Shown one piece after another: positions 1-64,000 of a stretch of DNA of 64,000 nt. The notes under the pieces are model-generated. The model did not search any database. It worked only from the letters and a program-made list of their open reading frames with translations, and was not told the origin of the DNA. The DNA is from Thermus sp. CCB_US3_UF1 (GTDB lineage Bacteria; Deinococcota; Deinococci; Deinococcales; Thermaceae). The stretch lies in assembly GCF_000236585.1 (NCBI RefSeq), contig NC_017278.1:868001-932000 (forward strand), read 5' to 3'. The translations under genes were made by a program, and so were the position numbers. Numbering within the stretch: position 1 is the stretch's first letter; every line of letters starts with the position of its first letter.

Positions 1-3000
1 GGGCTTACCTTTAGGGGAGAAGCCCAGTACGCCCTGGCCCTGGGCCAGGCCCGGCTGGAGGCCTCCGCCCACGTCCAGGGGGGGCTGTCCGGCCTCGCCC
101 TCCAGGGGGAAGGGGCCCTCCGGGGGGAGGGGGAGGCCTGGCCCTTCCGCTTCGCCTACCGGCCGGAAGGATGGTCCCTGGACCCTGGGGCCCTGGTCCT
201 GGAAGGGGAGGCCCCGGGCTTCCGCCTACGCCTTTCCGAGGGGCGCCTCGCCCTGGCCCTGGACCGGGACCTCACCCCCTTCGGCCTGCCCCTGCGCCTC
301 GTGGCCCAGGGGGAAGGCCCCTGGGAAGCCCCCCTGGAGGTGGTCCTAAAGCGCCCCGAGGGCCAGCTTTCCGGGAGGGTCTGGCCCTGGCCCCTTAGGG
401 CCGAGCTTTCCGGGGAGGCCCTGGGGGAGGGCCTGGCCCTGGAGTACCGGGAAGGGGAGGCCCGCCTCCGCTTCCTGGGGCCCCGGCTTTCCGGTACGGC
501 CCGCTACGCCCGGGGGCTTTCCGGGGTCCTGGGCCTCCGCTACCCCCTGCCGGGAGGAAGCCTGGCGGGGGAGGTGGACCTGGGGCGGGGGGGCTTCCGC
601 CTCTGGGGGGAGGGGGCCTGGGCGGGGGAGGTGGCGGGGGGCTTCTGCCTGCCCGCCCCCCTGGGAGGCTGTGCGGGCCTGGCCCTGGAGGCCTCGGGGG
701 GGCTGGCCTACGGGGAGGTGGCCTTCCGGGGGGCCTACCGCTACCGGGCGGCTTCCGGCTACCTGGGAGGGCTTTCCGGGGAGGGGCGGCTTGCCACCCC
801 TTATGGGGCGGTACGCCTCCTGGGCCGGGGCCTGGGGCTGGACCTGGCCGGGGAGGGGCTTCCCCTGGAGGGGCGGCTGGAACTCCACCCCCTCGGCCTG
901 GCCTACCGCTACGCCGGACCCTTGCCCCGGGGCCTAGGGGAGCTGGAGGCGGAAGGGGTGTATCCCGGGGCCTGGCTTAAGGGGCGCTACCGCTACGGGG
1001 AGGTCCTCCTGGACCTGGAGGGCCTGCCCGGCTTCCGGGTGCGCCTCCTGGGAAAGGGGCTTAGGGGGGAGGTGGGGCCGGAAGGCCTCCGCCTGGTGGC
1101 CGAGGGCTTCGCCTACGGGCCCTTGGCCCTTTCCGGGGAGGTGGCCGGGGCCTGGGGGGCGGTGGGGGCGGACCTCCGCCTTTGGGGCCTGGGCCGGGAG
1201 GCCCGGGTGAGGGGGGAGTGGGGCCCCGAGGGGCTCCGCCTGGCCCTGACGGGGGACCTCCAGGGGGAGGTGGCCTGGAAGGGGGCCTGGCGGGGGAGGC
1301 TTGCCTTCCGGGAGGGGTTTTTGGACCTTTCGGGCCAGGGGGTGCCGGAACTCCAGGGGGAGGTGCTGGGGGAGGGGGTGCGCCTCCGCTGGCCCCTTTT
1401 GGAGGTGGGGGGCCTCTTGGCCCACCTGGCCGAGAGGCGGGTGGAAGGGGAAGGGAGGCTCTTGGCCGGCCTCCTCCCCGGGGGGCTTGGGGTCCGGGGG
1501 GAGGGGGAGCGGCTCCTCCTGGACTACCGGGTGCCCGGGCTTGGCCTGCCCCTGGTGGGGGCCTTGGACCTAAAGGACCTCGCCCTTTCCCTCGGGAGCC
1601 CTGAGGGGGAAGGGGAGCTTCGCTACGCTTCCGGTGGGGTTTCGGGCCGGCTTGTCCTCAACCTTGGGGGGTTCACCCTGGGCCTCGAGGGGGCGGGGGA
1701 CCGGGTCCGCCTCCTGGGGGAGCACCCGGCCTGGCCCTGGTGGGCGGCGGGGGCGGGGCGGCTCGAGGGGGAGGTGGACCTAGGGGGAGGGTACCGGGCC
1801 ACCTACCGGGCGGGGGCGCAGACCCTCGCCCTCACGGGCCGCCTCCTGGAGGCGCGGCTTTGGGCGGAGGGGCCCTACCTTTCCGGGGAACTCACCTACC
1901 CCCCGGGCGGGGAGCTCCGGCTGGACCTGCCCCTTCCCCCCTTGGAGAGCCGCTTCCAGGGCCGGGTCTTGGGGCCCGGGTATGGGCTGGAAGGGGTCTT
2001 GGAGGGAGGGGTGGGCCGGGTGGCCGTCCAGGGACGGCTTTTGCCCCTGGAAGGGGAGCTGCGGCTGGAGGAGGCCGCCCTGGAGGACTTCCTGGGCCGG
2101 TATGCCCCCTACCTGAAGGGCCGGGTTTCCGGGCGGCTGGTGGTGGCGGAAGGAAGGCTGGAAGGGGGCCTGAGGGGGGAGGTGGGGGTGGGGGAGACCC
2201 GCCTGCCCCTGGCCTTTTCCGGCCGCTTGGCCCCGGGGGCCCTACAGGGGGAGGGGCAGCTGGGGCCAAGCCCCTTCCGGGTGGACCTCCAGGGGGGGCG
2301 CCTGGAGGTTTCCGCCTCCCCCCGGGGCTTCCCCCTCCACCTCCTCCTCGAGGCCGTGGCCGGGCCCCTGGAGGGGGAGGCCTACTGGACGGGGGCGGTG
2401 CGCCTGCGCCTGCCCCTGGGCGACCCTTGGCGGGGGGAGGGGGTGCTGGTGGGGGAGAGCCTCCTTTTCCGCGGGGCGGGGGATGAGCTTCGGGGCCAGG
2501 CCGCCTTCCGCTACCAGGGGGGGCGGCTTTACGTGGACCGCCTCCGCCTTGCTGGCCGGGGCAGCTGGGAGGGGGGTGGGTACTGGAGCCCGGAGGGAAG
2601 CGACCTCTTCCTCACCCTGAAGGATACGGTCTTCACCCCCGTGCTCCAGGTGGTGCCGGCCCTCAAGCCCTACCGGCCCGAGGGCTCGGGGAGCCTGAGC
2701 CTGAGGCTGACCGCCCAGGGCTTCCAGGTGGCCTTCCAGGACTTCCGCTTCCGCCTGGGGCCCGTGGCGGGGTACCTGCCCCAGGGCCTCCTCTCCCTCA
2801 ATGGGGGGGCCCGGGCCGAGGGGGAGCTGGAGCTTTCCGCGCCCTTCCCGGGGCGGGCCAGGCTGGGCCTCGAGGGGCGCCTGGAGGACTTCCGGGTTCT
2901 GGCTCGAGGTACGGTTTCCCTGCCCGGCCTGAAGGAGGCCACCCCGGCGGAGGTGGCCTTCCGCTACCCCACCTACGGGGTGGAGATCCGCTTGGGGGAG

Positions 3001-4092
3001 GCCCAGGCCCAGGGCACCCTCTTCCCCTTGCGCCTGGCGGGGTATGGCCGCCTGCCCCTCTACTACCCCCAGTACTACCTGCAGGAGGGCCTTTTGGACG
3101 TCAAGAGCTTCTTCCTCTACGAGGAAAAGGGCACTTACCGCCTTACGGGCAACGCCGAGGTCCTGAGGGCCCGCCTGGCCCTGCCGGAAAACCCCCGCCA
3201 GCTCTCCCGGGAGGGGGTCCAGGTGGGAGGAGCCCCGGGCCAGAGGCCCACCCCCTTCCCCCTGGCCTTTGACGGAGTGCGGCTTTACGCCGAGCGGGGG
3301 GTCCTGGTGCAGGAGAGCCTGGTCCAGGGGGAGCTCAAGGGGGAGGTCTTCCTGGGCGGCACCTACGCCGACCCCTTCCTGGTGGGGGAGGTGGGGGCGC
3401 TGTGGGGCAACTTCCGCCTTTGGGACTCGGTCTTCACCCTGGACCCCGCCAAAAGCGCCTTGCGTTTCCGCCCCGACCGGGGCATCCTGCCCGAGTTCGC
3501 CCTGGAGGCCCAGACGGAAACCCGGGGGTACAAGGTGGCCCTAAAGGCCTCCGGGGAGTTCCTGCGCGAGGGGGGCCGGGTCAAGGTGCGCCTGGAGCCC
3601 CGCTTTGCCTCCGAGCCTGCCCTCCTGGAGCCCGAGATCTACGCCCTCCTCACCCTGGGCACCCCCGACCTGGCCCGGCTTGCGGAAACCCTTCCCCAGG
3701 CGGCCTTGGGGGCGGCCTTGGAGAACCTGATCCTGGGCCAGCTGGAGCGGGAGATGGCCAAGGCCTTTGGCCTGGACCGCTTCCAGGTGCAAGTGCCCCT
3801 CCTCCAGGGGGGGGAGGTGGAGGACATCCGCTTCTCCATCGGCAAATACCTGAGCCCAGAGCTTTTCTTGGGCTACGAGGTGGACCTTAGAGGCCAGCAG
3901 ACCCTTTCCGCCCAGTACCGCCGGGACGGGCTCACCTTCGCCCTGGGCTCCACCTTCCAGCCGGGGGATGGCCGGCTTTCCCGCTTTGCCTTTTCCCTGG
4001 GGTACGACCTCACCGAGGCCCTGGGCCTCACCCTCAGCCTCGAGGCCGCCGACACCACCCGGTTTGGGGTGGGGGCCCTCTACCGGTGGTAG
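1..4092 (+). CDS. TamB-like translocation/assembly protein (5' end outside window)
   Basis: The reading frame is open from base 1 to the TAG at 4090-4092, so the N-terminus lies outside the window and at least 1,363 residues remain. The protein is dominated by short alternating Gly/Leu/Glu/Arg strands, as in the long beta-rich groove of TamB/AsmA-family proteins. The last ~330 residues, with a run of strands near '..[13 protein letters not shown]..' and a final barrel-like stretch ending in YRW, resemble the conserved TamB C-terminal domain (DUF490). TamB proteins span the periplasm and are linked to outer-membrane protein assembly or lipid transport; the exact role here is inferred. The low sequence complexity makes the C-terminal layout and length the main evidence. 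Confidence 0.75.
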
Positions 4093-4105
4093 CATGGCCG
4101 AGGTT

Positions 4106-5137
4106 ATGCGCGCCTTGGCCAAGCTAGCTCCCGAAGAGGGCCTAACCTTGGTGGAACGCCCCCGGCCCGAGCCGGGCCCGGGGGAGATCCTGGTGCGGGT
4201 GGAGGCCGCCAGCATCTGCGGCACCGACCTGCACATCTGGAAGTGGGACGCCTGGGCCCAGGGGCGGATCCGTCCACCCCTGGTCACCGGGCACGAGTTC
4301 AGCGGGGTGGTGGAGGCGGTGGGCCCGGGGGTAAAGCGCCCCCAGGTGGGGGACCATGTGAGCCTGGAAAGCCACATCGTCTGCCACGCCTGCCCCGCCT
4401 GCCGCACGGGCAACTACCACGTCTGCCTGGACACCCAGATCCTGGGGGTGGACCGGGATGGGGGTTTTGCCGAGTACGTGGTGGTGCCGGCGGAAAACGC
4501 CTGGGTCAACCCCAAGGACCTGCCCTTTGAAGTGGCGGCCATCCTGGAGCCCTTTGGCAACGCCGTGCACACCGTGTACGCGGGGAGCGGGGTTTCGGGC
4601 AAGAGCGTCCTCATCACCGGGGCCGGGCCCATCGGCCTCATGGCGGCCATGGTGGCCCGGGCCAGCGGGGCCGGGCCCATCCTAATCTCCGACCCCAACC
4701 CCTACCGCCTGGCCTTCGCCAAGCCCTACGCCGACCGCCTGGTGAACCCAAAGGAGGAGGACCTCCTGGAGGTGGTGCGCCGGGTCACGGGCAGCGGGGT
4801 GGAGGTGCTCCTGGAGTTCTCCGGCAACGAGAGCGCCATCCACCAGGGCCTGAAGGCCCTCATCCCCGGGGGGGAGGCCCGGATCCTGGGCATCCCTTCG
4901 GACCCCATCCGCTTTGACCTGGCAGGGGAGCTGGTCATGCGGGGGGTCACGGCCTACGGGATCGCCGGGCGGCGGCTTTGGCAGACCTGGATGCAGGGCA
5001 CGGCCCTGGTCTACTCGGGCCGGGTGGACCTCACCCCCCTCATCACCCACCGCCTGCCCATGAGCCGCTACCGCGAGGCCTTCGCCCTCCTGGCCTCGGG
5101 CCAGGGGGTAAAGGTGATCCTGGACCCCAAGGCCTAG
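4106..5137 (+). CDS. tdh: L-threonine 3-dehydrogenase
   Basis: A 343-residue medium-chain zinc alcohol dehydrogenase that oxidises L-threonine to 2-amino-3-ketobutyrate with NAD+. Counting from MRALAKL, catalytic-zinc residues C38, H63 and E64 (motifs SICGTD and TGHE) and the four structural-zinc cysteines C93, C96, C99 and C107 are all present. A GAGPIG nucleotide-binding loop follows near residue 174. The start at 4106 gives the length I recall for the Thermus enzyme. An in-frame ATG at 4094, four residues upstream and 1 nt after the tamB stop, has a better-placed GGTGG and is an equally possible start. Probably cotranscribed with tamB. Confidence 0.93.
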
Positions 5138-5175
5138 GGGCCTTTGGGGTAGCCTCCTCCCCCAAGGAGGGGAGG

Positions 5176-6237
5176 ATGCTTTCCAGGAGGCAGGTGCTGG
5201 CAGGGCTTTTGGCCCTGGGCTTGGGCCGGGGCCGGGCCCAGCGGCTGGAGGAGGCGGTGGAGGGCCTCGAGGTGCCCTGGGCCTTGGCCTTCCTGCCCGA
5301 CGGGGGGTTCTTGGTGGCCGAGCGGCCAGGGCGGATCCGCCTGGTGCGGGGCGGGCGGGCCACCCTCTACGCGGAGCTTTCCGTCTACGCCCGGGGGGAG
5401 TCGGGGCTTTTGGGGATCGCCCTCCACCCCCGTTTCCCCCAGGAGCCCTACCTCTACGCCTACCGCACCGTGGAGGAAGGGGGGCTTAGGAACCAGGTGG
5501 TGCGCCTCTGGCACCGGGGGGAGCGGGGGGTCTTGGAGCGGGTAGTCCTGGACGGCATTCCCGCCCGGCCCCACGGCCTCCACTCCGGGGGGCGGATCGC
5601 CTTCGGCCCCGACGGGATGCTTTACGTGACCACCGGGGAGGTGTACGAGCGGGAACTGGCCCAGGACCTCTCCTCCTTGGGGGGGAAGATCCTGAGGCTC
5701 ACCCCCGAGGGGGCCCCGGCCCCGGGGAACCCTTTCCTGGGCCGCCCGGGGGCAAGGCCGGAGGTCTACAGCTACGGCCACCGCAACCCCCAAGGCCTGG
5801 CCTGGCACCCGGAAACGGGGGAGCTTTTCGCCAGCGAGCATGGGCCCAGCGGGGAGCAGGGCTTCGGCCACGACGAGGTCAACCTCATCCTCCCCGGGGG
5901 CAACTACGGCTGGCCCCGGGTGGTGGGCCGGGGTGGGGACCCGCGGTACCTGGACCCCCTTTACTTTTGGCCCCAGGGCTTCCCCCCGGGCAACCTGGCC
6001 TTCTGGCGCGGGGGGCTTTACGTGGCCGGGCTTCGCGGCCAGGCCCTCCTCCGCCTGGAGCTTACCGGGGGGAAGGGGAACTGGCGGGTGGCCCGGGTGG
6101 AGACCGTCCTTCAGGGCTTGGGCCGCTTGCGGGAGGTGCGGGTGGGGCCGGACGGGGCCCTTTACGTGACCACCTCCAACCGGGATGGCCGGGGCCAGGT
6201 CCGGCCCGGGGACGACAAGGTCCTCCGCCTCCTTTAG
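5176..6237 (+). CDS. PQQ-dependent aldose sugar dehydrogenase, secreted
   Basis: A 353-residue protein of the glucose/sorbosone dehydrogenase family, a six-bladed beta-propeller that oxidises aldoses with pyrroloquinoline quinone in the periplasm. It opens with an arginine pair and a hydrophobic segment (MLSRRQVLAGLLALGLG), a probable Sec or Tat signal peptide cut near residue 22. Family landmarks include the VPWALAF first strand, GLLGIALHP, the calcium/PQQ region HGLHSGGRIAFGPDG and YGHRNPQGLAW. A strong GGAGGGGAGG precedes the ATG. The gene lies 38 bp after tdh. No PQQ synthesis genes are in the window, so cofactor supply cannot be judged. Confidence 0.85.
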   Translation: MLSRRQVLAGLLALGLGRGRAQRLEEAVEGLEVPWALAFLPDGGFLVAERPGRIRLVRGGRATLYAELSVYARGESGLLGIALHPRFPQEPYLYAYRTVEEGGLRNQVVRLWHRGERGVLERVVLDGIPARPHGLHSGGRIAFGPDGMLYVTTGEVYERELAQDLSSLGGKILRLTPEGAPAPGNPFLGRPGARPEVYSYGHRNPQGLAWHPETGELFASEHGPSGEQGFGHDEVNLILPGGNYGWPRVVGRGGDPRYLDPLYFWPQGFPPGNLAFWRGGLYVAGLRGQALLRLELTGGKGNWRVARVETVLQGLGRLREVRVGPDGALYVTTSNRDGRGQVRPGDDKVLRLL

Positions 6238-6240
6238 GCT
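6235..6240 (+). promoter_or_regulatory. Possible leaderless -10 element of mtnA
   Basis: TAGGCT overlaps the stop codon of the sugar dehydrogenase and ends 6 nt before the GTG start of mtnA, the spacing seen at other leaderless-type starts here. The intervening GAAGGG could instead be a weak ribosome binding site in a read-through operon, so this is tentative. Confidence 0.3.
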
Positions 6241-6246
6241 GAAGGG

Positions 6247-7239
6247 GTGGAACGCCTTCTGCCCTTCCGCCTGGACGAGCAAGAGGGGGTCTTCTGGCTT
6301 TTGGACCAGCGGCGCCTTCCCCTGGAGGAGGTCTGGGTGCCGGTGCGGAGCGCCCGGGAGATGGCCGAGGCCATCCGGGCCATGGTGGTGCGGGGGGCGC
6401 CGGCCATCGGGGTGGCCGCCGCCTTCGGCATGGTCCTGGCCCACAGGGCGGGGGAGGACCCGGAGGAGGCCGACCGCCTCCTGCGGCAAAGCCGCCCCAC
6501 CGCGGTCAACCTCTTCCACGCCCTGGACCGCTTGCGGCCCTTCTGGGGCGATGCCAAGGGAAGCCTCGAGGCCGCCCAGGCCCTCTGGCGCGAGGTGGAG
6601 GAGACGGAGCGGGCCATCAGCCTCCACGGGGCCCGGGTGCTCCGGGGCCAGGTCCTCACCCACTGCAACACCGGCCCCCTGGCCACCGGAGGGTACGGCA
6701 CCGCCCTGGGGGCCATCGTGGAGGCCCACCGCCAGGGGCGGGTGGCCCACGTCTGGGTGGACGAGACCCGGCCCTACCTCCAGGGGGCCCGCCTCACCGC
6801 CTTTGAGCTCCTGCGGGCCGGGGTGCCCGCCACCCTCATCGCCGACAACATGGCGGGCTTCCTCATGGGGCGGGGCCAGGTGGACGCGGTGGTGGTGGGG
6901 GTGGACCGCATGGCCCTCAACGGGGATTTCGCCAACAAGATCGGCACCTACGCCCTGGCGGTGCTGGCCCACCACCACGGCATCCCCTTCTACGCCGCCT
7001 TGCCCCTTGCCTCCGTGGACCCCAAGCTTCCCACCGGCGAGGGCATCCCCATTGAGGAGCGGCCCCCGGAGGAGGTCTTGGAGCTAAAGGGGATGCGCCT
7101 GGCCCCGGCGGGTTTCCCCGCCTACCACCCCGCCTTCGACATCACCCCCCACCGCTACCTCACGGGGATCGTGACGGAAAAGGGGGTGCTCTACCCGCCC
7201 TTTGACGAGGCCTTGCGGGATGCTTTGGGGCTTTCTTGA
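6247..7239 (+). CDS. mtnA: S-methyl-5-thioribose-1-phosphate isomerase
   Basis: A 330-residue member of the aIF-2B/MtnA family. MtnA converts methylthioribose-1-phosphate to methylthioribulose-1-phosphate in methionine salvage. The substrate-binding VVRGAPAIGVAAA motif is at residues 47-59, the catalytic cysteine is C140 (THCNTG) and the catalytic aspartate is D220 (GVDRMALNGD), followed by NKIGTY. The start is GTG. It lies 9 bp after the previous gene, and its 3' end overlaps comF by 20 bp. No other mtn gene is in the window. Confidence 0.93.
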   Translation: MERLLPFRLDEQEGVFWLLDQRRLPLEEVWVPVRSAREMAEAIRAMVVRGAPAIGVAAAFGMVLAHRAGEDPEEADRLLRQSRPTAVNLFHALDRLRPFWGDAKGSLEAAQALWREVEETERAISLHGARVLRGQVLTHCNTGPLATGGYGTALGAIVEAHRQGRVAHVWVDETRPYLQGARLTAFELLRAGVPATLIADNMAGFLMGRGQVDAVVVGVDRMALNGDFANKIGTYALAVLAHHHGIPFYAALPLASVDPKLPTGEGIPIEERPPEEVLELKGMRLAPAGFPAYHPAFDITPHRYLTGIVTEKGVLYPPFDEALRDALGLS

Positions 7240-7834
7240 GGGGCTTTTGGGCCACCTCTGCCCGGGGTGCGGGGGCAGGCTGGACCGTCCCCTGCTCTGC
7301 TCCCGCTGCCGGGCGGGGTTAGGGGCCTTCGCCGCGGGGGAGATGGTCTACCTGGGCCTTTACGGCCGGGTGGGAGGGCTGGCCCGGGCCCTGAAGTATG
7401 GCCGGCGGGCGGGGCTTGCCCCCCTTCTGGCCCGCCCCTTGGCCGAGGGGGTCCGGGCCCAGGCCTGGGCCCTGGAGGGGGTGACGGCGGTCCCCACCCT
7501 CCTTCCCCGCCTTCTTTGGCGGGGATATAACCCCCCGGAGCTTTTGGCCCGGGAGGTGGCCCGCCTCCTGGGCCTACCCTACCGCCGGGTCCTAAGCCGG
7601 GTGCGCTACGCCCCAGGCCAGCCCACCCGGGGCCGGGGCCGCGGGCGGCTTCCCCCGGACCTCTTCGCCCCCCGGGCCCGGGTGGAGGGGGCCTGGCTCC
7701 TGGTGGACGATGTCCTCACCAGCGGGGCCACCTTTTTGCGGGCCAGGGAGGCCCTCCTTCGGGCCGGGGCCAGCCGGGTCTACGGGGCCTTCCTGGCGGT
7801 GCGGGACCCCAAGGCCCTGGGGCCTTACCGGTAA
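7220..7834 (+). CDS. ComF family phosphoribosyltransferase-like protein
   Basis: A 204-residue protein with the ComF layout: an N-terminal double CxxC zinc finger (LCPGCGGRL, LCSRCRAG), the conserved LKYGRRAGLAPLL stretch, and a C-terminal type I phosphoribosyltransferase loop (LLVDDVLTSGAT). ComF proteins are associated with natural transformation, and Thermus is highly competent, but the biochemical role of the family is not settled. The ATG at 7220 overlaps the mtnA 3' end by 20 bp. An in-frame TTG at 7202 is also possible. The ~50 bp downstream hold an imperfect repeat (GGACCT, 2 nt, AGGTCC) before the next gene. Confidence 0.85.
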   Translation: MLWGFLEGLLGHLCPGCGGRLDRPLLCSRCRAGLGAFAAGEMVYLGLYGRVGGLARALKYGRRAGLAPLLARPLAEGVRAQAWALEGVTAVPTLLPRLLWRGYNPPELLAREVARLLGLPYRRVLSRVRYAPGQPTRGRGRGRLPPDLFAPRARVEGAWLLVDDVLTSGATFLRAREALLRAGASRVYGAFLAVRDPKALGPYR

Positions 7835-7887
7835 GGGGCCACACTCCTGGACCTAAAGGTCCCTAAACTTGAGGGGAAGGGGGTGGG

Positions 7888-8292
7888 TTGGCCGTGAAAA
7901 AGCTCCGCCGTCTGGAGGACCTTTTGCCCCACCTCCGGGAGGGACGTTACCGCTTGGGCCCCCACGTGGCCAAGCACATGCTCCAGGAGGGCTTCACCGA
8001 GCTGGACATCCTCCGGGCCTTGGAGTGGGGCCGGGAGCTGGCCATCTACCCCGAGGACCAGCGGATGCTGGTCCTGGGCTACATGGTCTTCCCCCCCAGG
8101 CTCCGCCTGCCCCTCCATGTGGTCCTGGAGTACGCCACCCCGCGGCAGGTGGACATCGTCACCGCCTTCATCCCCAAGGAGCCCCACCGGGTCTACTCCC
8201 GGGCCCGCTTAGCCGCCCTCCTGCGCTTTGACGGGGCCCTCGAGGAGGTCCGCTGGACCAAACCCCTTTCCTCCTACCCCCAGGAGGGCTAG
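7888..8292 (+). CDS. DUF4258-type small protein
   Basis: A 134-residue soluble protein. The core 'HVAKHMLQEGFTELDI..AL' followed by a strand-rich half with 'VLEYATPRQVDIVTAF' is typical of DUF4258, a family of uncertain function with an RNase-toxin-like compact fold. I assign no activity. A G-rich AAGGGGG lies 4 nt before the TTG at 7888; a GTG two codons later (7894) is the other start candidate. A TAAACT at 7864-7869 could be its -10 element. No obvious antitoxin partner adjoins it: the next gene is a convergent Fur-family regulator 4 bp away. Confidence 0.65.
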   Translation: MAVKKLRRLEDLLPHLREGRYRLGPHVAKHMLQEGFTELDILRALEWGRELAIYPEDQRMLVLGYMVFPPRLRLPLHVVLEYATPRQVDIVTAFIPKEPHRVYSRARLAALLRFDGALEEVRWTKPLSSYPQEG

Positions 8293-8296
8293 AGGC

Positions 8297-8665
8297 CTAG
8301 GCGCACTCCGGGCAGCGGCCAAAGACCGTAACCTCGTGGCCTTCCGCCTGGAAGCCGGGAGGCAGGTGCCCCTCCAGGGCCAGGTCGCACCCCAGGAGTT
8401 CAAAGACCCGGCCGCAGAGGCGGCAGAGGAAGTGGTGGTGGTGGCCCCGCCCCGCGGGCTCGTACCGCGGGGGTTCCCCGGGGAGGGAGACGGGGGTCAG
8501 GAAGCCTTCCTCCACCAGGCCCTTCAGGGTGCGGTAGACGGTGGCCAGGCCCAGGGAGGGTACCTTCCTGCGGGCCAGGTCCAGGACCTCCTGGGGGGAG
8601 AGGGGGCGGCCCGCCTCGAGGAAGGCCTCCCGGATGGCCCGCCGCTGCCTTGTGGAGCGCTCCAT
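8297..8665 (-). CDS. Fur/PerR family metal-dependent transcriptional regulator
   Basis: A 122-residue Fur-superfamily repressor. The N-terminal winged helix contains TRQRRAIREAF and ATVYRTLKGLVEEG. The C-terminal dimerisation domain has the GHHHHF metal motif and two structural-zinc CxxC pairs (CRLC, CPEC). The four-cysteine zinc site and short length favour a PerR- or Fur-like sensor, but the metal and inducer cannot be told by eye. I chose ATG 8665 because TATCCT ends exactly 7 nt upstream (leaderless pattern); an upstream ATG at 8701 would add 12 residues. It is divergent from the YibE/F gene, which it may regulate. Confidence 0.88.
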   Translation of the reverse strand: MERSTRQRRAIREAFLEAGRPLSPQEVLDLARRKVPSLGLATVYRTLKGLVEEGFLTPVSLPGEPPRYEPAGRGHHHHFLCRLCGRVFELLGCDLALEGHLPPGFQAEGHEVTVFGRCPECA

Positions 8666-8672
8666 GCCCCCC

Positions 8673-8718
8673 AGGATAGCAAACTGAGAAGGGGTTTTCA
8701 TCCTTTGCCGGGTAAAGT
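8673..8718. promoter_or_regulatory. Divergent leaderless-type promoters between fur-like gene and yibE/F gene
   Basis: On the minus strand TATCCT (8673-8678) ends 7 nt before the regulator ATG. On the plus strand TAAAGT (8713-8718) ends 6 nt before the YibE/F ATG. Neither start has a proper Shine-Dalgarno. No convincing -35 boxes were seen. A Fur-type operator could sit between the two -10 elements, but I see no clear 19-bp Fur box. Confidence 0.5.
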
Positions 8719-8724
8719 GGGGCC

Positions 8725-9741
8725 ATGCGCGCCGTGCTCCTTTTCCTGTTATGGTCCCTGCCCGCCCTGGCCCAGGGGGAGGGGTCGTACCTCCTGGGCC
8801 GGATCCTCTCCCTGGACCCTGGCCGGGGGGTGGCCCTGGTGCGGGTGGGGGGGGAGGAATGGGAGGCCCTCCTGCCCGCGGACGGCGGGGGGTTCCGCCC
8901 AGGGCAGGGGGTGGTCCTCTACCGGGAGGGGGAAAGGGTCTACGTGACCGAGCCCGACCGCATCCCCCTCCTCCTCTTCCTCCTGGGCCTCTTTGCCCTC
9001 TTCGCCGCCCTCTTGGGCCGGGGAAAGGGGGTGCGGGGGCTGCTCGGTACCTTCCTCAGCCTGCTGGTGGTGGTCTACTTCGTGGTGCCCCGGGTGGCTG
9101 CGGGAGGAAACCCCCTCCTCATCGCCTTCCTGGGCAGCCTAGGGGTGCTTTTCCTCACCATCTACCTGGTCCACGGGGTGAACCGCAAGACCACGGCGGC
9201 CCTGGTGGGCACCCTCCTTTCCGTGGCCTTCGTCCTCCTCCTGGCCCTCTTCTTTACCCGGAGCCTGGCCTTCACCGGCCTGGCCTCGGAAGAGGCCATG
9301 CTCCTCAGGCAGTGGGGAGGGGTGGACCTGGTTTCCCTCTTCCTGGCAGGGGTGGTGGTGGGGGCCCTGGGGGCCCTCACCGACGTGACCGTAACCCAGG
9401 CCGCCGTGGTCCAGGCCCTGGCCCACGCCAACCCGCGCCTGGGCCTTCTGGAGCTCTACCGCCGCGGGATGGAGGTGGGCTACGACCACATCGGCAGCCT
9501 GGTGAACACCCTGGTCCTGGCCTACGCCGCGGGGTCGTTGCCCCTTTTCCTCCTCCTCACCAAGGACCCCACCCCCTTGCGCTTCCTCCTCAACACCGAG
9601 CCCTTCGCCGCCGAGCTGGTCAGCATGGTCCTGGGGTCCTTGGGCCTTCTCCTCGCCGTGCCCCTCACCACCTTGGTGGCCGCCTGGGCCTTCCGGGGAG
9701 GGCGGGGTGGGCCCCCGGAGGCCCATCCCCATCCCCACTAG
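8725..9741 (+). CDS. YibE/F family membrane protein
   Basis: A 338-residue protein with a short N-terminal signal-like segment (LLFLLWSLPALA), a ~70-residue extracytoplasmic stretch, then about seven or eight membrane helices. The signatures GALGALTDVTVTQAAVV and MEVGYDHIGSLVNTLVLAYAAGSLPL mark the YibE/F family, membrane proteins of unknown function. The His-rich tail (PHPHPH) could bind metal. Its divergent position next to a Fur/PerR regulator hints at a metal- or stress-linked role, which is inference. The ATG is preceded at 6 nt by a TAAAGT -10 element and lacks a ribosome binding site. Confidence 0.85.
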   Translation: MRAVLLFLLWSLPALAQGEGSYLLGRILSLDPGRGVALVRVGGEEWEALLPADGGGFRPGQGVVLYREGERVYVTEPDRIPLLLFLLGLFALFAALLGRGKGVRGLLGTFLSLLVVVYFVVPRVAAGGNPLLIAFLGSLGVLFLTIYLVHGVNRKTTAALVGTLLSVAFVLLLALFFTRSLAFTGLASEEAMLLRQWGGVDLVSLFLAGVVVGALGALTDVTVTQAAVVQALAHANPRLGLLELYRRGMEVGYDHIGSLVNTLVLAYAAGSLPLFLLLTKDPTPLRFLLNTEPFAAELVSMVLGSLGLLLAVPLTTLVAAWAFRGGRGGPPEAHPHPH

Positions 9742-9747
9742 GGCATA

Positions 9748-10882
9748 ATGGAACCCGTGCGCCTTCTCCACACCGCCGACTGGCACCTGGGCAAGGTCCT
9801 CAAGGGGGTGGACCGCACCCCGGAGATCGGCGAGGCCCTGAAGGCCCTCCTGGAGATCGCGGCCAAGGAGCGGGTGGACGCGGTGCTGGTTTCGGGCGAC
9901 CTCTTTGACCGCCCCCAGGTTTCCGCGGAGGCCGAGGCCCAGGCGGTGGAGTTTTTCCTGAGGCTAAGGGAGCTGGGGATACCCGCCCTGGTCATCGCCG
10001 GCAACCACGACCCCAAGGAGCGCCTCGAGGCCCTGGCCCCCCTCTTCGCCTTGGCGGGGGCGGCGGTGCGGGGGAGGCCCCTCTTCCGGGAGGAGGGGGG
10101 GGGTGGTGGCCCTGGGGGGGGTGGAGGCGGCCCTTCTGCCCTTCGTCTCCGAGCGGATCCTGGTGAAGCGGGTCTTCCAGGAGGCGGAGGAGCGCCACCG
10201 CAGCTACGCCGAGGCCATGCGCCGCATCCTGGCCAACCTGGAAAGCCCTCTGATGCTGGCCCACTTCGCCCTGGAGGGGGCCAGGCCGGGGGCGGGGGAG
10301 TTCGCCTTCCACCTTTGGGGGAGCTACGCCGTTCCCCCCTCCGCCCTGCCCCTTTCGGCCCGTTACCTGGCCCTGGGGCACATCCACCGCCAGCAGCAGG
10401 TTTCCGAGGCCCCCCTGGCCTGGTACCCGGGAAGCCTGGTCCAGCTGGACTTCGGCGAGGGGGAGGAGGCGGAGCGGGGAGCCCTTTTGGTGGAGCTTCC
10501 CCCCTCGGGCCCTCCCCGGGTCCACCCCATACGGGAGCGCTGGGGTAGGCCCCTTAGGACCTTCCGCCTGCGCAAGGAGGAGCTTGACGCCCGCTTGGCT
10601 GAGATGGAGCGCTTCCCCGGCTACCTGCGCCTGGTGGTGGAGGGGAGGCTTTCCCCAGAGGAAAGGGAGCGGCTCTTTCGGGCCCTGCCCCATCTCCTGG
10701 CCGTGGAGGCCGCGGGGATGGTGGAGGCCGGGGAGGGGGAGGCCATGGGGGCCCACCTGGGGTTCAAGGAGGCCTACGCCCGCTACCTAGAAACCCGGGG
10801 GCGGAAGGAGGAGGCCCTTTTGGAGCGCTTCGTAAAGGTACTGGAGGAGGTGGAGCTTGCGGCCCTTGCGCCTGGAGCTTGA
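9748..10882 (+). pseudogene. sbcD: Exonuclease subunit SbcD, frameshifted at a G9 tract
   Basis: SbcD (Mre11 family) is the nuclease partner of SbcC. The first frame (9748 to about 10100) carries the phosphodiesterase motifs HTADWHLGK, GDLFDRP and GNHDPKE. The rest (about 10103-10882) is in the next frame and carries GHIHRQQQ and the capping domain. The break is at nine consecutive G residues, 10095-10103; eight would restore an ordinary SbcD of ~377 residues. All active-site motifs are otherwise intact and sbcC overlaps downstream, so this may be an assembly error, a recent mutation, or a slippage-corrected gene rather than a decayed one. Confidence 0.85.
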
Positions 10883-13730
10883 GGGCTTCGGCCCCTACCG
10901 GGAAGCGCAGGCGGTGGACTTTTCCGATGTGGAGCTCTTCGCCATCACCGGGCCCACGGGGAGCGGGAAGAGCACCCTCCTGGACGCCATGGCCTTCGCC
11001 CTCTATGGCCGCGTGCCCCGGGTGGGGCGGAGCGTGAAGGAGCTCAAGCACCCCGCGGTCCCCGAGGCCCGGGTGCGCCTGGTCTTCCAGGTGGGGGGAC
11101 GGGTTTTCCGCGTGGACCGGGTCCGGGGGAGGCGGAGCGAGGACCGGCTTTTTGAGATCCTGCCCCAAGGGGAGCGCCTTCTGCCCCTGGAGCGCCAGGC
11201 GGAGTTCAACGAGCGGATGGCCCAGATCCTGGGCCTTTCCTACGAGGCCTTCACCCGGGCCCTCCTCCTGCCCCAAGGGGAGTTTGACCGCTTCCTCAAG
11301 GGGGAAGCCCGGGAGCGGCACGAGATCCTGGCGGACCTCTTTGGGCTTGCCCTGTTGGAGCGGGCCCGGGAAAGGGCCGCCGAAAGGCGCTCGGCCCTTC
11401 TGGAGGAGAAGGGGCACCTGGAGGGGGAGCTCCGCCCTCTGGAGGGGGCCACCCTCGAGGCCAAGGAGGCCCTGGAGGGGGAGCTTCAGGGCCTGCGGAA
11501 GGAGATCGCCCGGCTTACCCGGGAGGAAGGGCGCCTGGCGGAGGAGGCCAAAGGGGCGCAGGAGGCCCTCCGCCTCCTTCGGGAGCGGCACGCCCTGGAG
11601 TCCTGGCGGGCCCGCCTCCAGGCGGAGGCCCCGGCCATGGCCGCCCTGGAGGCGCGGCTTGCCCGGGCGGCGGAGGCGGAGCGGGCCCTGCCCCTTTGGC
11701 GGGACCTCCGCGCCAAGGAGGAGGCCCTCAAGGGGACGCAAGGGGAGCGGCAAGGGGTGGAGGCCCGGCTTGCCGACCTGATGGAGGCCCGGCGGGCCCT
11801 AGCCTTTTCCCCCGAGGCCCTAAGGGCCGCCCGGGAGGCCCTTCTGGAGGCCCAGGAGCTAAAGGCCCTGGAGGCCCTCTGGCGCCGGGTGGGCACGCAA
11901 GCCCACCCTACCCCCCGCCTGGACCCGGCGGCCCTGGAGGGGGTGCTGGCGGAGGAGGACCGCCTGGCGCGGGAGGCCGAGGCCCTAAGGGCCTGGGCCC
12001 GGGCCAAGGCCCGGCGCGAGGAGGAGGAAAAGGCCCTTTCCCGCCTCCAGGAAGAGCTCTCGGCCCTGGAGAGGGAAGGGAAGGCCCTTCGGGCCGAGGC
12101 GGAAAGGGTGGAAGGGGCCTTGCAGGCGGCCACCGCCCACCGCCTTAAGGAGGAAGTGGCCGCCCTAAGGGCGCGCAAGGAGGAGTTGGAAAGGGAGCGG
12201 GCCCGCCTGGAAAGGGCCTTGGAAGAGCTGGCCCGGGAGGAGCGGCGCCTTGGCCTTTGGGCCTACCGCGACCTCCTGGAGCCCGGGAAGCCCTGCCCCC
12301 TCTGCGGGGGGGTGGTCCACGCCCTGCCCCCCCTGGGGGAGCCCTCCCGGCTTGCCCTGGAGCGGCGTTCCCTGGAGGAGGAGCTCCAGGCCCTGCTCCG
12401 GCGGCTTGGGGCCCTGGAGGGGGAGCTGGCGGAGAAGGAGAAGGCCCTTTCCGCCCTTCCCGAGCCCCTTCCCGGGGACCTCGAGGCCCTGCAGACAACC
12501 CTGGAAGGGCTCAAGGAACGGTTGCAGGCCCTGCGGGAGGGGTATAGGGAGCTCCAGGGGAAGGCCAAGGCCATGCAGGAGGGGCTGGCGAGGCTTCGGG
12601 AGGAGGAAGCCCGCCTGGCCCCAAAAGGGGTGGAGGAGCCGGAGGCGGCCCTCCAGCAGGCGGAGCGGGCCCTGGCCGCCCTGAGGGCGGAAAAGGAGGC
12701 CCTGGGGGCGGGGCTTTACCGCCACCTCCAGGAGAGGACCGGGGGCCAGGGGGTGAAGGCCCACCTGGAGGCCCTCCGGGCCCGGGTGAAGGACCTGGAG
12801 GGGCAGGAGAGGGAGGACCAGCGGCTTTCCCAGGCCATCCAGGAGGCCGAGCACCGCCTGGCGGCCCTAAAGGCCAAGGAGGCCGAGCAGGAGCGGGCCC
12901 TGGCCGAGGCCCGGGCCCGGGTGGAAGGGCTTCTTCCCGAGAGGGAGGCGGAAGCCCTTTACCTTCCCCCAGGGGAGAAGGAGGCCCTGGAGGCCCAGCT
13001 GCGCACGCACCGGGAGGAGTGGGCGGAGGTGGAGGCCCGCCTGCGCGCCCTTCCCCCGGCCCCGCCCCTTTCCCTGGAGGAGGCCGAGGCAAGGGTCCAG
13101 CAGGCCCAGAAGGTCCTGGAGGAAAGCCGGAAGGCCCTGGAGGACCTAAAGCGGCGGGAAGCGGTCCTGGAGGAGCGCCTAAGGGGGCTAGAGAGGGATC
13201 TGGACCGCCGCCGGGAGCTGGAGGGCCGCCTGGCCCAGGTGGCCCAGGAGGTGGCTCTGTGGGAGAAGCTGGCCCTGGACCTCCAGCGGCACAACTTCCC
13301 CACCTACCTCCTGGGCCTGCGGCAGCAGCACCTGGTGGCGCGGGCCGACGAGCTCCTCCACACCCTTTCCGGAGGGCGGTACCGGCTGCGGGCCCGGGGG
13401 AGTGAGTACGCGGTGCTGGACCTCTGGACGGACGCGGAGCGCCCGGTCAAGACCCTTTCCGGGGGGGAGAGCTTCCTGGCCAGCCTGGCCCTGGCCCTGG
13501 CCCTTTCCGAGGAGCTTTCCCAGGGGAGGCTTGGGGCCCTTTTCCTGGACGAGGGCTTTGGCACCCTGGACCCGGAAACCCTGGAGCTGGTGGCCGGGGT
13601 GCTGGAGAGCCTGCCCACCCGGGGGCGGTTGGTGGGCATCGTCACCCATGTGGAGGCCCTGGCGGAGCGGCTTCCCGCCCGGCTTCGGGTGCGCAAGCAC
13701 CTCTCGGGGAGCCGGGTGGAGTGGGCCTAG
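10857..13730 (+). CDS. sbcC: Exonuclease subunit SbcC (Rad50-like SMC ATPase)
   Basis: A 957-residue Rad50/SbcC ATPase that works with SbcD on DNA ends and hairpins. The N-terminal Walker A is GPTGSGKST near residue 33. Two long Glu/Arg/Leu-rich coiled coils flank a zinc hook CPLC near residue 480. The C-terminal signature is LSGGESFLASLALALAL, with Walker B LGALFLDEGFGTLD. The TTG start at 10857 overlaps the sbcD 3' end by 26 bp and has GGAGGAGGTGGAG just upstream, so translation is probably coupled to sbcD. This makes the sbcD frameshift functionally relevant for sbcC. Confidence 0.93.
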   Translation: MRPLRLELEGFGPYREAQAVDFSDVELFAITGPTGSGKSTLLDAMAFALYGRVPRVGRSVKELKHPAVPEARVRLVFQVGGRVFRVDRVRGRRSEDRLFEILPQGERLLPLERQAEFNERMAQILGLSYEAFTRALLLPQGEFDRFLKGEARERHEILADLFGLALLERARERAAERRSALLEEKGHLEGELRPLEGATLEAKEALEGELQGLRKEIARLTREEGRLAEEAKGAQEALRLLRERHALESWRARLQAEAPAMAALEARLARAAEAERALPLWRDLRAKEEALKGTQGERQGVEARLADLMEARRALAFSPEALRAAREALLEAQELKALEALWRRVGTQAHPTPRLDPAALEGVLAEEDRLAREAEALRAWARAKARREEEEKALSRLQEELSALEREGKALRAEAERVEGALQAATAHRLKEEVAALRARKEELERERARLERALEELAREERRLGLWAYRDLLEPGKPCPLCGGVVHALPPLGEPSRLALERRSLEEELQALLRRLGALEGELAEKEKALSALPEPLPGDLEALQTTLEGLKERLQALREGYRELQGKAKAMQEGLARLREEEARLAPKGVEEPEAALQQAERALAALRAEKEALGAGLYRHLQERTGGQGVKAHLEALRARVKDLEGQEREDQRLSQAIQEAEHRLAALKAKEAEQERALAEARARVEGLLPEREAEALYLPPGEKEALEAQLRTHREEWAEVEARLRALPPAPPLSLEEAEARVQQAQKVLEESRKALEDLKRREAVLEERLRGLERDLDRRRELEGRLAQVAQEVALWEKLALDLQRHNFPTYLLGLRQQHLVARADELLHTLSGGRYRLRARGSEYAVLDLWTDAERPVKTLSGGESFLASLALALALSEELSQGRLGALFLDEGFGTLDPETLELVAGVLESLPTRGRLVGIVTHVEALAERLPARLRVRKHLSGSRVEWA

Positions 13731-13826
13731 GGGTAGGTTTGTCCCTGGGCGGCCCCATACCCCTTGGGGTACCCTGAGGGTGCCCGGTAACCCTACCCCC
13801 TTCCCCACCGGGTAAGGAGGTGCGCC

Positions 13827-14204
13827 GTGAAGAAGGCCAAGGACATCATGTCCACCCAGGTGGTGATGATCCAAGGGGCGGCCACGGTGAAGGAGGCCAT
13901 CAACCTCATGAAGGAAACGGGCCTCCGGGCCCTCATCGTGGACCGCCGCCACGAGGAGGACGCCTACGGCATCGTCACGGAAACGGATATCGTCTACAAG
14001 GTGATCGCCTACGGCAAGGACCCGGCCACGGTCCAGATCCACGAGATCATGACCAAGCCGGTGATCGCCGTGAACCCCGACCTGGGGGTGGAGTACGTGG
14101 CCCGGCTTTTCGCCAACACCGGGATCCGCCGCGCCCCCGTGATCCAGGGGGAGGTGATCGGCATCGTTTCCGTCACGGACATCCTGCATAAGGCGGTGTT
14201 CTAA
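13827..14204 (+). CDS. CBS-domain pair protein
   Basis: A 125-residue protein made only of two CBS motifs (residues about 1-65 and 66-125) with the usual 'DIMST..VV' and 'EIMTKPV..V' openings and ITD/VTD endings. Stand-alone CBS pairs bind adenosyl ligands such as AMP, ATP or SAM and act as sensors; the ligand and target here are unknown. The GTG start follows AAGGAGGTG at good spacing. The 96-bp upstream region contains a CCCCTTGGGG palindrome but no promoter I would defend. A strong terminator follows, so the gene is probably monocistronic. Confidence 0.88.
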   Translation: MKKAKDIMSTQVVMIQGAATVKEAINLMKETGLRALIVDRRHEEDAYGIVTETDIVYKVIAYGKDPATVQIHEIMTKPVIAVNPDLGVEYVARLFANTGIRRAPVIQGEVIGIVSVTDILHKAVF

Positions 14205-14216
14205 GATGCCCGCCCC

Positions 14217-14245
14217 AAGGGCGGCCTTGGGGCCGCCCTTTTCTT
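14217..14245 (+). terminator. Intrinsic terminator after CBS-domain gene
   Basis: A perfect 10-bp stem (AAGGGCGGCC / GGCCGCCCTT, loop TTGG) is followed by a T-rich run (TTTTCTT). It starts 12 bp after the stop codon. Confidence 0.85.
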
Positions 14246-14272
14246 GACCCGGTCCAAGCTCTTTTTTAGACT
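14244..14272 (+). promoter_or_regulatory. Consensus-like promoter of pectin-acetylesterase-like gene
   Basis: TTGACC (14244-14249), a 17-bp spacer, then TAGACT (14267-14272). The predicted start site near 14279 leaves about 11 nt of leader that carries a GGAGGTGA Shine-Dalgarno before ATG 14290. The -35 box starts within the T-run of the preceding terminator. Confidence 0.7.
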
Positions 14273-14289
14273 GGGGGCGGAGGTGAACA

Positions 14290-15279
14290 ATGCGGCGGTT
14301 TTTGGCCCTCTTGTTGTTCCTTGGTCTGGCCCTGGCCCAGGGCCTCGAGGCCTTCTGGAAGGCGGTGGAGGTTCCGGGCGGCCTCTGCTCCGACGGCTCC
14401 CCCTACCGCTTCTACGTAAGCCCGGGGGATCCCAAGAGGCTCGTCCTGGACTTCCAGGGGGGCGGGGCCTGCTGGAACGCCGCCACCTGCAGCGCGGAGA
14501 GCCAGACCTACCGCAAGCGGGTGGACGTGCAGGAGCTCCTCCTGGCCCAGGGGATCTACAACCGCCTGAGCGCGGCCAACCCCTTCGCGGGCTGGACCCA
14601 TGTCTTCATCCCCTACTGCACCGGGGACCTGCACGTGGGCCGGGCCACGGTGGACTACGGGGGGTTCAGGGTCCACCACCAGGGGGCCAGGAACGTCCAG
14701 GGGGTCCTGGACTACGTCTTTAGGAACTACACCAACCCCGAACGGGTCTTCGTGACCGGGTGCTCCGCCGGGGCCTACGGGGCGGTCTTCTGGGCCGACC
14801 GGGTTCTTGCCGCCTACAAGGAGGCCCAGGTGGCGGTGTGCGGGGACGCCGGGGTGGGGGTGCGCACCGAGGGCTTCCCCGGCTTCGCGGTGTGGAACCC
14901 CCGGCTGCCCGAGGTCGCGGGGCTTTCTCCCAACCCCCAGGTGGCGGAGATCTACCTGGTCCTGGCCCGGGCCTTCCCCAAGGCCCGTTTCGCCCAGTAC
15001 ACCACGGCCTTGGACGGCACCCAGGTCTTCTTCTATGGCCTCATGAAGGGGGAGCGCACCCCCTCCGAGGCCACGGCCCGGGAGTGGGCGGAAGGGGCCC
15101 AAAGGGCCCTCCTCCTTCCCGCCCAGGCGGAGAACTACACCCTCTACCTGGCCCCCGGGAGCCAGCACTGCATCCTGCCCCGGCCCGAGCTCTACACCCT
15201 GAAGGTGGGGGAGGTGGCCTTCCTGGACTGGCTCAGGTCCCTGGCTGAGGGGAAGACCCCCCCTCGGGTGCGCCCCTGA
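14290..15279 (+). CDS. Pectin acetylesterase-like secreted hydrolase
   Basis: A 329-residue exported protein: signal peptide MRRFLALLLFLGLALAQ, then the plant-type pectinacetylesterase/Notum fold. The oxyanion-hole motif GGGACWN is at 57-63, the nucleophile Ser159 lies in GCSAGAYG, and a late SQHC gives the likely catalytic His. Several cysteines could form disulfides. Thermus homologues are often called VtpJ-therm, and the natural substrate is unknown. The gene has its own strong promoter and an excellent ribosome binding site. Its last 47 bp overlap the convergent HExxH gene. Confidence 0.82.
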   Translation: MRRFLALLLFLGLALAQGLEAFWKAVEVPGGLCSDGSPYRFYVSPGDPKRLVLDFQGGGACWNAATCSAESQTYRKRVDVQELLLAQGIYNRLSAANPFAGWTHVFIPYCTGDLHVGRATVDYGGFRVHHQGARNVQGVLDYVFRNYTNPERVFVTGCSAGAYGAVFWADRVLAAYKEAQVAVCGDAGVGVRTEGFPGFAVWNPRLPEVAGLSPNPQVAEIYLVLARAFPKARFAQYTTALDGTQVFFYGLMKGERTPSEATAREWAEGAQRALLLPAQAENYTLYLAPGSQHCILPRPELYTLKVGEVAFLDWLRSLAEGKTPPRVRP

Positions 15280-16012
15280 GGCCGAAGGCGGCGAACCAGT
15301 CCCGGAGCTCGGGGTAGAGGCTGAGGAGGAGGCGGTGCCCCTTCCTGCGGTCCAAGGGGGCCGCGTCCAGAAAGGCCCTAAGGAGCCTGTCCCCCTCCGC
15401 AAGGAGGGCCTCGGCCTTGAGGGTGAACTGGGCCTGGAACCAGAGGGCGCTTTCCAGGTTGCCCCGCCGCCTTTCGTAGGCGGAAAGGCTCCGCACCCTG
15501 GGGCTGAGCCCCGCCAGGTAGCGGCTCCAGGCCAGAAGGGTTTCCCCGAGCTCCGGCCTGGCCCCCTTCAGGCCCAGAAGGAAGAGGTAGTTGGCGAAGA
15601 ACTCGTCCAGCCAGCGGGCCCCCGTGCGCAGGCGCCAGGCCACCTGGACCGCGTGGGCGTACTCGTGCCCCAGGTTGAGGTCCAGGAGAAGGGCGGGCTC
15701 CCCCGGAGGGGGGCCTAGGGGGAGGAGGACCTCCCGCAGGCGGTGGAGGAGCCTTTCCGGGTAGGTGAGGGGGGCGTAGACGGCCAGGCCCTGGGGGCCC
15801 GTGTGCTGGAAGGGAAGGCCGTAAGGATAGGCCAGCCTTTGCCGCCAGTCCCTCTCCGAGAGGGCGTACAGGGTCACCGGGGGGATGGGGGCGTAGGCGG
15901 CGTAGACCGCCCGCAGGGCCAGGAGGTAGTCCCTAAGGGCCTGGGCCCTCAGGGCCCCGCCCTGGGAGGCGAAGGCGGGCAGGTGGGGGTGGGGGAGGGC
16001 GAGGAGGGGCAT
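15233..16012 (-). CDS. HExxH-motif putative metalloprotease-like protein
   Basis: A 259-residue protein without a clear signal peptide or membrane segment. I do not recognise the family, but it has HEYAH at 116-120 and an ordered Glu at 137 (DEFFANY), the HExxH..E spacing of gluzincin zinc peptidases. A ~60-residue Arg/Leu-rich helical tail follows. Its ATG overlaps the recG stop (ATGA, 16012), so it is translated in an operon after recG. Its 3' end overlaps the convergent esterase gene by 47 bp. Peptidase activity is inferred from the motif only. Confidence 0.6.
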   Translation of the reverse strand: MPLLALPHPHLPAFASQGGALRAQALRDYLLALRAVYAAYAPIPPVTLYALSERDWRQRLAYPYGLPFQHTGPQGLAVYAPLTYPERLLHRLREVLLPLGPPPGEPALLLDLNLGHEYAHAVQVAWRLRTGARWLDEFFANYLFLLGLKGARPELGETLLAWSRYLAGLSPRVRSLSAYERRRGNLESALWFQAQFTLKAEALLAEGDRLLRAFLDAAPLDRRKGHRLLLSLYPELRDWFAAFGLRGAPEGGSSPQPGT

Positions 16013-18309
16013 CAGATGACTTCGCGGAAACCGATGCGCTCGGCCTGGGCCCGGAGCTCCTCCTTGAGGGCCCGGTGCTCGGGGCGGGAGAGGTCCGGGT
16101 CCTCCTCCAGGATGCGCTTGGCCAGGGCCCGGGCCCGCTCAATGATCCCAGTGTCCTCCGCCAGGTCCCCCAGCTTCAGCTCGGGGTAGCCGGACTGGCG
16201 GGTGCCCCTCAGCTCCCCGGGGCCGCGCAGCTTCAGGTCCATCTCGGCGATGTAGAAGCCGTCCGTGGAGGCCTCCAGCACCTTGAGGCGCTTGAGGGTC
16301 TTCTGGCTTGCCTCCCCGGCGATGAGGATGGCGTAGCCCTCGAGGCCCCCCCGCCCCACCCGTCCCCGGAGCTGGTGGAGTTGCGCCAGGCCGAAGCGCT
16401 CCGCGTTCTCCACGATGATCAGGCTTGCCCGGGGGATGTCCACCCCCACCTCGATCACCGTGGTGGAGACCAGAAGGTCAAAGGCCCCCTGGCGGAAGGC
16501 CTCCATCACGGCATCCTTTTCCCGGGCGGGCATCTTCCCGTGGAGGAGGGCCATGCGCACCCCGGGGAGGAGGCCCCTTAGCTCCTCAAACAGGGTGGTG
16601 GCGGCCTTGAGGTCCAGCTCCTCTGATTCCTCAATGGCCGGGGCCACCACGAAGACCTGGTGCCCCTTGCGCACCTCCTCCCGGGCGAAGGCGTAGGCCT
16701 GGAGGCGGAGGCGGTGGGGGAGGACCTTGGTCTTCACCGGGATGCGCCCCGGGGGCATCTCGTCCAGGAGGCTCACCTCCAGGTCCCCGTAGAGGGTGAG
16801 GGCCAGGGAGCGGGGGATGGGGGTGGCGGACATGACCAGGACGTCCGGGGGCACCCGGGCCAGCTTGAGAAGGGCCCGCCGCTGCAGGACGCCGAAGCGG
16901 TGCTCCTCGTCCACCACCGCCAGGCCCAGGTCCCGGAAGCCCACCTTCTCCTGGATCAGGGCATGGGTGCCCACGGCCACCTGGGCCTCTCCCGAGGCCA
17001 AGCGGTCCAGGACGGCCTCCTTCTCCCTGAGGGTCATGGAGCCCAGGAGGAGTTCCACCCGCACCCCCAAGGGGAAGAGGTAGCGGGTGAGGTTTTGGTG
17101 GTGTTGCTTGGCCAGGATCTCCGTGGGGGCCATGAGGGCCCCCTGGGCCCCGTTTTGCGCCGCCAGGTAAAGGGCGAAGGCCGCCACCACCGTCTTCCCC
17201 GAGCCCACGTCCCCCTGGAGGAGGCGGGCCATCTGCCTGGGGCTTTGCATGTCGGAGGCGATCTCCCCCATAACCCTTTCCTGGGCCCGGGTGAGGGGGA
17301 AGGGCAGGGCCTCCTTGAAGGCCTCCACCCAGGCCTCCTCCACCCGGAAGCTCCGGCCCAAGACCATCCCCCCGGCGTCCAGGAGGGCCTTGATTTCCAG
17401 AAGGAGGTACTCCTGGAACTTGAGGCGGAGGAGGGCCCGCTTGAGGGCCTCCTCGTCCTCGGGGAAGTGGATGGCCCTTAGGGCCTCGGAGTAGTCCCCA
17501 AGCCCTTCCGCCTCCCGGTAGGGGGCCAGGGGATCGGGGAGGGGGAGGGCCCTTTGCAGGGCCTGGTGGACGGTGCGCCGCAGGAAGGCCTGGCCTATGC
17601 CCTCCTTGGCGGGGTAGATGGGGACGATGCGCCCGGTGGAAAGGGACTCGGTGCCCTCGTCCTCAAAGTGCTCCACCAGAAGCTGCACCCCGCCCCGCCG
17701 CTGCACCCGCCCGGTGACGATCAGGGTGGCCCCCACCTCCACCTGGGACAGGACCCAGGGCTGGTTGAACCAGACCAGGGTGAGCCGCCACCCCCAGGCG
17801 TCCTGGGCCCGCACCTGGACCAGCTGCATTCCCTTTTTGGGGGTCTTGAGGAGCTCCTTGGCCAGGACCTTCACCGCCAGGGTGGCCTTCTGGCCTTCCT
17901 CCAGGAAGCGCACCCCGGGCAGGGCCCGGCGGTCCTCGTAGCGGCGGGGGTAGTAGTGGAGCACGTCCCGCACCGTGCGCAGGGCCAGCTCGGCCAGCTT
18001 TTTCCGGCCCTGGGGGGGGGCGAGGAGGTGGGCGGGGTCCTCGGGGGAGAGGCTTCCCGGGGGCTTGGGGGCAGGGGGGGGCGGGGCGCCATCTTGCAGG
18101 AAGCGGATGGCCTCCTCCAGGATCCGCCGCCTTTCCTCGGGGGCCTTTTCCCCATAGCCCTGGAAGAGGCTGAGGAGCTCGGGAAAGGGGCGGGCCAGGT
18201 TCCGCACCAGGCCCTCGAGGCCCCCCACCACCACCTGGTCCTTGGCCCCATCCTTCAGCTCCCGGAGGATGGGCCTTAGGAGCCTTTCCCTAAGCTCCCC
18301 TTCCCTCAC
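16012..18309 (-). CDS. recG: ATP-dependent DNA helicase RecG
   Basis: About 765 residues. RecG remodels stalled replication forks and Holliday junctions. An N-terminal region with a proline-rich linker leads to the OB-fold wedge domain. The superfamily-2 helicase core follows, with Walker A GDVGSGKT, DEEH box VVDEEHRFG, SATPIPRS, and the late motifs VSTTVIEVGVDIP and HQLRGRVGRG. I chose GTG 18309 because TATCAT ends exactly 7 nt upstream on the minus strand. An in-frame ATG at 18318 would add three residues but overlaps that -10 element. It is divergent from the M16 pair and upstream of the HExxH gene. Confidence 0.95.
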   Translation of the reverse strand: MREGELRERLLRPILRELKDGAKDQVVVGGLEGLVRNLARPFPELLSLFQGYGEKAPEERRRILEEAIRFLQDGAPPPPAPKPPGSLSPEDPAHLLAPPQGRKKLAELALRTVRDVLHYYPRRYEDRRALPGVRFLEEGQKATLAVKVLAKELLKTPKKGMQLVQVRAQDAWGWRLTLVWFNQPWVLSQVEVGATLIVTGRVQRRGGVQLLVEHFEDEGTESLSTGRIVPIYPAKEGIGQAFLRRTVHQALQRALPLPDPLAPYREAEGLGDYSEALRAIHFPEDEEALKRALLRLKFQEYLLLEIKALLDAGGMVLGRSFRVEEAWVEAFKEALPFPLTRAQERVMGEIASDMQSPRQMARLLQGDVGSGKTVVAAFALYLAAQNGAQGALMAPTEILAKQHHQNLTRYLFPLGVRVELLLGSMTLREKEAVLDRLASGEAQVAVGTHALIQEKVGFRDLGLAVVDEEHRFGVLQRRALLKLARVPPDVLVMSATPIPRSLALTLYGDLEVSLLDEMPPGRIPVKTKVLPHRLRLQAYAFAREEVRKGHQVFVVAPAIEESEELDLKAATTLFEELRGLLPGVRMALLHGKMPAREKDAVMEAFRQGAFDLLVSTTVIEVGVDIPRASLIIVENAERFGLAQLHQLRGRVGRGGLEGYAILIAGEASQKTLKRLKVLEASTDGFYIAEMDLKLRGPGELRGTRQSGYPELKLGDLAEDTGIIERARALAKRILEEDPDLSRPEHRALKEELRAQAERIGFREVI

Positions 18310-18316
18310 GCTCCCC

Positions 18317-18326
18317 ATGATACCCT
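18317..18326. promoter_or_regulatory. Overlapping divergent leaderless-type -10 elements (recG / M16 pair)
   Basis: Minus strand: TATCAT (18317-18322) ends 7 nt before GTG 18309 of recG. Plus strand: TACCCT (18321-18326) ends 7 nt before GTG 18334 of the M16 gene. The two -10 elements overlap by 2 bp and only 24 bp separate the start codons. Confidence 0.5.
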
Positions 18327-18333
18327 TAGGCCT

Positions 18334-19548
18334 GTGAGCCGCGTGGAGCGATTGCCAAACGGTCTCCTTCTGGCCCTGGAGGAGCGGGACTACCCGGGGG
18401 TGGCCTTCCACCTCCTGGTCCCCGCCGGGGCGGTGAACGAACCCGAGGGGCTTCTCGGGTCCAGCGCCCTCCTGGAGGGGTGGCTTTGGAAGGGGGCCGG
18501 GGAGCTGGACGCCCAGGGCCTGGCGGGGGCCCTGGACGCCCTGGGGGTAAGGCGGCAAAGCGGGGCGGGGCTGGAGTATACCCTTTTTTCCGCCGCCTTC
18601 TTGCCGGAAGTCCTGGAGGAGGTCTTCCGCCTCTATGCCCTCCTCCTCACCCAGCCCCGCCTGCCCAGGGAGGCCTTTGAGGCCGTGCGGAGCGTGGCCC
18701 TGCAAAGCCTCCTCTCCCAGGAGGACCAGCCGGCGCGGAAGCTCTTTTCCGAGCTGAGGCGCCGGGTTTTCCTCTCCGCCCACGGGCGGGACCCCTTGGG
18801 CCAGGCGGAGGACCTGAAAGGGGCCACCCCGGAGGCGGTGCGGGCGGACTTCCACCGGCGCTATACCCCTAGGGGGGCCATCCTGGCCGTGGCGGGAGGG
18901 GTTTCCTGGGAGCGCCTCCTCGCGGCCTCGGAGCCCTTCCTGGCCTGGGAGGGGGAGGAGGCCTTCTACCCCCCACCGCGGCTGGCTGAGCCCCATCGCT
19001 TCGCCCTTCCGCGCCCCACCGCCCAGGTGCAGATCGGCCTGGCCTACCCCGACGTGGGGCCGGAGGATCCGGGCTTCTACCCGGCCCGGCTGGCCCTCGA
19101 GGTCCTCTCCGGAGGGATGTCCAGCCGCCTCTTCACCGAGGTGCGGGAGAAGCGGGGCCTGGTGTATGCGGTTTCCGCCTTCCCCGCCGGGGTTAGGGGG
19201 CAGGGCCTCCTCATGGCCTACGCCGGCACCACCAAGGAGCGGGCCCAGGAAACCCTGGAGGTGATGCTTCAGGAGATGGAAAGGCTGGCCCAGGGGGTGA
19301 CGGAGGAGGAGCTCCTCCGGGCCAAGGTGGGCCTGAGGACCGCCCTGGTCATGGCCGACGAGTCCATACGCAGCCGGGCCAGCTCCATGGCCCGGGACCT
19401 CTTCGCCCTGGGCCGGGTGCGTTCCCTTTCCGAGATCGAAGGGGCCATTGAGGGGACGGACCTGGGGGCGGTGAACGCCTTCCTGCGGGCCCACCCCTAC
19501 CGCGACCCCTGGGTGGGCCTTCTGGGGGAGGTGGCCCATGTTTCGTGA
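18334..19548 (+). CDS. M16B peptidase family, non-catalytic partner subunit
   Basis: A 404-residue M16 (insulinase/processing-peptidase) fold protein. Where active subunits have HXXEH it reads SALLEGW, so it cannot bind zinc. It keeps the second-half signature GGMSSRLFTEVREKRGLVY, whose Arg/Tyr pair completes the active site of M16B heterodimers. The next gene has the opposite set of motifs, so the two should form one peptidase. The GTG start has a leaderless-type TACCCT 7 nt upstream, and the 3' end overlaps the partner gene by 11 bp. Confidence 0.87.
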   Translation: MSRVERLPNGLLLALEERDYPGVAFHLLVPAGAVNEPEGLLGSSALLEGWLWKGAGELDAQGLAGALDALGVRRQSGAGLEYTLFSAAFLPEVLEEVFRLYALLLTQPRLPREAFEAVRSVALQSLLSQEDQPARKLFSELRRRVFLSAHGRDPLGQAEDLKGATPEAVRADFHRRYTPRGAILAVAGGVSWERLLAASEPFLAWEGEEAFYPPPRLAEPHRFALPRPTAQVQIGLAYPDVGPEDPGFYPARLALEVLSGGMSSRLFTEVREKRGLVYAVSAFPAGVRGQGLLMAYAGTTKERAQETLEVMLQEMERLAQGVTEEELLRAKVGLRTALVMADESIRSRASSMARDLFALGRVRSLSEIEGAIEGTDLGAVNAFLRAHPYRDPWVGLLGEVAHVS

Positions 19549-20758
19549 AGCAGAACTGAAAAACGGCCTCAAGATCATCGCCGAGGTGCTTCCCGATGCC
19601 CGGAGTGTGGCCCTGGGTTATTTCGTCAAGACCGGGGCCCGGGACGAGGAGCCGGAGGAGAGCGGGGTGAGCCACTTCCTGGAGCACATGGTCTTCAAGG
19701 GCCCCGAGGGGATGGACGCCCTCTCGGTCAACCTGGCCTTTGACCGCCTGGGGGCCCAGTACAACGCCTTCACCTCCGAGGAGGCCACGGTCTACTACGG
19801 GGCGGTCCTGCCCGAGTTCGCCCTGCCCCTCTTGGAGCTCTTTTCCAAGCTCCTGCGCCCCGCCCTGCGCCCCGAGGACTTCGCCACGGAGAAGGGGGTG
19901 ATCCTGGAGGAGATCGCCCGCTACCAGGACCGTCCGGGCTACATGGCCTACGACTGGGCCCGGGCCCGCTTCTTCGCCGGGCACCCTCTGGGCCACAGCG
20001 TCTTGGGCACGGAGGAGAGCATCACCGCCCTCACCCGGGAGGCCATGGCCGCCTACCACCGCCGCCGCTACCTGCCGGGGAACATGGTCCTGGCCGCCAC
20101 GGGCCGGGTGGACTTTGAGGCCTTGGTGGCCGAGGCCGAGCGGCTCACCCAGGACTGGCCCATGGGGGAGGCGGACCGGGCCTACCCCCCCCTCCTCCCC
20201 GCCCACGGCGTGGAGGAGCGCCCCTACGAGAAGGCCCGGGCCCTTTACCTGGTGGGCCTTTTCCCCGGCCTGGCCTACGGGGACGAGGGGCGGTACGCCG
20301 CCCAGGTCCTGGCCCACCTCCTGGGGGAGGAGGGCTCGGGGCGGCTGCACTTCGCCCTGGTGGACCGGGGCCTGGCCGAGGTGGCCTCCTTCGGCCACGA
20401 GGAGGCGGACGGGGCGGGCTTTTTCCACGCCTACGTCCAGGCGGACCCCAGCCACAAGGAGGCGGTGCTTTCCACCCTGCAGGCGGAATTGGCCCGCCTG
20501 GAGCGGGAAGGGGTGGGGGAAGGGGAGGTGGAGCGGGCCAAGACCCCCCTGGCCACGGCCCTGGTCTTCGCTGGGGAGACCCCCATGGGGCGGCTCTTTC
20601 ACCTGGGAATGGAGTACCTCTACACCGGGCGCTACCTCCCCTTGGCCGAGGTCAAGGCCCGGGTGGGGCGGGTGGGGGCGAAGGAGGTCAACGCCCTCCT
20701 GGAAGGGGGCCACCTGAGCCGGGGCCTTTACTACCTGGTCCTTCCCCATGGAGCCTAA
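19538..20758 (+). CDS. M16B zinc peptidase, catalytic subunit
   Basis: A 406-residue M16B peptidase with the inverted zinc motif H46-FLE49-H50 and the downstream VILEEI helix expected to supply the third ligand. Its own R/Y region is degenerate ([17 protein letters not shown]), matching the intact pair in the upstream gene. Such heterodimers degrade peptides; the substrate here is unknown. It overlaps the partner gene by 11 bp and the downstream EamA gene by 11 bp, so all three are probably one operon. Confidence 0.9.
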
Positions 20759-21608
20759 GGCCCTGGGGGCGGCCCTCTTCACCATCCTCCTTTGGGCCAG
20801 CGCCTTCGCCGGGATCCGGGCGGGGCTGGAGGGGCTTGCCCCTGGGCACCTGGTCCTCCTGCGCTTTTTGGTGGCGGGGGCCCTTCTCCTCCTCTTCGCC
20901 CCCCTATGGGGGGTGCGCCCGCCCCGCCGGGAGGACCTGCCCCGGCTCTTCCTCCTGGGCTTTTTGGGCATCAGCCTCTACCACACCGCCCTGGTCTACG
21001 GGGAGGTCTGGGTGAGCGCCGGGGCCGCCAGCCTCCTCATCGCCACCGGGCCGGTGTTCACCGCTTTGCTTTCCCGCTTCCTTCTTGGGGAAAGGCTTTC
21101 CCCTTGGGGGGTTGTGGGGTTTGCCCTGGCCCTGGTGGGGGCTAGCCTCATCGCCTTCGGGGAGGGCGGGGGCCTGGCCTTGAGCCCCGGGGCCTTTCTG
21201 GTCCTCCTTTCCGCCCTGTCCACCTCCTTCTACTTCGTCCTACAAAAACCCCTTTTCGCCCGCTACCGCAGCCAGGAGATGACCGTGTACACCCTCCTCC
21301 TGGGCACCCTGCCCCTCCTCCTCTTCCTGCCCGGGCTTCCCGAGGCCCTGAGGACGGCGCCCCGGCCCGCCCTCCTTAGCGCCTTGTACCTGGGGGTTTT
21401 CCCCGGGGCTTTGGCCTACCTCACCTGGACCTACGCCCTTTCCCGCACCCCGGCCTCGAGGCTCTCCAGCTTCCTCTACCTCTCCCCGGTCCTGGCCATC
21501 CTCATCGCCTACCTTTGGCTGGGGGAGGTGCCTTCCCCCCTCTCCCTCTGGGGTGGGGGGCTGGCCCTCCTCGGGGTCCTCCTGGTAAACCTCAAGGGCG
21601 TAAAATAG
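20748..21608 (+). CDS. EamA/DMT family transporter
   Basis: A 286-residue integral membrane protein with about ten hydrophobic helices in two EamA repeats (roughly 1-140 and 145-286). Family landmarks are the early [37 protein letters not shown] at the end of the first half, and [16 protein letters not shown] at the end of the second. DMT carriers move metabolites or amino acids; the substrate cannot be deduced. It starts within the 3' end of the catalytic M16 gene (11-bp overlap), so export or uptake of peptidase products is possible but unproven. Confidence 0.87.
21601..21606 (+). promoter_or_regulatory. Possible -10 element of 3-hydroxyacyl-CoA dehydrogenase gene
   Basis: TAAAAT overlaps the EamA stop codon and would start transcription about 11 nt before ATG 21624. 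No -35 box is evident. Confidence 0.35.
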
Positions 21609-21623
21609 CCCCCGGGGTGCCCT

Positions 21624-22496
21624 ATGGAAGTGAAGGTTATCGGCGTGGTGGGCGCGGGGCAGATGGGTAGCGGCATCGCCCAGGTGGCGGCGGTGGCGGG
21701 CTACGGGGTGGTGCTGGTGGACGTGGCGGAAAGCTTCCTGGAAAGGGGCCTGGCCAGCATCCGGCGCTCCCTAGGGAAGTTCCTGGAAAAGGGGAGGATC
21801 ACCCCCGAGGCCCACGAGGAGGCCCTGGGGCGGATCCGCACCGGCCTAAGCCTCGAGGACCTCAAAGAGGCCGACCTCATCGTGGAGGCCATCGTGGAGG
21901 ACGAGGGGGAGAAGCGCCGCCTCTTTGAGCGCCTGGGGGCCTTGGCCAAGCCGGAGGCGGTCCTGGCCAGCAACACCTCCTCCATCCCCATCACCGCCTT
22001 GGCCCGCTACTCTGGCCGGCCCCAGCGCTTCATCGGCATGCACTTCTTCAACCCCGTTCCCCTCATGCCCCTGGTGGAGGTGATCCGGGGGGAGCTCACC
22101 GCCCCGGAAACCCGGGATCTGGTGGTGGCCGTGGCCCAGCGGATGGGGAAGACCCCCCTGGAGGTCCAGGACTACCCGGGCTTCGTGTCCAACCGCCTCC
22201 TCATGCCCATGATCAACGAGGCCATCGAGGCCCTGCGCGAGGGGGTGGCCAGCAAGGAGGCCATCGACGGGGTGATGCGCCTGGGGATGAACCACCCCAT
22301 GGGGCCCTTGGAGCTGGCCGATTTCATCGGCCTGGACACCTGCTTGGCCATCATGGAGGTCCTCCACCGGGGCTTCGGGGACGACAAGTACCGCCCCTCC
22401 CCCCTCCTGCGCCGCATGGTCCAGGCGGGGCTTCTGGGCCGCAAGACGGGCCGGGGCTTTTACGCCTACGACGAGAAGGGGAACAAGGTGGGCTAA
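21624..22496 (+). CDS. 3-hydroxybutyryl-CoA dehydrogenase
   Basis: A 290-residue NAD(P)-dependent 3-hydroxyacyl-CoA dehydrogenase of the short, stand-alone type (Hbd/PaaH). The N-terminal Rossmann domain has [11 protein letters not shown]. The catalytic region has [12 protein letters not shown] and [17 protein letters not shown] with the catalytic His. The C-terminal dimerisation domain has [16 protein letters not shown] and [16 protein letters not shown]. It interconverts acetoacetyl-CoA and 3-hydroxybutyryl-CoA, or serves a related step of fatty-acid or aromatic breakdown. An enoyl-CoA hydratase lies elsewhere in the window, not adjacent. Confidence 0.92.
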
Positions 22497-22518
22497 AAGA
22501 AAAAGAAATGAGGATATT

Positions 22519-23181
22519 ATGTCCATTCTGCCCAAGCTTTTACCCCGAGCCAGTTGGCTTGCACTCCTTTTCCTTGCTGCCTGCGCGCCCTCGGCCGTGA
22601 ACCCTGCCCCGTCCCCAGGGGGCTTCCGGGCGGCCCCCTTTCCCGGCACGCCCTTCCACGCCCGCTCCACCCAGGAGGGGTTCCACCTTTCCGCCACCGC
22701 CTTGGGCCTGAGCCTGGGCATGGTGAGGGAGGCGTTTTACCTGGGAATAACCCCCATGGGCCTGGGCGCTTACCTGGAAGCGGGGTACCGGGCTGGGGTG
22801 GCCGTTTCCCTGGGCCTTGGCTCCCAGTACTGGGATGGCTGTGTGTGGGATCCTTCCACCCAAACCTGCGCCAGCTACCAGGAACGCGCGTGGGGGTTGG
22901 CGGTGGACGTGGCCTACCCTTTTCCTATCCCTACCCAGACCGGGGAAGCCTACCTGGCCCCAAGGGTCTACCTGGGCTACGCCCACATCGTGCGCACGGG
23001 CCAGGGAGCTGGGGAGAGAGGCCGGTTTTTCCTGTACCCCGGGGTGGTCCTGGGAATCAACGTTTCCCTTGCCTCCTTGTCTCCCGAACTCCGCCTGGGG
23101 CTGGAAACCGGCTTCCTCCTTTACGGGGAGACCGGGACCTTCTTCTCTCCCTTTAGCCTGGGCCTAAGCTACCGCTTCTAG
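22519..23181 (+). CDS. Lipoprotein with barrel-like C-terminus, unknown function
   Basis: A 220-residue protein with a lipoprotein signal: hydrophobic segment then the lipobox LAAC (Cys 21). The rest is rich in Gly, Tyr and Phe in alternating pattern and ends in YRF, as in outer-membrane barrel or surface proteins. Two cysteines (C108, C116) could form a disulfide. I do not recognise the family. The upstream gap is AT-rich and this gene uses more A/T-ending codons than its neighbours, a mild sign of different ancestry. GAGG lies 6 nt before the ATG. Confidence 0.65.
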   Translation: MSILPKLLPRASWLALLFLAACAPSAVNPAPSPGGFRAAPFPGTPFHARSTQEGFHLSATALGLSLGMVREAFYLGITPMGLGAYLEAGYRAGVAVSLGLGSQYWDGCVWDPSTQTCASYQERAWGLAVDVAYPFPIPTQTGEAYLAPRVYLGYAHIVRTGQGAGERGRFFLYPGVVLGINVSLASLSPELRLGLETGFLLYGETGTFFSPFSLGLSYRF

Positions 23182-23218
23182 GGGGCCTTTGCCCCTGGAA
23201 GCTTTTCCACCCGGGGGG

Positions 23219-23224
23219 TAGACT
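23219..23224 (+). promoter_or_regulatory. Leaderless-type -10 element of malQ
   Basis: TAGACT ends exactly 7 nt before ATG 23232, and no Shine-Dalgarno is present in between. No good -35 is visible. Confidence 0.5.
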
Positions 23225-23231
23225 CAGGGCC

Positions 23232-24737
23232 ATGGAGCTGCCGCGCGCCTATGGCCTCCTCCTCCACCCCACCAGCCTCCCTGGCCCGTACGGGGTGGGG
23301 GTGCTGGGGGAAGAAGCCCGGGCCTTTTTGCGCTTTCTCAAGGAATCCGGGGCCCGGTACTGGCAGGTTCTGCCCTTGGGCCCCACGGGCTACGGGGACT
23401 CCCCCTACCAGTCCTTCAGCGCCTTCGCCGGGAACCCCTACCTCATCGACCTGAGGCCCCTGGCCCAGGCGGGGTATGTGGCCTTGGCCGATCCCGGCTT
23501 CCCCCAGGGGCGGGTGGACTACGGCTGGCTGTACGCCTGGAAGTGGCCCGCCCTGAAGGAGGCCTTCCGGGGCTTTGGGGCAAAGGCCCCCAAGGAGGAG
23601 CGGGAGAGCTTCCTGGCCTTCCAGGAGGAGGAGGGCTCATGGCTTAAGGACTACGCCCTTTTCATGGCCCTAAAGGCCCACCACGGGGGGCTTTCCTGGA
23701 ACCGGTGGCCCCTGCCCCTGCGCCTCAGGGAGGAACGGGCCCTCAAGGAGGCCGAGGCGGCCTTGGCGGAGGAGGTGGCCTTTCACGCCTGGACCCAGTG
23801 GCTTTTCTTCCGCCAATGGGGGGCCTTGAAGGCCGAGGCCGAGGCCTTGGGCCTCGAGGTCATCGGGGACATGCCCATCTTCGTGGCTGAGGACTCCGCC
23901 GAGGTCTGGGCCCACCCCGAGTGGTTCCACCTGGACGAGGAGGGCCGCCCCACGGTGGTGGCCGGGGTGCCCCCGGACTACTTTTCCGAAACCGGCCAGC
24001 GCTGGGGCAACCCCCTTTACCGCTGGGAGGTGCTGGAACGGGAAGGCTTCTCCTTCTGGGTGGCGCGTTTGGCCAAGGCCCTGGAGCTTTTCCACCTGGT
24101 GCGCATCGACCACTTCCGCGGCTTTGAGGCCTACTGGGAGATCCCCGCCACCTGCCCCACGGCGGTGGAAGGGCGCTGGGTCAAGGCCCCGGGGGAGCGG
24201 CTTTTTGAGCGCATCCAGGAGGTTTTTGGCCGGGTGCCCATCCTGGCGGAAGACCTGGGGGTCATCACCCCGGAGGTGGAGGCCCTGAGGGACCGCTTCG
24301 GCCTTCCCGGGATGAAGGTCCTGCAGTTCGCCTTTGACAACGGCCTGGAAAACCCTTTCCTGCCCCATAACTACCCTTCCCATGGCCGGGTGGTGGTCTA
24401 CACCGGCACCCACGACAACGACACCACCCTGGGCTGGTACCGCACCGCTACCCCCCACGAGCGGGCCTTTTTGGCCCGCTACCTGGCGGACTGGGGGATT
24501 GGCTTCCAAAGGGAGGAGGAGGTTCCCTGGGCCCTCATGGCCCTGGGGATGCGCTCCCTGGCCCGGCTGGCGGTGTACCCGGTGCAGGACGTGCTGGCCT
24601 TGGGCTCCGAGGCCCGGATGAACTACCCTGGCCGCCCTGCGGGGAACTGGGCCTGGCGGCTCCGCCCGGGGGAGCTATCCGGGGAACAGGGGGAGAGGCT
24701 TCGCCAGATGGCCGAGGCCACGGGACGGCTCAGCTAA
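23232..24737 (+). CDS. malQ: 4-alpha-glucanotransferase (amylomaltase)
   Basis: A 501-residue GH77 enzyme that transfers alpha-1,4-glucan segments and can form large cyclic glucans. Catalytic residues are at the family's Thermus positions: nucleophile D293 (RIDHFRG), acid/base E340 (ILAEDLG) and D395 (GTHDNDT). The N-terminal VLPLGPTGYGDSPYQS motif is also intact. It has its own leaderless-type promoter and a terminator, so it is probably monocistronic; no other maltodextrin genes adjoin it. Confidence 0.97.
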   Translation: MELPRAYGLLLHPTSLPGPYGVGVLGEEARAFLRFLKESGARYWQVLPLGPTGYGDSPYQSFSAFAGNPYLIDLRPLAQAGYVALADPGFPQGRVDYGWLYAWKWPALKEAFRGFGAKAPKEERESFLAFQEEEGSWLKDYALFMALKAHHGGLSWNRWPLPLRLREERALKEAEAALAEEVAFHAWTQWLFFRQWGALKAEAEALGLEVIGDMPIFVAEDSAEVWAHPEWFHLDEEGRPTVVAGVPPDYFSETGQRWGNPLYRWEVLEREGFSFWVARLAKALELFHLVRIDHFRGFEAYWEIPATCPTAVEGRWVKAPGERLFERIQEVFGRVPILAEDLGVITPEVEALRDRFGLPGMKVLQFAFDNGLENPFLPHNYPSHGRVVVYTGTHDNDTTLGWYRTATPHERAFLARYLADWGIGFQREEEVPWALMALGMRSLARLAVYPVQDVLALGSEARMNYPGRPAGNWAWRLRPGELSGEQGERLRQMAEATGRLS

Positions 24738-24773
24738 ACCCCCCCACCCCGTCTAGGGATGGGGGGAGGGGTA

Positions 24774-24802
24774 GGCCCTGGCCTTTAGCCCAGGGCCTTT
24801 TT
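24774..24802 (+). terminator. Intrinsic terminator of malQ, inside the sucD 3' end
   Basis: An 8-bp stem (GGCCCTGG / CCAGGGCC, 8-nt loop) is followed by TTTTT. The hairpin includes the sucD stop codon and its final codons on the other strand. A looser C-run/G-run pairing at 24740-24770 precedes it. Confidence 0.75.
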
Positions 24803-25651
24803 CACCAGCTCCACGATCTCGTCAATGGTGTCGGCCACGGGAATGCCGGCCTCGGCGAAGGCCTGGAGCTTGGACTCCGGGGTGCCCACGTTGCCCATGA
24901 TGATGGCCCCGGCGTGGCCCATGCGCTTGCCCTTGGGGGCGCTGCGCCCGCCGATAAAGCCCACCACGGGCTTGTTCATGTGCGCCTTCACCCAGGCCGC
25001 CGCCTCCTCCTCGTCGGAGCCGCCGATCTCCCCGATAAGGACCACGGCCTCGGTCTCGGGGTCTTCGTTGAAGAGGGGGAGAAGGTCCTTGAAGGTGGTG
25101 CCGATGACCGGGTCCCCGCCGATGCCCACGGTGGTGGTGGTGCCGAGGCCCGCCTGGGAAAGGGCGGCGGCGGCCTCATAGGTGAGGGTGCCGGAGCGGC
25201 TGATAAGGCCCACCTTGCCCCGCTTGAACACGTGGCCGGGCATGATGCCGATCTTGGCCTCCTCGGCGCTGATGATCCCGGGGCAGTTGCCGCCAATCAG
25301 GCGGCTGCCCAGGGCCTTGATCTCCTCCACCGCCTTCACCATGTCCAGGGTGGGGATGCCCTCGGTGATGAGGACGATGAGGGGGATGCCGGCGTGGGCG
25401 GCCTCGAGGGCCGCATCCGCTGCCATAGGGGCGGGCACGAAGATGATGGAAGCGTCGATGGCGTGGTTCGCCACCGCCTCCTTCACCGTGTCGTAGACGG
25501 GGAGGCCCAGGACCTCCATGCCCCCCTTGCCGGGGGTGACCCCGGCCACCACCTGGGTACCGTAGGCCAGCATCTGCTGGGTGTGGAACTGCCCTTCCCG
25601 CCCGGTGATGCCCTGGACCAGGACGCGGGTTTCGCGGTTCACCAGGATCAC
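24785..25651 (-). CDS. sucD: Succinate-CoA ligase (ADP-forming) subunit alpha
   Basis: A 288-residue alpha subunit of succinyl-CoA synthetase, the TCA-cycle step that makes ATP from succinyl-CoA. The CoA-binding Rossmann domain has VQGITGREG, and the phosphohistidine is H246 in GHAGAI. Residues GGNCPGIIS and [12 protein letters not shown] are family signatures. It overlaps the sucC 3' end by 4 bp, giving a coupled sucC-sucD operon. Confidence 0.97.
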
Positions 25652-26784
25652 GCCGCACCTCCCACCATGGCCACGATGGCCTTAGCCGCCTCCACGGACG
25701 TGGGGTACATGTAAATGGGCTTGCCCTCCAGAAGCCGCTTGGCCTCCTCCTCGGCAGTGCCCGCCACCCGCATGACCACGGGCTTGGTGAGGAGGCCCTC
25801 CTCCAGGGCCCGGATCACCCCCTTGGCCACCTCGTCGGCCCGGGTGATGCCGCCGAAGATGTTGAGGAAGACCCCCTTGACGTCCGGGTCCTTGAGGACC
25901 ACCTTGAGGGCGTTGTACACCACATCGGCCTTGGCCCCGCCCCCAATGTCCAGGAAGTTGGCGGGCTTGCCCCCCACCCGGTTCACCAGGTCCAGGGTGT
26001 ACATCACGAGCCCGGCCCCGTTGCCGATGATGCCGATGCTCCCCGGAAGCTTCACGTAGGCGAAGCCGTAGTTGCTGGCCTCCACCTCCAAGGGGTGCTC
26101 GGCCTCGATCTCCCGAAGCTCGGCCAAGTCGGGGTGGCGGAAGAGGGCGTTGTCGTCCAGGACGATCTTGGCGTCCGCGGCCACGATCTGGCCGTCCGTG
26201 GTCACCACCAGGGGGTTGATCTCGGCGATGGAGGCGTCCACCCCCTCGTAGGCCCGGTACAGGGCCACCAGGACCTGGGCCAGCTTGTTCAGGTTCCCCT
26301 CCAGCCCGGCCCGCTTCACCATCTCCCGGGCCTCAAAGGGGCGGAAGCCCTTGTGGGGGTCAATCCAGAACTTGTGGATGGCCTCGGGGCGTTGGGCGGC
26401 CACCTCCTCAATGTCCACCCCCCCTTCCTTGGAGAGCATGAGGACCACCTTCTTCTGGGAGCGGTCCAGGATGAGGCCGGCGTAGTACTCCTTGGCGATG
26501 TCCACCGCCTCGGCCACCAGCACCTTCTTCACCGTGAGGCCCTTGATGTTCATGCCCAAGATGGCCTGGGCCTTCTCGTAGGCCTCGGCGGGGGTGTCCG
26601 CCAGCTTTACGCCGCCCGCCTTGCCTCTGCCGCCCACGTGCACCTGGGCCTTGATGACCACCCGCTTGCCCAGTTCCTCGGCGATCCGCTTCGCCTCGTC
26701 GGGGGTGTAGGCCACCTTGCCGGGCGGCACCGGCACCCCGTAGCGGGCCAGGATCTCCTTGGCTTGATACTCGTGCAGGTTCAA
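25648..26784 (-). CDS. sucC: Succinate-CoA ligase (ADP-forming) subunit beta
   Basis: A 378-residue ATP-grasp subunit. Signatures include [19 protein letters not shown] at the start, [18 protein letters not shown], and the nucleotide/substrate region [17 protein letters not shown] with [13 protein letters not shown]. The start is TTG 26784, preceded by AAGGAGGTGG at ideal spacing; this gives the usual length for the family. A perfect 16-bp palindrome overlaps the Shine-Dalgarno and an exact TATAAT lies upstream. First gene of sucCD. Confidence 0.96.
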
Positions 26785-26793
26785 GCTCCACCT

Positions 26794-26809
26794 CCTTGGC
26801 CGGCCAAGG
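26794..26809 (-). promoter_or_regulatory. 16-bp palindrome in sucCD leader, overlapping the ribosome binding site
   Basis: CCTTGGCCGGCCAAGG is a perfect palindrome between the -10 element and the sucC start. On the minus strand its end supplies the AAGG of the AAGGAGG Shine-Dalgarno, so it could be an operator or an RNA hairpin that blocks translation. Confidence 0.5.
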
Positions 26810-26818
26810 CCGAAGGGC

Positions 26819-26824
26819 ATTATA
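26819..26824 (-). promoter_or_regulatory. -10 element of sucCD
   Basis: An exact TATAAT on the minus strand, 34 nt before the sucC TTG start. No good -35 box was found at 16-19 bp, so its activity may depend on the GGG-TATAAT context or on an activator. Confidence 0.5.
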
Positions 26825-26876
26825 CCCTTCATGCCAGGGGGCTTGGGGGGTAAGCTGGGGGGGAAAGGGGGGGGTT

Positions 26877-27470
26877 ATGGACGAGAAGCGGGCGGGTTGG
26901 GCCCTGGGGCTTGCCCTGGTGGTCCTGGGGGTCTTGCTCCTCCTCCAGGCCCTGGGGGTGGCGCTGGGGCGCTGGCTCTTTGGCCTCTTGCTCCTGGGGG
27001 CCGGGGGAGGGTTTCTGGCGGCCTACCTTCAGGGGCGGTACGGGTGGGCCTCCATCCCTGGCCTGGGCCTTCTGGGCTTGGCCCTGGCCCTTTTCCTTGA
27101 AGGGCAGGCGTGGGCTGGAAGCCTCTTCCTCCTGGGCTTGGGGGCGGGGCTTATCGCCACCTACCTGGCGGACCGGGCCCAGTGGTGGGCCCTGATCCCG
27201 GGGGGCATCCTCCTCTCCCTGGCGGGGGTGGCCCTGGTGGAGGGGCTTTGGGCGGTGGAGGCGGGCTGGCTTCTCTTCCTGGGCATGGCCCTCACCTTCG
27301 CCGCCCTTTTCCTCCTGGGCCACCGCTGGGCCCTATGGCCGGCCTTGGGGATGCTGCTTCCCCTGGCCCTCACCCGCGAACCCTTGCGGCTTTTTCTGGC
27401 CTACGCCCTTCCCTTGGCCCTGATCCTGGTGGGGGGGTATCTCCTTTGGCGTAGCCTGCGCCGGGCCTAG
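26877..27470 (+). CDS. Small multi-pass membrane protein, unknown function
   Basis: A 197-residue, Leu/Gly/Ala-rich protein with about six or seven hydrophobic helices arranged as hairpins separated by short charged turns (RYGW, DRAQWW, RRA tail). The pattern recalls small membrane proteins with repeated 'GLGLLxxGLxL' segments, but I cannot assign a family. It is divergent from sucCD and its stop codon shares CCTAGG with the stop of the convergent PIN-TRAM gene (4-bp overlap). A long G-run precedes the ATG in place of a clean ribosome binding site. Confidence 0.65.
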   Translation: MDEKRAGWALGLALVVLGVLLLLQALGVALGRWLFGLLLLGAGGGFLAAYLQGRYGWASIPGLGLLGLALALFLEGQAWAGSLFLLGLGAGLIATYLADRAQWWALIPGGILLSLAGVALVEGLWAVEAGWLLFLGMALTFAALFLLGHRWALWPALGMLLPLALTREPLRLFLAYALPLALILVGGYLLWRSLRRA

Positions 27471-28474
27471 GCCTCCACCGCCGGGCGGGCGAAGAAAAGG
27501 CGGCCCACCTGGGTCTGGATGGCCTGGGTGATGACCACCTCCACCTCCTGCCCCCGGTAGCGGTTTCCCCCGTCCACCACCACCATGGAGCCATCCTCCA
27601 GGTAGCCCACCCCCTGGTGGGGCTCCTTGCCCTCCTTGAGGATGAGGAGCCTCAGGGTGTCCCCCACCTGGAGCTGGGGCCGGAGGGCCTGGGCCAGGGC
27701 CTGGACCGAGAGGGCCTTCACCCCGTAGATGCGGGTCATCTGCAGGAGGGCCAGATCGTTGCTCACCAGGGCCGCCCCAAGGTCCCGGGCCAGGAAGAGG
27801 AGCTTCTCGTCCACGCTCTCCCCCTTGGGGGTTTCCTCCAGGACCTCCAGCTCGAGGTGCTCCTTGAGCCGCTCCAGGGCCTCGAGGCCCCGCCGCCCCT
27901 TGGCCCGCTTCAGGGGGTCTTGGCTATCGGCGAAGTGCTGCAGCTCCTTGAGGACGAAGTGGGGCACAAAGAGGGGCCCCTCCAGGAAGCCCGTGGCCGC
28001 CACCTCCGCCAGGCGGCCGTCCACCAGAACGCTCGTGTCCAGCACCTTGCCCCCTTGGGGGCGGCGCCTTTCTTGGGGAGGGCGCAGGTACTCCTTGTAG
28101 CCCAGGGCCAGGTAGGAGAAGAGGGCCACGAGGAAGAGGGCCAGAAGGAGGCTGTGGTAGGGGGAAAAGCCCGGGATCTGGGAGAGGAGGCTGGTGAGGA
28201 GGACCGTGAGGAGGAGGCCCAGGGTGGCCCCCAGGGTGAGGGCCACGGGCACCTCCGGGGGCAGTTCCCGCAGGCGGCGCAGCCGGCTTTCCAAGAAGGC
28301 CTCCACCCTGGGGGCCAGGAGGATTCCGCCCAGGAAGCCGGCCACCACCAGGTAGAAGCGGTTCAGGGAGAGGAGGCCCGCCGAGCGGGGGAGGAGGCCA
28401 AGCCCCTCCAGCCCCACGGCTAGCTGGTAGCCCAGGAGGGCGAAGAGGAGGTAGAAGAGCAGGCGCAGGCTCAT
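27467..28474 (-). CDS. PIN/TRAM domain membrane protein (YacL-type)
   Basis: A 335-residue protein: about four membrane helices (residues 1-130), a PIN nuclease domain (about 144-270) beginning [10 protein letters not shown] with the first catalytic Asp and containing later acidic residues ([17 protein letters not shown]), and a C-terminal TRAM RNA-binding domain (about 275-335). PIN domains are RNases; the target of this family is not established. Its ATG overlaps the radA stop by 4 bp, so it is in the radA transcript. Confidence 0.88.
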
Positions 28475-29751
28475 CCCAGGTACCGCTCCACCGCCTCCCC
28501 CAGGCCCCGGGTGTTCCCGGGGTGGAGGAAGCGGGCAAACCCCGCCCGCTCCCCTTCCCGAAGCCGCCTCTCCAGCCCCACCACGCTCCGCACCTCCCCC
28601 AGGAGGCCCACCTCCCCCACCACGGCCAGGTCGTGGGGGAGGGGCCGGCCCACCACCGCAGAATACACCGCCAGGGCCACGGCCAGGTCCAGGCCCGGGT
28701 CCTGCACCCTAAGCCCTCCCGCCAGGTTCACGTAGACGTCCAGGTTGGCCAGGGGCAGGCCGAGCCGCCTTTCCAGGACCGCCAGCACCATGTCCACCCG
28801 CCTGGGATCCAGGCCCTGGACCAGGCGGCGGGGGGCGGGGAAGGGGGTTTTGGCGGCCAGGGCCTGGACCTCGAGGGCCAAAGCCCTTTCCCCGGCCAGG
28901 GCCAGGGCGATGGCGCTGCCTGGCACCCCTAGGGGCCTTTCCAGGAGGAAGGCCTCGGAGGGGTTTTGTACCTCCAGAAGCCCGGCCTCCTCCATGCGGA
29001 ACACCCCCAGCTCCCCCACGGGGCCGAAGCGGTTCTTGGCGCTCCGCAGCACCCTGTACACCCCGGCGCTTTCCAGGTAAAGGGTGGCGTCCACCGCGTG
29101 TTCCACGCTCTTGGGCCCCGCCACCACCCCTTCCTTGGTCACGTGCCCCACCAGGACCACCGCGGTGCCCGTGGCCTTGGCCAGGCGCACAAAGGCGGCG
29201 GTGGCCTCCCGCACGGCCACCAGGCTTCCCGGGCTTCCCCCGGCCTCAATGGTCTGGACCGAGTCCACAAAGAGGAGCTGGGGCGGGGCGGCCTCCAAGA
29301 AGGCTAAGAGGGGTTCCAGACGGGTTTCCCGCAGCAGGAGGAGGTCTTCCACCCCCAGCCGCCGGGCCCGCAGCTTGATCTGGGCCGGGGACTCCTCCCC
29401 AGCCACATAGTAGACCTCCTGGGGCAGGCGTTTGGCCATCTCCAGGAGGAGGGTGCTCTTGCCCACCCCGGGCTCCCCCCCCAGGAGGACCACCTCCCCG
29501 GGCACGAACCCCCCGCCCAGGACCCGGTCCACCTCGGCCATCCCCGAGGAGAAGCGCCGCTCCTCGGCCTCGTCCACCCGGGCCAGGGGGATGGGGGTGG
29601 GGGCCTCGAGGCCCCCCTTGCCCCTGGGGGGCCTGGGGGTTGGGAGGCTGGCCTCCTGGAAACTCCCCCAGGCCCCGCACCCCGGGCACCGGCCCAGGGG
29701 CTTGGGGGTGCGGTAGCCGCACTCCACGCAGGCGTAAGCGGTTTTGGCCAT
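28471..29751 (-). CDS. radA: DNA repair protein RadA/Sms
   Basis: A 426-residue RecA-like ATPase that aids branch migration in homologous recombination. A four-cysteine zinc finger (C8, C11, C22, C25) is followed by Walker A GEPGVGKS near residue 92, the RadA-specific KNRFG motif ([11 protein letters not shown]), and a C-terminal Lon-protease-like domain (from about 285). It lies 36 bp after clpC on the same strand. The gap contains an AGGCCTCGAGGCCT palindrome without a T-run. Confidence 0.95.
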
Positions 29752-29787
29752 GGGCTAGGCCTCGAGGCCTGGGGCTAGGGAGGGCCG

Positions 29788-31998
<2,211 letters not shown>

Positions 31999-32015
31999 GC
32001 TCCCCTCTACCTCAC

Positions 32016-32021
32016 ATTCTA
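32016..32021 (-). promoter_or_regulatory. Possible -10 element of clpC
   Basis: TAGAAT on the minus strand, 17 nt before ATG 31998, leaving room for a ~10-nt leader with a GGGGAG Shine-Dalgarno. No clear -35 and no CIRCE or CtsR repeat was found. Confidence 0.4.
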
Positions 32022-32063
32022 GCCTAAGCCCCCTTCCCTTGGGGGTTTGCGCCCCCGCTCACC

Positions 32064-32093
32064 TTGGGCCCACTGGGCTTCTTCCTGTAAGAT
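32064..32093 (+). promoter_or_regulatory. Possible promoter of glyS
   Basis: TTGGGC (32064-32069), an 18-bp spacer, then TAAGAT (32088-32093). The leader then contains GGGGCCTTAGGCCC, a short hairpin, and a GGGGAGG ribosome binding site. No T-box features were seen. Confidence 0.4.
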
Positions 32094-32132
32094 GCCCTCT
32101 AATCGGGGCCTTAGGCCCTTTGGGGAGGTACG

Positions 32133-33650
32133 ATGCCAGCGAGCACCCTTGACGAACTGGTGGCGCTTTGCAAGCGGCGAGGGTTTATCTTCCAAGGCTC
32201 GGAGATCTACGGGGGCCTGCAGGGCACCTACGATTACGGGCCCCTGGGGGTGGAGCTCAAGAACAACCTGAAGCAGGCCTGGTGGCGCCGCAACGTTTAC
32301 GAGCGGGACGACATGGAGGGCCTGGACGCCAGCATCCTCACCCACCGCCTGGTCCTCCACTACTCGGGCCACGAGGCCACCTTTGCCGACCCCATGGTGG
32401 ACAACCGCATCACCAAGAAGCGCTACCGCCTGGACCACCTCCTAAAGGAGCAGCCCGAGGAGGTCCTTTCCCGCCTCTACCGGGCCATGGAGGTGGAGGA
32501 GGGCCTGCACGCCCTGGTCCAGGCCATGATGGCCGCCCCGGAGCGGGCCGGGGGGGCCATGACCGCCGCCGGGGTGCTGGACCCCGCCACGGGGGAGGCC
32601 GGGGACTGGACCCCGCCCCGCTACTTCAACATGATGTTCAAGACCTACGTGGGGCCGGTGGAGGAGGAGGCGGCCTTGGCCTACCTCCGCCCCGAGACCG
32701 CCCAGGGCATCTTCATCAACTTCAAAAACGTTCTGGACAGCACCAGCCGCAAGTTGCCCTTCGGCATCGCCCAGATCGGCAAGGCCTTCCGCAACGAGAT
32801 CACCCCTAGGAACTTCGTCTTCCGGGTGCGGGAGTTTGAGCAGATGGAGATCGAGTACTTCGTCCGCCCGGGGGAGGACGAGTACTGGCACCGCTACTGG
32901 GTGGAGGAGCGGCTTAGGTGGTGGCAGGAGATGGGCCTGAGCCGGGAGAACCTGGTCCCTTACCCCCAGCCCCCGGAGGAACTGGCCCACTACGCCAAGG
33001 CCACGGTGGACATCCTCTACCGCTTCCCCCACGGCCTGGAAGAGCTGGAGGGGATCGCCAACCGTACGGACTTTGACCTAGGGAGCCACACCAAGGACCA
33101 GGAGGAGCTGGCCATCGCCGCCCGGGTCCTCAGGAACGAGCACTCCACGGCCCGGCTGGCCTACCGCGACCCCGATACGGGGAAGTGGTTTGTCCCCTAC
33201 GTGATCGAGCCCTCGGCGGGGGTGGACCGGGGGGTTTTGGCCCTCCTGGCCGAGGCCTTCACCCGGGAGGAGTTGCCGAATGGGGAGGAGCGCATCGTCC
33301 TCCGGCTCAAGCCCCAGCTCGCCCCCATCAAGGCCGCGGTCATCCCCCTGGCCAAGAACCGGCCCGAGATCACCGAGTACGCCAAGCGCCTCAAGGGCCG
33401 GCTCCAGGCCCTGGGCCTGGGCCGGATCCTCTACGAGGATACGGGGAACATCGGCAAGGCCTACCGCCGCCACGATGAGGTGGGCACCCCCTTCGCCATC
33501 ACCGTGGACTACGACACCATCGGCCAGAGCAAGGATGGCACCACCCGCCTCAAGGACACGGTGACCGTGCGGGACCGGGATACCATGGAGCAGATCCGGC
33601 TCCACGTGGACGAGCTGGAAGGGTTTTTGCGGGAGAAGTTGAGGTGGTAG
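32133..33650 (+). CDS. glyS: Glycyl-tRNA synthetase (alpha2, eukaryote-like type)
   Basis: A 505-residue class II synthetase of the dimeric type used by Thermus rather than the alpha2beta2 bacterial type. It begins with [20 protein letters not shown]. Motif 2 is in [27 protein letters not shown], motif 3 region [13 protein letters not shown], and a C-terminal anticodon-binding domain runs from about residue 400. GGGGAGG precedes ATG 32133. The asd gene begins 1 nt after the stop. Confidence 0.96.
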
Positions 33651-33651
33651 C

Positions 33652-34656
33652 ATGGGCGGTGTGCGGGTAGCCGTAGTGGGGGCCACGGGGGCCGTGGGGC
33701 GGGAGATCCTTAGGGTCCTCGAGGCCCGGAACTTCCCCCTAAGCGAGCTTCGGCTCTATGCCTCCCCCCGTTCCGCCGGGGTGCGGCTTCCTTTCCGGGG
33801 GGAGGAGATCCCCGTGGAACCCCTTCCCGAGGGTCCCTTGCCCGTGGACCTGGTCCTGGCCAGCGCCGGGGGTAGCCTCTCCAAGGCCCTCGCCCTCCGG
33901 TGGGTGGAAGGCGGGGCGGTGGTGGTGGACAACTCCAGCGCCTGGCGCTACGAGCCCTGGGTGCCCCTGGTGGTGCCCGAGGTGAACCGGGAGGCCATCT
34001 TCCGCCACCGGGGCATCCTCGCCAACCCCAACTGCACCACGGCCATCCTGGCCATGGCCCTTTGGCCCCTGCACCGGGCTTTCGGGGCCAGGCGGGTGGT
34101 GGTGGCCACCTACCAGGCGGCCTCGGGGGCGGGGGCCAAGGGCATGGAGGAACTCTTGCGGGAGACCCACCGCTTCCTCCACGGGGAAACCCCCCAGGCG
34201 GAGGTCTTCGCCCATCCCCTTCCCTTCAACGTCCTGCCCCACATAGACACCTTCCAGGAAAATGGGTATACCCGGGAGGAGATGAAGGTGGTCTGGGAGA
34301 CCCACAAGATCTTCGGGGACGAGAGCATCCGCATCAGCGCCACCGCGGTGCGGGTGCCCACCCTGAGGGCCCACGCGGAGGCGGTGAGCGTGGAGTTCGC
34401 CAAGCCCGTCACCCCGGAGGCGGCCCGGGAGGTCCTCCGGGCGGCCCCGGGGGTGGAGGTGGTGGATGCCCCCGGGGAGAAGCGCTACCCCATGCCCCTC
34501 ACCGCCAGCGGCAAGTGGGATGTGGAGGTGGGCCGCATCCGCCAGAGCCTGGCCTTTGAGAACGGCCTGGACTTCTTCGTGGTGGGGGACCAGCTCCTCA
34601 AGGGGGCGGCCCTCAACGCGGTGCAGATCGCCGAGGCCTGGCTCAAGGGGCCTTGA
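33652..34656 (+). CDS. asd: Aspartate-semialdehyde dehydrogenase
   Basis: A 334-residue NADP-dependent enzyme that reduces aspartyl phosphate to the semialdehyde for lysine, threonine and methionine synthesis. The dinucleotide motif is [11 protein letters not shown], the catalytic cysteine lies in [14 protein letters not shown], and [11 protein letters not shown] and [11 protein letters not shown] follow. It begins 1 nt after glyS and is probably cotranscribed. An in-frame GTG at 33661 is an alternative start. Its 3' end overlaps the convergent tlyA by 14 bp. Confidence 0.95.
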
Positions 34657-35350
34657 GCCAGAGCCAGTACTCCTGGTTCCCCTCCTTGCCCGGAAGGGGG
34701 CTTGCCGCCTCCCCCAGCACCTGGAAGCCCAGTTCCTGGGCCCTTTCCCGCACCCGTCTAAGGGCCTCCCGCCGTAGGGCCTCCTCCCGCACCACCCCCT
34801 TGTGGGCTCCGGGCCAGAGCTCAAACTGGGGCTTGACCAGGACCAAGGCCTCCCCGCCAGGCCGGAGGAGTTCCCTCACCTTGGGAAGCAGGTGGGTGGA
34901 GGAGATGAAGGACACGTCCATGACCACCAGGTCCAGGGCCTCGGGGAGGCGAAGGGTGCGGGCATCCTGCCCCTCCAGGCAGACCACCCGCGGGTCGGCC
35001 CGTAAGGAGGGGTGGAGCTGCCCCTGGCCCACATCCACCGCGTAGACCCGCCGGGCGCCCCTTTCCAGGAGCACCTGGGTGAAGCCCCCGGTGCTGGCTC
35101 CTAGGTCGGCGCAGGCCTTGCCCGCCACGGCCACGGGGAAGCCTGCCAGGGCCCCGAGGAGCTTGTAGGCACCCCGGCCCACATAGGGCTCCCCTTCCAG
35201 AAGCCGGACCTCGGCCCCTTCCGGCACGGAAAAGGCGGGTTTTTGCACCACTTTCCCCGCCACCTGCACCCGGCCCTCCCGGATGAGGCGCTGGGCCTTC
35301 TCCCGGCTTTCCACCAGGCCCCGTTCCACCAAGTAGCGGTCCAGCCGCAC
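34643..35350 (-). CDS. tlyA: TlyA family rRNA 2'-O-methyltransferase
   Basis: A 235-residue protein: an N-terminal S4 RNA-binding domain (residues 1-60, [25 protein letters not shown]) fused to an FtsJ-like SAM methyltransferase. The SAM loop is [15 protein letters not shown], with [10 protein letters not shown] and LVKPQFE as later motifs. TlyA proteins methylate ribose on 16S and/or 23S rRNA and some are called haemolysins. The GTG start is chosen because GATAAT ends 7 nt upstream and the S4 domain begins immediately. Divergent from a small gene with which it shares its -10 region. Confidence 0.93.
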
Positions 35351-35356
35351 GAGGGG

Positions 35357-35363
35357 TATTATC
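35357..35363. promoter_or_regulatory. Shared divergent -10 element (tlyA / small unknown gene)
   Basis: One 7-bp block serves both strands: TATTAT (35357-35362) on plus ends 6 nt before GTG 35369, and GATAAT (35358-35363) on minus ends 7 nt before GTG 35350. Start codons are 18 bp apart, with no Shine-Dalgarno on either side. Confidence 0.55.
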
Positions 35364-35368
35364 CACCC

Positions 35369-35680
35369 GTGGAGCCGGATCTTTCCGGGACCTGGTACGT
35401 GCTGGAAGGGGAGCCGGGGGAGCACCTGGTCCTCGAGGCCCTAGGCCAGCGCCTCTCAGGGCTTTGGACCTCGGAGGAGCTGGCCCAATCCTTTCTGGCC
35501 CGGCACCCGGAGCTGGGCATGCGGGTGAGCCCCCTGGAGGGCTGGACCCTTAAGGAGGCCTTCCTTAGGGCGCTGGCCCTCCTCAAGGTGGAGGCGGTAT
35601 TGGTCGACTACCGGCCCGGGGTGCACCGGGCGCGGCTGGTAAGGCTTGAGGACCTGCTTTGGGAGGTGCGGCGTGCGTAG
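35369..35680 (+). CDS. Small soluble protein, possibly DUF3234-like
   Basis: A 103-residue protein with no signal or membrane segment: N-terminal strands (SGTWYVLEGEPGEHLVLEAL), a helix (TSEELAQSFLARHPEL) and a C-terminal helix-strand pair (KVEAVLVDYRPG). From gene order next to tlyA and glnS I suspect a Thermus-specific family known only from a structure (DUF3234), but this is recollection. The GTG start at 35369 is supported by a TATTAT -10 element 6 nt upstream; the frame stays open further 5' into tlyA's region. It overlaps the next gene by 8 bp. Confidence 0.65.
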   Translation: MEPDLSGTWYVLEGEPGEHLVLEALGQRLSGLWTSEELAQSFLARHPELGMRVSPLEGWTLKEAFLRALALLKVEAVLVDYRPGVHRARLVRLEDLLWEVRRA

Positions 35681-36098
35681 GGTGCTGGCGGTCTTGGCGG
35701 TGGCCTTGGCCTTGGGCCTGGCCCAGCGGGCCGAGGTGAGCGGGGGGAGCCCCTTTGGCCTGCAAGGGGGGGTACGCCTGGTCCTGGTGCCCTTCCTGGT
35801 GGAGGGGCGGCTTTACGCCGGGACAGGGGCGGGGGCCTCAGGGGGTGGGGCAGACCTCCTCCTCAAGCTTCCCCTCACCGACCTCTACCTGGGCCTGGGG
35901 GGCTTCTTGGGCACGGGGCCTAGCCTCACCCTGCCCCAGGAGGGGCGGGGCCAGGGAGGGGTGCGGGCGGTCTTGGGCACCTGGCTCAACCTGCCCTTGC
36001 CCCTCCTGGGGGTCTTCGCCGAACTCCACCCCACCTACTACCCGGCCACGGGGGGGTTGGGCCTGGGAGGAGGGATAGGGGTGAGCCTGGGCTTCTAG
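35673..36098 (+). CDS. Small exported protein, barrel-like, unknown function
   Basis: A 141-residue protein with a signal peptide (RRVLAVLAVALALGLAQR) and a Gly/Leu-rich mature part of alternating strands ending in VSLGF. The terminal Phe and strand pattern suggest a small outer-membrane or surface beta protein. I do not recognise the family. GTG 35673 has GGGAGG 6 nt upstream and overlaps the previous stop by 8 bp, so the two small genes are translated together. It ends 4 bp into the convergent glnS. Confidence 0.65.
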   Translation: MRRVLAVLAVALALGLAQRAEVSGGSPFGLQGGVRLVLVPFLVEGRLYAGTGAGASGGGADLLLKLPLTDLYLGLGGFLGTGPSLTLPQEGRGQGGVRAVLGTWLNLPLPLLGVFAELHPTYYPATGGLGLGGGIGVSLGF

Positions 36099-37741
36099 GC
36101 CTGGTACCCCTCTTTCAGGGGGACGATACGGTTCATCACCAGGGCCCCGGGCCTCGAGTCCACGGGGTCCTGCCAGAAGTAGCCGAGCCGCTCCAGCTGG
36201 TAGCGGGTGTCCTTGGGGTCCTGGGCCACGCTGGGCTCAATGAACCCCCGCTTCACCACCAGGGCCTCGGGGTTGAGGTTCTTCAGGAAATCCCCCCCCT
36301 CCTCCGGGTCCTTGGTGAGGAAAAGCCGCCCATAGAGCCTGTACTCCACGGGCAGGGCGTGCCGGGCGGAAACCCAGTGGATCACCCCCTTGGGCTTAGG
36401 GCCCTCCTCCGGATTGGCCCCCAGGGTGCCGGGGACCACGCGGGCCTTGAGGAGCTTCACCTCCCCCCCTTCCTCCACCACGTCCTCCAGCTCCACCACG
36501 TAGGCGTGGCGCAGGCGCACCCGCTGCCCCGGGGCGAACCGCTTCCAGCCCTTGGGGGGATGGAGGCGGAAATCCGAGCGCTCCATGTAGATCTCCCTGG
36601 AGAAGGGGAGGGGCCTCGAGCCCTCCTTGGCGATGTCCCGGGGCCAGTAGGGGGCCTGTAGCCATTCCTCCCCCTCATGGTTGGTGAGGACCACCTTCAA
36701 GGGGTTCACCACCCCCAAGACCCGGGGGGCGATGGGGTTCAGGTCGTCCCGCACCACCTCCTCAAAGAGGTCCATCTCGATCCGGGCCTCGTTGCGGGAG
36801 ATCCCCGTGCGGCGCACGAACTCGCGGATGGCCTCGGGCCGCACCCCCCGCCGCCTTAAGGCCCTTAGGGTGGGGAGGCGGGGGTCGTCCCAGCCCGAGA
36901 CGTACCCCCCTTCCACCAACCGGATCAGCTTCCGCTTGGAGAGGACGGTGTAGCTCAGGTCCAGCCGGGCGAACTCGTACTGGTAGGGCCTGGGGGAGAG
37001 GGGTAGGCCGCACTTGCCCTTGAGGTTTTCGATCACCCAGTCGTAGATGGCCCGGTTGTTCTCAAACTCCAGGGTGCAGAGGGAGTGGCTCACCCCCTCA
37101 ATGAAGTCCTCCAGGGGATGGGCGTAGTCGTACATGGGGTAGACCACCCACCGGTCCCCGGCGTGGTAGTGGGGGGCGTGGACGATGCGGTAGAGCACCG
37201 GGTCCCGCAGCTTGAAGTTGGGGTGGGCGGGGTCGATCTTGGCCCTCAGCACCCGGCTTCCCGTGGGGAACTCCCCCCGGGCCATCCGGGTGAAGAGGTC
37301 CAGGTTTTCCTCCACGCTGCGCTCCCGGTAGGGGCTGGGCTTCCCTTGGGCCCGGAGGGCGCTCATCTCCTCCTCAGGAAGGTCATCCACGTAGGCCTTC
37401 CCCTCCTGGATGAGGACCAGGGCGCAGGCGTACATCTGGTCAAAGTAGTCCGAGGCGTAGAGGACCCGGCTGGGGGTGAAGCCCAGCCAGCGCACATCCT
37501 CCTCTATGGCCCGGGCGTACTCCTCCTTTTCCGTTTCCGGGTTGGTGTCGTCGTAGCGCAGGTTGCACTCCCCGCCGAAGTCCAGGGCCAGGCCGAAGTT
37601 CAAGACGATGCTCCGGGCGTGGCCGATGTGGAGGTAGCCGTTGGGCTCTGGGGGGAAGCGGGTGAGGAGCCTGGGGTACTTCCCCTCCCTTAGGTCTTTT
37701 TCCACGATCTCGGTGATGAAGCACTCGGGGACGAGGCCCAT
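36095..37741 (-). CDS. glnS: Glutaminyl-tRNA synthetase
   Basis: A 548-residue class I synthetase. The first signature is PPEPNGYLHIGHARS near residue 31-45, the second is VLSKRKL in place of KMSKS. The C-terminal half holds the two beta-barrel anticodon-binding domains. GlnRS is present only in some bacteria and charges tRNA-Gln directly. The start ATG is 15 bp after the enoyl-CoA hydratase stop, and TACACT ends 6 nt before it, so it probably has its own leaderless promoter. Confidence 0.96.
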   Translation of the reverse strand: MGLVPECFITEIVEKDLREGKYPRLLTRFPPEPNGYLHIGHARSIVLNFGLALDFGGECNLRYDDTNPETEKEEYARAIEEDVRWLGFTPSRVLYASDYFDQMYACALVLIQEGKAYVDDLPEEEMSALRAQGKPSPYRERSVEENLDLFTRMARGEFPTGSRVLRAKIDPAHPNFKLRDPVLYRIVHAPHYHAGDRWVVYPMYDYAHPLEDFIEGVSHSLCTLEFENNRAIYDWVIENLKGKCGLPLSPRPYQYEFARLDLSYTVLSKRKLIRLVEGGYVSGWDDPRLPTLRALRRRGVRPEAIREFVRRTGISRNEARIEMDLFEEVVRDDLNPIAPRVLGVVNPLKVVLTNHEGEEWLQAPYWPRDIAKEGSRPLPFSREIYMERSDFRLHPPKGWKRFAPGQRVRLRHAYVVELEDVVEEGGEVKLLKARVVPGTLGANPEEGPKPKGVIHWVSARHALPVEYRLYGRLFLTKDPEEGGDFLKNLNPEALVVKRGFIEPSVAQDPKDTRYQLERLGYFWQDPVDSRPGALVMNRIVPLKEGYQA

Positions 37742-37747
37742 AAGAAG

Positions 37748-37753
37748 AGTGTA
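37748..37753 (-). promoter_or_regulatory. Leaderless-type -10 element of glnS
   Basis: TACACT on the minus strand ends 6 nt before the glnS ATG, inside the 15-bp gap after the enoyl-CoA hydratase gene. No Shine-Dalgarno is present. Confidence 0.5.
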
Positions 37754-37756
37754 GCC

Positions 37757-38521
37757 TTAGCCGAAGCGAGGCGGGCGCTTTTCAAAGAAGGCCCGGATCC
37801 CTTCCCGCAAGTCCCCCGTTTCCCGCACCCAGGCGTTGGCCAGGGCCGCCAGGCGGAAGCCGTCCTCGAGGCCCATCCCCGGTAGGGCCAGGAGGAGCTC
37901 CTTGCTGAGGCGCAAGGAGGTGGGGGCGTTCTTGGCCACCTCCTCGGCCAGGGCCAGGGCCTCCTCCAGGGCCCGGCCCGGGGCCGCCACCCGGTTCACA
38001 AGGCCCAGGGCCTTGGCCTCCTCGGCCCCCACCAGCCTCCCGGTGAGGAGGAGGTCCTTGGCCACCTTCTCCCCCACGGCCCGCACCAGGATCACGGAAA
38101 CCAGGGCGGCCACGAAGCCGATCCGGACCTCGGTGTAGCCCAGCTTGGCCTCCTGGTCCATCACCACCAGGTCGCAGGCCGTGGCCAGCCCCGCCCCCCC
38201 CGCCACCGCTGGCCCGTTCACCGCGGCCACCGTGGGCTTGGGGAAGGTGTAGAGGCGGTGGAAAAGGCGCATGAGGGAAAGGGAGTGGCGGTAGTTCTCC
38301 TCCGCCCCCATCTCCGTAACCCTTTCCAGAAAGGCCAGGTCGGCCCCGGCGCTGAAGGCCGCTCCCCGCCCGGTGAGGACCAAGGCCCTGGCCTCGGGGT
38401 CCCCTTCGGCCTCCTCCAAGGCCTGGAGGAGGCCCTCCACCATCCCCGGGGAAAGGGGGTTGCGGCGCTCGGGATCGTTGAGGAAGACCCGGTAGATGCG
38501 CCCTCGTTCCACCTGGACCAT
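37757..38521 (-). CDS. Enoyl-CoA hydratase/isomerase family protein
   Basis: A 254-residue crotonase-fold protein. Oxyanion-hole segments are AFSAGADLAFL (near 55-65) and NGPAVAGGAGLATACDLVV (near 100-118). The usual first catalytic Glu region reads EVRIGFVAALVSVIL. The family includes enoyl-CoA hydratases and isomerases in fatty-acid and aromatic degradation, so the substrate is not fixed. The ATG is preceded by TACAAT at 6 nt. Divergent from infC. Confidence 0.88.
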   Translation of the reverse strand: MVQVERGRIYRVFLNDPERRNPLSPGMVEGLLQALEEAEGDPEARALVLTGRGAAFSAGADLAFLERVTEMGAEENYRHSLSLMRLFHRLYTFPKPTVAAVNGPAVAGGAGLATACDLVVMDQEAKLGYTEVRIGFVAALVSVILVRAVGEKVAKDLLLTGRLVGAEEAKALGLVNRVAAPGRALEEALALAEEVAKNAPTSLRLSKELLLALPGMGLEDGFRLAALANAWVRETGDLREGIRAFFEKRPPRFG

Positions 38522-38527
38522 GCCCCC

Positions 38528-38533
38528 ATTGTA
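38528..38533 (-). promoter_or_regulatory. Leaderless-type -10 element of enoyl-CoA hydratase gene
   Basis: TACAAT on the minus strand ends 6 nt before ATG 38521. It overlaps the -35 box of the divergent infC promoter. Confidence 0.5.
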
Positions 38534-38558
38534 CCCGGGGGAAGGTTCCTGCTAGACT
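38529..38558 (+). promoter_or_regulatory. Promoter of infC-rpmI-rplT
   Basis: TTGTAC (38529-38534), an 18-bp spacer, then TAGACT (38553-38558). The predicted start site is near 38565, exactly at the left arm of the leader hairpin. Confidence 0.55.
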
Positions 38559-38564
38559 GCCCTT

Positions 38565-38607
38565 AGCCCGCAAACCTGTAGGCTTAAGCCTTGCGGGCTA
38601 GGAGGTG
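38565..38607 (+). promoter_or_regulatory. infC leader hairpin next to the ribosome binding site
   Basis: AGCCCGCAA (38565-38573) pairs perfectly with TTGCGGGCT (38591-38599). The loop contains the 12-bp palindrome AGGCTTAAGCCT (38580-38591). The GGAGGTGG Shine-Dalgarno (38601-38608) follows directly, so folding or protein binding could control infC translation. Autogenous control of this operon by IF3 and L20 is known in other bacteria. Confidence 0.5.
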
Positions 38608-38613
38608 GTGTAG

Positions 38614-39129
38614 ATAAAGGAGTACCTGACCAACGAACGCATCCGCGCCAAACAGGTGAGGGTCATCGGATCCGATGGCCAGCAGCTCGGCATCATGGAC
38701 ACCCGGGAGGCTTTGCGCCTGGCCCAGGAGCAGGACCTGGACCTGGTCCTGGTGGGCCCCACCGCCGACCCGCCCGTGGCCCGCATCATGGACTACTCCA
38801 AGTGGCGCTACGAGCAGCAGGTGGCGGAGAAGGAGGCCCGGAAGAAGGCCAAGCGCACCGAGGTCAAGTCCATCAAGTTCCGGGTCAAGATCGATAACCA
38901 CGACTATCAGACCAAGCTGAACCATATCAAGCGCTTCCTGGAAGAAGGGCACAAGGTCAAGGTGACCATCATGTTCCGGGGGCGGGAGATGAGCCACCCG
39001 GAGCTGGGGGAGAAGCTTCTGGAGCGGGTGGCCGAGGACCTGAAGGGCCTGGCCGTGGTGGAGATGCGGCCCGAGCTTCTGGGCCGGGACATGAACATGC
39101 TCCTGGCCCCGGCCAAGGTGTCTGCCTAG
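38614..39129 (+). CDS. infC: Translation initiation factor IF-3, AUA start codon
   Basis: A 171-residue IF3. N-domain signatures include [14 protein letters not shown] and [14 protein letters not shown], then a Lys-rich linker and the C-domain with [13 protein letters not shown]. No ATG, GTG or TTG gives the full N-domain: the frame opens right after an in-frame TAG (38611-38613), and ATA 38614 sits 5-6 nt after GGAGGTGG and yields the family length. The first standard start (GTG 38656) would delete 14 conserved residues. Rare start codons on infC allow IF3 to repress its own synthesis. Confidence 0.93.
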
Positions 39130-39149
39130 ACCTTGGGGCCTTCCCTTGG

Positions 39150-39155
39150 TATAGT
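39150..39155 (+). promoter_or_regulatory. Possible internal extended -10 promoter before rpmI
   Basis: TGG-TATAGT forms an extended -10 in the 89-bp infC-rpmI gap. Downstream, GGGGAGC...GCTTCCC encloses CCCCCTTTGGGGG, a stable hairpin that ends about 5 nt before the rpmI Shine-Dalgarno and could be a site for L20-type control. Confidence 0.4.
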
Positions 39156-39218
39156 GGTAGGGCTTTGGGGAGCACCCAAGACCCCCTTTGGGGGCGCTTC
39201 CCAGGGCGGAGGAAGACC

Positions 39219-39416
39219 ATGCCGAAGATGAAGACCCATAAGGGCGCCAAGAAGCGGGTCAAGGTGACCGCTTCGGGCAAGGTGGTGGCCATGAAGACGG
39301 GCAAGCGGCACCTGAACTGGCACAAGTCGGGGGGCGAGATCCGTAAGAAGGGGCGGAAGTTCACCCTCGCTGAGCCCGAGGCGGAGCGGATCAAGCTCCT
39401 CCTGCCCTACGCCTAA
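39219..39416 (+). CDS. rpmI: 50S ribosomal protein L35
   Basis: A 65-residue basic protein beginning [17 protein letters not shown], with [17 protein letters not shown], the normal L35 length. ATG 39219 has GGAGGAAG at ideal spacing. Second gene of infC-rpmI-rplT, which ends only 11 bp before rplT. Confidence 0.97.
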
Positions 39417-39427
39417 GGAGGTAGAGG

Positions 39428-39787
39428 ATGCCGCGCGCCAAAACCGGTGTCGTCCGCCGCAGGAAGCACAAGAAGATCCTCAAGCTGGCCAAGGGGTACT
39501 GGGGCCTGCGCTCCAAAAGCTTCCGCAAGGCCCGGGAAACCCTCTTCGCCGCTGGCAACTACGCCTACGCCCACCGCAAGCGGAAGAAGCGGGACTTCCG
39601 CAAGCTCTGGATCGTGCGCATCAACGCCGCCTGCCGCCAGCACGGCATGAACTACTCCTCCTTCATGAACGGCCTGAAGAAGGCGGGGGTGGAGCTGGAC
39701 CGCAAGGTGCTGGCCGATCTGGCGGTGCGTGAGCCCCAGGCCTTCGCCCTCCTGGTGGAGAAGGCCAAGGCCGCCCGGGCCTCTTAG
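39428..39787 (+). CDS. rplT: 50S ribosomal protein L20
   Basis: A 119-residue, very basic ribosomal protein that nucleates early 50S assembly and, in other bacteria, represses its own operon. It begins [20 protein letters not shown] and has [16 protein letters not shown] and [27 protein letters not shown] lies ahead of the ATG. Last gene before a terminator-like hairpin. Confidence 0.97.
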
Positions 39788-39794
39788 CGAGGCC

Positions 39795-39830
39795 AAAGGC
39801 GCCTTTCCCCTAAGGGGGGGGCGCCCTTTT
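39795..39830 (+). terminator. Probable terminator after rplT
   Basis: AAAGGCGCC pairs with GGCGCCCTTT with one bulged C, around an inner CCCC/GGGG stem, and ends in TTTT. The next gene begins 2 bp later. Confidence 0.6.
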
Positions 39831-39832
39831 CC

Positions 39833-40297
39833 ATGCCGCCCGAAGTTTACGTGATCCTGGTGGCCGCCCTGCCGGTGGTGGAGCTCCGGGGGGCCATCCC
39901 CCTGGGGGTGGCCCTGGGCCTGCCGCCGGGGAAGGCCTTTTTCCTGGCCCTCCTGGGCAACCTCCTGGTGGCCCCGGTGGCCTTAGGGCTTTTGCCCTGG
40001 GCCATCCTCCTCCTCACCCGGTTTCCCCTCCTGGCCCGGGCTTGGGAGGCCCTCGAGGCCCGGGTGCGCCTCAAGGGGGAGGAGCAGGTGCAGCGCCTAG
40101 GGGCCTTGGGCCTTTTCCTCTTCGTGGCCGTGCCCCTGCCCGGCACCGGGGCCTGGAGCGGGGCGGTGCTGGCCGTGGTCTTGGGGCTTAGGCGCCGCTA
40201 CGCCCTTCTGGCCATCTCCTTGGGGGTTCTGGCGGCGGGGCTCATCGTTCTCCTCCTTACGGGGGGGGCGGTGGCCGGGCTAAACTACCTGCGATGA
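39833..40297 (+). CDS. Small multidrug export family membrane protein
   Basis: A 154-residue membrane protein with three or four hydrophobic segments. The N-terminal LVAALPVVELRGAIPLGVALGL and the later VAVPLPGTGAWSGAVLAVVLGL are signatures of the 'small multi-drug export protein' Pfam family, whose real substrates are uncertain. It lies right after the rplT terminator. Its stop overlaps the start of the PlsY-like/AAR-like fusion gene (ATGA), so the two membrane proteins are probably coexpressed with mqnB. Confidence 0.82.
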   Translation: MPPEVYVILVAALPVVELRGAIPLGVALGLPPGKAFFLALLGNLLVAPVALGLLPWAILLLTRFPLLARAWEALEARVRLKGEEQVQRLGALGLFLFVAVPLPGTGAWSGAVLAVVLGLRRRYALLAISLGVLAAGLIVLLLTGGAVAGLNYLR

Positions 40298-41955
40298 CGG
40301 CCTTGCTCCTTCCCTTGGCCTACCTCTTGGGGGCCCTCCCCCTGGGGTACTGGCTGGCCCGGCGGCGCGGGGTGGACCTGCGTACGGCCAGCCCCTACAC
40401 CCTAGGCCTCGAGAACGCCTTGAGGCGGCTCGGCCTCGGCCTAACCCTCCTTTCCTTCCTTCTGGACTTCCTCAAGGGGTACCTGCCCCTCCTCCTGGGC
40501 CGGGGCCTAGGCCTGGACCTGGCCGGACTCCTCCTCCTGGGGGTGGGGGTCTACCTGGGCCACCTTTACCCCCTCTTTTTCCGCGACCCCTGGCCCCTGC
40601 GGGCCAAGGGGGCCGGGGTCTTGCTGGGGGTTTTGGCGGCCCTGCCCCTGGAGCCGGCCCTGGGTCTTTTGCCCGTGGCCCTCGCCCTGGGGCTTTACGC
40701 CCTTACGGGCTACGCCTCCTTGGGGGCCTTGGGGCTTCCCCTGGGCCTTTTGGGGGCGACCTTCCTCGGGGGGTTTTCCCCTGAGGAAAAGCTTTGGGCG
40801 GCCCTTCTCTTCCTCCTTGCCCTTTGGCGGTACAAGGAGAACCTGGGGCGCATCCTGGAGGGGACCGAGCCCCGCTTGGGCAACCCCTTACCCCTTCCCT
40901 CGGAGCGGCAGGTGGTCTGCGCCTTTCTCATCCACCCCCTTACCCTGGAAGATTTCTGGCAAAGTCCCCGCTTCCGCTGGGCCAGACCCCTAGTGCGCCT
41001 GGGCCTTTTGCCCCAGGCCTGGGTGGAGCGCCTGGCGGAGTTCTTCCGCCCCATGAAGGTGGGGGAGGTGCGGGGGGTGCGGACCGCGGACGGGCGGGAG
41101 ATCCTCTGCCACCTCATCTCCGCCCCCCTCCTGCCCCACCAGATCAAGGGCAAGCCGGAGCTGGCGGTGCGGCGGGCGGTCCAGGGGGCGCGTCTGGCCC
41201 GCGAGCTGGGGGCCACGGTGGTGGGCCTGGGGGCCTTCTGGAGCGTGGTAGGGGAGAAGGGAAAGGCGGTGCAGGAGGCGGTGCCGGGCATAGAGGTGAC
41301 CAACGGCGGGGCCTACACCGCCGGCACGGTCAAGGCCGCCATCCCCGCCATCCTGGCCCACTTTGCCCAAAGCGGCAAGGACCTGAAGGCCACCACGGCG
41401 GCTGTGGTGGGGGCCAACGGGGTGGTGGCCTTCGGCATCGCCCGGCAGATCGCCCCCCTGGTGGGGCGGCTCATCCTGGTGGGGCGGGACCAGGAGCGGC
41501 TGGAAAAGGCGGCGGAGAGCCTTAGGAAGAACCTGGAGCGCAAGGGGCAGGCCCCCGAGATCCTGGTCTCCACCGAGGTGGGGTCCATCAAGGAGGCCGA
41601 TTTGGTCTTCACCGCCACCAGCGACCCCAACCCCGTCATCCTGCCGGAGCACGTGAAGCCAGGGGCCTGGATCTACGACGAGGGGGTGCCCCCCGATGTC
41701 CACCCGGCGGTCCGGGGGGTGCCGGGGGTGCGGGTCATCCCCGGGGGGGTGGTGCGGCTTCCCGGGGCCGCCCGGGCCACCCTGGACCTCCACTTCGGTG
41801 CCCCCGACCAGGTGCCGGCCTGCCTGGCGGAGACCATGATCCTGGCTGCGGAGGAGGCCTTTTCCCGCAAGAGCCTGGGCGGGGAGGTGAAGGCGGAGAA
41901 CATCCAGTTCTTCGTGGAGCGGGCGGAGGCCTTGGGCTTCCGGGTGGTGGAGTAG
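40294..41955 (+). CDS. Fusion: degenerate PlsY-like membrane domain plus acyl-ACP-reductase-like domain
   Basis: A 553-residue two-part protein. Residues 1-200 look like a PlsY acyltransferase membrane domain (LPLGYWLARRRGVDLR, GHLYPLF, YKENLGRILEGTEPRLG), but the catalytic GSGNxGATN and GGKGVAT motifs are replaced by ASPYTLGLEN and RAKGAGV. Residues about 207-553 resemble cyanobacterial long-chain acyl-ACP reductase (AAR): LGAFWSVV, a TNGGAYTAGT segment, Rossmann loop VVGANGVVAFG at 371-381, GGVV, and PAC510LAETMIL aligned with AAR's catalytic Cys. It may make fatty aldehydes or alcohols at the membrane. A separate intact plsY lies at 55791. Overlaps neighbours by 4 and 1 bp. Confidence 0.72.
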   Translation: MTALLLPLAYLLGALPLGYWLARRRGVDLRTASPYTLGLENALRRLGLGLTLLSFLLDFLKGYLPLLLGRGLGLDLAGLLLLGVGVYLGHLYPLFFRDPWPLRAKGAGVLLGVLAALPLEPALGLLPVALALGLYALTGYASLGALGLPLGLLGATFLGGFSPEEKLWAALLFLLALWRYKENLGRILEGTEPRLGNPLPLPSERQVVCAFLIHPLTLEDFWQSPRFRWARPLVRLGLLPQAWVERLAEFFRPMKVGEVRGVRTADGREILCHLISAPLLPHQIKGKPELAVRRAVQGARLARELGATVVGLGAFWSVVGEKGKAVQEAVPGIEVTNGGAYTAGTVKAAIPAILAHFAQSGKDLKATTAAVVGANGVVAFGIARQIAPLVGRLILVGRDQERLEKAAESLRKNLERKGQAPEILVSTEVGSIKEADLVFTATSDPNPVILPEHVKPGAWIYDEGVPPDVHPAVRGVPGVRVIPGGVVRLPGAARATLDLHFGAPDQVPACLAETMILAAEEAFSRKSLGGEVKAENIQFFVERAEALGFRVVE

Positions 41956-42632
41956 TGTGGCTTCTCCTTTCCCCCACGGCCCTCGAGGCCCCCTTTCTCC
42001 AGGGGGAGGCCTTTACCTTCCTGGGCCGCAAGGGGCTAAGGGGGGAGGGCTTCGTCTACCTGGAAACGGGGATCGGCAAGGTCAACGCCGCCCTCACCCT
42101 GGCGGCCTGGGCGGCGCGCCACCCGGTGGAGCAGGCCCTCCTCTTCGGCCTCGCGGGCGCCTATCCCCATAGCGGACTGGCCCTGGGGGAGGTGGTCCTG
42201 GTGGGGGAGGAGGTGGAGGCGGACCTGGGCCTAAGGGAGGGCCTTGCGCCCCTGGGCTTCCCCGCCTTGGAGGTGGGGGGGGTGCGCTACCACAACCGCT
42301 TTCCCCTGGACCCCGGCCTCACCCAGGGCCTAGCCCAGGGCTTGGGCCTGCGGGTGGTGGTGGGCCTGACCCGGGACCTGGTTTCGGAAACCCCGGGGGA
42401 GGCCCGTTCCCTGGCCGAGGGGTGGGGGGCGGACCTGGAAAACATGGAGGGGGCAGCCTTCGCCCGGGTCTGCCTGGCCCTGGGCTTCCCCGGGGCCGAG
42501 CTCAGGGCCATCTCCAACCCCGCGGGGAACCGGGACAAGGGGGCCTGGCGGGTGAGGGAGGCGGTCTTGGCCCTGGGGGAGACGGTGGGGCGGATCCTAA
42601 AAAGGGGGCCCCGCGGAGCCCCCTTGGCCTAA
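41955..42632 (+). CDS. mqnB: Futalosine hydrolase
   Basis: A 225-residue nucleoside-phosphorylase-fold enzyme. Signatures are ETGIGKVNAALTLA, FGLAGAYPHSGLALGEVVLV and the base-binding ENMEGAAFARV. MqnB releases hypoxanthine from futalosine in the alternative menaquinone pathway used by Thermus; a 5'-methylthioadenosine nucleosidase is the main rival call. The GTG start overlaps the previous stop by one base (TAGTG). A terminator for the convergent sodA lies inside its last codons. Confidence 0.87.
   Translation: MWLLLSPTALEAPFLQGEAFTFLGRKGLRGEGFVYLETGIGKVNAALTLAAWAARHPVEQALLFGLAGAYPHSGLALGEVVLVGEEVEADLGLREGLAPLGFPALEVGGVRYHNRFPLDPGLTQGLAQGLGLRVVVGLTRDLVSETPGEARSLAEGWGADLENMEGAAFARVCLALGFPGAELRAISNPAGNRDKGAWRVREAVLALGETVGRILKRGPRGAPLA
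42598..42625 (-). terminator. Intrinsic terminator of sodA, inside the mqnB 3' end
   Basis: On the minus strand an 8-bp stem (AAGGGGGC / GCCCCCTT, 8-nt loop) is followed by TTT. It begins 18 bp after the sodA stop and overlaps the last mqnB codons. Confidence 0.75.
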
Positions 42633-42642
42633 GGCTTGGGGA

Positions 42643-43254
42643 TTAGCCCTTGTAGAAGGCCTCGGCCACGTCCCAGTTGAGGACGTTCCAGATGGCCTCC
42701 AGGTACTCGGCGCGGCGGTTTTGGTACTTCAGGTAGTAAGCGTGCTCCCACACGTCAATGCCCAGGATGGGGGTGAAGCCCTCCATCACCGGGTTGTCCT
42801 GGTTGGGGGTGGAGAGGACATGCAGCTTGCCGAAGGGGTCCTTGACCAGCCAGGCCCAGCCGGAGCCGAAGCGGCCCATGGCGGCCTGGGTGAGCTTCTC
42901 CTTGAGGCTTGCGAAGCCGCCAAACTGCTCGTCCACCGCCTTCTTCAGCTCCCCCACGGGCTCCTTGGCCCCGCCTGGGGTGAGGAGCTTCCAGAAGAGG
43001 CTGTGGTTCAGGTGCCCGCCCCCGTTGTTGCGCACCGCGGTCTGGATGTCGGCAGGCAAGGCGGCCAGGTGCCTTAGGAGGGTTTCCACCTCGGCCCCTT
43101 GCAGGTAGGGGTACTTTTCCAGGGCGGCGTTCAGGTTGTTCACGTAGGCCCCGTGGTGCTTCTGGTGGTGGATCTCCATGGTCTTGGCGTCGATGTGGGG
43201 CTCGAGGGCCTCGTAGGGGTAACCCAGCTCCGGCAGCTTGAACGGATACGGCAT
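42643..43254 (-). CDS. sodA: Superoxide dismutase (Mn/Fe type)
   Basis: A 203-residue SOD. Metal ligands are H29, H84, D167 and H171 (motifs [33 protein letters not shown]), the Thermus Mn-SOD pattern when counted with the initiator Met. Sequence and organism favour manganese. The ATG has GGGAGGTGAGG at good spacing. It follows fumC on the same strand, separated by a terminator and its own -10 element. Confidence 0.96.
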
Positions 43255-43274
43255 AACCTCACCTCCCGCCCCTC

Positions 43275-43280
43275 ACTATA
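43275..43280 (-). promoter_or_regulatory. Possible -10 element of sodA
   Basis: TATAGT on the minus strand, 20 nt before ATG 43254. The -35 region would fall inside the fumC terminator hairpin and has no good match. Confidence 0.45.
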
Positions 43281-43281
43281 A

Positions 43282-43309
43282 GGGGCCCACCCCGGGGTGG
43301 GGTGGGCCC
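43282..43309 (-). terminator. Hairpin terminator of fumC
   Basis: A perfect 11-bp stem (GGGCCCACCCC / GGGGTGGGCCC, 5-nt loop) sits 15 bp after the fumC stop. Its tail (CCTTATAG) is poor in T, so termination may be partial. Confidence 0.55.
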
Positions 43310-43323
43310 TCTCACAAAGGGGG

Positions 43324-44721
43324 CTAGCCCTCGTGGGGCTTGGCCAGCCTCAGGGGCACCACGATGCGGTCAAACGCTTCCTCCGTGAGGTAGCCCAGCT
43401 CCAAGGCCGCCTGCTTCAGGGTTTTCTTCTCCTTGAGGGCCTTCTTCACCACCTCCGCCGCCTTGTCGTAGCCGATGGCCCGGTTGAGGGCGGTGGCCAG
43501 CATGGGGTTTTTCTCCAGGTGTTCCGCGATCCGCTCCAGGTTGGGCTCAATCCCCTGGGCCAGGTGCTCGTTGAAGGAGGCCATGGCGTCCGCCAGGAGG
43601 GTGATGGACTCCAGGGCGGCGTCCACCATCACCGGCTTGTAGACGTTGAGCTGGAAGTTGCCCTGGCTGCCGGCAAAGGCCACCGCGTGGTCGTTGCCGA
43701 AGACCCGCACCACCACCATGGTCAGGGCCTCCACCTGGGTGGGGTTCACCTTCCCCGGCATGATGGAGGAGCCGGGCTCGTTGGCGGGGATGAAGATCTC
43801 CCCGATCCCCCCGTAAGGCCCGGAGGCCAGCCAGCGGATGTCGTTGCCCACCTTCATCAGGGCCCCGGCCAGGGTGCGCAAGGACCCCATCACCTGCACC
43901 AGCTCGTCGTGGGCGGCCAGGGCGGCGAAGCGGTTTTCCGCCACCCGGAAGGGGAGGCCGGTTTCCTCCGCCAGGTAGCGGGCCACCAGCTCCCCGAAGC
44001 GGGGGTGGGCGTTGAGGCCCGTGCCCACCGCGGTGCCCCCGATGGCGAGGTTGTAGAGCCCCTTCTCCGCCTCCCTCACCATGCCCAGGGTGGTCTTGAG
44101 TTGGGCCGCCCAGCTGCCCACCTCCTGGCCCAGGGTGATGGGCACGGCGTCCATCAGGTGGGTGCGGCCCACCTTAACGATGCCGTCAAAGGCCCGGGCC
44201 TTTTCCTCCAGGGTTTGGATCAGGGCCTCCGCCGCGGGGTAGAGCCTCCCTTGCAGGGCCAAGGCGGTGGCCACGTACATGGCGGTGGGGAAGGTGTCGT
44301 TGGAGCTTTGGCCCCGGTTCACGTGGTCGTTGGGGTGGACGTACTTGGAGCCCAGGGGGTGGCCCAGGATTTCCGAGGCCCGGTTGGCCAGGACCTCGTT
44401 CACGTTCATGTTGGTCTGGGTGCCGGAGCCGGTCTGGAAGACCACCAGGGGGAAGTGCTCGTCCAGCTTTCCCTGGATGACCTCCTCCGCCGCCTGGATG
44501 ATGGCCTTGGCGATGGGCTCGGGGAGCTCTCCCAGCTCCAGGTTGGCTCTGGCCGCGGCCTTTTTCAGCATCCCGTAGGCGCGGATGACCTCGAGGGGCA
44601 TGCGGAAGCGCCAGGCCCCAATCCTGAAGTGCTCCAAGGAGCGCTGGGTCTGGGCCCCCCAGTAGCGGTCTGCCGGCACCTTGACCTCGCCCATGGTATC
44701 CCGCTCAATCCGGTATTCCAT
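43324..44721 (-). CDS. fumC: Fumarate hydratase, class II
   Basis: A 465-residue fumarase that interconverts fumarate and malate in the TCA cycle. Signatures are [28 protein letters not shown], and the conserved [13 protein letters not shown] near residue 312. The start [13 protein letters not shown] at 44721 is preceded by GGAGGGG at 4 nt; an ATG 5 codons upstream is less likely. It follows terC by 20 bp on the same strand. Confidence 0.96.
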
Positions 44722-44741
44722 AAACCCCTCCGGCACCGATT

Positions 44742-45485
44742 TTACGCCTCTTCCTCATAGGGGTCGTGGAGTTTCACCGGCTTGCCCCTAAGGCCTGCCC
44801 GCAGGTTGAGCCACTCCACGAAGACGGCGAAGCCCATGGCGAAGTAGACGTAGCCCTTGGGGATGTGGACCCCCGTGCCCTCGGCCACCAGGGTGAAGCC
44901 GATGAGGAGGAGGAAGGAGAGGGCCAGCATCTTCACCGTGGGGTGGCGGTTCACGAAGGCGTAGATCGCCCGGGAGGCCAGGAGCATGACGGCCACCGAG
45001 GTGAGGATGGCCGCCACCATCACCGGGACGTAGGAGGTAAGCCCCACCGCGGTGATCACGGAGTCAATGGAGAAGACGATGTCCAGGAGGAGGACCTGCC
45101 CGATCACCGAGGCGAAGGAAGGGGCCACCCGGCGCACCGCGTGCCCCGACTCCCCTTCCAGCTTCTCGTGGATCTCCTTCACCGACTTGTAGAGGAGGAA
45201 AAGCCCCCCGGCGATGAGGACCAGGTCCTTGCCCGTCACCTCGTGGCCTAGGAGGGCGAAAAGGGGCTTCTTCAAGGCCATGATCCAGGCGATGGAGAGG
45301 AGGAAGAGGATCCGGGTGACCGCCGCCAGGGAGATCCCCACCATCCGGGCCCGGTCCTGCTCCTCCTTGGGGAGCTTGGAGGCCAGGATGCTGATGAAGA
45401 TCACGTTGTCCACGCCCAGGACCACCTCCAGGGTCGTGAGGGTGAGGAAGGCGATCCAGACCTCGGGGTTGGTAAGCCACTCCAT
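44742..45485 (-). CDS. TerC family integral membrane protein
   Basis: A 247-residue membrane protein with about seven helices. The TerC signatures are [17 protein letters not shown] in helix 2 and [18 protein letters not shown] mid-protein, with the paired acidic residues thought to bind metal. Bacterial TerC homologues take part in manganese export or metal loading of exported enzymes. The ATG is preceded at 7 nt by TAGACT. It is upstream of fumC and sodA, so a manganese link with SodA is an attractive inference. Confidence 0.9.
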
Positions 45486-45492
45486 GGGAAAG

Positions 45493-45514
45493 AGTCTACA
45501 TGCCCCCGTAGACT
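45493..45514. promoter_or_regulatory. Inverted-repeat divergent promoter (terC / ypdA)
   Basis: AGTCTAC (45493-45499) and GTAGACT (45508-45514) form a 7-bp inverted repeat. Each arm contains a TAGACT -10 element reading outward, and each ends exactly 7 nt before its ATG (45485 on minus, 45522 on plus). Confidence 0.6.
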
Positions 45515-45521
45515 GGAGGGG

Positions 45522-46517
45522 ATGGTGGACGTGCTGGTGGTGGGGGCAGGACCCGTGGGCCTGGCGGCGGCCCTTTGGGCCAAGCGCCTGGGGCTTGGTC
45601 ACCTGGTCCTGGAACGGGGCACGGTGGCGGAAACCCTCTACCGCTTCCCCCGGGACATGGTCTTCTTCTCCGAGGGGAAGAACCTGGAGATCGGCGGCCA
45701 CCCCCTGGTCTCCCAGGGCCCCAAGCCCACCCGGAAGGAAGCCCTTTTGTACTACCAGAAGGTGGCGGAGCGGGAGGGCCTAAACCTCCGCCCCTACACC
45801 GAGGTCCTGGCCATAGAGGGGCGGGAGGGGGCGTTTAGGGTGCGGGCCCGAAGCCGGAAGGGGGAGGAGGCCTACGCCGCCCGCTACGTGGTGGTGGCCA
45901 CCGGTTACTTCGGCAACCCCAACCGCCTGGGGGTGCCCGGGGAAGGCTTGCCCCACGTTCTCCACCGCTACGAGGAGGCCGCCCCCTTCTTTGGCCAGAA
46001 GGTGGCGGTGGTAGGGGGAAGCAACTCCGCGGTGGAGGCGGCCTTGGACCTCTACCGGGGCGGGGCCCGGGTGACCCTGGTCCACCGGGGAGCGTGGGTG
46101 CGGCCGGGCGTCAAGTACTGGCTCCTCCCCGATCTGGAGAACCGGGTCAGGGAAGGGAGCATCCAAGCGGTGATGGAAGCCCGGGTGGAGGCCATCACCC
46201 CCGAGGGGCTTTGGCTGGTGCGCCCCGGGGGGCGCCTCTTTTTGGAGGCGGATTTCATCCTGGTCCTCATCGGCTACCGGGCGGAAGACCGCCTCCTTAA
46301 GGAGGCGGGGGTGGCCTACGAGGGGGAGAAACCCCGCCTGAGCCTCGAGGGGGAAACCTCCATCCCCGGGCTTTTTGCCATCGGCTCCTGCGCCTACGGC
46401 CCCGATACCCGCTCGGTCTTCATTGAAAACGGCCGGGAGCAGGCGGAAAAGGCCCTCCGGGCCATCGCCCGGAGGCTTGGCCTCTTGACACCGGGGGAGG
46501 CCCCTGGCTATGCTTAG
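45522..46517 (+). CDS. ypdA: YpdA/Bdr family putative bacilliredoxin reductase
   Basis: A 331-residue flavoprotein. The FAD motif is VVGAGPVGLAAALWAKRLG at the N-terminus, the NAD(P) motif is VAVVGGSNSAVEAALDL near residue 163, and the C-terminal FAD loop is SIPGLFAIGSC. It lacks the CxxC of thioredoxin reductases, as expected for YpdA, which recycles bacillithiol disulfides. A bacillithiol deacetylase gene lies elsewhere in the window. The ATG has TAGACT 7 nt upstream, with GGAGGGG between. The ilv promoter lies within its last codons. Confidence 0.88.
   Translation: MVDVLVVGAGPVGLAAALWAKRLGLGHLVLERGTVAETLYRFPRDMVFFSEGKNLEIGGHPLVSQGPKPTRKEALLYYQKVAEREGLNLRPYTEVLAIEGREGAFRVRARSRKGEEAYAARYVVVATGYFGNPNRLGVPGEGLPHVLHRYEEAAPFFGQKVAVVGGSNSAVEAALDLYRGGARVTLVHRGAWVRPGVKYWLLPDLENRVREGSIQAVMEARVEAITPEGLWLVRPGGRLFLEADFILVLIGYRAEDRLLKEAGVAYEGEKPRLSLEGETSIPGLFAIGSCAYGPDTRSVFIENGREQAEKALRAIARRLGLLTPGEAPGYA
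46485..46514 (+). promoter_or_regulatory. Promoter of the ilv-leu operon
   Basis: Exact TTGACA (46485-46490), an 18-bp spacer, then TATGCT (46509-46514). It lies inside the 3' end of ypdA. The predicted start site near 46521 is 3-4 nt before the leader-peptide ATG. Confidence 0.8.
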
Positions 46518-46524
46518 CCCCAAG

Positions 46525-46593
46525 ATGCGTTCCGTGCTCGCCCTATCCCTAGCCCTGGTCCTAATCGTAGGGCCGGCGGGGGGTAGGGTGTAG
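46525..46593 (+). CDS. ilv operon leader peptide
   Basis: A 22-residue peptide, MRSVLALSLALVLIVGPAGG ending RV, in which ten residues are Val, Leu or Ile, nine of them in positions 4-15. The codons include three CTA and a GTA, which are uncommon in this GC-rich genome and should make the ribosome stall readily. It starts 3-4 nt after the predicted transcription start and lies between the ilv promoter and a strong terminator, the layout of an attenuation leader. Confidence 0.8.
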   Translation: MRSVLALSLALVLIVGPAGGRV

Positions 46594-46639
46594 CGTCCAT
46601 AGGCGCATCCACAAACCCCCCGGAAAATCCGGGGGGTTT
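46573..46639 (+). terminator. ilv attenuator: terminator and alternative antiterminator
   Basis: The terminator is a perfect 11-bp stem (AAACCCCCCGG / CCGGGGGGTTT, loop AAAAT, 46613-46639), then CGGTTT. Its left arm can pair instead with CCGGCGGGGGGT (46573-46584) in the last codons of the leader peptide. A ribosome stalled on the Val/Leu/Ile codons leaves that segment free and would prevent termination; a ribosome reaching the stop codon covers it. Confidence 0.8.
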
Positions 46640-46656
46640 CGGTTTAGGAGGGGGCG

Positions 46657-48345
46657 ATGAAGGGAGCAGAGGCACTCTTAAAGGCGCTGGAGCGGGAAGG
46701 GGTGGAGGTCATCTTCGGCCACCCGGGCGGGGCCATCATGCCCACCTACGACGCCCTCTACGACAGCCCCATCCGCCACATCCTGGTGCGGCACGAACAA
46801 GGGGGGGTGCACGCAGCCACCGGCTACGCCCGGGCCTCGGGCCGGGTGGGGGTGGTGATGGCCACCAGCGGCCCCGGGGCCCTCAACCTGGTCACGGGGC
46901 TCGCCGACGCCTTCATGGACTCCACCCCGGTGGTGGCCATCACCGGGAACGTTCCCCGGGCCCTGATCGGCACCGACGCCTTCCAGGAGGCGGACGTCAC
47001 CGGGGTGACCATGCCCATCACCAAGCACAACTACCTGGTGCAGGACGCAAACGACATCCCCCGGGTGGTCAAGGAGGCCTTCCACATCGCCGCCACCGGC
47101 AGGCCGGGGCCGGTCCTCATCGATATCCCCAAGGACGTGCAGCTGGCCGAGTTCACCGGCAGCTTTGAGGCGGAGCTGGACCTTCCCGGCTACAAGCCCA
47201 CCACCAAGGGCCACCCCAAACAGGTGGAAAGGGCCTTGGAGGCCTTGGAGAAGGCGGAAAGGCCCATCCTCATGGTGGGGGGTGGGGCCCAGCACGCCCA
47301 CGGGGAGCTCCTGGCCTTCGCCGAGAAGACGGGGCTTCCCGTGATCACCACCCTGATGGGCCTGGGGGCTTTCCCCGGGAACCACCCCCTTTGGCTGGGG
47401 ATGCCGGGGATGCACGGCACCGTGGCCGCCAACCGGGCCATCCACCACGCGGACGTGATCCTGGCCATCGGCCTCCGCTTTGACGACCGGGTGACGGGGA
47501 AGGTGTCCCGCTTCGCCCCCCACGCCCACACCATCATCCACGTGGACATTGACCCCGCCGAGATCGGCAAGGTGGTGCGCACCCACATCCCCATCGTGGG
47601 GGATGCCCGCCTGGTCCTGAAGGAGATGCTGAAAGGGGCCAGGCCCCTGAAGCTTGCCACCTGGTGGCGGGAGCTGGAGGAGTGGCGCACCCGCCACCCC
47701 TTGCGCTGGAAGCCCAAGCCCCACCTGCAGAGCCAGGAGGTGATCCGGGCCTTCTTTGAGGCCACGGGGGGGCACGCCATCGTCACCACCGGGGTGGGGC
47801 AGCACCAGATGTTCGCCGCCCAGTTCTTCCCCGTGACCCGGCCCCGCAGCTTCCTCACCTCCGGGGGGCTTGGCACCATGGGGGTGGGGCTCCCCTTCGC
47901 CATTGGGGCCAAGGTGGCCCGGCCGGAGGAGCTGGTCTTGGACTTTGACGGGGACGGCTCCTTCCAGATGACCCTGCAGGAGCTGGCCACCCTGGTCAAG
48001 TACAAGCTGGACGTGAAGGTGGTGATCCTCAACAACGGCTACCTGGGCATGGTGCGGCAGTGGCAGGACCTCTTCCACGCCAAGCGCTACTCCGAGGTCT
48101 ACCTGGCGGACTCCAACCCCGACTTTGCCCGCCTGGCCGAGGCCTACGGGATCCGGGGCATCCGGGTGGAGCGCAAGGAGGACCTGAGGAAGGGGGTGGA
48201 GGCGGTGCTCCACGCCGATGGCCCCGTGGTGGCGGAGTTCAAGGTCTACCACGAGGAGGGGGTCTTCCCCATGATCCCCGCCGGGGGGGCAGCGGAGGAC
48301 ATGATCCTGGAGAACCCCGCGGAGCGGGAGGAGGTGGAAGCGTGA
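46657..48345 (+). CDS. ilvB: Acetolactate synthase large (catalytic) subunit
   Basis: A 562-residue ThDP enzyme, first committed step of valine, leucine and isoleucine synthesis. The active-site Glu lies in VRHEQGGVHAATGYARASG near residue 48. The FAD-binding middle domain has the RFDDRVTGK motif, and the ThDP/Mg motif is DFDGDGSFQMTLQEL..NNGYLGMVRQWQ. GGAGGGGG precedes ATG 46657, immediately after the attenuator. Its stop overlaps ilvN (GTGA). Confidence 0.97.
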   Translation: MKGAEALLKALEREGVEVIFGHPGGAIMPTYDALYDSPIRHILVRHEQGGVHAATGYARASGRVGVVMATSGPGALNLVTGLADAFMDSTPVVAITGNVPRALIGTDAFQEADVTGVTMPITKHNYLVQDANDIPRVVKEAFHIAATGRPGPVLIDIPKDVQLAEFTGSFEAELDLPGYKPTTKGHPKQVERALEALEKAERPILMVGGGAQHAHGELLAFAEKTGLPVITTLMGLGAFPGNHPLWLGMPGMHGTVAANRAIHHADVILAIGLRFDDRVTGKVSRFAPHAHTIIHVDIDPAEIGKVVRTHIPIVGDARLVLKEMLKGARPLKLATWWRELEEWRTRHPLRWKPKPHLQSQEVIRAFFEATGGHAIVTTGVGQHQMFAAQFFPVTRPRSFLTSGGLGTMGVGLPFAIGAKVARPEELVLDFDGDGSFQMTLQELATLVKYKLDVKVVILNNGYLGMVRQWQDLFHAKRYSEVYLADSNPDFARLAEAYGIRGIRVERKEDLRKGVEAVLHADGPVVAEFKVYHEEGVFPMIPAGGAAEDMILENPAEREEVEA

Positions 48346-48854
48346 GGCATGTGATCTCGGTGCTGGTGCAGGACCATCCCCGCGTTCTCAACCGCATTAC
48401 CAGCCTCTTCGCCCGGAGGGGCTTCAACCTGGAAAGCCTGGCCGTGGGCACCACCCACCAGCCAGGGCTTTCCCGCATCAGCCTGGTGGTCTCCGGGGAC
48501 GACCGCACCCTGGAGCAGGTGGAGAAGCAGCTCAACCGGCTCATTGAGGTGCTGAAGGTAACGGACCACTCCGAGCCCCACGTGGAGCGGGAGCTCTGCC
48601 TGGTCAAGGTCCACGTGGCCGGGGTGGAGGAGCGCCTGGCGGTGAAGGACATCCAGGAGGCCTTCCGGGCCCGGGTGGTGGACGTGGCCCAGAAGACCCT
48701 GATCCTGGAGCTCACCGGGGACTCGCGCAAGATCGATTCCTTCGTGGAGGCCCTGAGGCCTTACGGGATCCTCGAGGTCATGCGCACCGGCGCCGTGGCC
48801 ATGAGCCGGGGCGAGAGGACCCTTAAGGTCAGGGAAAGGAGAGAGGTGGTATGA
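48342..48854 (+). CDS. ilvN: Acetolactate synthase small (regulatory) subunit
   Basis: A 170-residue protein: N-terminal ACT domain ([31 protein letters not shown]) and a C-terminal ALS regulatory half ([26 protein letters not shown]). It activates IlvB and carries valine feedback inhibition. The GTG start overlaps the ilvB stop by 4 bp and its own stop overlaps the ilvC ATG, so all three are translationally coupled. Confidence 0.96.
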
Positions 48855-49864
48855 AGATCTACTACGAGCACGACGCGGACCTGGGGTTTCTCCTCGGCAA
48901 AAGGGTAGCGGTCTTGGGCTTCGGCTCCCAGGGGCACGCCCACGCCCTGAACCTGAAGGAGTCGGGGGTGGACGTGCGGGTGGGCCTGAGGCCGGGCTCC
49001 AAGGGCTTCGCCAAGGCGGAGGCCGCGGGGCTTAGGGTGCTGCCCGTGGCCGAGGCGGTTAGGGAGGCGGACATCGTCATGGTCCTCCTGCCCGACGAGG
49101 TGCAGGGGAGGGTCTACCGGGAGGAGATCGAGCCCCACCTGAAGGAGGGGGCGGCCCTGGCCTTCGCCCACGGTTTCAACATCCACTTCGGCCAGATCAA
49201 GCCCAGGCGGGACCTGGATGTCTGGATGGTGGCCCCCAAGGGGCCCGGCCACCTGGTGCGGAGCGAGTACCAGCGGGGAAGCGGCGTACCGGCCCTTTTG
49301 GCCGTCCACCAGGATGCCTCGGGGGCGGCCTTCCCCACGGCGTTGGCCTACGCCAAGGCCATCGGGGCGGCCCGGGCCGGGGTTATCCCCACCACCTTCA
49401 AGGACGAAACGGAAACCGACCTCTTCGGGGAGCAGGCGGTGCTCTGCGGCGGCCTTACCCGGCTCATCCAGGCAGGGTTTGAAACCCTGGTGGAGGCCGG
49501 TTATCCCCCGGAGATGGCCTACTTTGAGACCGTCCACGAGGTGAAGCTCATCGTGGACCTGATCTACGAGGCGGGCTTCGCCGGGATGCGCTACTCCATC
49601 TCCAACACCGCCGAGTACGGGGACTATACCCGGGGGGAGGTGGCGGTGCCCGTGGAGGAGACCAAGCGCCGCATGCGGGAGATCCTGCGCCAGATCCAGA
49701 CCGGGGAGTTTGCCCGGGAGTGGATGCTGGAAAACCAGGTGGGAAGCCCGGTCCTCGAGGCCAACCGCAGGCGCTGGAAGGAGCACCCCCTGGAGGAGGT
49801 GGGGGCGAGGCTTCGGGCTATGATGCCCTTCCTGAAAGCCAAGGTATTGCAGGAGGTTGGCTAA
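48851..49864 (+). CDS. ilvC: Ketol-acid reductoisomerase
   Basis: A 337-residue class I KARI that rearranges and reduces acetolactate. The NADPH loop is [17 protein letters not shown] near residue 25. Catalytic residues lie in [11 protein letters not shown] (His), the Mg-binding [17 protein letters not shown], and SNTAEYGD. The ATG overlaps the ilvN stop by 4 bp. A strong hairpin follows before leuA. Confidence 0.97.
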
Positions 49865-49868
49865 GGCT

Positions 49869-49900
49869 AGGCCCCCCAAAGGGGGGCCTTTGGCGGTTTT
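49869..49900 (+). terminator. Terminator-like hairpin between ilvC and leuA
   Basis: A 9-bp stem (AGGCCCCCC / GGGGGGCCT, loop AAA) is followed by TTGGCGGTTTT and then at once by the leuA ribosome binding site AGGAGGG. It probably lowers or regulates read-through into leuA. Confidence 0.6.
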
Positions 49901-49913
49901 AGGAGGGAAAAAC

Positions 49914-51470
49914 ATGGAGCGGCACATCCGGATCTTCGATACCACCTTGCGGGATGGCGAGCAGAGCCCTGGGGTAGCGCTTTCCCTGGACCAGAAGCTG
50001 GAGATCGCCCACGCCCTGGCCCGGCTCAACGTGGACATCATTGAGGCGGGCTTCCCCGTATCCGGGCCCTTGGAGTTTGAGGCCGTGCGCCGCATCGCCG
50101 CCGAGGTCAAGGGCCCGGTTATCGCCGCTTTGGCCCGCACCCACACCTTGGACATTGACCAGGCGGCCAAGGCCTTGGAAAAGGCGGAAAAGCCCCGGAT
50201 CCACGTCTTCACCTCGGCCTCCAAGATCCACCTGGAGCACATGCTGAAGAAGACGGAGGAGGAGGTTTTGGAGATGGCGGACCAGATGGTCCGCTACGCC
50301 CGCCGCTACGTGGACGACGTGGAGTTTTCCGCCCAGGACGTGATGCGGGCCGAGTGGGACTTCGTGAAGCGCCTCTATGAGGTGGCCATTGAGGCCGGGG
50401 CCACCACCATCAACATCCCCGACACCACCGGCTACGGCACTCCCCTGGAGTACGGGGCCCTGATCCGCCGCATCCGGGACGAGGTGGTCCGGGGGCGGGA
50501 CGTGATCATCTCCACCCACACCCACGACGACCTGGGCCTGGCCACGGCCAACGCCCTGGCGGGGATTGAAAACGGGGCCGGCCAGGTGGAGTGCACCATC
50601 AACGGCATCGGGGAGCGGGCGGGGAACACCTCCTTGGAGGAGGTGGTCATGGCCCTCTACGTGCGCCGGGACTGGTACAAGGCCTACACCCGGATCAACA
50701 CCCGGGAGATCTACCGGGTTTCCCGCCTGGTGGAGCGGTACACCGGCATGCCCGTCCCCCCCAACAAGGCCATCGTGGGGGACAACGCCTTCGCCCACGA
50801 GTCCGGCATCCACCAGGATGGGGTGCTGAAGCACCGCTCCACCTACGAGATCATGGACGCGGAGCTCATCGGCAGGCGGCCAGCGGTGATCGTTCTCGGC
50901 AAGCACTCTGGCCGGGCGGCCTTCAAGAAGGCCCTCGAGGACCTGGGCTACAAGGACCTTTCCGAGGAGGAGCTGAAGAAGCTTTTCGCCCGCTTCAAGG
51001 AGATCGCCGAGAAGAAGGGCCCCCTCTCCGCCGAGGAGCTCCAGGCCCTGGTGGAAAGCGAGCGGGAGCCCGCCTCCCACTTCTTTACCCTGGAACATGT
51101 CCAGTTTTTCTCCGGATCCGGCCTCCTGCCCACGGCCACGGTGAAGGTGAAGACCCCGGAGGGGGAGAGGTTGGCCACCCATACCGGGGATGGCCCGGTG
51201 GATGCCGTGTACAAGGCCCTGGAGGAGGCCATCGGCCTTAGGCCCGAGCTGGAGCTTTACCGGGTGGAGGCCATCACGGGGAGCACCGAGGCCCTGGGCC
51301 AGGTGACCGTGCGCCTGCGGCTGGGGGAGCTCCAGGCCGTGGGCGTGGGGGTTTCCCCGGACATCATTGAGGCCAGCGCCCTGGCCTTCCTGGATGCCGC
51401 TGGCAAGCTGGCTTCGGGACGGGCCACCAGGCACCCGCCTTCCATCGCGGAGGTGCAGCGGGGTGTCTAA
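49914..51470 (+). CDS. leuA: 2-isopropylmalate synthase
   Basis: A 518-residue enzyme that condenses acetyl-CoA and 2-ketoisovalerate, first step of leucine synthesis. The catalytic TIM barrel (1-280) has IFDTTLRDGEQSPG and the metal site STHTHDDLGLATANALAG. The C-terminal regulatory domain (about 390-518, GSGLLPTATVKVKTPEGE..) is the LeuA allosteric module for leucine feedback. AGGAGGG lies ahead of ATG 49914. Confidence 0.96.
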   Translation: MERHIRIFDTTLRDGEQSPGVALSLDQKLEIAHALARLNVDIIEAGFPVSGPLEFEAVRRIAAEVKGPVIAALARTHTLDIDQAAKALEKAEKPRIHVFTSASKIHLEHMLKKTEEEVLEMADQMVRYARRYVDDVEFSAQDVMRAEWDFVKRLYEVAIEAGATTINIPDTTGYGTPLEYGALIRRIRDEVVRGRDVIISTHTHDDLGLATANALAGIENGAGQVECTINGIGERAGNTSLEEVVMALYVRRDWYKAYTRINTREIYRVSRLVERYTGMPVPPNKAIVGDNAFAHESGIHQDGVLKHRSTYEIMDAELIGRRPAVIVLGKHSGRAAFKKALEDLGYKDLSEEELKKLFARFKEIAEKKGPLSAEELQALVESEREPASHFFTLEHVQFFSGSGLLPTATVKVKTPEGERLATHTGDGPVDAVYKALEEAIGLRPELELYRVEAITGSTEALGQVTVRLRLGELQAVGVGVSPDIIEASALAFLDAAGKLASGRATRHPPSIAEVQRGV

Positions 51471-51472
51471 AC

Positions 51473-51508
51473 CCTCCCGCCCCCTGGCGGGGGGCGGGGC
51501 CGGGAGGG
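51473..51508 (+). promoter_or_regulatory. Hairpin covering the cimA ribosome binding site
   Basis: CCCTCCCGCCCC can pair with GGGGCGGG and GGGAGGG downstream. The last arm is the cimA Shine-Dalgarno (GGGAGGGG, 4 nt from ATG 51512). There is no T-run, so translation control is more likely than termination. Confidence 0.4.
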
Positions 51509-51511
51509 GCC

Positions 51512-53092
51512 ATGGTGGAGATCCTGGATACCACCCTACGGGACGGAACGCAAGGGGAGGGGATTAGCCTCTCCGTGGACGACAAGGTGGCCATCGCCAA
51601 GCGCCTGGCGGCCTTCGGCATCCACGTGATTGAGGGCGGCTGGCCTGGCTCCAATCCCAAGGACGCGGAGTTCTTCGCCCGCATGAAGGGGGTGGACCTG
51701 GGGACGGCCAGGCTGGCGGCCTTCGGGGCCACCCGGCGGAAGGGCCTTCTTCCCGAGGAGGACCCCTCGGTCCTGGCCCTCCTGGAGGCCGAGACCCCGG
51801 TGGTGGTCCTCTTCGGCAAGAGCTGGACCCTGCACGTGCTGGAGGCCCTGGAAACCTCCTTGGAGGAGAACCTCTCCATGATCCGGGATACCGTGGCCTT
51901 TTTCGCCGCCAGGGGCCGGCGGGTGGTCTATGACGCCGAGCACTTCTTTGATGGGTACAAGGAGGACCCCGCCTACGCCCTGGCCACCCTCGAGGCTGCC
52001 CGGGAAGGCGGGGCCGAGACCCTGGTCCTCTGCGACACCAACGGGGGCACCCTGCCCGAGGAGGTCTACGCCATCACCAAGGGGGTGGTGGAGCGCTTCC
52101 CCGGGGTCAGGGTGGGCATCCACCCCCACAACGACGCGGAACTGGCCGTGGCCAACGCCCTGGCGGCGGTGCGGGCTGGGGCCACCCACGTCCAGGGCAC
52201 CATCAACGGGTACGGGGAGCGGTGCGGCAACCTGAACCTCACCAGCTTCCTCCCCGCCCTGGTCTTCAAGTACGGCATCCCCGCCCTGCCCCCTGAAAGG
52301 CTCCGTGGCCTCAAGGAGCTCTCCCATTTCGTGGACGAGCGGGCCAACCAGACCCCCAACCGCCGCGCCCCCTACGTGGGGGAGGCGGCCTTTGCCCACA
52401 AGGCGGGGGTGCACGTCTCTGCCGTCCTCAAGAACCCCCGCACCTACGAGCACCTGCCCCCGGAGTGGGTGGGGAACGGGCGGCGCTTTCTGGTTTCCGA
52501 CGTGGCTGGCCGCTCCAACCTCCTGGCCAAGCTGCAGGAGCAGGGGGTGGACCTCTCCAAGGAGGAGGCCATGCGCCTCCTCTCCGAGGTCAAGGCCCTG
52601 GAGTACGAGGGCTACGCCTTTGAGGGGGCGGAGGCCAGCTTCTACCTCCTGGCCTACCGCCTTAAGGGCGGAGCCCTGCCCTTCAGCGTGGAGGGGTTTT
52701 CCGTGTTCGTCCACGGCTCGGGCCTTTCCACCGCCTGGGCCGAGGCCACGGTGCGGGTGCGGGTGGGGGAGAGCCTGCAGCACACCGCCGCGGAGAGCCC
52801 CTTCGGCCCCGTTTCCGCCCTGGACCGGGCCTTCCGCAAGGCGGTCTTGGGCTTTTACCCGGAGCTGGCCGACGTGGAGCTGGTGGACTACAAGGTGCGC
52901 ATCCTCTCCGGCCAGGAGGCGGGCACCAACTCCGGGGTGCGGGTGATGATCGAGATGAAACGGGGGGAGGAGCGCTTCGCCACCGTGGGGGCCAGCGAGA
53001 ACATCCTCGAGGCCTCCCTGAAGGCCCTCACCGACGGCTACGCCTACGCCCTCCTCTACCCCTTACGGGAGGCTAGGCCTAAGGAAGCCTGA
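51512..53092 (+). CDS. cimA: Citramalate synthase
   Basis: A 526-residue LeuA-family enzyme. The barrel begins ILDTTLRDGTQGEG, and the metal site is GIHPHNDAELAVANALAAV. CimA differs from LeuA in EGGWPGSNPKD and DERANQTPNRRAPYVG, both present. It condenses pyruvate and acetyl-CoA to citramalate, a threonine-independent route to isoleucine. The C-terminal regulatory domain begins near residue 400. It is 41 bp after leuA and probably the last gene of the operon. Confidence 0.9.
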   Translation: MVEILDTTLRDGTQGEGISLSVDDKVAIAKRLAAFGIHVIEGGWPGSNPKDAEFFARMKGVDLGTARLAAFGATRRKGLLPEEDPSVLALLEAETPVVVLFGKSWTLHVLEALETSLEENLSMIRDTVAFFAARGRRVVYDAEHFFDGYKEDPAYALATLEAAREGGAETLVLCDTNGGTLPEEVYAITKGVVERFPGVRVGIHPHNDAELAVANALAAVRAGATHVQGTINGYGERCGNLNLTSFLPALVFKYGIPALPPERLRGLKELSHFVDERANQTPNRRAPYVGEAAFAHKAGVHVSAVLKNPRTYEHLPPEWVGNGRRFLVSDVAGRSNLLAKLQEQGVDLSKEEAMRLLSEVKALEYEGYAFEGAEASFYLLAYRLKGGALPFSVEGFSVFVHGSGLSTAWAEATVRVRVGESLQHTAAESPFGPVSALDRAFRKAVLGFYPELADVELVDYKVRILSGQEAGTNSGVRVMIEMKRGEERFATVGASENILEASLKALTDGYAYALLYPLREARPKEA

Positions 53093-53193
53093 CCTCGGAC
53101 TGGAAGGCGATGGGGGCCTTTTCCCTCAGGGCCTCCTTCAACGTGGTCCATGCGCAGCGCGGCCAGGAAAGGCTTGGGTCCCGTGGGGCTCAT
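53079..53193 (-). pseudogene. Possible remnant of a small protein-coding gene
   Basis: From ATG 53193 the minus strand reads MSPTGPKPFLAALRMDH. After a frame change near 53143 it continues as TTLKEALREKAPIAFQSEVR and stops at 53079-53081, inside the cimA 3' end. Both halves look protein-like while neither full frame does, which suggests a decayed gene. I do not recognise it. It fills the otherwise empty 107-bp gap between cimA and the ABC genes. Confidence 0.25.
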
Positions 53194-53199
53194 CCCCGC

Positions 53200-53976
53200 C
53201 TAGGCCCCCATCCCTGAGTAGCGCCTGAGGCCCAGGCGCCACAGGAGGCGCCAAAGGAGGAGGAAGGCCCCACCCCAAAGGAGCATCACCCAAAGCCCGG
53301 GGAAGAGGGCCACTTCCTGCCCGGCCAAAAGGGCCGCAGGCAGGTAGACCAGGTAGGGAAAGGGGGTGAGGAGGGCAAGGGAGCGCAGGGGCTCGGGGAA
53401 GACCTCCAGGGGGGCGATGGTGCCGGAGAGGAAGAGGTAGAGGAGGAAGAAAACCTCCTCCACCGCGGCAGCCCGCTCGCTCCAGAAGGTGAGCATGGCG
53501 GTGGTGTACTGCATGAGGTAGCGGAGGAGGAAGGCCAAAGCGGTGAGCAAAAGCCCTAGGGCCAAGGGGAGGGCTTCCGGGGTGAAGCGGGCCTCGGGGA
53601 AGAGGAGGAAGAAGAGGAGGGTGAGGAGGACCACGAAGGGAAGCCGGGCCAGCCTTTCCGCCACGTGGGCCGCCAGGTGTTCAAAAAAGGGGTCCAGGGG
53701 CCTCAGGAGGCGGAAGGAGAGCCTCCCCTCCACCACGTCCCGCTCAAACTCCCACACCACCCAGACCACCGTGGCCTGGCGCACCAAGAAGACCATGAGG
53801 AAGTAGCGGGCGAACTCCCCGGGGGAGAGGGGGAAGGCCCCGCTTTGGGCGGCCTCGGTCCACACCCCGAGGAGGATGAGGGGCAGGGCCCCGGCCAGGG
53901 CCCAGAGGAAAAGCTCGGCCCGGTATTCCAGCATGTAGGCCAGGTAGACGGAAAGCAGGGTCTTGGCCTTCCTCAT
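53200..53976 (-). CDS. ABC-2 type permease (DUF990-like)
   Basis: A 258-residue membrane protein with six hydrophobic segments. It starts with a Tyr/Arg-rich first helix region (SVYLAYMLEYRAELFLW) and has EFERDVVEGRLSFRLLRPLDPFF, a motif of this permease family. It overlaps the upstream ATPase gene by 4 bp. With the ATPase and the divergent permease at 55007 it probably forms an exporter with two different permease subunits. The substrate is unknown. Confidence 0.85.
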   Translation of the reverse strand: MRKAKTLLSVYLAYMLEYRAELFLWALAGALPLILLGVWTEAAQSGAFPLSPGEFARYFLMVFLVRQATVVWVVWEFERDVVEGRLSFRLLRPLDPFFEHLAAHVAERLARLPFVVLLTLLFFLLFPEARFTPEALPLALGLLLTALAFLLRYLMQYTTAMLTFWSERAAAVEEVFFLLYLFLSGTIAPLEVFPEPLRSLALLTPFPYLVYLPAALLAGQEVALFPGLWVMLLWGGAFLLLWRLLWRLGLRRYSGMGA

Positions 53977-54974
53977 CCTTCCTCCACCGGGGCCGGGCTT
54001 TGGAACACCCGGGCGATCACCTCCTCCAGGGGGGGTTCGCGGACCTCGAGGTCCTCCACGGGAAGCCTCCGCAGGATCTCCGCCACCCGTTCCGTAAGCC
54101 TCTCTCGGGGAACGAGGAGCCTGGCCTCTTGCCCCGAAAGTTCCCGTACCTCTCCGAAGGGGAGGAGGGCCTCCTTGGGCAGGGGGCGGGCCAGGGTAAG
54201 CCCCACCTCCCGGTAAGGGGCGAAGCGCTCCGTGAGGCCCTCTAGCTCCCCGTCGTAAAGGAGCCTTCCCTGGTGGATCACCAACACCCTGGCGCACAGG
54301 GCGGCGATATCGGCCATGTAGTGGCTGGTGAGGAGGACCGTGGCCCCGTGGCGGCGGTTGTACTCCCGGATGAACTCCCGCACCGCCACCTGGGCGTTCA
54401 CATCCAGGCCCAGGGTGGGCTCGTCCAGGAAGAGGACCTCCGGGCGGTGGAGGAGGGCGGCCAGAAGCTCGGCCTTCATCCTCTCCCCCAGGGAGAGCTT
54501 GCGCACCGGCTGGTGGAGCTTACCCTCCAGGGAGAGCATCTCCGCAAGCTCCCCTACCCGCCGGCGAAACTCCCCCTCGGGGACCTCGTAAATGGCGGCG
54601 TTCAGGCGGAGGGTGTCCATGGCGGGCAGGTCCCAGATGAGCTGCTGCTTGTTGCCCATCACCAGGGTGATCTTCTTCAGGAAGGCTTTTTCCCGCCGCC
54701 AGGGGATATGCCCGGCCACCCGGGCCTGGCCGCGGGTGGGGTGGATGAGGCCGGTGAGCATCTTCAAGGTGGTGGTCTTGCCTGCCCCGTTGGGCCCCAG
54801 GAAGCCCACCACCTCCCCCCGCGGGATGGCGAAGCTTACCCCTTCCGCGGCCCGCACCGTGCGGTACTCCCGGAAGAGGAAGTGGCGCAGGGTGGCCGCC
54901 AGGCTTTCCTCTTTCCGGGCCACCCGGTAGTGCTTGGTGAGGTCCTGCGCCAGGATGTGGGCCTCGTCGCGCAC
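53973..54974 (-). CDS. ABC transporter ATP-binding protein
   Basis: A 333-residue ATPase. Walker A is GPNGAGKTTTLKMLTG near residue 59, the signature reads LSLGERMKAELLAALL (LSLGE in place of LSGGQ), Walker B is VLFLDEPTLGLD, followed by the switch HYM. The N-terminal extension (KHYRVARKEESLAATLRHFLFREYRTV) is typical of ATPases paired with DUF990-type permeases. The GTG start has TAGACT 6 nt upstream. It heads a two-gene run with one permease and is divergent from the other. Confidence 0.92.
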   Translation of the reverse strand: MRDEAHILAQDLTKHYRVARKEESLAATLRHFLFREYRTVRAAEGVSFAIPRGEVVGFLGPNGAGKTTTLKMLTGLIHPTRGQARVAGHIPWRREKAFLKKITLVMGNKQQLIWDLPAMDTLRLNAAIYEVPEGEFRRRVGELAEMLSLEGKLHQPVRKLSLGERMKAELLAALLHRPEVLFLDEPTLGLDVNAQVAVREFIREYNRRHGATVLLTSHYMADIAALCARVLVIHQGRLLYDGELEGLTERFAPYREVGLTLARPLPKEALLPFGEVRELSGQEARLLVPRERLTERVAEILRRLPVEDLEVREPPLEEVIARVFQSPAPVEEG

Positions 54975-54980
54975 CCTTCC

Positions 54981-54999
54981 AGTCTACCCGTGGTGTAAT
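54981..54999. promoter_or_regulatory. Divergent leaderless-type promoters (ABC ATPase / ABC-2 permease)
   Basis: Minus strand: TAGACT (54981-54986) ends 6 nt before GTG 54974. Plus strand: TGTAAT (54994-54999) ends 7 nt before GTG 55007. This lets one short region set the level of all three transporter subunits. Confidence 0.45.
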
Positions 55000-55006
55000 G
55001 GTCCCC

Positions 55007-55780
55007 GTGCGCTACCTGCGGGTTTTCCTCCTCTTTTTGCGCCTTTCCTTGGCGGCGGAGATGGAGTACCGCCTGAACTTCCTCCTGGGCCTCCTTTCCT
55101 CCTTCCTCACCCTCCTGGGGGCCCTTTTTGGCCTGGGGCTCCTCTACCAGGGGGGGTACCGGCCGGGAGGGTGGGCCTGGGAGGAGGCCCTTTTGGTCCT
55201 GGCGGCTTTCACCTTGCTCCAGGGCCTGGCCAGCACCCTTCTGGCCCCCAACCTCAACAAGATCGTGGAACACGTGCAACAGGGTACCCTGGACTTCGTC
55301 CTCCTCAAGCCCGTGGATCCCCAGTTCTGGCTCTCCTTGAGGGCGTTTTCCCCTTGGGGCCTGGGGGATTTCCTCTTGGGGCTTGGCCTTCTCCTTTGGG
55401 GTGGGGTGCGGCTGGGCCTGGCCTTGGGCGACTACCTCCTCTTTGCCCTCTACGCCGCCTTGGGGGGGGTGATGCTCTATAGTCTCTGGTTCCTCCTGGC
55501 CACCACCAGCATCTGGTTCGTGAAGATTTACAACGTCACCGAGGTCCTGCGGGGCCTTTTGGAGGCGGGCCGCTTCCCCGCCTCCGCCTACCCGGCCCTG
55601 TACCGGGTTTTCTTCACCTTTGTGGTGCCCGTGGCCTTCCTCACCACGGTTCCCGCGGAGGCGGCCTTGGGCAGGGGCCAGGGGCTTTGGGGGGCGGCGG
55701 GGGCCACCTTGGCCCTTTTTCTCCTCTCCCGGGGCTTTTTCCGCCTGGCCCTCAGGAGCTACACCTCCGCCAGCAGTTAA
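55007..55780 (+). CDS. ABC-2 type permease, second subunit
   Basis: A 257-residue membrane protein with about six helices. It opens with [27 protein letters not shown] and has [22 protein letters not shown], the counterpart of the motif in the other permease. I place the start at GTG 55007, 7 nt after TGTAAT; the ATG at 54998 overlaps that -10 element but would be chosen by simple start rules. It is followed at 10 bp by plsY. Confidence 0.83.
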
Positions 55781-55783
55781 AAT
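55778..55783 (+). promoter_or_regulatory. Leaderless-type -10 element of plsY
   Basis: TAAAAT overlaps the permease stop codon and ends exactly 7 nt before ATG 55791. There is no Shine-Dalgarno. Confidence 0.5.
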
Positions 55784-55790
55784 CCAGGCC

Positions 55791-56396
55791 ATGGCTTCGG
55801 TGGCGATCATCCTGCTCCTGGCCTACCTGTTCGGTTCCGTCCCGGCTGGGGTCCTGGTGGCCAGGACCTACGGGGTGGACATCCGCAAGGTGGGCTCGGG
55901 CAACATCGGGGCCACCAACGTCCTCAGGACCTTGGGGCTGGGACCGGCCCTGGTGGTGGCCTTTTTTGACGTGTTCAAGGGAGGGATTGCCGTGCTCATC
56001 GCCCGGGCGGTGGGCCTCGAGGGGTGGCTCTTGGGGGGGGTGGCCCTGGCGGCGGTGCTGGGGCACAACTACTCCTTGTTCCTGGGCTTCCGGGGGGGGA
56101 AGGGGGTGGCCACCAGCTTTGGCACCCTGCTCTTCCTGGACCCGGCGCTGGCCCTTTGGACCCTGCCCATCGGCCTTTCCGTCATGCTCCTCACCCGGTA
56201 TGTTTCCGCCGGGAGCATGACCGGGGGGGTGGCGGCCACCGTGTTGGCCCTGGCTCTGGGCCGCCCCCCCTGGTTGGCCGCCACGGTGGCCCTCATGGCC
56301 CTCCTCATCTTCTGGACCCACCGGGAGAACCTGAGGCGCCTGCAGGCGGGCACGGAGCGGCGCCTGGGCGAGCGGGTGGAGGTGGGGGGTGCTTGA
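55791..56396 (+). CDS. plsY: Glycerol-3-phosphate acyltransferase (acyl-phosphate type)
   Basis: A 201-residue membrane enzyme that acylates glycerol-3-phosphate from acyl phosphate, first step of phospholipid synthesis. All three PlsY motifs are intact: [19 protein letters not shown] (from residue 28), [19 protein letters not shown], and [17 protein letters not shown]. This makes it the functional PlsY of the window, in contrast to the degenerate PlsY-like domain of the fusion protein at 40294. It overlaps the PIG-L gene by 8 bp. Confidence 0.96.
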
Positions 56397-57072
56397 CCTT
56401 TTGGTGGTGGCCCCTCACCCCGACGATGGGGAGCTGGGATGCGGGGGCACCCTGGCCCGGGCCAAGGCCGAGGGGCTTTCCACGGGGATTCTGGACCTCA
56501 CCCGGGGGGAGATGGGCACCAAGGGCACCCCGGAGGTGCGGGAGGAGGAGGTGCGGGAGGCAAGCCGCATCCTGGGCCTGGACTTCCGGGGTAACCTCCT
56601 CCTCCCCGACGGGGGCTTGGCCGACCTCCCCGAGCAGCGCCTGAAGCTGGCCGAGGCCTTGAGGCGGCTTAGGCCAAGGATCCTCCTGGCCCCCCTGGAG
56701 GCCGACCGCCACCCCGACCACACCGCCGCAAGCCGCCTGGCGGTGGCCGCGGTCCACCTGGCGGGGCTGAAAAGGGCCCCCCTGGAAGGGGAGCCCCACC
56801 GGGTGGAGCGGCTCTTCTTCTACCCCGGGAACCATCCCTTTACCCCCAGCTTCCTGGTGAAGATCTCCGCCTTTATTGACCGCTGGGAGGCCGCCGTCCT
56901 GGCCTACCGCAGCCAGTTCTCCGGGGAGGCGGCCAGCGAAACCGTGGGGCCCAAGGGGGTGGAGGCCAGGAAGGCCCTCCGGCGCCACTGGGGGAACTAC
57001 CTGGGGGTGGACTACGCCGAGCCCTTCGTGAGCCCCCTGCCCCCCTTGTATGTGCCTTGGAACCGGGCCTGA
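56389..57072 (+). CDS. bshB1: PIG-L deacetylase, probable bacillithiol biosynthesis BshB1
   Basis: A 227-residue zinc deacetylase of the LmbE/PIG-L family. Metal motifs are [15 protein letters not shown] at the N-terminus and [12 protein letters not shown] near residue 105. Length, [18 protein letters not shown] and the [16 protein letters not shown] region fit BshB1, which deacetylates GlcNAc-malate in bacillithiol synthesis. The YpdA homologue in this window supports that pathway. The GTG start overlaps the plsY 3' end by 8 bp. Confidence 0.87.
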
Positions 57073-57075
57073 GGG

Positions 57076-57095
57076 GCTTGCATAACTTTGCAAGC
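57076..57095 (+). promoter_or_regulatory. Inverted repeat over the argF -35 box (possible operator)
   Basis: GCTTGCA, 6 nt, TGCAAGC: perfect 7-bp arms. It covers the -35 hexamer, a classic repressor position; ArgR is the obvious candidate, although the core is not the enterobacterial ARG-box sequence. Confidence 0.5.
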
Positions 57096-57107
57096 TCGGG
57101 GTATCCT
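57078..57107 (+). promoter_or_regulatory. Promoter of argF-argC-argJ
   Basis: TTGCAT (57078-57083), an 18-bp spacer, then TATCCT (57102-57107). It ends 9 nt before ATG 57117, so the leader would be only a few nucleotides and there is no Shine-Dalgarno. Confidence 0.6.
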
Positions 57108-57116
57108 ATAAGCCTC

Positions 57117-58022
57117 ATGGCGGGAGACCCCCTTACCCGGCCCAAGGACTTGTTGGACTTCTCGGCCCATGGCCGCAAGGAGATTGAGGCCCTCTTGGCC
57201 TTGGCGGAACGGCTTAAGCGGGAGCGCTACCGGGGGGAGGAGCTTAGGGGGAAGGTCCTGGCCCTCCTCTTTGAGAAGCCCTCCTTGCGCACCCGCACCA
57301 CCCTCGAGGTGGCCATGGTCCACCTGGGGGGGCATGCGGTCTACCTGGACCAGAAGCAGGTGGGCATTGGGGAGCGGGAGCCGGTACAGGATGTGGCCAA
57401 GAACCTGGAGCGCTTCGTGGAGGGGATCGCTGCCCGGGTGTACCGGCACGAGACCGTGGAGGAGCTGGCCCGCCACGCCCGCATCCCCGTGGTGAACGCC
57501 CTTTCCGACCGCGCCCACCCCTTGCAGGCCCTGGCTGACCTCCTCACCCTCAAGGAGGTCTTCGGCGGGCTTGCGGGCCTCGAGGTGGCCTGGATTGGGG
57601 ACGGCAACAACGTCCTGGCCTCCCTTTTGGAAGTCGCCCCCCTGGTGGGGCTTAGGGTGCGGGTGGCCACCCCCAAAGGGTACGAGCCCGACCCCCATCT
57701 CCTCCAGCGGGCGGGGGCCTTCCTGACCCACGACCCCAAGGAAGCCGCCTTCGGCGCCCACGCCCTGTACACCGATGTCTGGACCAGCATGGGCCAGGAG
57801 GCGGAGCGGGAAAAGCGCCTCCGGGATTTCCAGGGCTTCCAGGTCAACGGGGAACTCCTGGCCCTCATCCACCCCCAGGGGGTTTTCCTCCACTGCCTGC
57901 CCGCCCATTACGGGGAGGAGACCACGGAAGAGGCCGTCCACGGGGAGCGGAGCCGGGTCTTTGACCAGGCGGAAAACCGCCTCCACACCGCCAAGGCCGT
58001 GCTCCTCACCCTGCTAGGCTAG
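57117..58022 (+). CDS. argF: Ornithine carbamoyltransferase
   Basis: A 301-residue enzyme making citrulline from ornithine and carbamoyl phosphate. The carbamoyl-phosphate loop is KPSLRTRTT near residue 53, the conserved region HPLQALADLLT follows, and the ornithine motif is FLHCLPAHYGEE near residue 260. The length equals that of the Thermus enzyme as I recall it. It heads the argF-argC-argJ run behind a promoter carrying an inverted repeat. Confidence 0.96.
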   Translation: MAGDPLTRPKDLLDFSAHGRKEIEALLALAERLKRERYRGEELRGKVLALLFEKPSLRTRTTLEVAMVHLGGHAVYLDQKQVGIGEREPVQDVAKNLERFVEGIAARVYRHETVEELARHARIPVVNALSDRAHPLQALADLLTLKEVFGGLAGLEVAWIGDGNNVLASLLEVAPLVGLRVRVATPKGYEPDPHLLQRAGAFLTHDPKEAAFGAHALYTDVWTSMGQEAEREKRLRDFQGFQVNGELLALIHPQGVFLHCLPAHYGEETTEEAVHGERSRVFDQAENRLHTAKAVLLTLLG

Positions 58023-58049
58023 GGGTATGGTCTGCCCTTATCGCTCTTT

Positions 58050-59108
58050 ATGGGGGGCACCGTGGTAAGGGTGGGTATCCTGGGCGCCTCCGGGTATGGG
58101 GGAGCGGAGCTCCTCCGCCTGCTCAAGGCCCACCCCGGCGTGGAACTGGTGGGGTTTTCCAGCCGCAAGCACGAGGGCAGGTCCCTTTCTGCCGCCTGGC
58201 CGCAGCTTTGGGACGAACGGCTCTTCCTTTCCCAGGAGGAGGTGTTGGAAAGGGCGGAGGTGGTCTTCCTGGCCCTGCCCAACGGCCTGGCCATGGGGAT
58301 CGCGCCTGAGGCCTTACGGGCCGGGAAGCGGGTCATTGACCTTTCCGGGGACTTCCGCCTGCCCCCCGGGGTCTACGAGGCCTGGTACGGCATCCGCCAC
58401 CAAAGCCCCGAGGCCTACCAAGAAGCGGTGTATGGCCTGCCCGAGCTTCACCGCCAGGAGCTCCAGGGGGCCCGCCTGGTGGCCAATCCCGGGTGCTACG
58501 TCACCGCCGCCACCTTGGCCCTGGCTCCCCTGGCCGCGGAAGGGGTCCTAAAGGGGGGGTTCCTGGTGGGCCTGAGCGGGGTCTCAGGGGCCGGGCGCGA
58601 AGGGGAGGGGACCTTTTTCGCGGAGGTGAACGAGAACCTGAAGCCCTACAAGGCAGGGGGCACCCACCGGCACATCCCGGAGATGGAACAGAACCTGGGC
58701 CGCCTCCTGGCCCAGGGGAGGCCGGTGCGTACCCACGGGGAGGCCAAGGAGGTGCGCCTCTCCTTTACCCCCCACCTGGTGCCCATGACCCGGGGCATCC
58801 TGGTCACCGCCGAGGCCGAGGTGGAAGGGGATTGGAACCAGGGGCTTCTTCAGGCCCTTTACCGGGATTTCTACGCCCAAGAGCCCTTCGTGCGGGTTCT
58901 GGACCGCCTTCCCGAAACCAAGGGCACCCTGGGCAGCAACCGGGTGGACCTGAAGCCCCTCTACGAGGCGCGCACGGGCCGGGTCCTGGTCTTCGCCGCC
59001 CTGGATAACCTGGTGAAGGGTATGGCGGGCCAGGCTGTGCAGAACCTGAACCTTATGCTGGGCTTCCCCGAGGAAACCGCTCTGCCCAAGGAGGGAATAT
59101 GGCCGTAA
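58050..59108 (+). CDS. argC: N-acetyl-gamma-glutamyl-phosphate reductase
   Basis: A 352-residue NADP-dependent reductase of arginine synthesis. The dinucleotide motif is [18 protein letters not shown], the catalytic cysteine lies in [14 protein letters not shown] near residue 150, and [26 protein letters not shown] follows. ATG 58050 has no Shine-Dalgarno; GTG 58071 directly before the first strand is an alternative. TATGGT at 58026-58031 may be a weak internal -10. It overlaps argJ by 10 bp. Confidence 0.95.
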
Positions 59109-60244
59109 AGCTCCCCAGGGGCTTCCGCGCCGGGGCCACCCGGGCGGGGATCAAGCCTTCCGGCAAGCCGGACCTGGCCCTTCTGGTTTCCGGCCTGCCC
59201 GCCGCTTGGGCCTACGCGGCCACCCAGAACCGGGCCGCGGCCCCTTCCATCCACCGGGGCCGAAGGCTTTACGCCGCGGGGGGGGCCTTGCGGGCGGTGG
59301 TGGTGAACGCCGGCAACGCCAACTGCGCCACGGGGGAACGAGGGGTTAGGGACGATGCGCGGATGGCGGAGCTCGCCGCCCTTCGGCTGACCCTTCGCCC
59401 CGAGGAGGTCCTCACCGCCTCCACGGGGGTGATCGGGGTGCCCTTACCCCTGGAGAGGGTGGAAGCGGGCCTGCCCCAGATCCCCCTGGAGCCCTTGGCC
59501 GACCCCTTTGCCGAGGCCATCCTCACCACCGACCTGGTCCCCAAGGTGGCCGAGGCGGAGGTGGCGGGGGCCAAGGTGGTGGGCATCGCCAAGGGCAGCG
59601 GCATGATCCACCCCAACATGGCCACCATGCTGGCCTTCGTGGTCACCGATGCCAAGGTGCCCCAGGAGGCCCTAAGGGCGGCCTGGCGGGGGATTGTGGA
59701 CCGCACCTTCAACCAGGTGACCGTGGACGGGGATACCTCCACCAACGACCTGGCCCTCCTCATGGCCAACGGGGCCTCGGGCGAGGTACCCCTGGAGGCC
59801 CTTTTCCAGGCGGTAGAGGCCGTGGCCCAGGAGCTTGCCCGTAAGATCGCCCGGGATGGGGAAGGGGCCACCAAGCTCCTGGTGGTGCGGGTGAGGGGGG
59901 CGGCCACGGAGGAGGAGGCCCGCAGGGCCGCTCGGGCCGTGGCGGGGAGCGCCCTTTGGAAAAGCGCCCTCTACGGCAACGATCCCAACTGGGGGCGAAT
60001 CCTCGCGGCCTTGGGGAACTCGGGGGCCCGGTTTGACCCCTTCCGGGTGCGCATCGCCCTCCAGGGCATCCCCCTGTATGCGGGGGGCGTGCTGCCCTTT
60101 GACCGCCAGGCGGCCAGCGCCGCCATGCGGGCCGAGGAGGTGGAGGTCCTGGTGGACCTCGAGGAGGGGGAAGGGGAAGGCGTGGCCTGGGGGTGTGACC
60201 TCACCGAGGGGTACGTGCGGATCAACGCCCTGTACACCACCTGA
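59099..60244 (+). CDS. argJ: Bifunctional ornithine acetyltransferase/N-acetylglutamate synthase
   Basis: A 381-residue ArgJ that recycles the acetyl group between N-acetylornithine and glutamate. The self-cleavage site is intact in [16 protein letters not shown], where the Thr becomes the nucleophile of the beta chain. [14 protein letters not shown] and [17 protein letters not shown] are further signatures. GAGGGAA lies 3 nt before the ATG, inside argC. Possibly fully bifunctional, since no argA-like gene is visible here. Confidence 0.96.
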
Positions 60245-60327
60245 GCTTTGAGGAGAGTTGGCGCGGGATTGGACCAGACTTGGCCGGCCGGGTAGGGGTG
60301 ATCTTCCGCTAGGCTAACATGGAGGGG

Positions 60328-60900
60328 ATGCGTAGGCGTCCCCTCCTGTTTCTTCTCTTCCTTGCGGCTTGCGCTCGTCCCGATACCGCCCCGCCCGAGG
60401 TGGGCCTGGTTCAGCCCGCAGGGGGTGGGGTGGCTTCGGGCCGGACCCTTTCCGTGGAGGGCTACGCCTTTGACCCCTCCGGGGTGGCGAGCGTGCGGGC
60501 CAGCGGCCAGGAGGTGTTGCCTGCGGGGGAAAAGGGAAACAAGCTGGTCCGTTTCCGCTTCCGCCTGCAGGCCCCGGCCTCGGGGCGGGTGGAGCTCCTT
60601 CTGGAAGCGGTGGACGCCCAGGGCAACCGGGCGGAGCGGCGCATTCCCCTGGAGCTGGATGCCGCCCCTCCCCGCATCCTTTTGGAGCGGGTGGAGCGGG
60701 AGGGCGGCCTCTACCGGGTGAGCGGCCGGGTGGAGGACAACCTGGGGGTGGACCGGGTGGCGGTGCAGGTGGGGAAGAGGTTTACCCCCCTTTCCCTACC
60801 CAAGGGGCCCGAGGTGGTGTTTCTGGCCGAGGTTCCCCCGGGAGCGGTGCTGGTGGCCGTGGATGCGGCGGGGAACCGTTCTGCGCGCCGTATTCCCTAA
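60328..60900 (+). CDS. Lipoprotein with Ig-like repeats
   Basis: A 190-residue exported lipoprotein: MRRRPLLFLLFLAAC gives a lipobox LAAC with Cys 15. Two bacterial Ig-like modules follow (about 20-110 and 112-190), with the typical 'PPEVGLVQPAGG..VEGYAFDPSGVASV' and 'DAQGNRAERRIPLELDAAPP' linkers. Function unknown; probably a surface or periplasmic binding or structural protein. ATG 60328 has GGAGG just upstream; ATG 60319 adds three residues. TAGGCT (60310-60315) is a possible -10. Confidence 0.72.
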   Translation: MRRRPLLFLLFLAACARPDTAPPEVGLVQPAGGGVASGRTLSVEGYAFDPSGVASVRASGQEVLPAGEKGNKLVRFRFRLQAPASGRVELLLEAVDAQGNRAERRIPLELDAAPPRILLERVEREGGLYRVSGRVEDNLGVDRVAVQVGKRFTPLSLPKGPEVVFLAEVPPGAVLVAVDAAGNRSARRIP

Positions 60901-60928
60901 GGGGGGGTGTGGTAGACTGCCTGGCGGC

Positions 60929-61204
60929 ATGCGGGAGGCGAAGGACACCCTGGTGGACCTGGCCAAGGCCCTGCGGGAAACCCCGATCCAGGCGGACCAG
61001 GTGGGCCGCTTTCGGGAAATCCTCCACCTCCTGCACCGCCTGCCCCCAGGACGGGAGCGGGATGGGCTTCTGGCGGTGGCCTACCTGAGGCTTTATCAGC
61101 TTTTGCGGGATCCTGGCGATTACCTGCTTGGCTACAGCTACGCCCGCACGGCCCGGCTGGAGCCTGTGCGCCTACTGGCTGAGCGTCTGGGAGAAGAGGT
61201 ATGA
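60929..61204 (+). CDS. Small helical protein, unknown function
   Basis: A 91-residue, mostly helical soluble protein rich in Leu and Arg (MREAKDTLVDLAKALRE.., LLHRLPPGRERDGLL, YLRLYQLLRDPGDYLLGYSY). I do not recognise it. It starts 10 nt after a TAGACT -10 element (60913-60918), and its stop overlaps the DUF420 gene start (ATGA), so the two are translated together and may act together. Confidence 0.6.
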   Translation: MREAKDTLVDLAKALRETPIQADQVGRFREILHLLHRLPPGRERDGLLAVAYLRLYQLLRDPGDYLLGYSYARTARLEPVRLLAERLGEEV

Positions 61205-61638
61205 AGGAACTCCTTGGGCTTTTCGCGGTATGGAGCATCGTGCTTTCCGGTCTGGCCTTGGTGGTGGGGGTGGTCTTCATACGCCGGCAGGAGCGGGTTT
61301 GGCACCACCGGGCCATGCTGCTGGCCACCGCTTTGGCGGCGCTTTTCCTGGTCTCTTACCTCAGCAAGTGGGCCCTTTACGGGACCACGGCCTACGGCGG
61401 GCCTGAGGCCTGGCGGGGGGCCTATTACTTCATCCTCATCACCCACACCCTCCTGGCCGCCCTCAACGGTCCCTTGGCCCTTTACGTGATCTGGCGGGCC
61501 TTTCGGGGGGAGTTTTCCCTGCACAAGCGCTGGGCCAAGGTTCTGGTGCCCATCTGGCTTTACGTGGCCCTTACGGGCTGGGTCATCTACTTGGTCCTGA
61601 AGCGCTACGGGGTGGACACGGGCACTATCGCTTTTTAG
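61201..61638 (+). CDS. DUF420 family membrane protein
   Basis: A 145-residue membrane protein with four helices. HHRAMLLATALAALFLVSYL, LLITHTLLAALNGPLALYVIWRAF-type segments with paired conserved His (HH at 36-37, H near 81, H near 107) match DUF420, a family often found near cytochrome oxidase and haem genes. The conserved histidines suggest haem or metal binding, which is inference. The last 14 bp overlap the convergent minC. Confidence 0.85.
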   Translation: MKELLGLFAVWSIVLSGLALVVGVVFIRRQERVWHHRAMLLATALAALFLVSYLSKWALYGTTAYGGPEAWRGAYYFILITHTLLAALNGPLALYVIWRAFRGEFSLHKRWAKVLVPIWLYVALTGWVIYLVLKRYGVDTGTIAF

Positions 61639-62152
61639 CGGGTTCCACCACGATCCGCCCCTCCTGGACCCGGGCCAGCTCGGGGCCCTGGGTTTCCTCC
61701 CCTTCGGGGGCTTGGGCCAGGTGGGGCCCGATGCGCACCTGCTTGGCGGCCAAGGCCAGGGCGAAGATGAAGCGTTCCTCGTCCCCCGAGGCCCCGGCGT
61801 GGGCCAGGCCGCGAAGCTTGCCCACCACGATCACGTCCCCGCCTGCCACCACCTCGGCCCCCGGGTTGACGTCCCCCAGGACCACCACGGTCCCGGGGTG
61901 CTCCACCCGTTCCCCTGAGCGCAGGGTTTTGTGGAGGACCAGGGTACCCAAGGGGGTGCGCCCTCGAGGGGGCAGAAGCCGAAGGGGCCGTCCCAGGCCA
62001 AGGAGGGCCTCTAGGGTTTCCCCCGAGACCGGACCGGCCACCTCCACCTCGAGGGGCAGCCCCTCGGGCAGCCGCAGGGCGCGGATCTCCTCCGGGGTTT
62101 CCCCGCCGTCTAGGCGCAGGGCCAGGGCCTTGGGGGTGGCGCGGAGGCGCAT
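61625..62152 (-). CDS. minC: Septum site-determining protein MinC
   Basis: A 175-residue MinC, an inhibitor of FtsZ ring assembly that works with MinD. The short N-terminal domain (1-70) precedes the beta-helical C-terminal domain, which has the conserved GTVVVLGDVNPGAEVVAGGDVIVVGKLRGLAHAG-type strand repeats. It is below mreD-mrdA, as in many cell-shape clusters. TAGAAT ends 6 nt before the ATG and overlaps the mrdA stop, so it can also be transcribed alone. Confidence 0.9.
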   Translation of the reverse strand: MRLRATPKALALRLDGGETPEEIRALRLPEGLPLEVEVAGPVSGETLEALLGLGRPLRLLPPRGRTPLGTLVLHKTLRSGERVEHPGTVVVLGDVNPGAEVVAGGDVIVVGKLRGLAHAGASGDEERFIFALALAAKQVRIGPHLAQAPEGEETQGPELARVQEGRIVVEPAKKR

Positions 62153-62158
62153 GGGCTT

Positions 62159-62164
62159 ATTCTA
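62159..62164 (-). promoter_or_regulatory. Leaderless-type -10 element of minC
   Basis: TAGAAT on the minus strand overlaps the mrdA stop codon and ends 6 nt before the minC ATG. No Shine-Dalgarno. Confidence 0.5.
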
Positions 62165-63913
62165 CCGGTCCTGTGCCTCTTCCTTGGAGATGCCCCAGTA
62201 GGCGGCCATCACCTTGCGCACCGCGGGCAGGGCCACGCGGCTGCCCTCCCCGCCGTTTTCAAAAAAGGCCACCACCACCAAAGGGGGGTAGGGGGCGCCG
62301 GGTTCCGCGGGGCCGTAGCCCATGTACCAGGCGTGTTCCAGGCCCGCCCGTTTGCCGGGGGTTTCCGCGGTGCCCGTCTTGCCCCCGGTGGGCACGGGGA
62401 AGCTTCCCAGCACGTGGCGGGCGGTGCCCTCCTTCACCGTTTTTCGCAAGCCTTCCTGTAGGGTTTGCCAAAAGCGCCCAGGAACCGGGGCCAGGCGGGG
62501 GCGGAGGGTTTTCTGGCCCACCTGCTTCACCAGGTGGAGGCTGGGTTTTTGCCCCCCGTTGGCGAGGGTGGCCAGCATCCGGGCCACCTGGGCCGGGGTG
62601 GCCAGGACGGGCCCTTGGCCGATGGCCACGGAAAGGGTTTCCCCAGGGTACCAGGGTTCGCCAAAGGTTTCCCGCTTCCAGGCCCGGGTGGGCAGGAGGC
62701 CCGCGCGCTCGGCGATCTCCAGCCCCGTGGCCTCCCCTAGGCCCAAAAGGCGGGCCCGGGCTGCTAGGCGGTCCACCACCCCTAGGGGGTCCTGGGCCAC
62801 CGCCTGGTAGTACCAGGTGTTGCAACTCCAGGCGATGGCCTCCTTCACCGTCATGGGGCCCATGTCGTAGCCGGCCCAGTTGCGCCGCACCTGGCCCCCG
62901 TAGACCAGGTAGGGGCTGCAGCGGAAGGAGGTGGAGGGGTTCACGTACCCCTCTTCCAGAAGGGCGTAGCTGGTGGCCAACTTGAAGGTGGAGCCTGGGG
63001 TGTAGGGCTGGACCGCCCGGTTGAGGAGGGGGAAGTCCTTGTCCTGCAAAAGGGTCTGGACCTCCTGGGGTACGGGGCGGCGGGCGAAGAGGTTGGGGTC
63101 AAAGGAAGGGGCGCTGGCCATGGCCAGAACCTCCCCGGTCCTGGGGTCCAGGGCCACGATGGCCCCCTTGACCCGGGTGGCCGGGGGCAGGCCCTTTTGC
63201 CGCCGCCCGGCGTTGATGTCGGCTAGGGCCTCCTCCAGGGCCTTTTCCGCCGCCCGTTGCAGGTCCAGGTCCAGGGTCAAGACCACGTCCTGCCCCGGGG
63301 TTGGCTCCTCCAGGATGCTTTCCCGGAGCCTTTCCCCCCGGACGTTCACCTCCACCGCCCTTACCCCCCGCTTGCCCCGGAGGTAGGTTTCCAGGGCGGC
63401 CTCGAGGCCCGCCTGGCCCACCTGCTCGTCCGGGCTGTACCCCTGCTTCACCTGCTCCGCGTTGGCCTGGAGCACGTACCCCAGCACGGGGCCGGAGATG
63501 GGGTTAGGGTAGTGGCGCTCAATCCGCTCCACCAGCTTCAGGTTCTTCTGCCCCGCGGTGAGCTCGGCCAGGGTGGGGAGAAGGTGCTCGGGGACCCCGG
63601 CCTTGAGGACCGTGGGGCCCTTGACGGGGGGTAGCGCGCTAAGGCCCAGGAGGGGGAGGAGGCGCTCCTGGAAAGGGACCTCCCCCCCCTCGTACACCAG
63701 GTCCACCACCAGCCGGTCCTGGGCGATCACCCGGCCCTTGCGGTCCAGGATCCGGCCCCGGGGGGCGGGGATGCCCTCGGTCTTGAGGTAGTTGCCCTGG
63801 CTCCTTAGGGCGTACTTCTCATGCTCCAGCACCTGGAGCTGCCAGGTGCGCAAGGCCAGGAGGCCAAAGGCCACCAGGAAAAAGAGGATGAGGGCGTAAA
63901 GCCGGCCGGTCAT
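62162..63913 (-). CDS. mrdA: Penicillin-binding protein 2
   Basis: A 583-residue class B PBP, the transpeptidase of cell elongation. One N-terminal membrane helix (about 5-25), a dimerisation domain with RGRILDRKG near 52-60, and the transpeptidase domain with S308-TF-K311, S363-C-N365 and K512-T-G514. It starts at ATGA overlapping the mreD stop, so it is coupled to the Mre system. Confidence 0.96.
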   Translation of the reverse strand: MTGRLYALILFFLVAFGLLALRTWQLQVLEHEKYALRSQGNYLKTEGIPAPRGRILDRKGRVIAQDRLVVDLVYEGGEVPFQERLLPLLGLSALPPVKGPTVLKAGVPEHLLPTLAELTAGQKNLKLVERIERHYPNPISGPVLGYVLQANAEQVKQGYSPDEQVGQAGLEAALETYLRGKRGVRAVEVNVRGERLRESILEEPTPGQDVVLTLDLDLQRAAEKALEEALADINAGRRQKGLPPATRVKGAIVALDPRTGEVLAMASAPSFDPNLFARRPVPQEVQTLLQDKDFPLLNRAVQPYTPGSTFKLATSYALLEEGYVNPSTSFRCSPYLVYGGQVRRNWAGYDMGPMTVKEAIAWSCNTWYYQAVAQDPLGVVDRLAARARLLGLGEATGLEIAERAGLLPTRAWKRETFGEPWYPGETLSVAIGQGPVLATPAQVARMLATLANGGQKPSLHLVKQVGQKTLRPRLAPVPGRFWQTLQEGLRKTVKEGTARHVLGSFPVPTGGKTGTAETPGKRAGLEHAWYMGYGPAEPGAPYPPLVVVAFFENGGEGSRVALPAVRKVMAAYWGISKEEAQDR

Positions 63914-64000
63914 CGCTTGGAGGGGAGGAAGCGGAGGGCGAGAAGGAAGAGGGGAAAGGTCAGGAGGCCCTCCAGCAGGAGGTCCAGGGGGGCAAGGGGG
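63910..64000 (-). CDS. mreD: MreD, C-terminal end (rest outside window)
   Basis: The last 29 codons of a membrane protein, ending in a hydrophobic helix LLLEGLLTFPLFLLALRFL and SKR, then TGA overlapping the mrdA ATG. Position before mrdA and the hydrophobic C-terminus identify it as rod-shape protein MreD. Confidence 0.75.
   Translation of the reverse strand, partial: PLAPLDLLLEGLLTFPLFLLALRFLPSKR

Follow-up and report, generated by a model that had tools for sequence, protein, structure and literature searches.

Which reaction is served by a protein that joins, in one polypeptide, a membrane domain resembling the acyltransferase PlsY and an enzyme resembling acyl-ACP reductase (AAR)? The question is raised by an open reading frame of Thermus sp. 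CCB_US3_UF1, located in the window analysed here, a 64,000-nucleotide stretch of contig NC_017278.1, for which an earlier note had proposed a membrane-anchored reductase making fatty aldehydes or alcohols. By the computational analysis described below, the protein is the leading candidate to date for initiating synthesis of the fatty-amine tail in the signature membrane lipid of the phylum Deinococcota.

Architecture of the fusion protein

The reading frame at 40294–41955 starts with ATG, has no internal stops and encodes 553 amino acids, with the following organization:

40294..41955 (+): fusion gene, PlsY-like membrane domain plus acyl-thioester reductase, 553 aa (HMMs and AlphaFold2 model)
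40294..40893 (+): PlsY-fold membrane half, residues 1–200 (PF02660; VIA-align against 5xj7)
40387..40416 (+): remodelled PlsY motif 1, ASPYTLGLEN, residues 32–41 (alignment; site roles from PMC5700162)
40561..40563 (+): His90, equivalent to His92 of Aquifex aeolicus PlsY (aaPlsY), acyl-phosphate hole (invariant in 49/49)
40600..40611 (+): remodelled PlsY motif 2, Arg103-Ala104-Lys105-Gly106 (alignment of 49 members)
40912..41952 (+): acyl-ACP/thioester-reductase half, residues 207–553 (TIGR04058, NF053554, Foldseek, VIA-align)
41410..41430 (+): predicted nucleotide-binding motif GANGVVA, residues 373–379, GxxGxxA/G (first two Gly in 49/49)
41821..41823 (+): Cys510, aligned with AAR Cys294 (invariant in 49/49)

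The frame is a true fusion of a PlsY fold and an acyl-ACP reductase fold, and neither chance nor an assembly artefact can account for it, since full-length fused homologues come from many independent assemblies and both Pfam domains are matched by all 49 aligned members. Within Thermus, both halves are under purifying selection, with a median dN/dS of 0.21 for the PlsY half and 0.11 for the reductase half.

The AlphaFold2 model of the fusion protein, computed with the A2 alignment of the 49 fused homologues as input, displays a mean pLDDT of 94.1 and a pTM of 0.91. The best Foldseek match of the model is AAR (PDB code 6jzu, E = 4e-18), and PlsY (5xj7) is matched with a target TM of 0.85. According to VIA-align, the reductase half superimposes on AAR with Z 27.1 and rmsd 3.0 over 321 residues, and the PlsY half on 5xj7 with Z 21.5 and rmsd 2.4 over 187 residues; the N-terminal similarity to PlsY, which the earlier note had named as one point where its reading could fail, therefore holds on the predicted model. 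A phmmer search of PDB sequences retrieves PlsY (5xj5, E = 1e-24), PigE (4ppm, 2.6e-13) and AAR (6jzu, 2.8e-12).

Searching the two halves separately by HMM, as had been advised, places the PlsY family at the N-terminus and PigE, AAR and Shikimate_DH at the C-terminus. The profile matches comprise (i) PF02660 (PlsY) over residues 8–187, with E = 1.7e-28 and 100 bits against a gathering threshold of 24.1, which bears out the PlsY outline previously drawn for residues 1–200; (ii) the glycerol-3-phosphate (G3P) acyltransferase equivalog TIGR00023, with 73.7 bits, under the cut-off of 137.2; (iii) the acyl-ACP reductase TIGR04058 over residues 260–549, with E = 1e-13 and 51.3 bits against a curated cut-off of 449.7; (iv) PigE (NF053554) over residues 258–550, with E = 3e-30 and 105 bits against a full-length cut-off of 850; and (v) the Rossmann domain Shikimate_DH over residues 361–482. 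By these scores the protein belongs to both superfamilies, but its membership is certified for neither of the named functions.

The reductase half

The whole-half fold is that of cyanobacterial AAR, as the earlier note had judged by eye, whereas the nearest family by profile is PigE (105 bits vs 51 for AAR); in trees, the fusion reductases form one clade apart from both. Assignment to an unrelated dehydrogenase was rejected, AAR being the top fold match, with glutamyl-tRNA reductase and shikimate dehydrogenase well below.

AAR carries an acyl-thioester on its catalytic cysteine, from which reduction with NADPH yields the aldehyde (PMC9743570). Cys510 shares its column of the profile alignment with AAR Cys294, where the C294S mutant structure 6jzz has serine, and it is the predicted catalytic cysteine of the fusion protein. 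It is invariant in the 49 members together with G373, G376, R402, D462 and E513, and the third position of the GxxGxxG motif is Ala in 38 and Gly in 11 of them; the fold and the cysteine singled out beforehand are upheld, and so are the first two glycines of the nucleotide motif. Taken by itself, reductase activity of the fusion protein is highly probable, and there is strong reason to expect both a long-chain acyl group as its substrate and an aldehyde as its product. The general proposal of a membrane-anchored, fatty-aldehyde-making reductase is in this respect supported by the two computed folds and the Cys510 equivalence.

A remodelled PlsY site

The roles of the PlsY site residues follow the A. 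aeolicus enzyme, in which T41 contacts the carbonyl and H92 lies in the acyl-phosphate hole (PMC5700162); aaPlsY numbering is used for the reference residues. Conservation was counted in the 49 fused members, 40 of which are of Deinococcota type. The equivalent of H92 (His90) is present in 49/49 and that of K104 (Lys105) is Lys or Arg in 48/49, while Arg103 replaces Gly102 in all members and Glu40 replaces Thr41 in 39 of the 40 Deinococcota-type members. Among the latter, S35 is kept in 4/40, H177 in 8/40 and N180 in 16/40; the window protein displays P, R, K, N, A and Y at S35, R45, K104, N180, S142 and H177, respectively. The motif readings of the earlier note (ASPYTLGLEN, RAKGAGV and PAC510LAE) proved correct. 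As judged from the alignment, the acyl-phosphate elements of the site persist, and the G3P clamp is lost in Deinococcota-type members.

Although visibly less conserved between genera than the reductase half, the PlsY half has its own invariant residues (His90, Arg103, Lys61, Gly89 and Glu192 in the 49 members). Simple decay was rejected because of this invariant site and the purifying selection, which argue for a half that is remodelled and not degenerate. L114, L122 and L123, three MAG members that are not of Deinococcota type, keep S35, T41, N42, R45, H92, K104, S142, H177 and N180, and among the tabulated members the G3P-binding residues are kept in full only in these three. Moreover, 6 of 10 such MAG genomes, those of L114, L122 and L123 among them, yielded no PlsY-family gene besides the fusion, which is to be taken as a lead since the MAGs may be incomplete. 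These sequences suggest that the ancestor may have combined a functional PlsY with a reductase, and that the PlsY site drifted where a separate plsY exists. The earlier view that the Thermus copy is free for a new role is borne out as regards the separate plsY, and needs refining where it implies a domain simply freed or degenerate, given its own invariant site and the intact residues in the three MAG members.

Genomic setting

The flanking genes and the separate plsY of the window are as follows:

39833..40297 (+): small multidrug export family gene (PF06695), upstream of the fusion, its stop overlapping the fusion ATG
41955..42632 (+): mqnB, futalosine hydrolase, downstream with a one-base overlap (TIGR03664, E = 6e-50)
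55791..56396 (+): intact plsY, separate from the fusion, none of its canonical substrate residues being lost; ATG start exactly at 55791

Because of the stop-ATG overlap, the PF06695 gene and the fusion are probably co-transcribed. A survey of neighbourhoods found mqnB next to the fusion in Thermaceae only, and dnaB with other housekeeping genes in Trueperaceae; it disclosed no shared metabolic neighbour, and no conserved aminotransferase or lipid gene beside the fusion.

The intact plsY at 55791 had been recognized beforehand, and its start at exactly that position is confirmed. PlsY-family matches occur in 111/111 Deinococcota genomes, with four in most Thermus. A third family protein, of 180 aa, is encoded at G000:C2:1409971-1410489 (−), was read in L151:7966-8508, and adjoins SufE-like and SDR genes; it shows the motifs GSGNPGALN and RGGKALATG, keeps S35, R45, H92, K104 and H177, and has Asp for N180 and Leu for T41. 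PF02660 has a fourth match at G000:C2:804047. The locus L151 also holds a CRISPR-like array (12630-13587), in which a repeat of roughly 36 bases (GTCGCAATCCCCTTACGGGGAAGCCACTTTTGCAAC) occurs 13 times at a spacing of 69–78 bases.

PlsX, which makes acyl-phosphate, is present in 105/111 Deinococcota genomes. Among the fusion-bearing MAGs, which may be incomplete, it was found in 5/10 and not in G112, G114, G116, G118 and G119 (reached via L116, L121, L123, L129 and L105); either incompleteness or a different acyl donor would account for the five cases. In many Thermus genomes, plsX and a second class III aminotransferase gene are about 1.5 kb apart, in divergent orientation (G000:C2:1967325-1970889).

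Distribution of the fusion

The reductase half is found in 107/111 Deinococcota genomes, including 84 of the 85 of good quality, and each family of the 111-genome set yielded full-length fusions. When named genomes were scanned, 79 loci emerged, in Thermus, Meiothermus, Calidithermus, Trueperaceae, Deinococcales MAGs, and MAGs with the labels Armatimonadota, Bacillota and Actinomycetota, a few of which were confirmed to carry the fused form. The phylogenetic spread, which the earlier note had recommended examining, is therefore that of a feature present nearly throughout the phylum and in a few MAGs labelled as other phyla, and is not specific to Thermus. A PlsY-length open frame precedes every reductase locus with enough upstream sequence, and among the 79 loci no complete reductase of this clade was found to lack a PlsY half. 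No earlier description of a PlsY-reductase fusion was found in the literature searched, and two comparative-genomics papers make no mention of it.

Deinococcaceae make alkylamine lipids; both genome lists contain no Deinococcus or other Deinococcaceae genome, and a plasmid search for relatives of the reductase half yielded no Deinococcus copy. The control Deinobacterium chartae matches the AAR model, with unstated strength, and so does Methanocaldococcus, which makes the presence of the fusion in Deinococcaceae plausible and not proven. An AAR-like reductase with 28% identity to the window protein is encoded at 14382-15281 of MT835709.1, a contig without annotation that is recorded as Bacteriophage sp.; it is probably bacterial DNA or a carried gene.

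A proposed role in alkylamine lipid synthesis

The major phospholipid of Thermus and Meiothermus contains an N-glyceroyl alkylamine and is related to the phosphoglycolipid of D. radiodurans, and has been termed a lineage marker (PMC3035268); Oceanithermus displays a lipid of the same mobility (PMC3111992). The amine of T. thermophilus is iso-C17, with a chain identical to that of its iso-C17 fatty acid (PMC3398001), a correspondence that fits a route from acid to aldehyde to amine without loss of carbon. As of 2022, the enzymes for the third, alkylamine chain were still to be identified (PMC9636437). Related systems combine both steps: the reductase domain of PigE converts a thioester into an aldehyde used by its own aminotransferase domain (PMC8341465), and its relative TamH converts C12-ACP into the C12 amine (PMC9594044).

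In the proposed mechanism, the fusion protein would act as a membrane-anchored, NAD(P)H-dependent fatty-acyl reductase: (i) the acyl group, coming from acyl-ACP or from an acyl-phosphate held by the PlsY half, would form a thioester on Cys510; (ii) reduction with NAD(P)H would yield a fatty aldehyde released at the membrane; (iii) a separate class III aminotransferase would convert the aldehyde into an alkylamine; and (iv) this amine would enter the glyceroyl-alkylamine phosphoglycolipid as its third chain. Most likely, the PlsY half would bind or deliver the acyl donor and would not acylate G3P, because its pocket retains the parts for the acyl chain and the acyl-phosphate and lacks the G3P clamp. 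We give the full chain, from the fusion reductase to the alkylamine lipid of the phylum, a probability of about 0.5; conversion of the aldehyde into alkylamine is held with moderate confidence, and the supply of the acyl donor by the PlsY half with weak confidence.

Every more distant, plasmid-borne relative of the reductase half bears the annotation of a class III aminotransferase protein; the only one examined, from Methylocystis, is a full-length PigE. In the Thermus genome, one class III aminotransferase (G000:C2:1418272-1419513) stands clearly closest to the aminotransferase domain of PigE, with 309 bits against 204 for the runner-up, and is a candidate partner by sequence. Its score as a putrescine aminotransferase is good as well, and its close orthologues (at least 72%) are found only in families f1 and f4, of Thermaceae and Marinithermus type; Trueperaceae-type genomes, where the fusion is retained, showed none. 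The putrescine-type score, this restriction to two families and the lack of a conserved aminotransferase or lipid-gene neighbour count against the alkylamine chain. So does the occurrence of the fusion in labelled MAGs of Armatimonadota, Bacillota and Actinomycetota, in which, to our knowledge, alkylamine lipids are not known.

The same reductase chemistry might instead lead to long-chain diols, fatty alcohols or another lipid, a rather unlikely outcome. In its favour, Meiothermus may contain minor quantities of long-chain diols (PMC3035268), the family reaches Trueperaceae and other MAGs without a documented amine lipid, and no aminotransferase is linked to the fusion gene. Against this, the nearest family, PigE, and the plasmid relatives have aminotransferase partners, and the alkylamine lipid is major and matched to the fatty-acid chain, whereas the diols are minor. 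Of the end products envisaged earlier, the fatty aldehyde is retained, and the unspecified alcohol gives way to the alkylamine, which fits better. Alkane synthesis was rejected as an unlikely purpose: aldehyde-deformylating oxygenase (ADO, PF11266), already noticed as absent from the window, was detected in 0/111 Deinococcota genomes and in the positive control S. elongatus.

Other alternatives concern the PlsY half. Its clamp-less pocket could take the acyl-phosphate made by PlsX and pass the acyl group to Cys510, the two halves forming one enzyme; we consider this doubtful. That it is still an acyltransferase, toward G3P or another acceptor, with the reductase drawing on the same acyl pool, is improbable: intact substrate residues at every checked position in L114, L122 and L123, and the six MAGs with the fusion as sole PlsY-family gene found, speak for such a bifunctional lipid enzyme, and the clamp loss in Deinococcota (S35, H177 and T41 to Glu), the separate PlsY-family genes there and the detection of PlsX in just half of the ten MAGs, which may be incomplete, speak against it. 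Very improbable is a mere membrane anchor devoid of any ligand role, with the reductase alone being of importance; the relaxed dN/dS and the lower conservation between genera would agree with it, but the five invariant residues exceed the needs of an anchor and the reductase clade yielded no complete copy lacking the PlsY half.

Significance and comparison with known systems

Glyceroyl-alkylamine phosphoglycolipids mark the Deinococcus-Thermus lineage, and the near-universal fusion gene offers a plausible, testable first step toward them. The protein would also represent a new domain pairing, of an acyl-phosphate-binding membrane fold with an acyl reductase; if the halves work as one enzyme, it would be an integral-membrane acyl-phosphate reductase for the first step of fatty-amine lipid synthesis. 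Fusion proteins of this kind risk being named as simple glycerol-3-phosphate acyltransferases through their PlsY-family match.

Compared to cyanobacterial AAR (S. elongatus, 6JZU, TIGR04058), the fusion reductase preserves the whole-half fold, the position of the catalytic cysteine and the GxxGxx motif, but displays about 25% identity, is fused to PlsY, lacks an ADO partner and mostly carries Ala at the third Gly (38/49). PigE and TamH, which convert an acyl thioester into an aldehyde, are the best sequence family of the reductase half and share its Cys motif; the fusion differs in having an N-terminal PlsY half in place of an aminotransferase domain and in forming a separate tree clade. With A. 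aeolicus PlsY (5XJ5–5XJ9) it shares the fold, the phosphate-hole His and the Lys/Arg of motif 2, whereas the Deinococcota fusion lacks the G3P clamp and has the invariant Arg103 and the near-invariant Glu40. Finally, the carmabin TAD domain (9E50/9E56 and related entries), reported in NAD(H)-bound structures, one with a Cys linked to dephospho-CoA, ranks second among the fold matches of the reductase half (VIA Z 22.5), but shows 18% identity and belongs to a nonribosomal-peptide assembly line.
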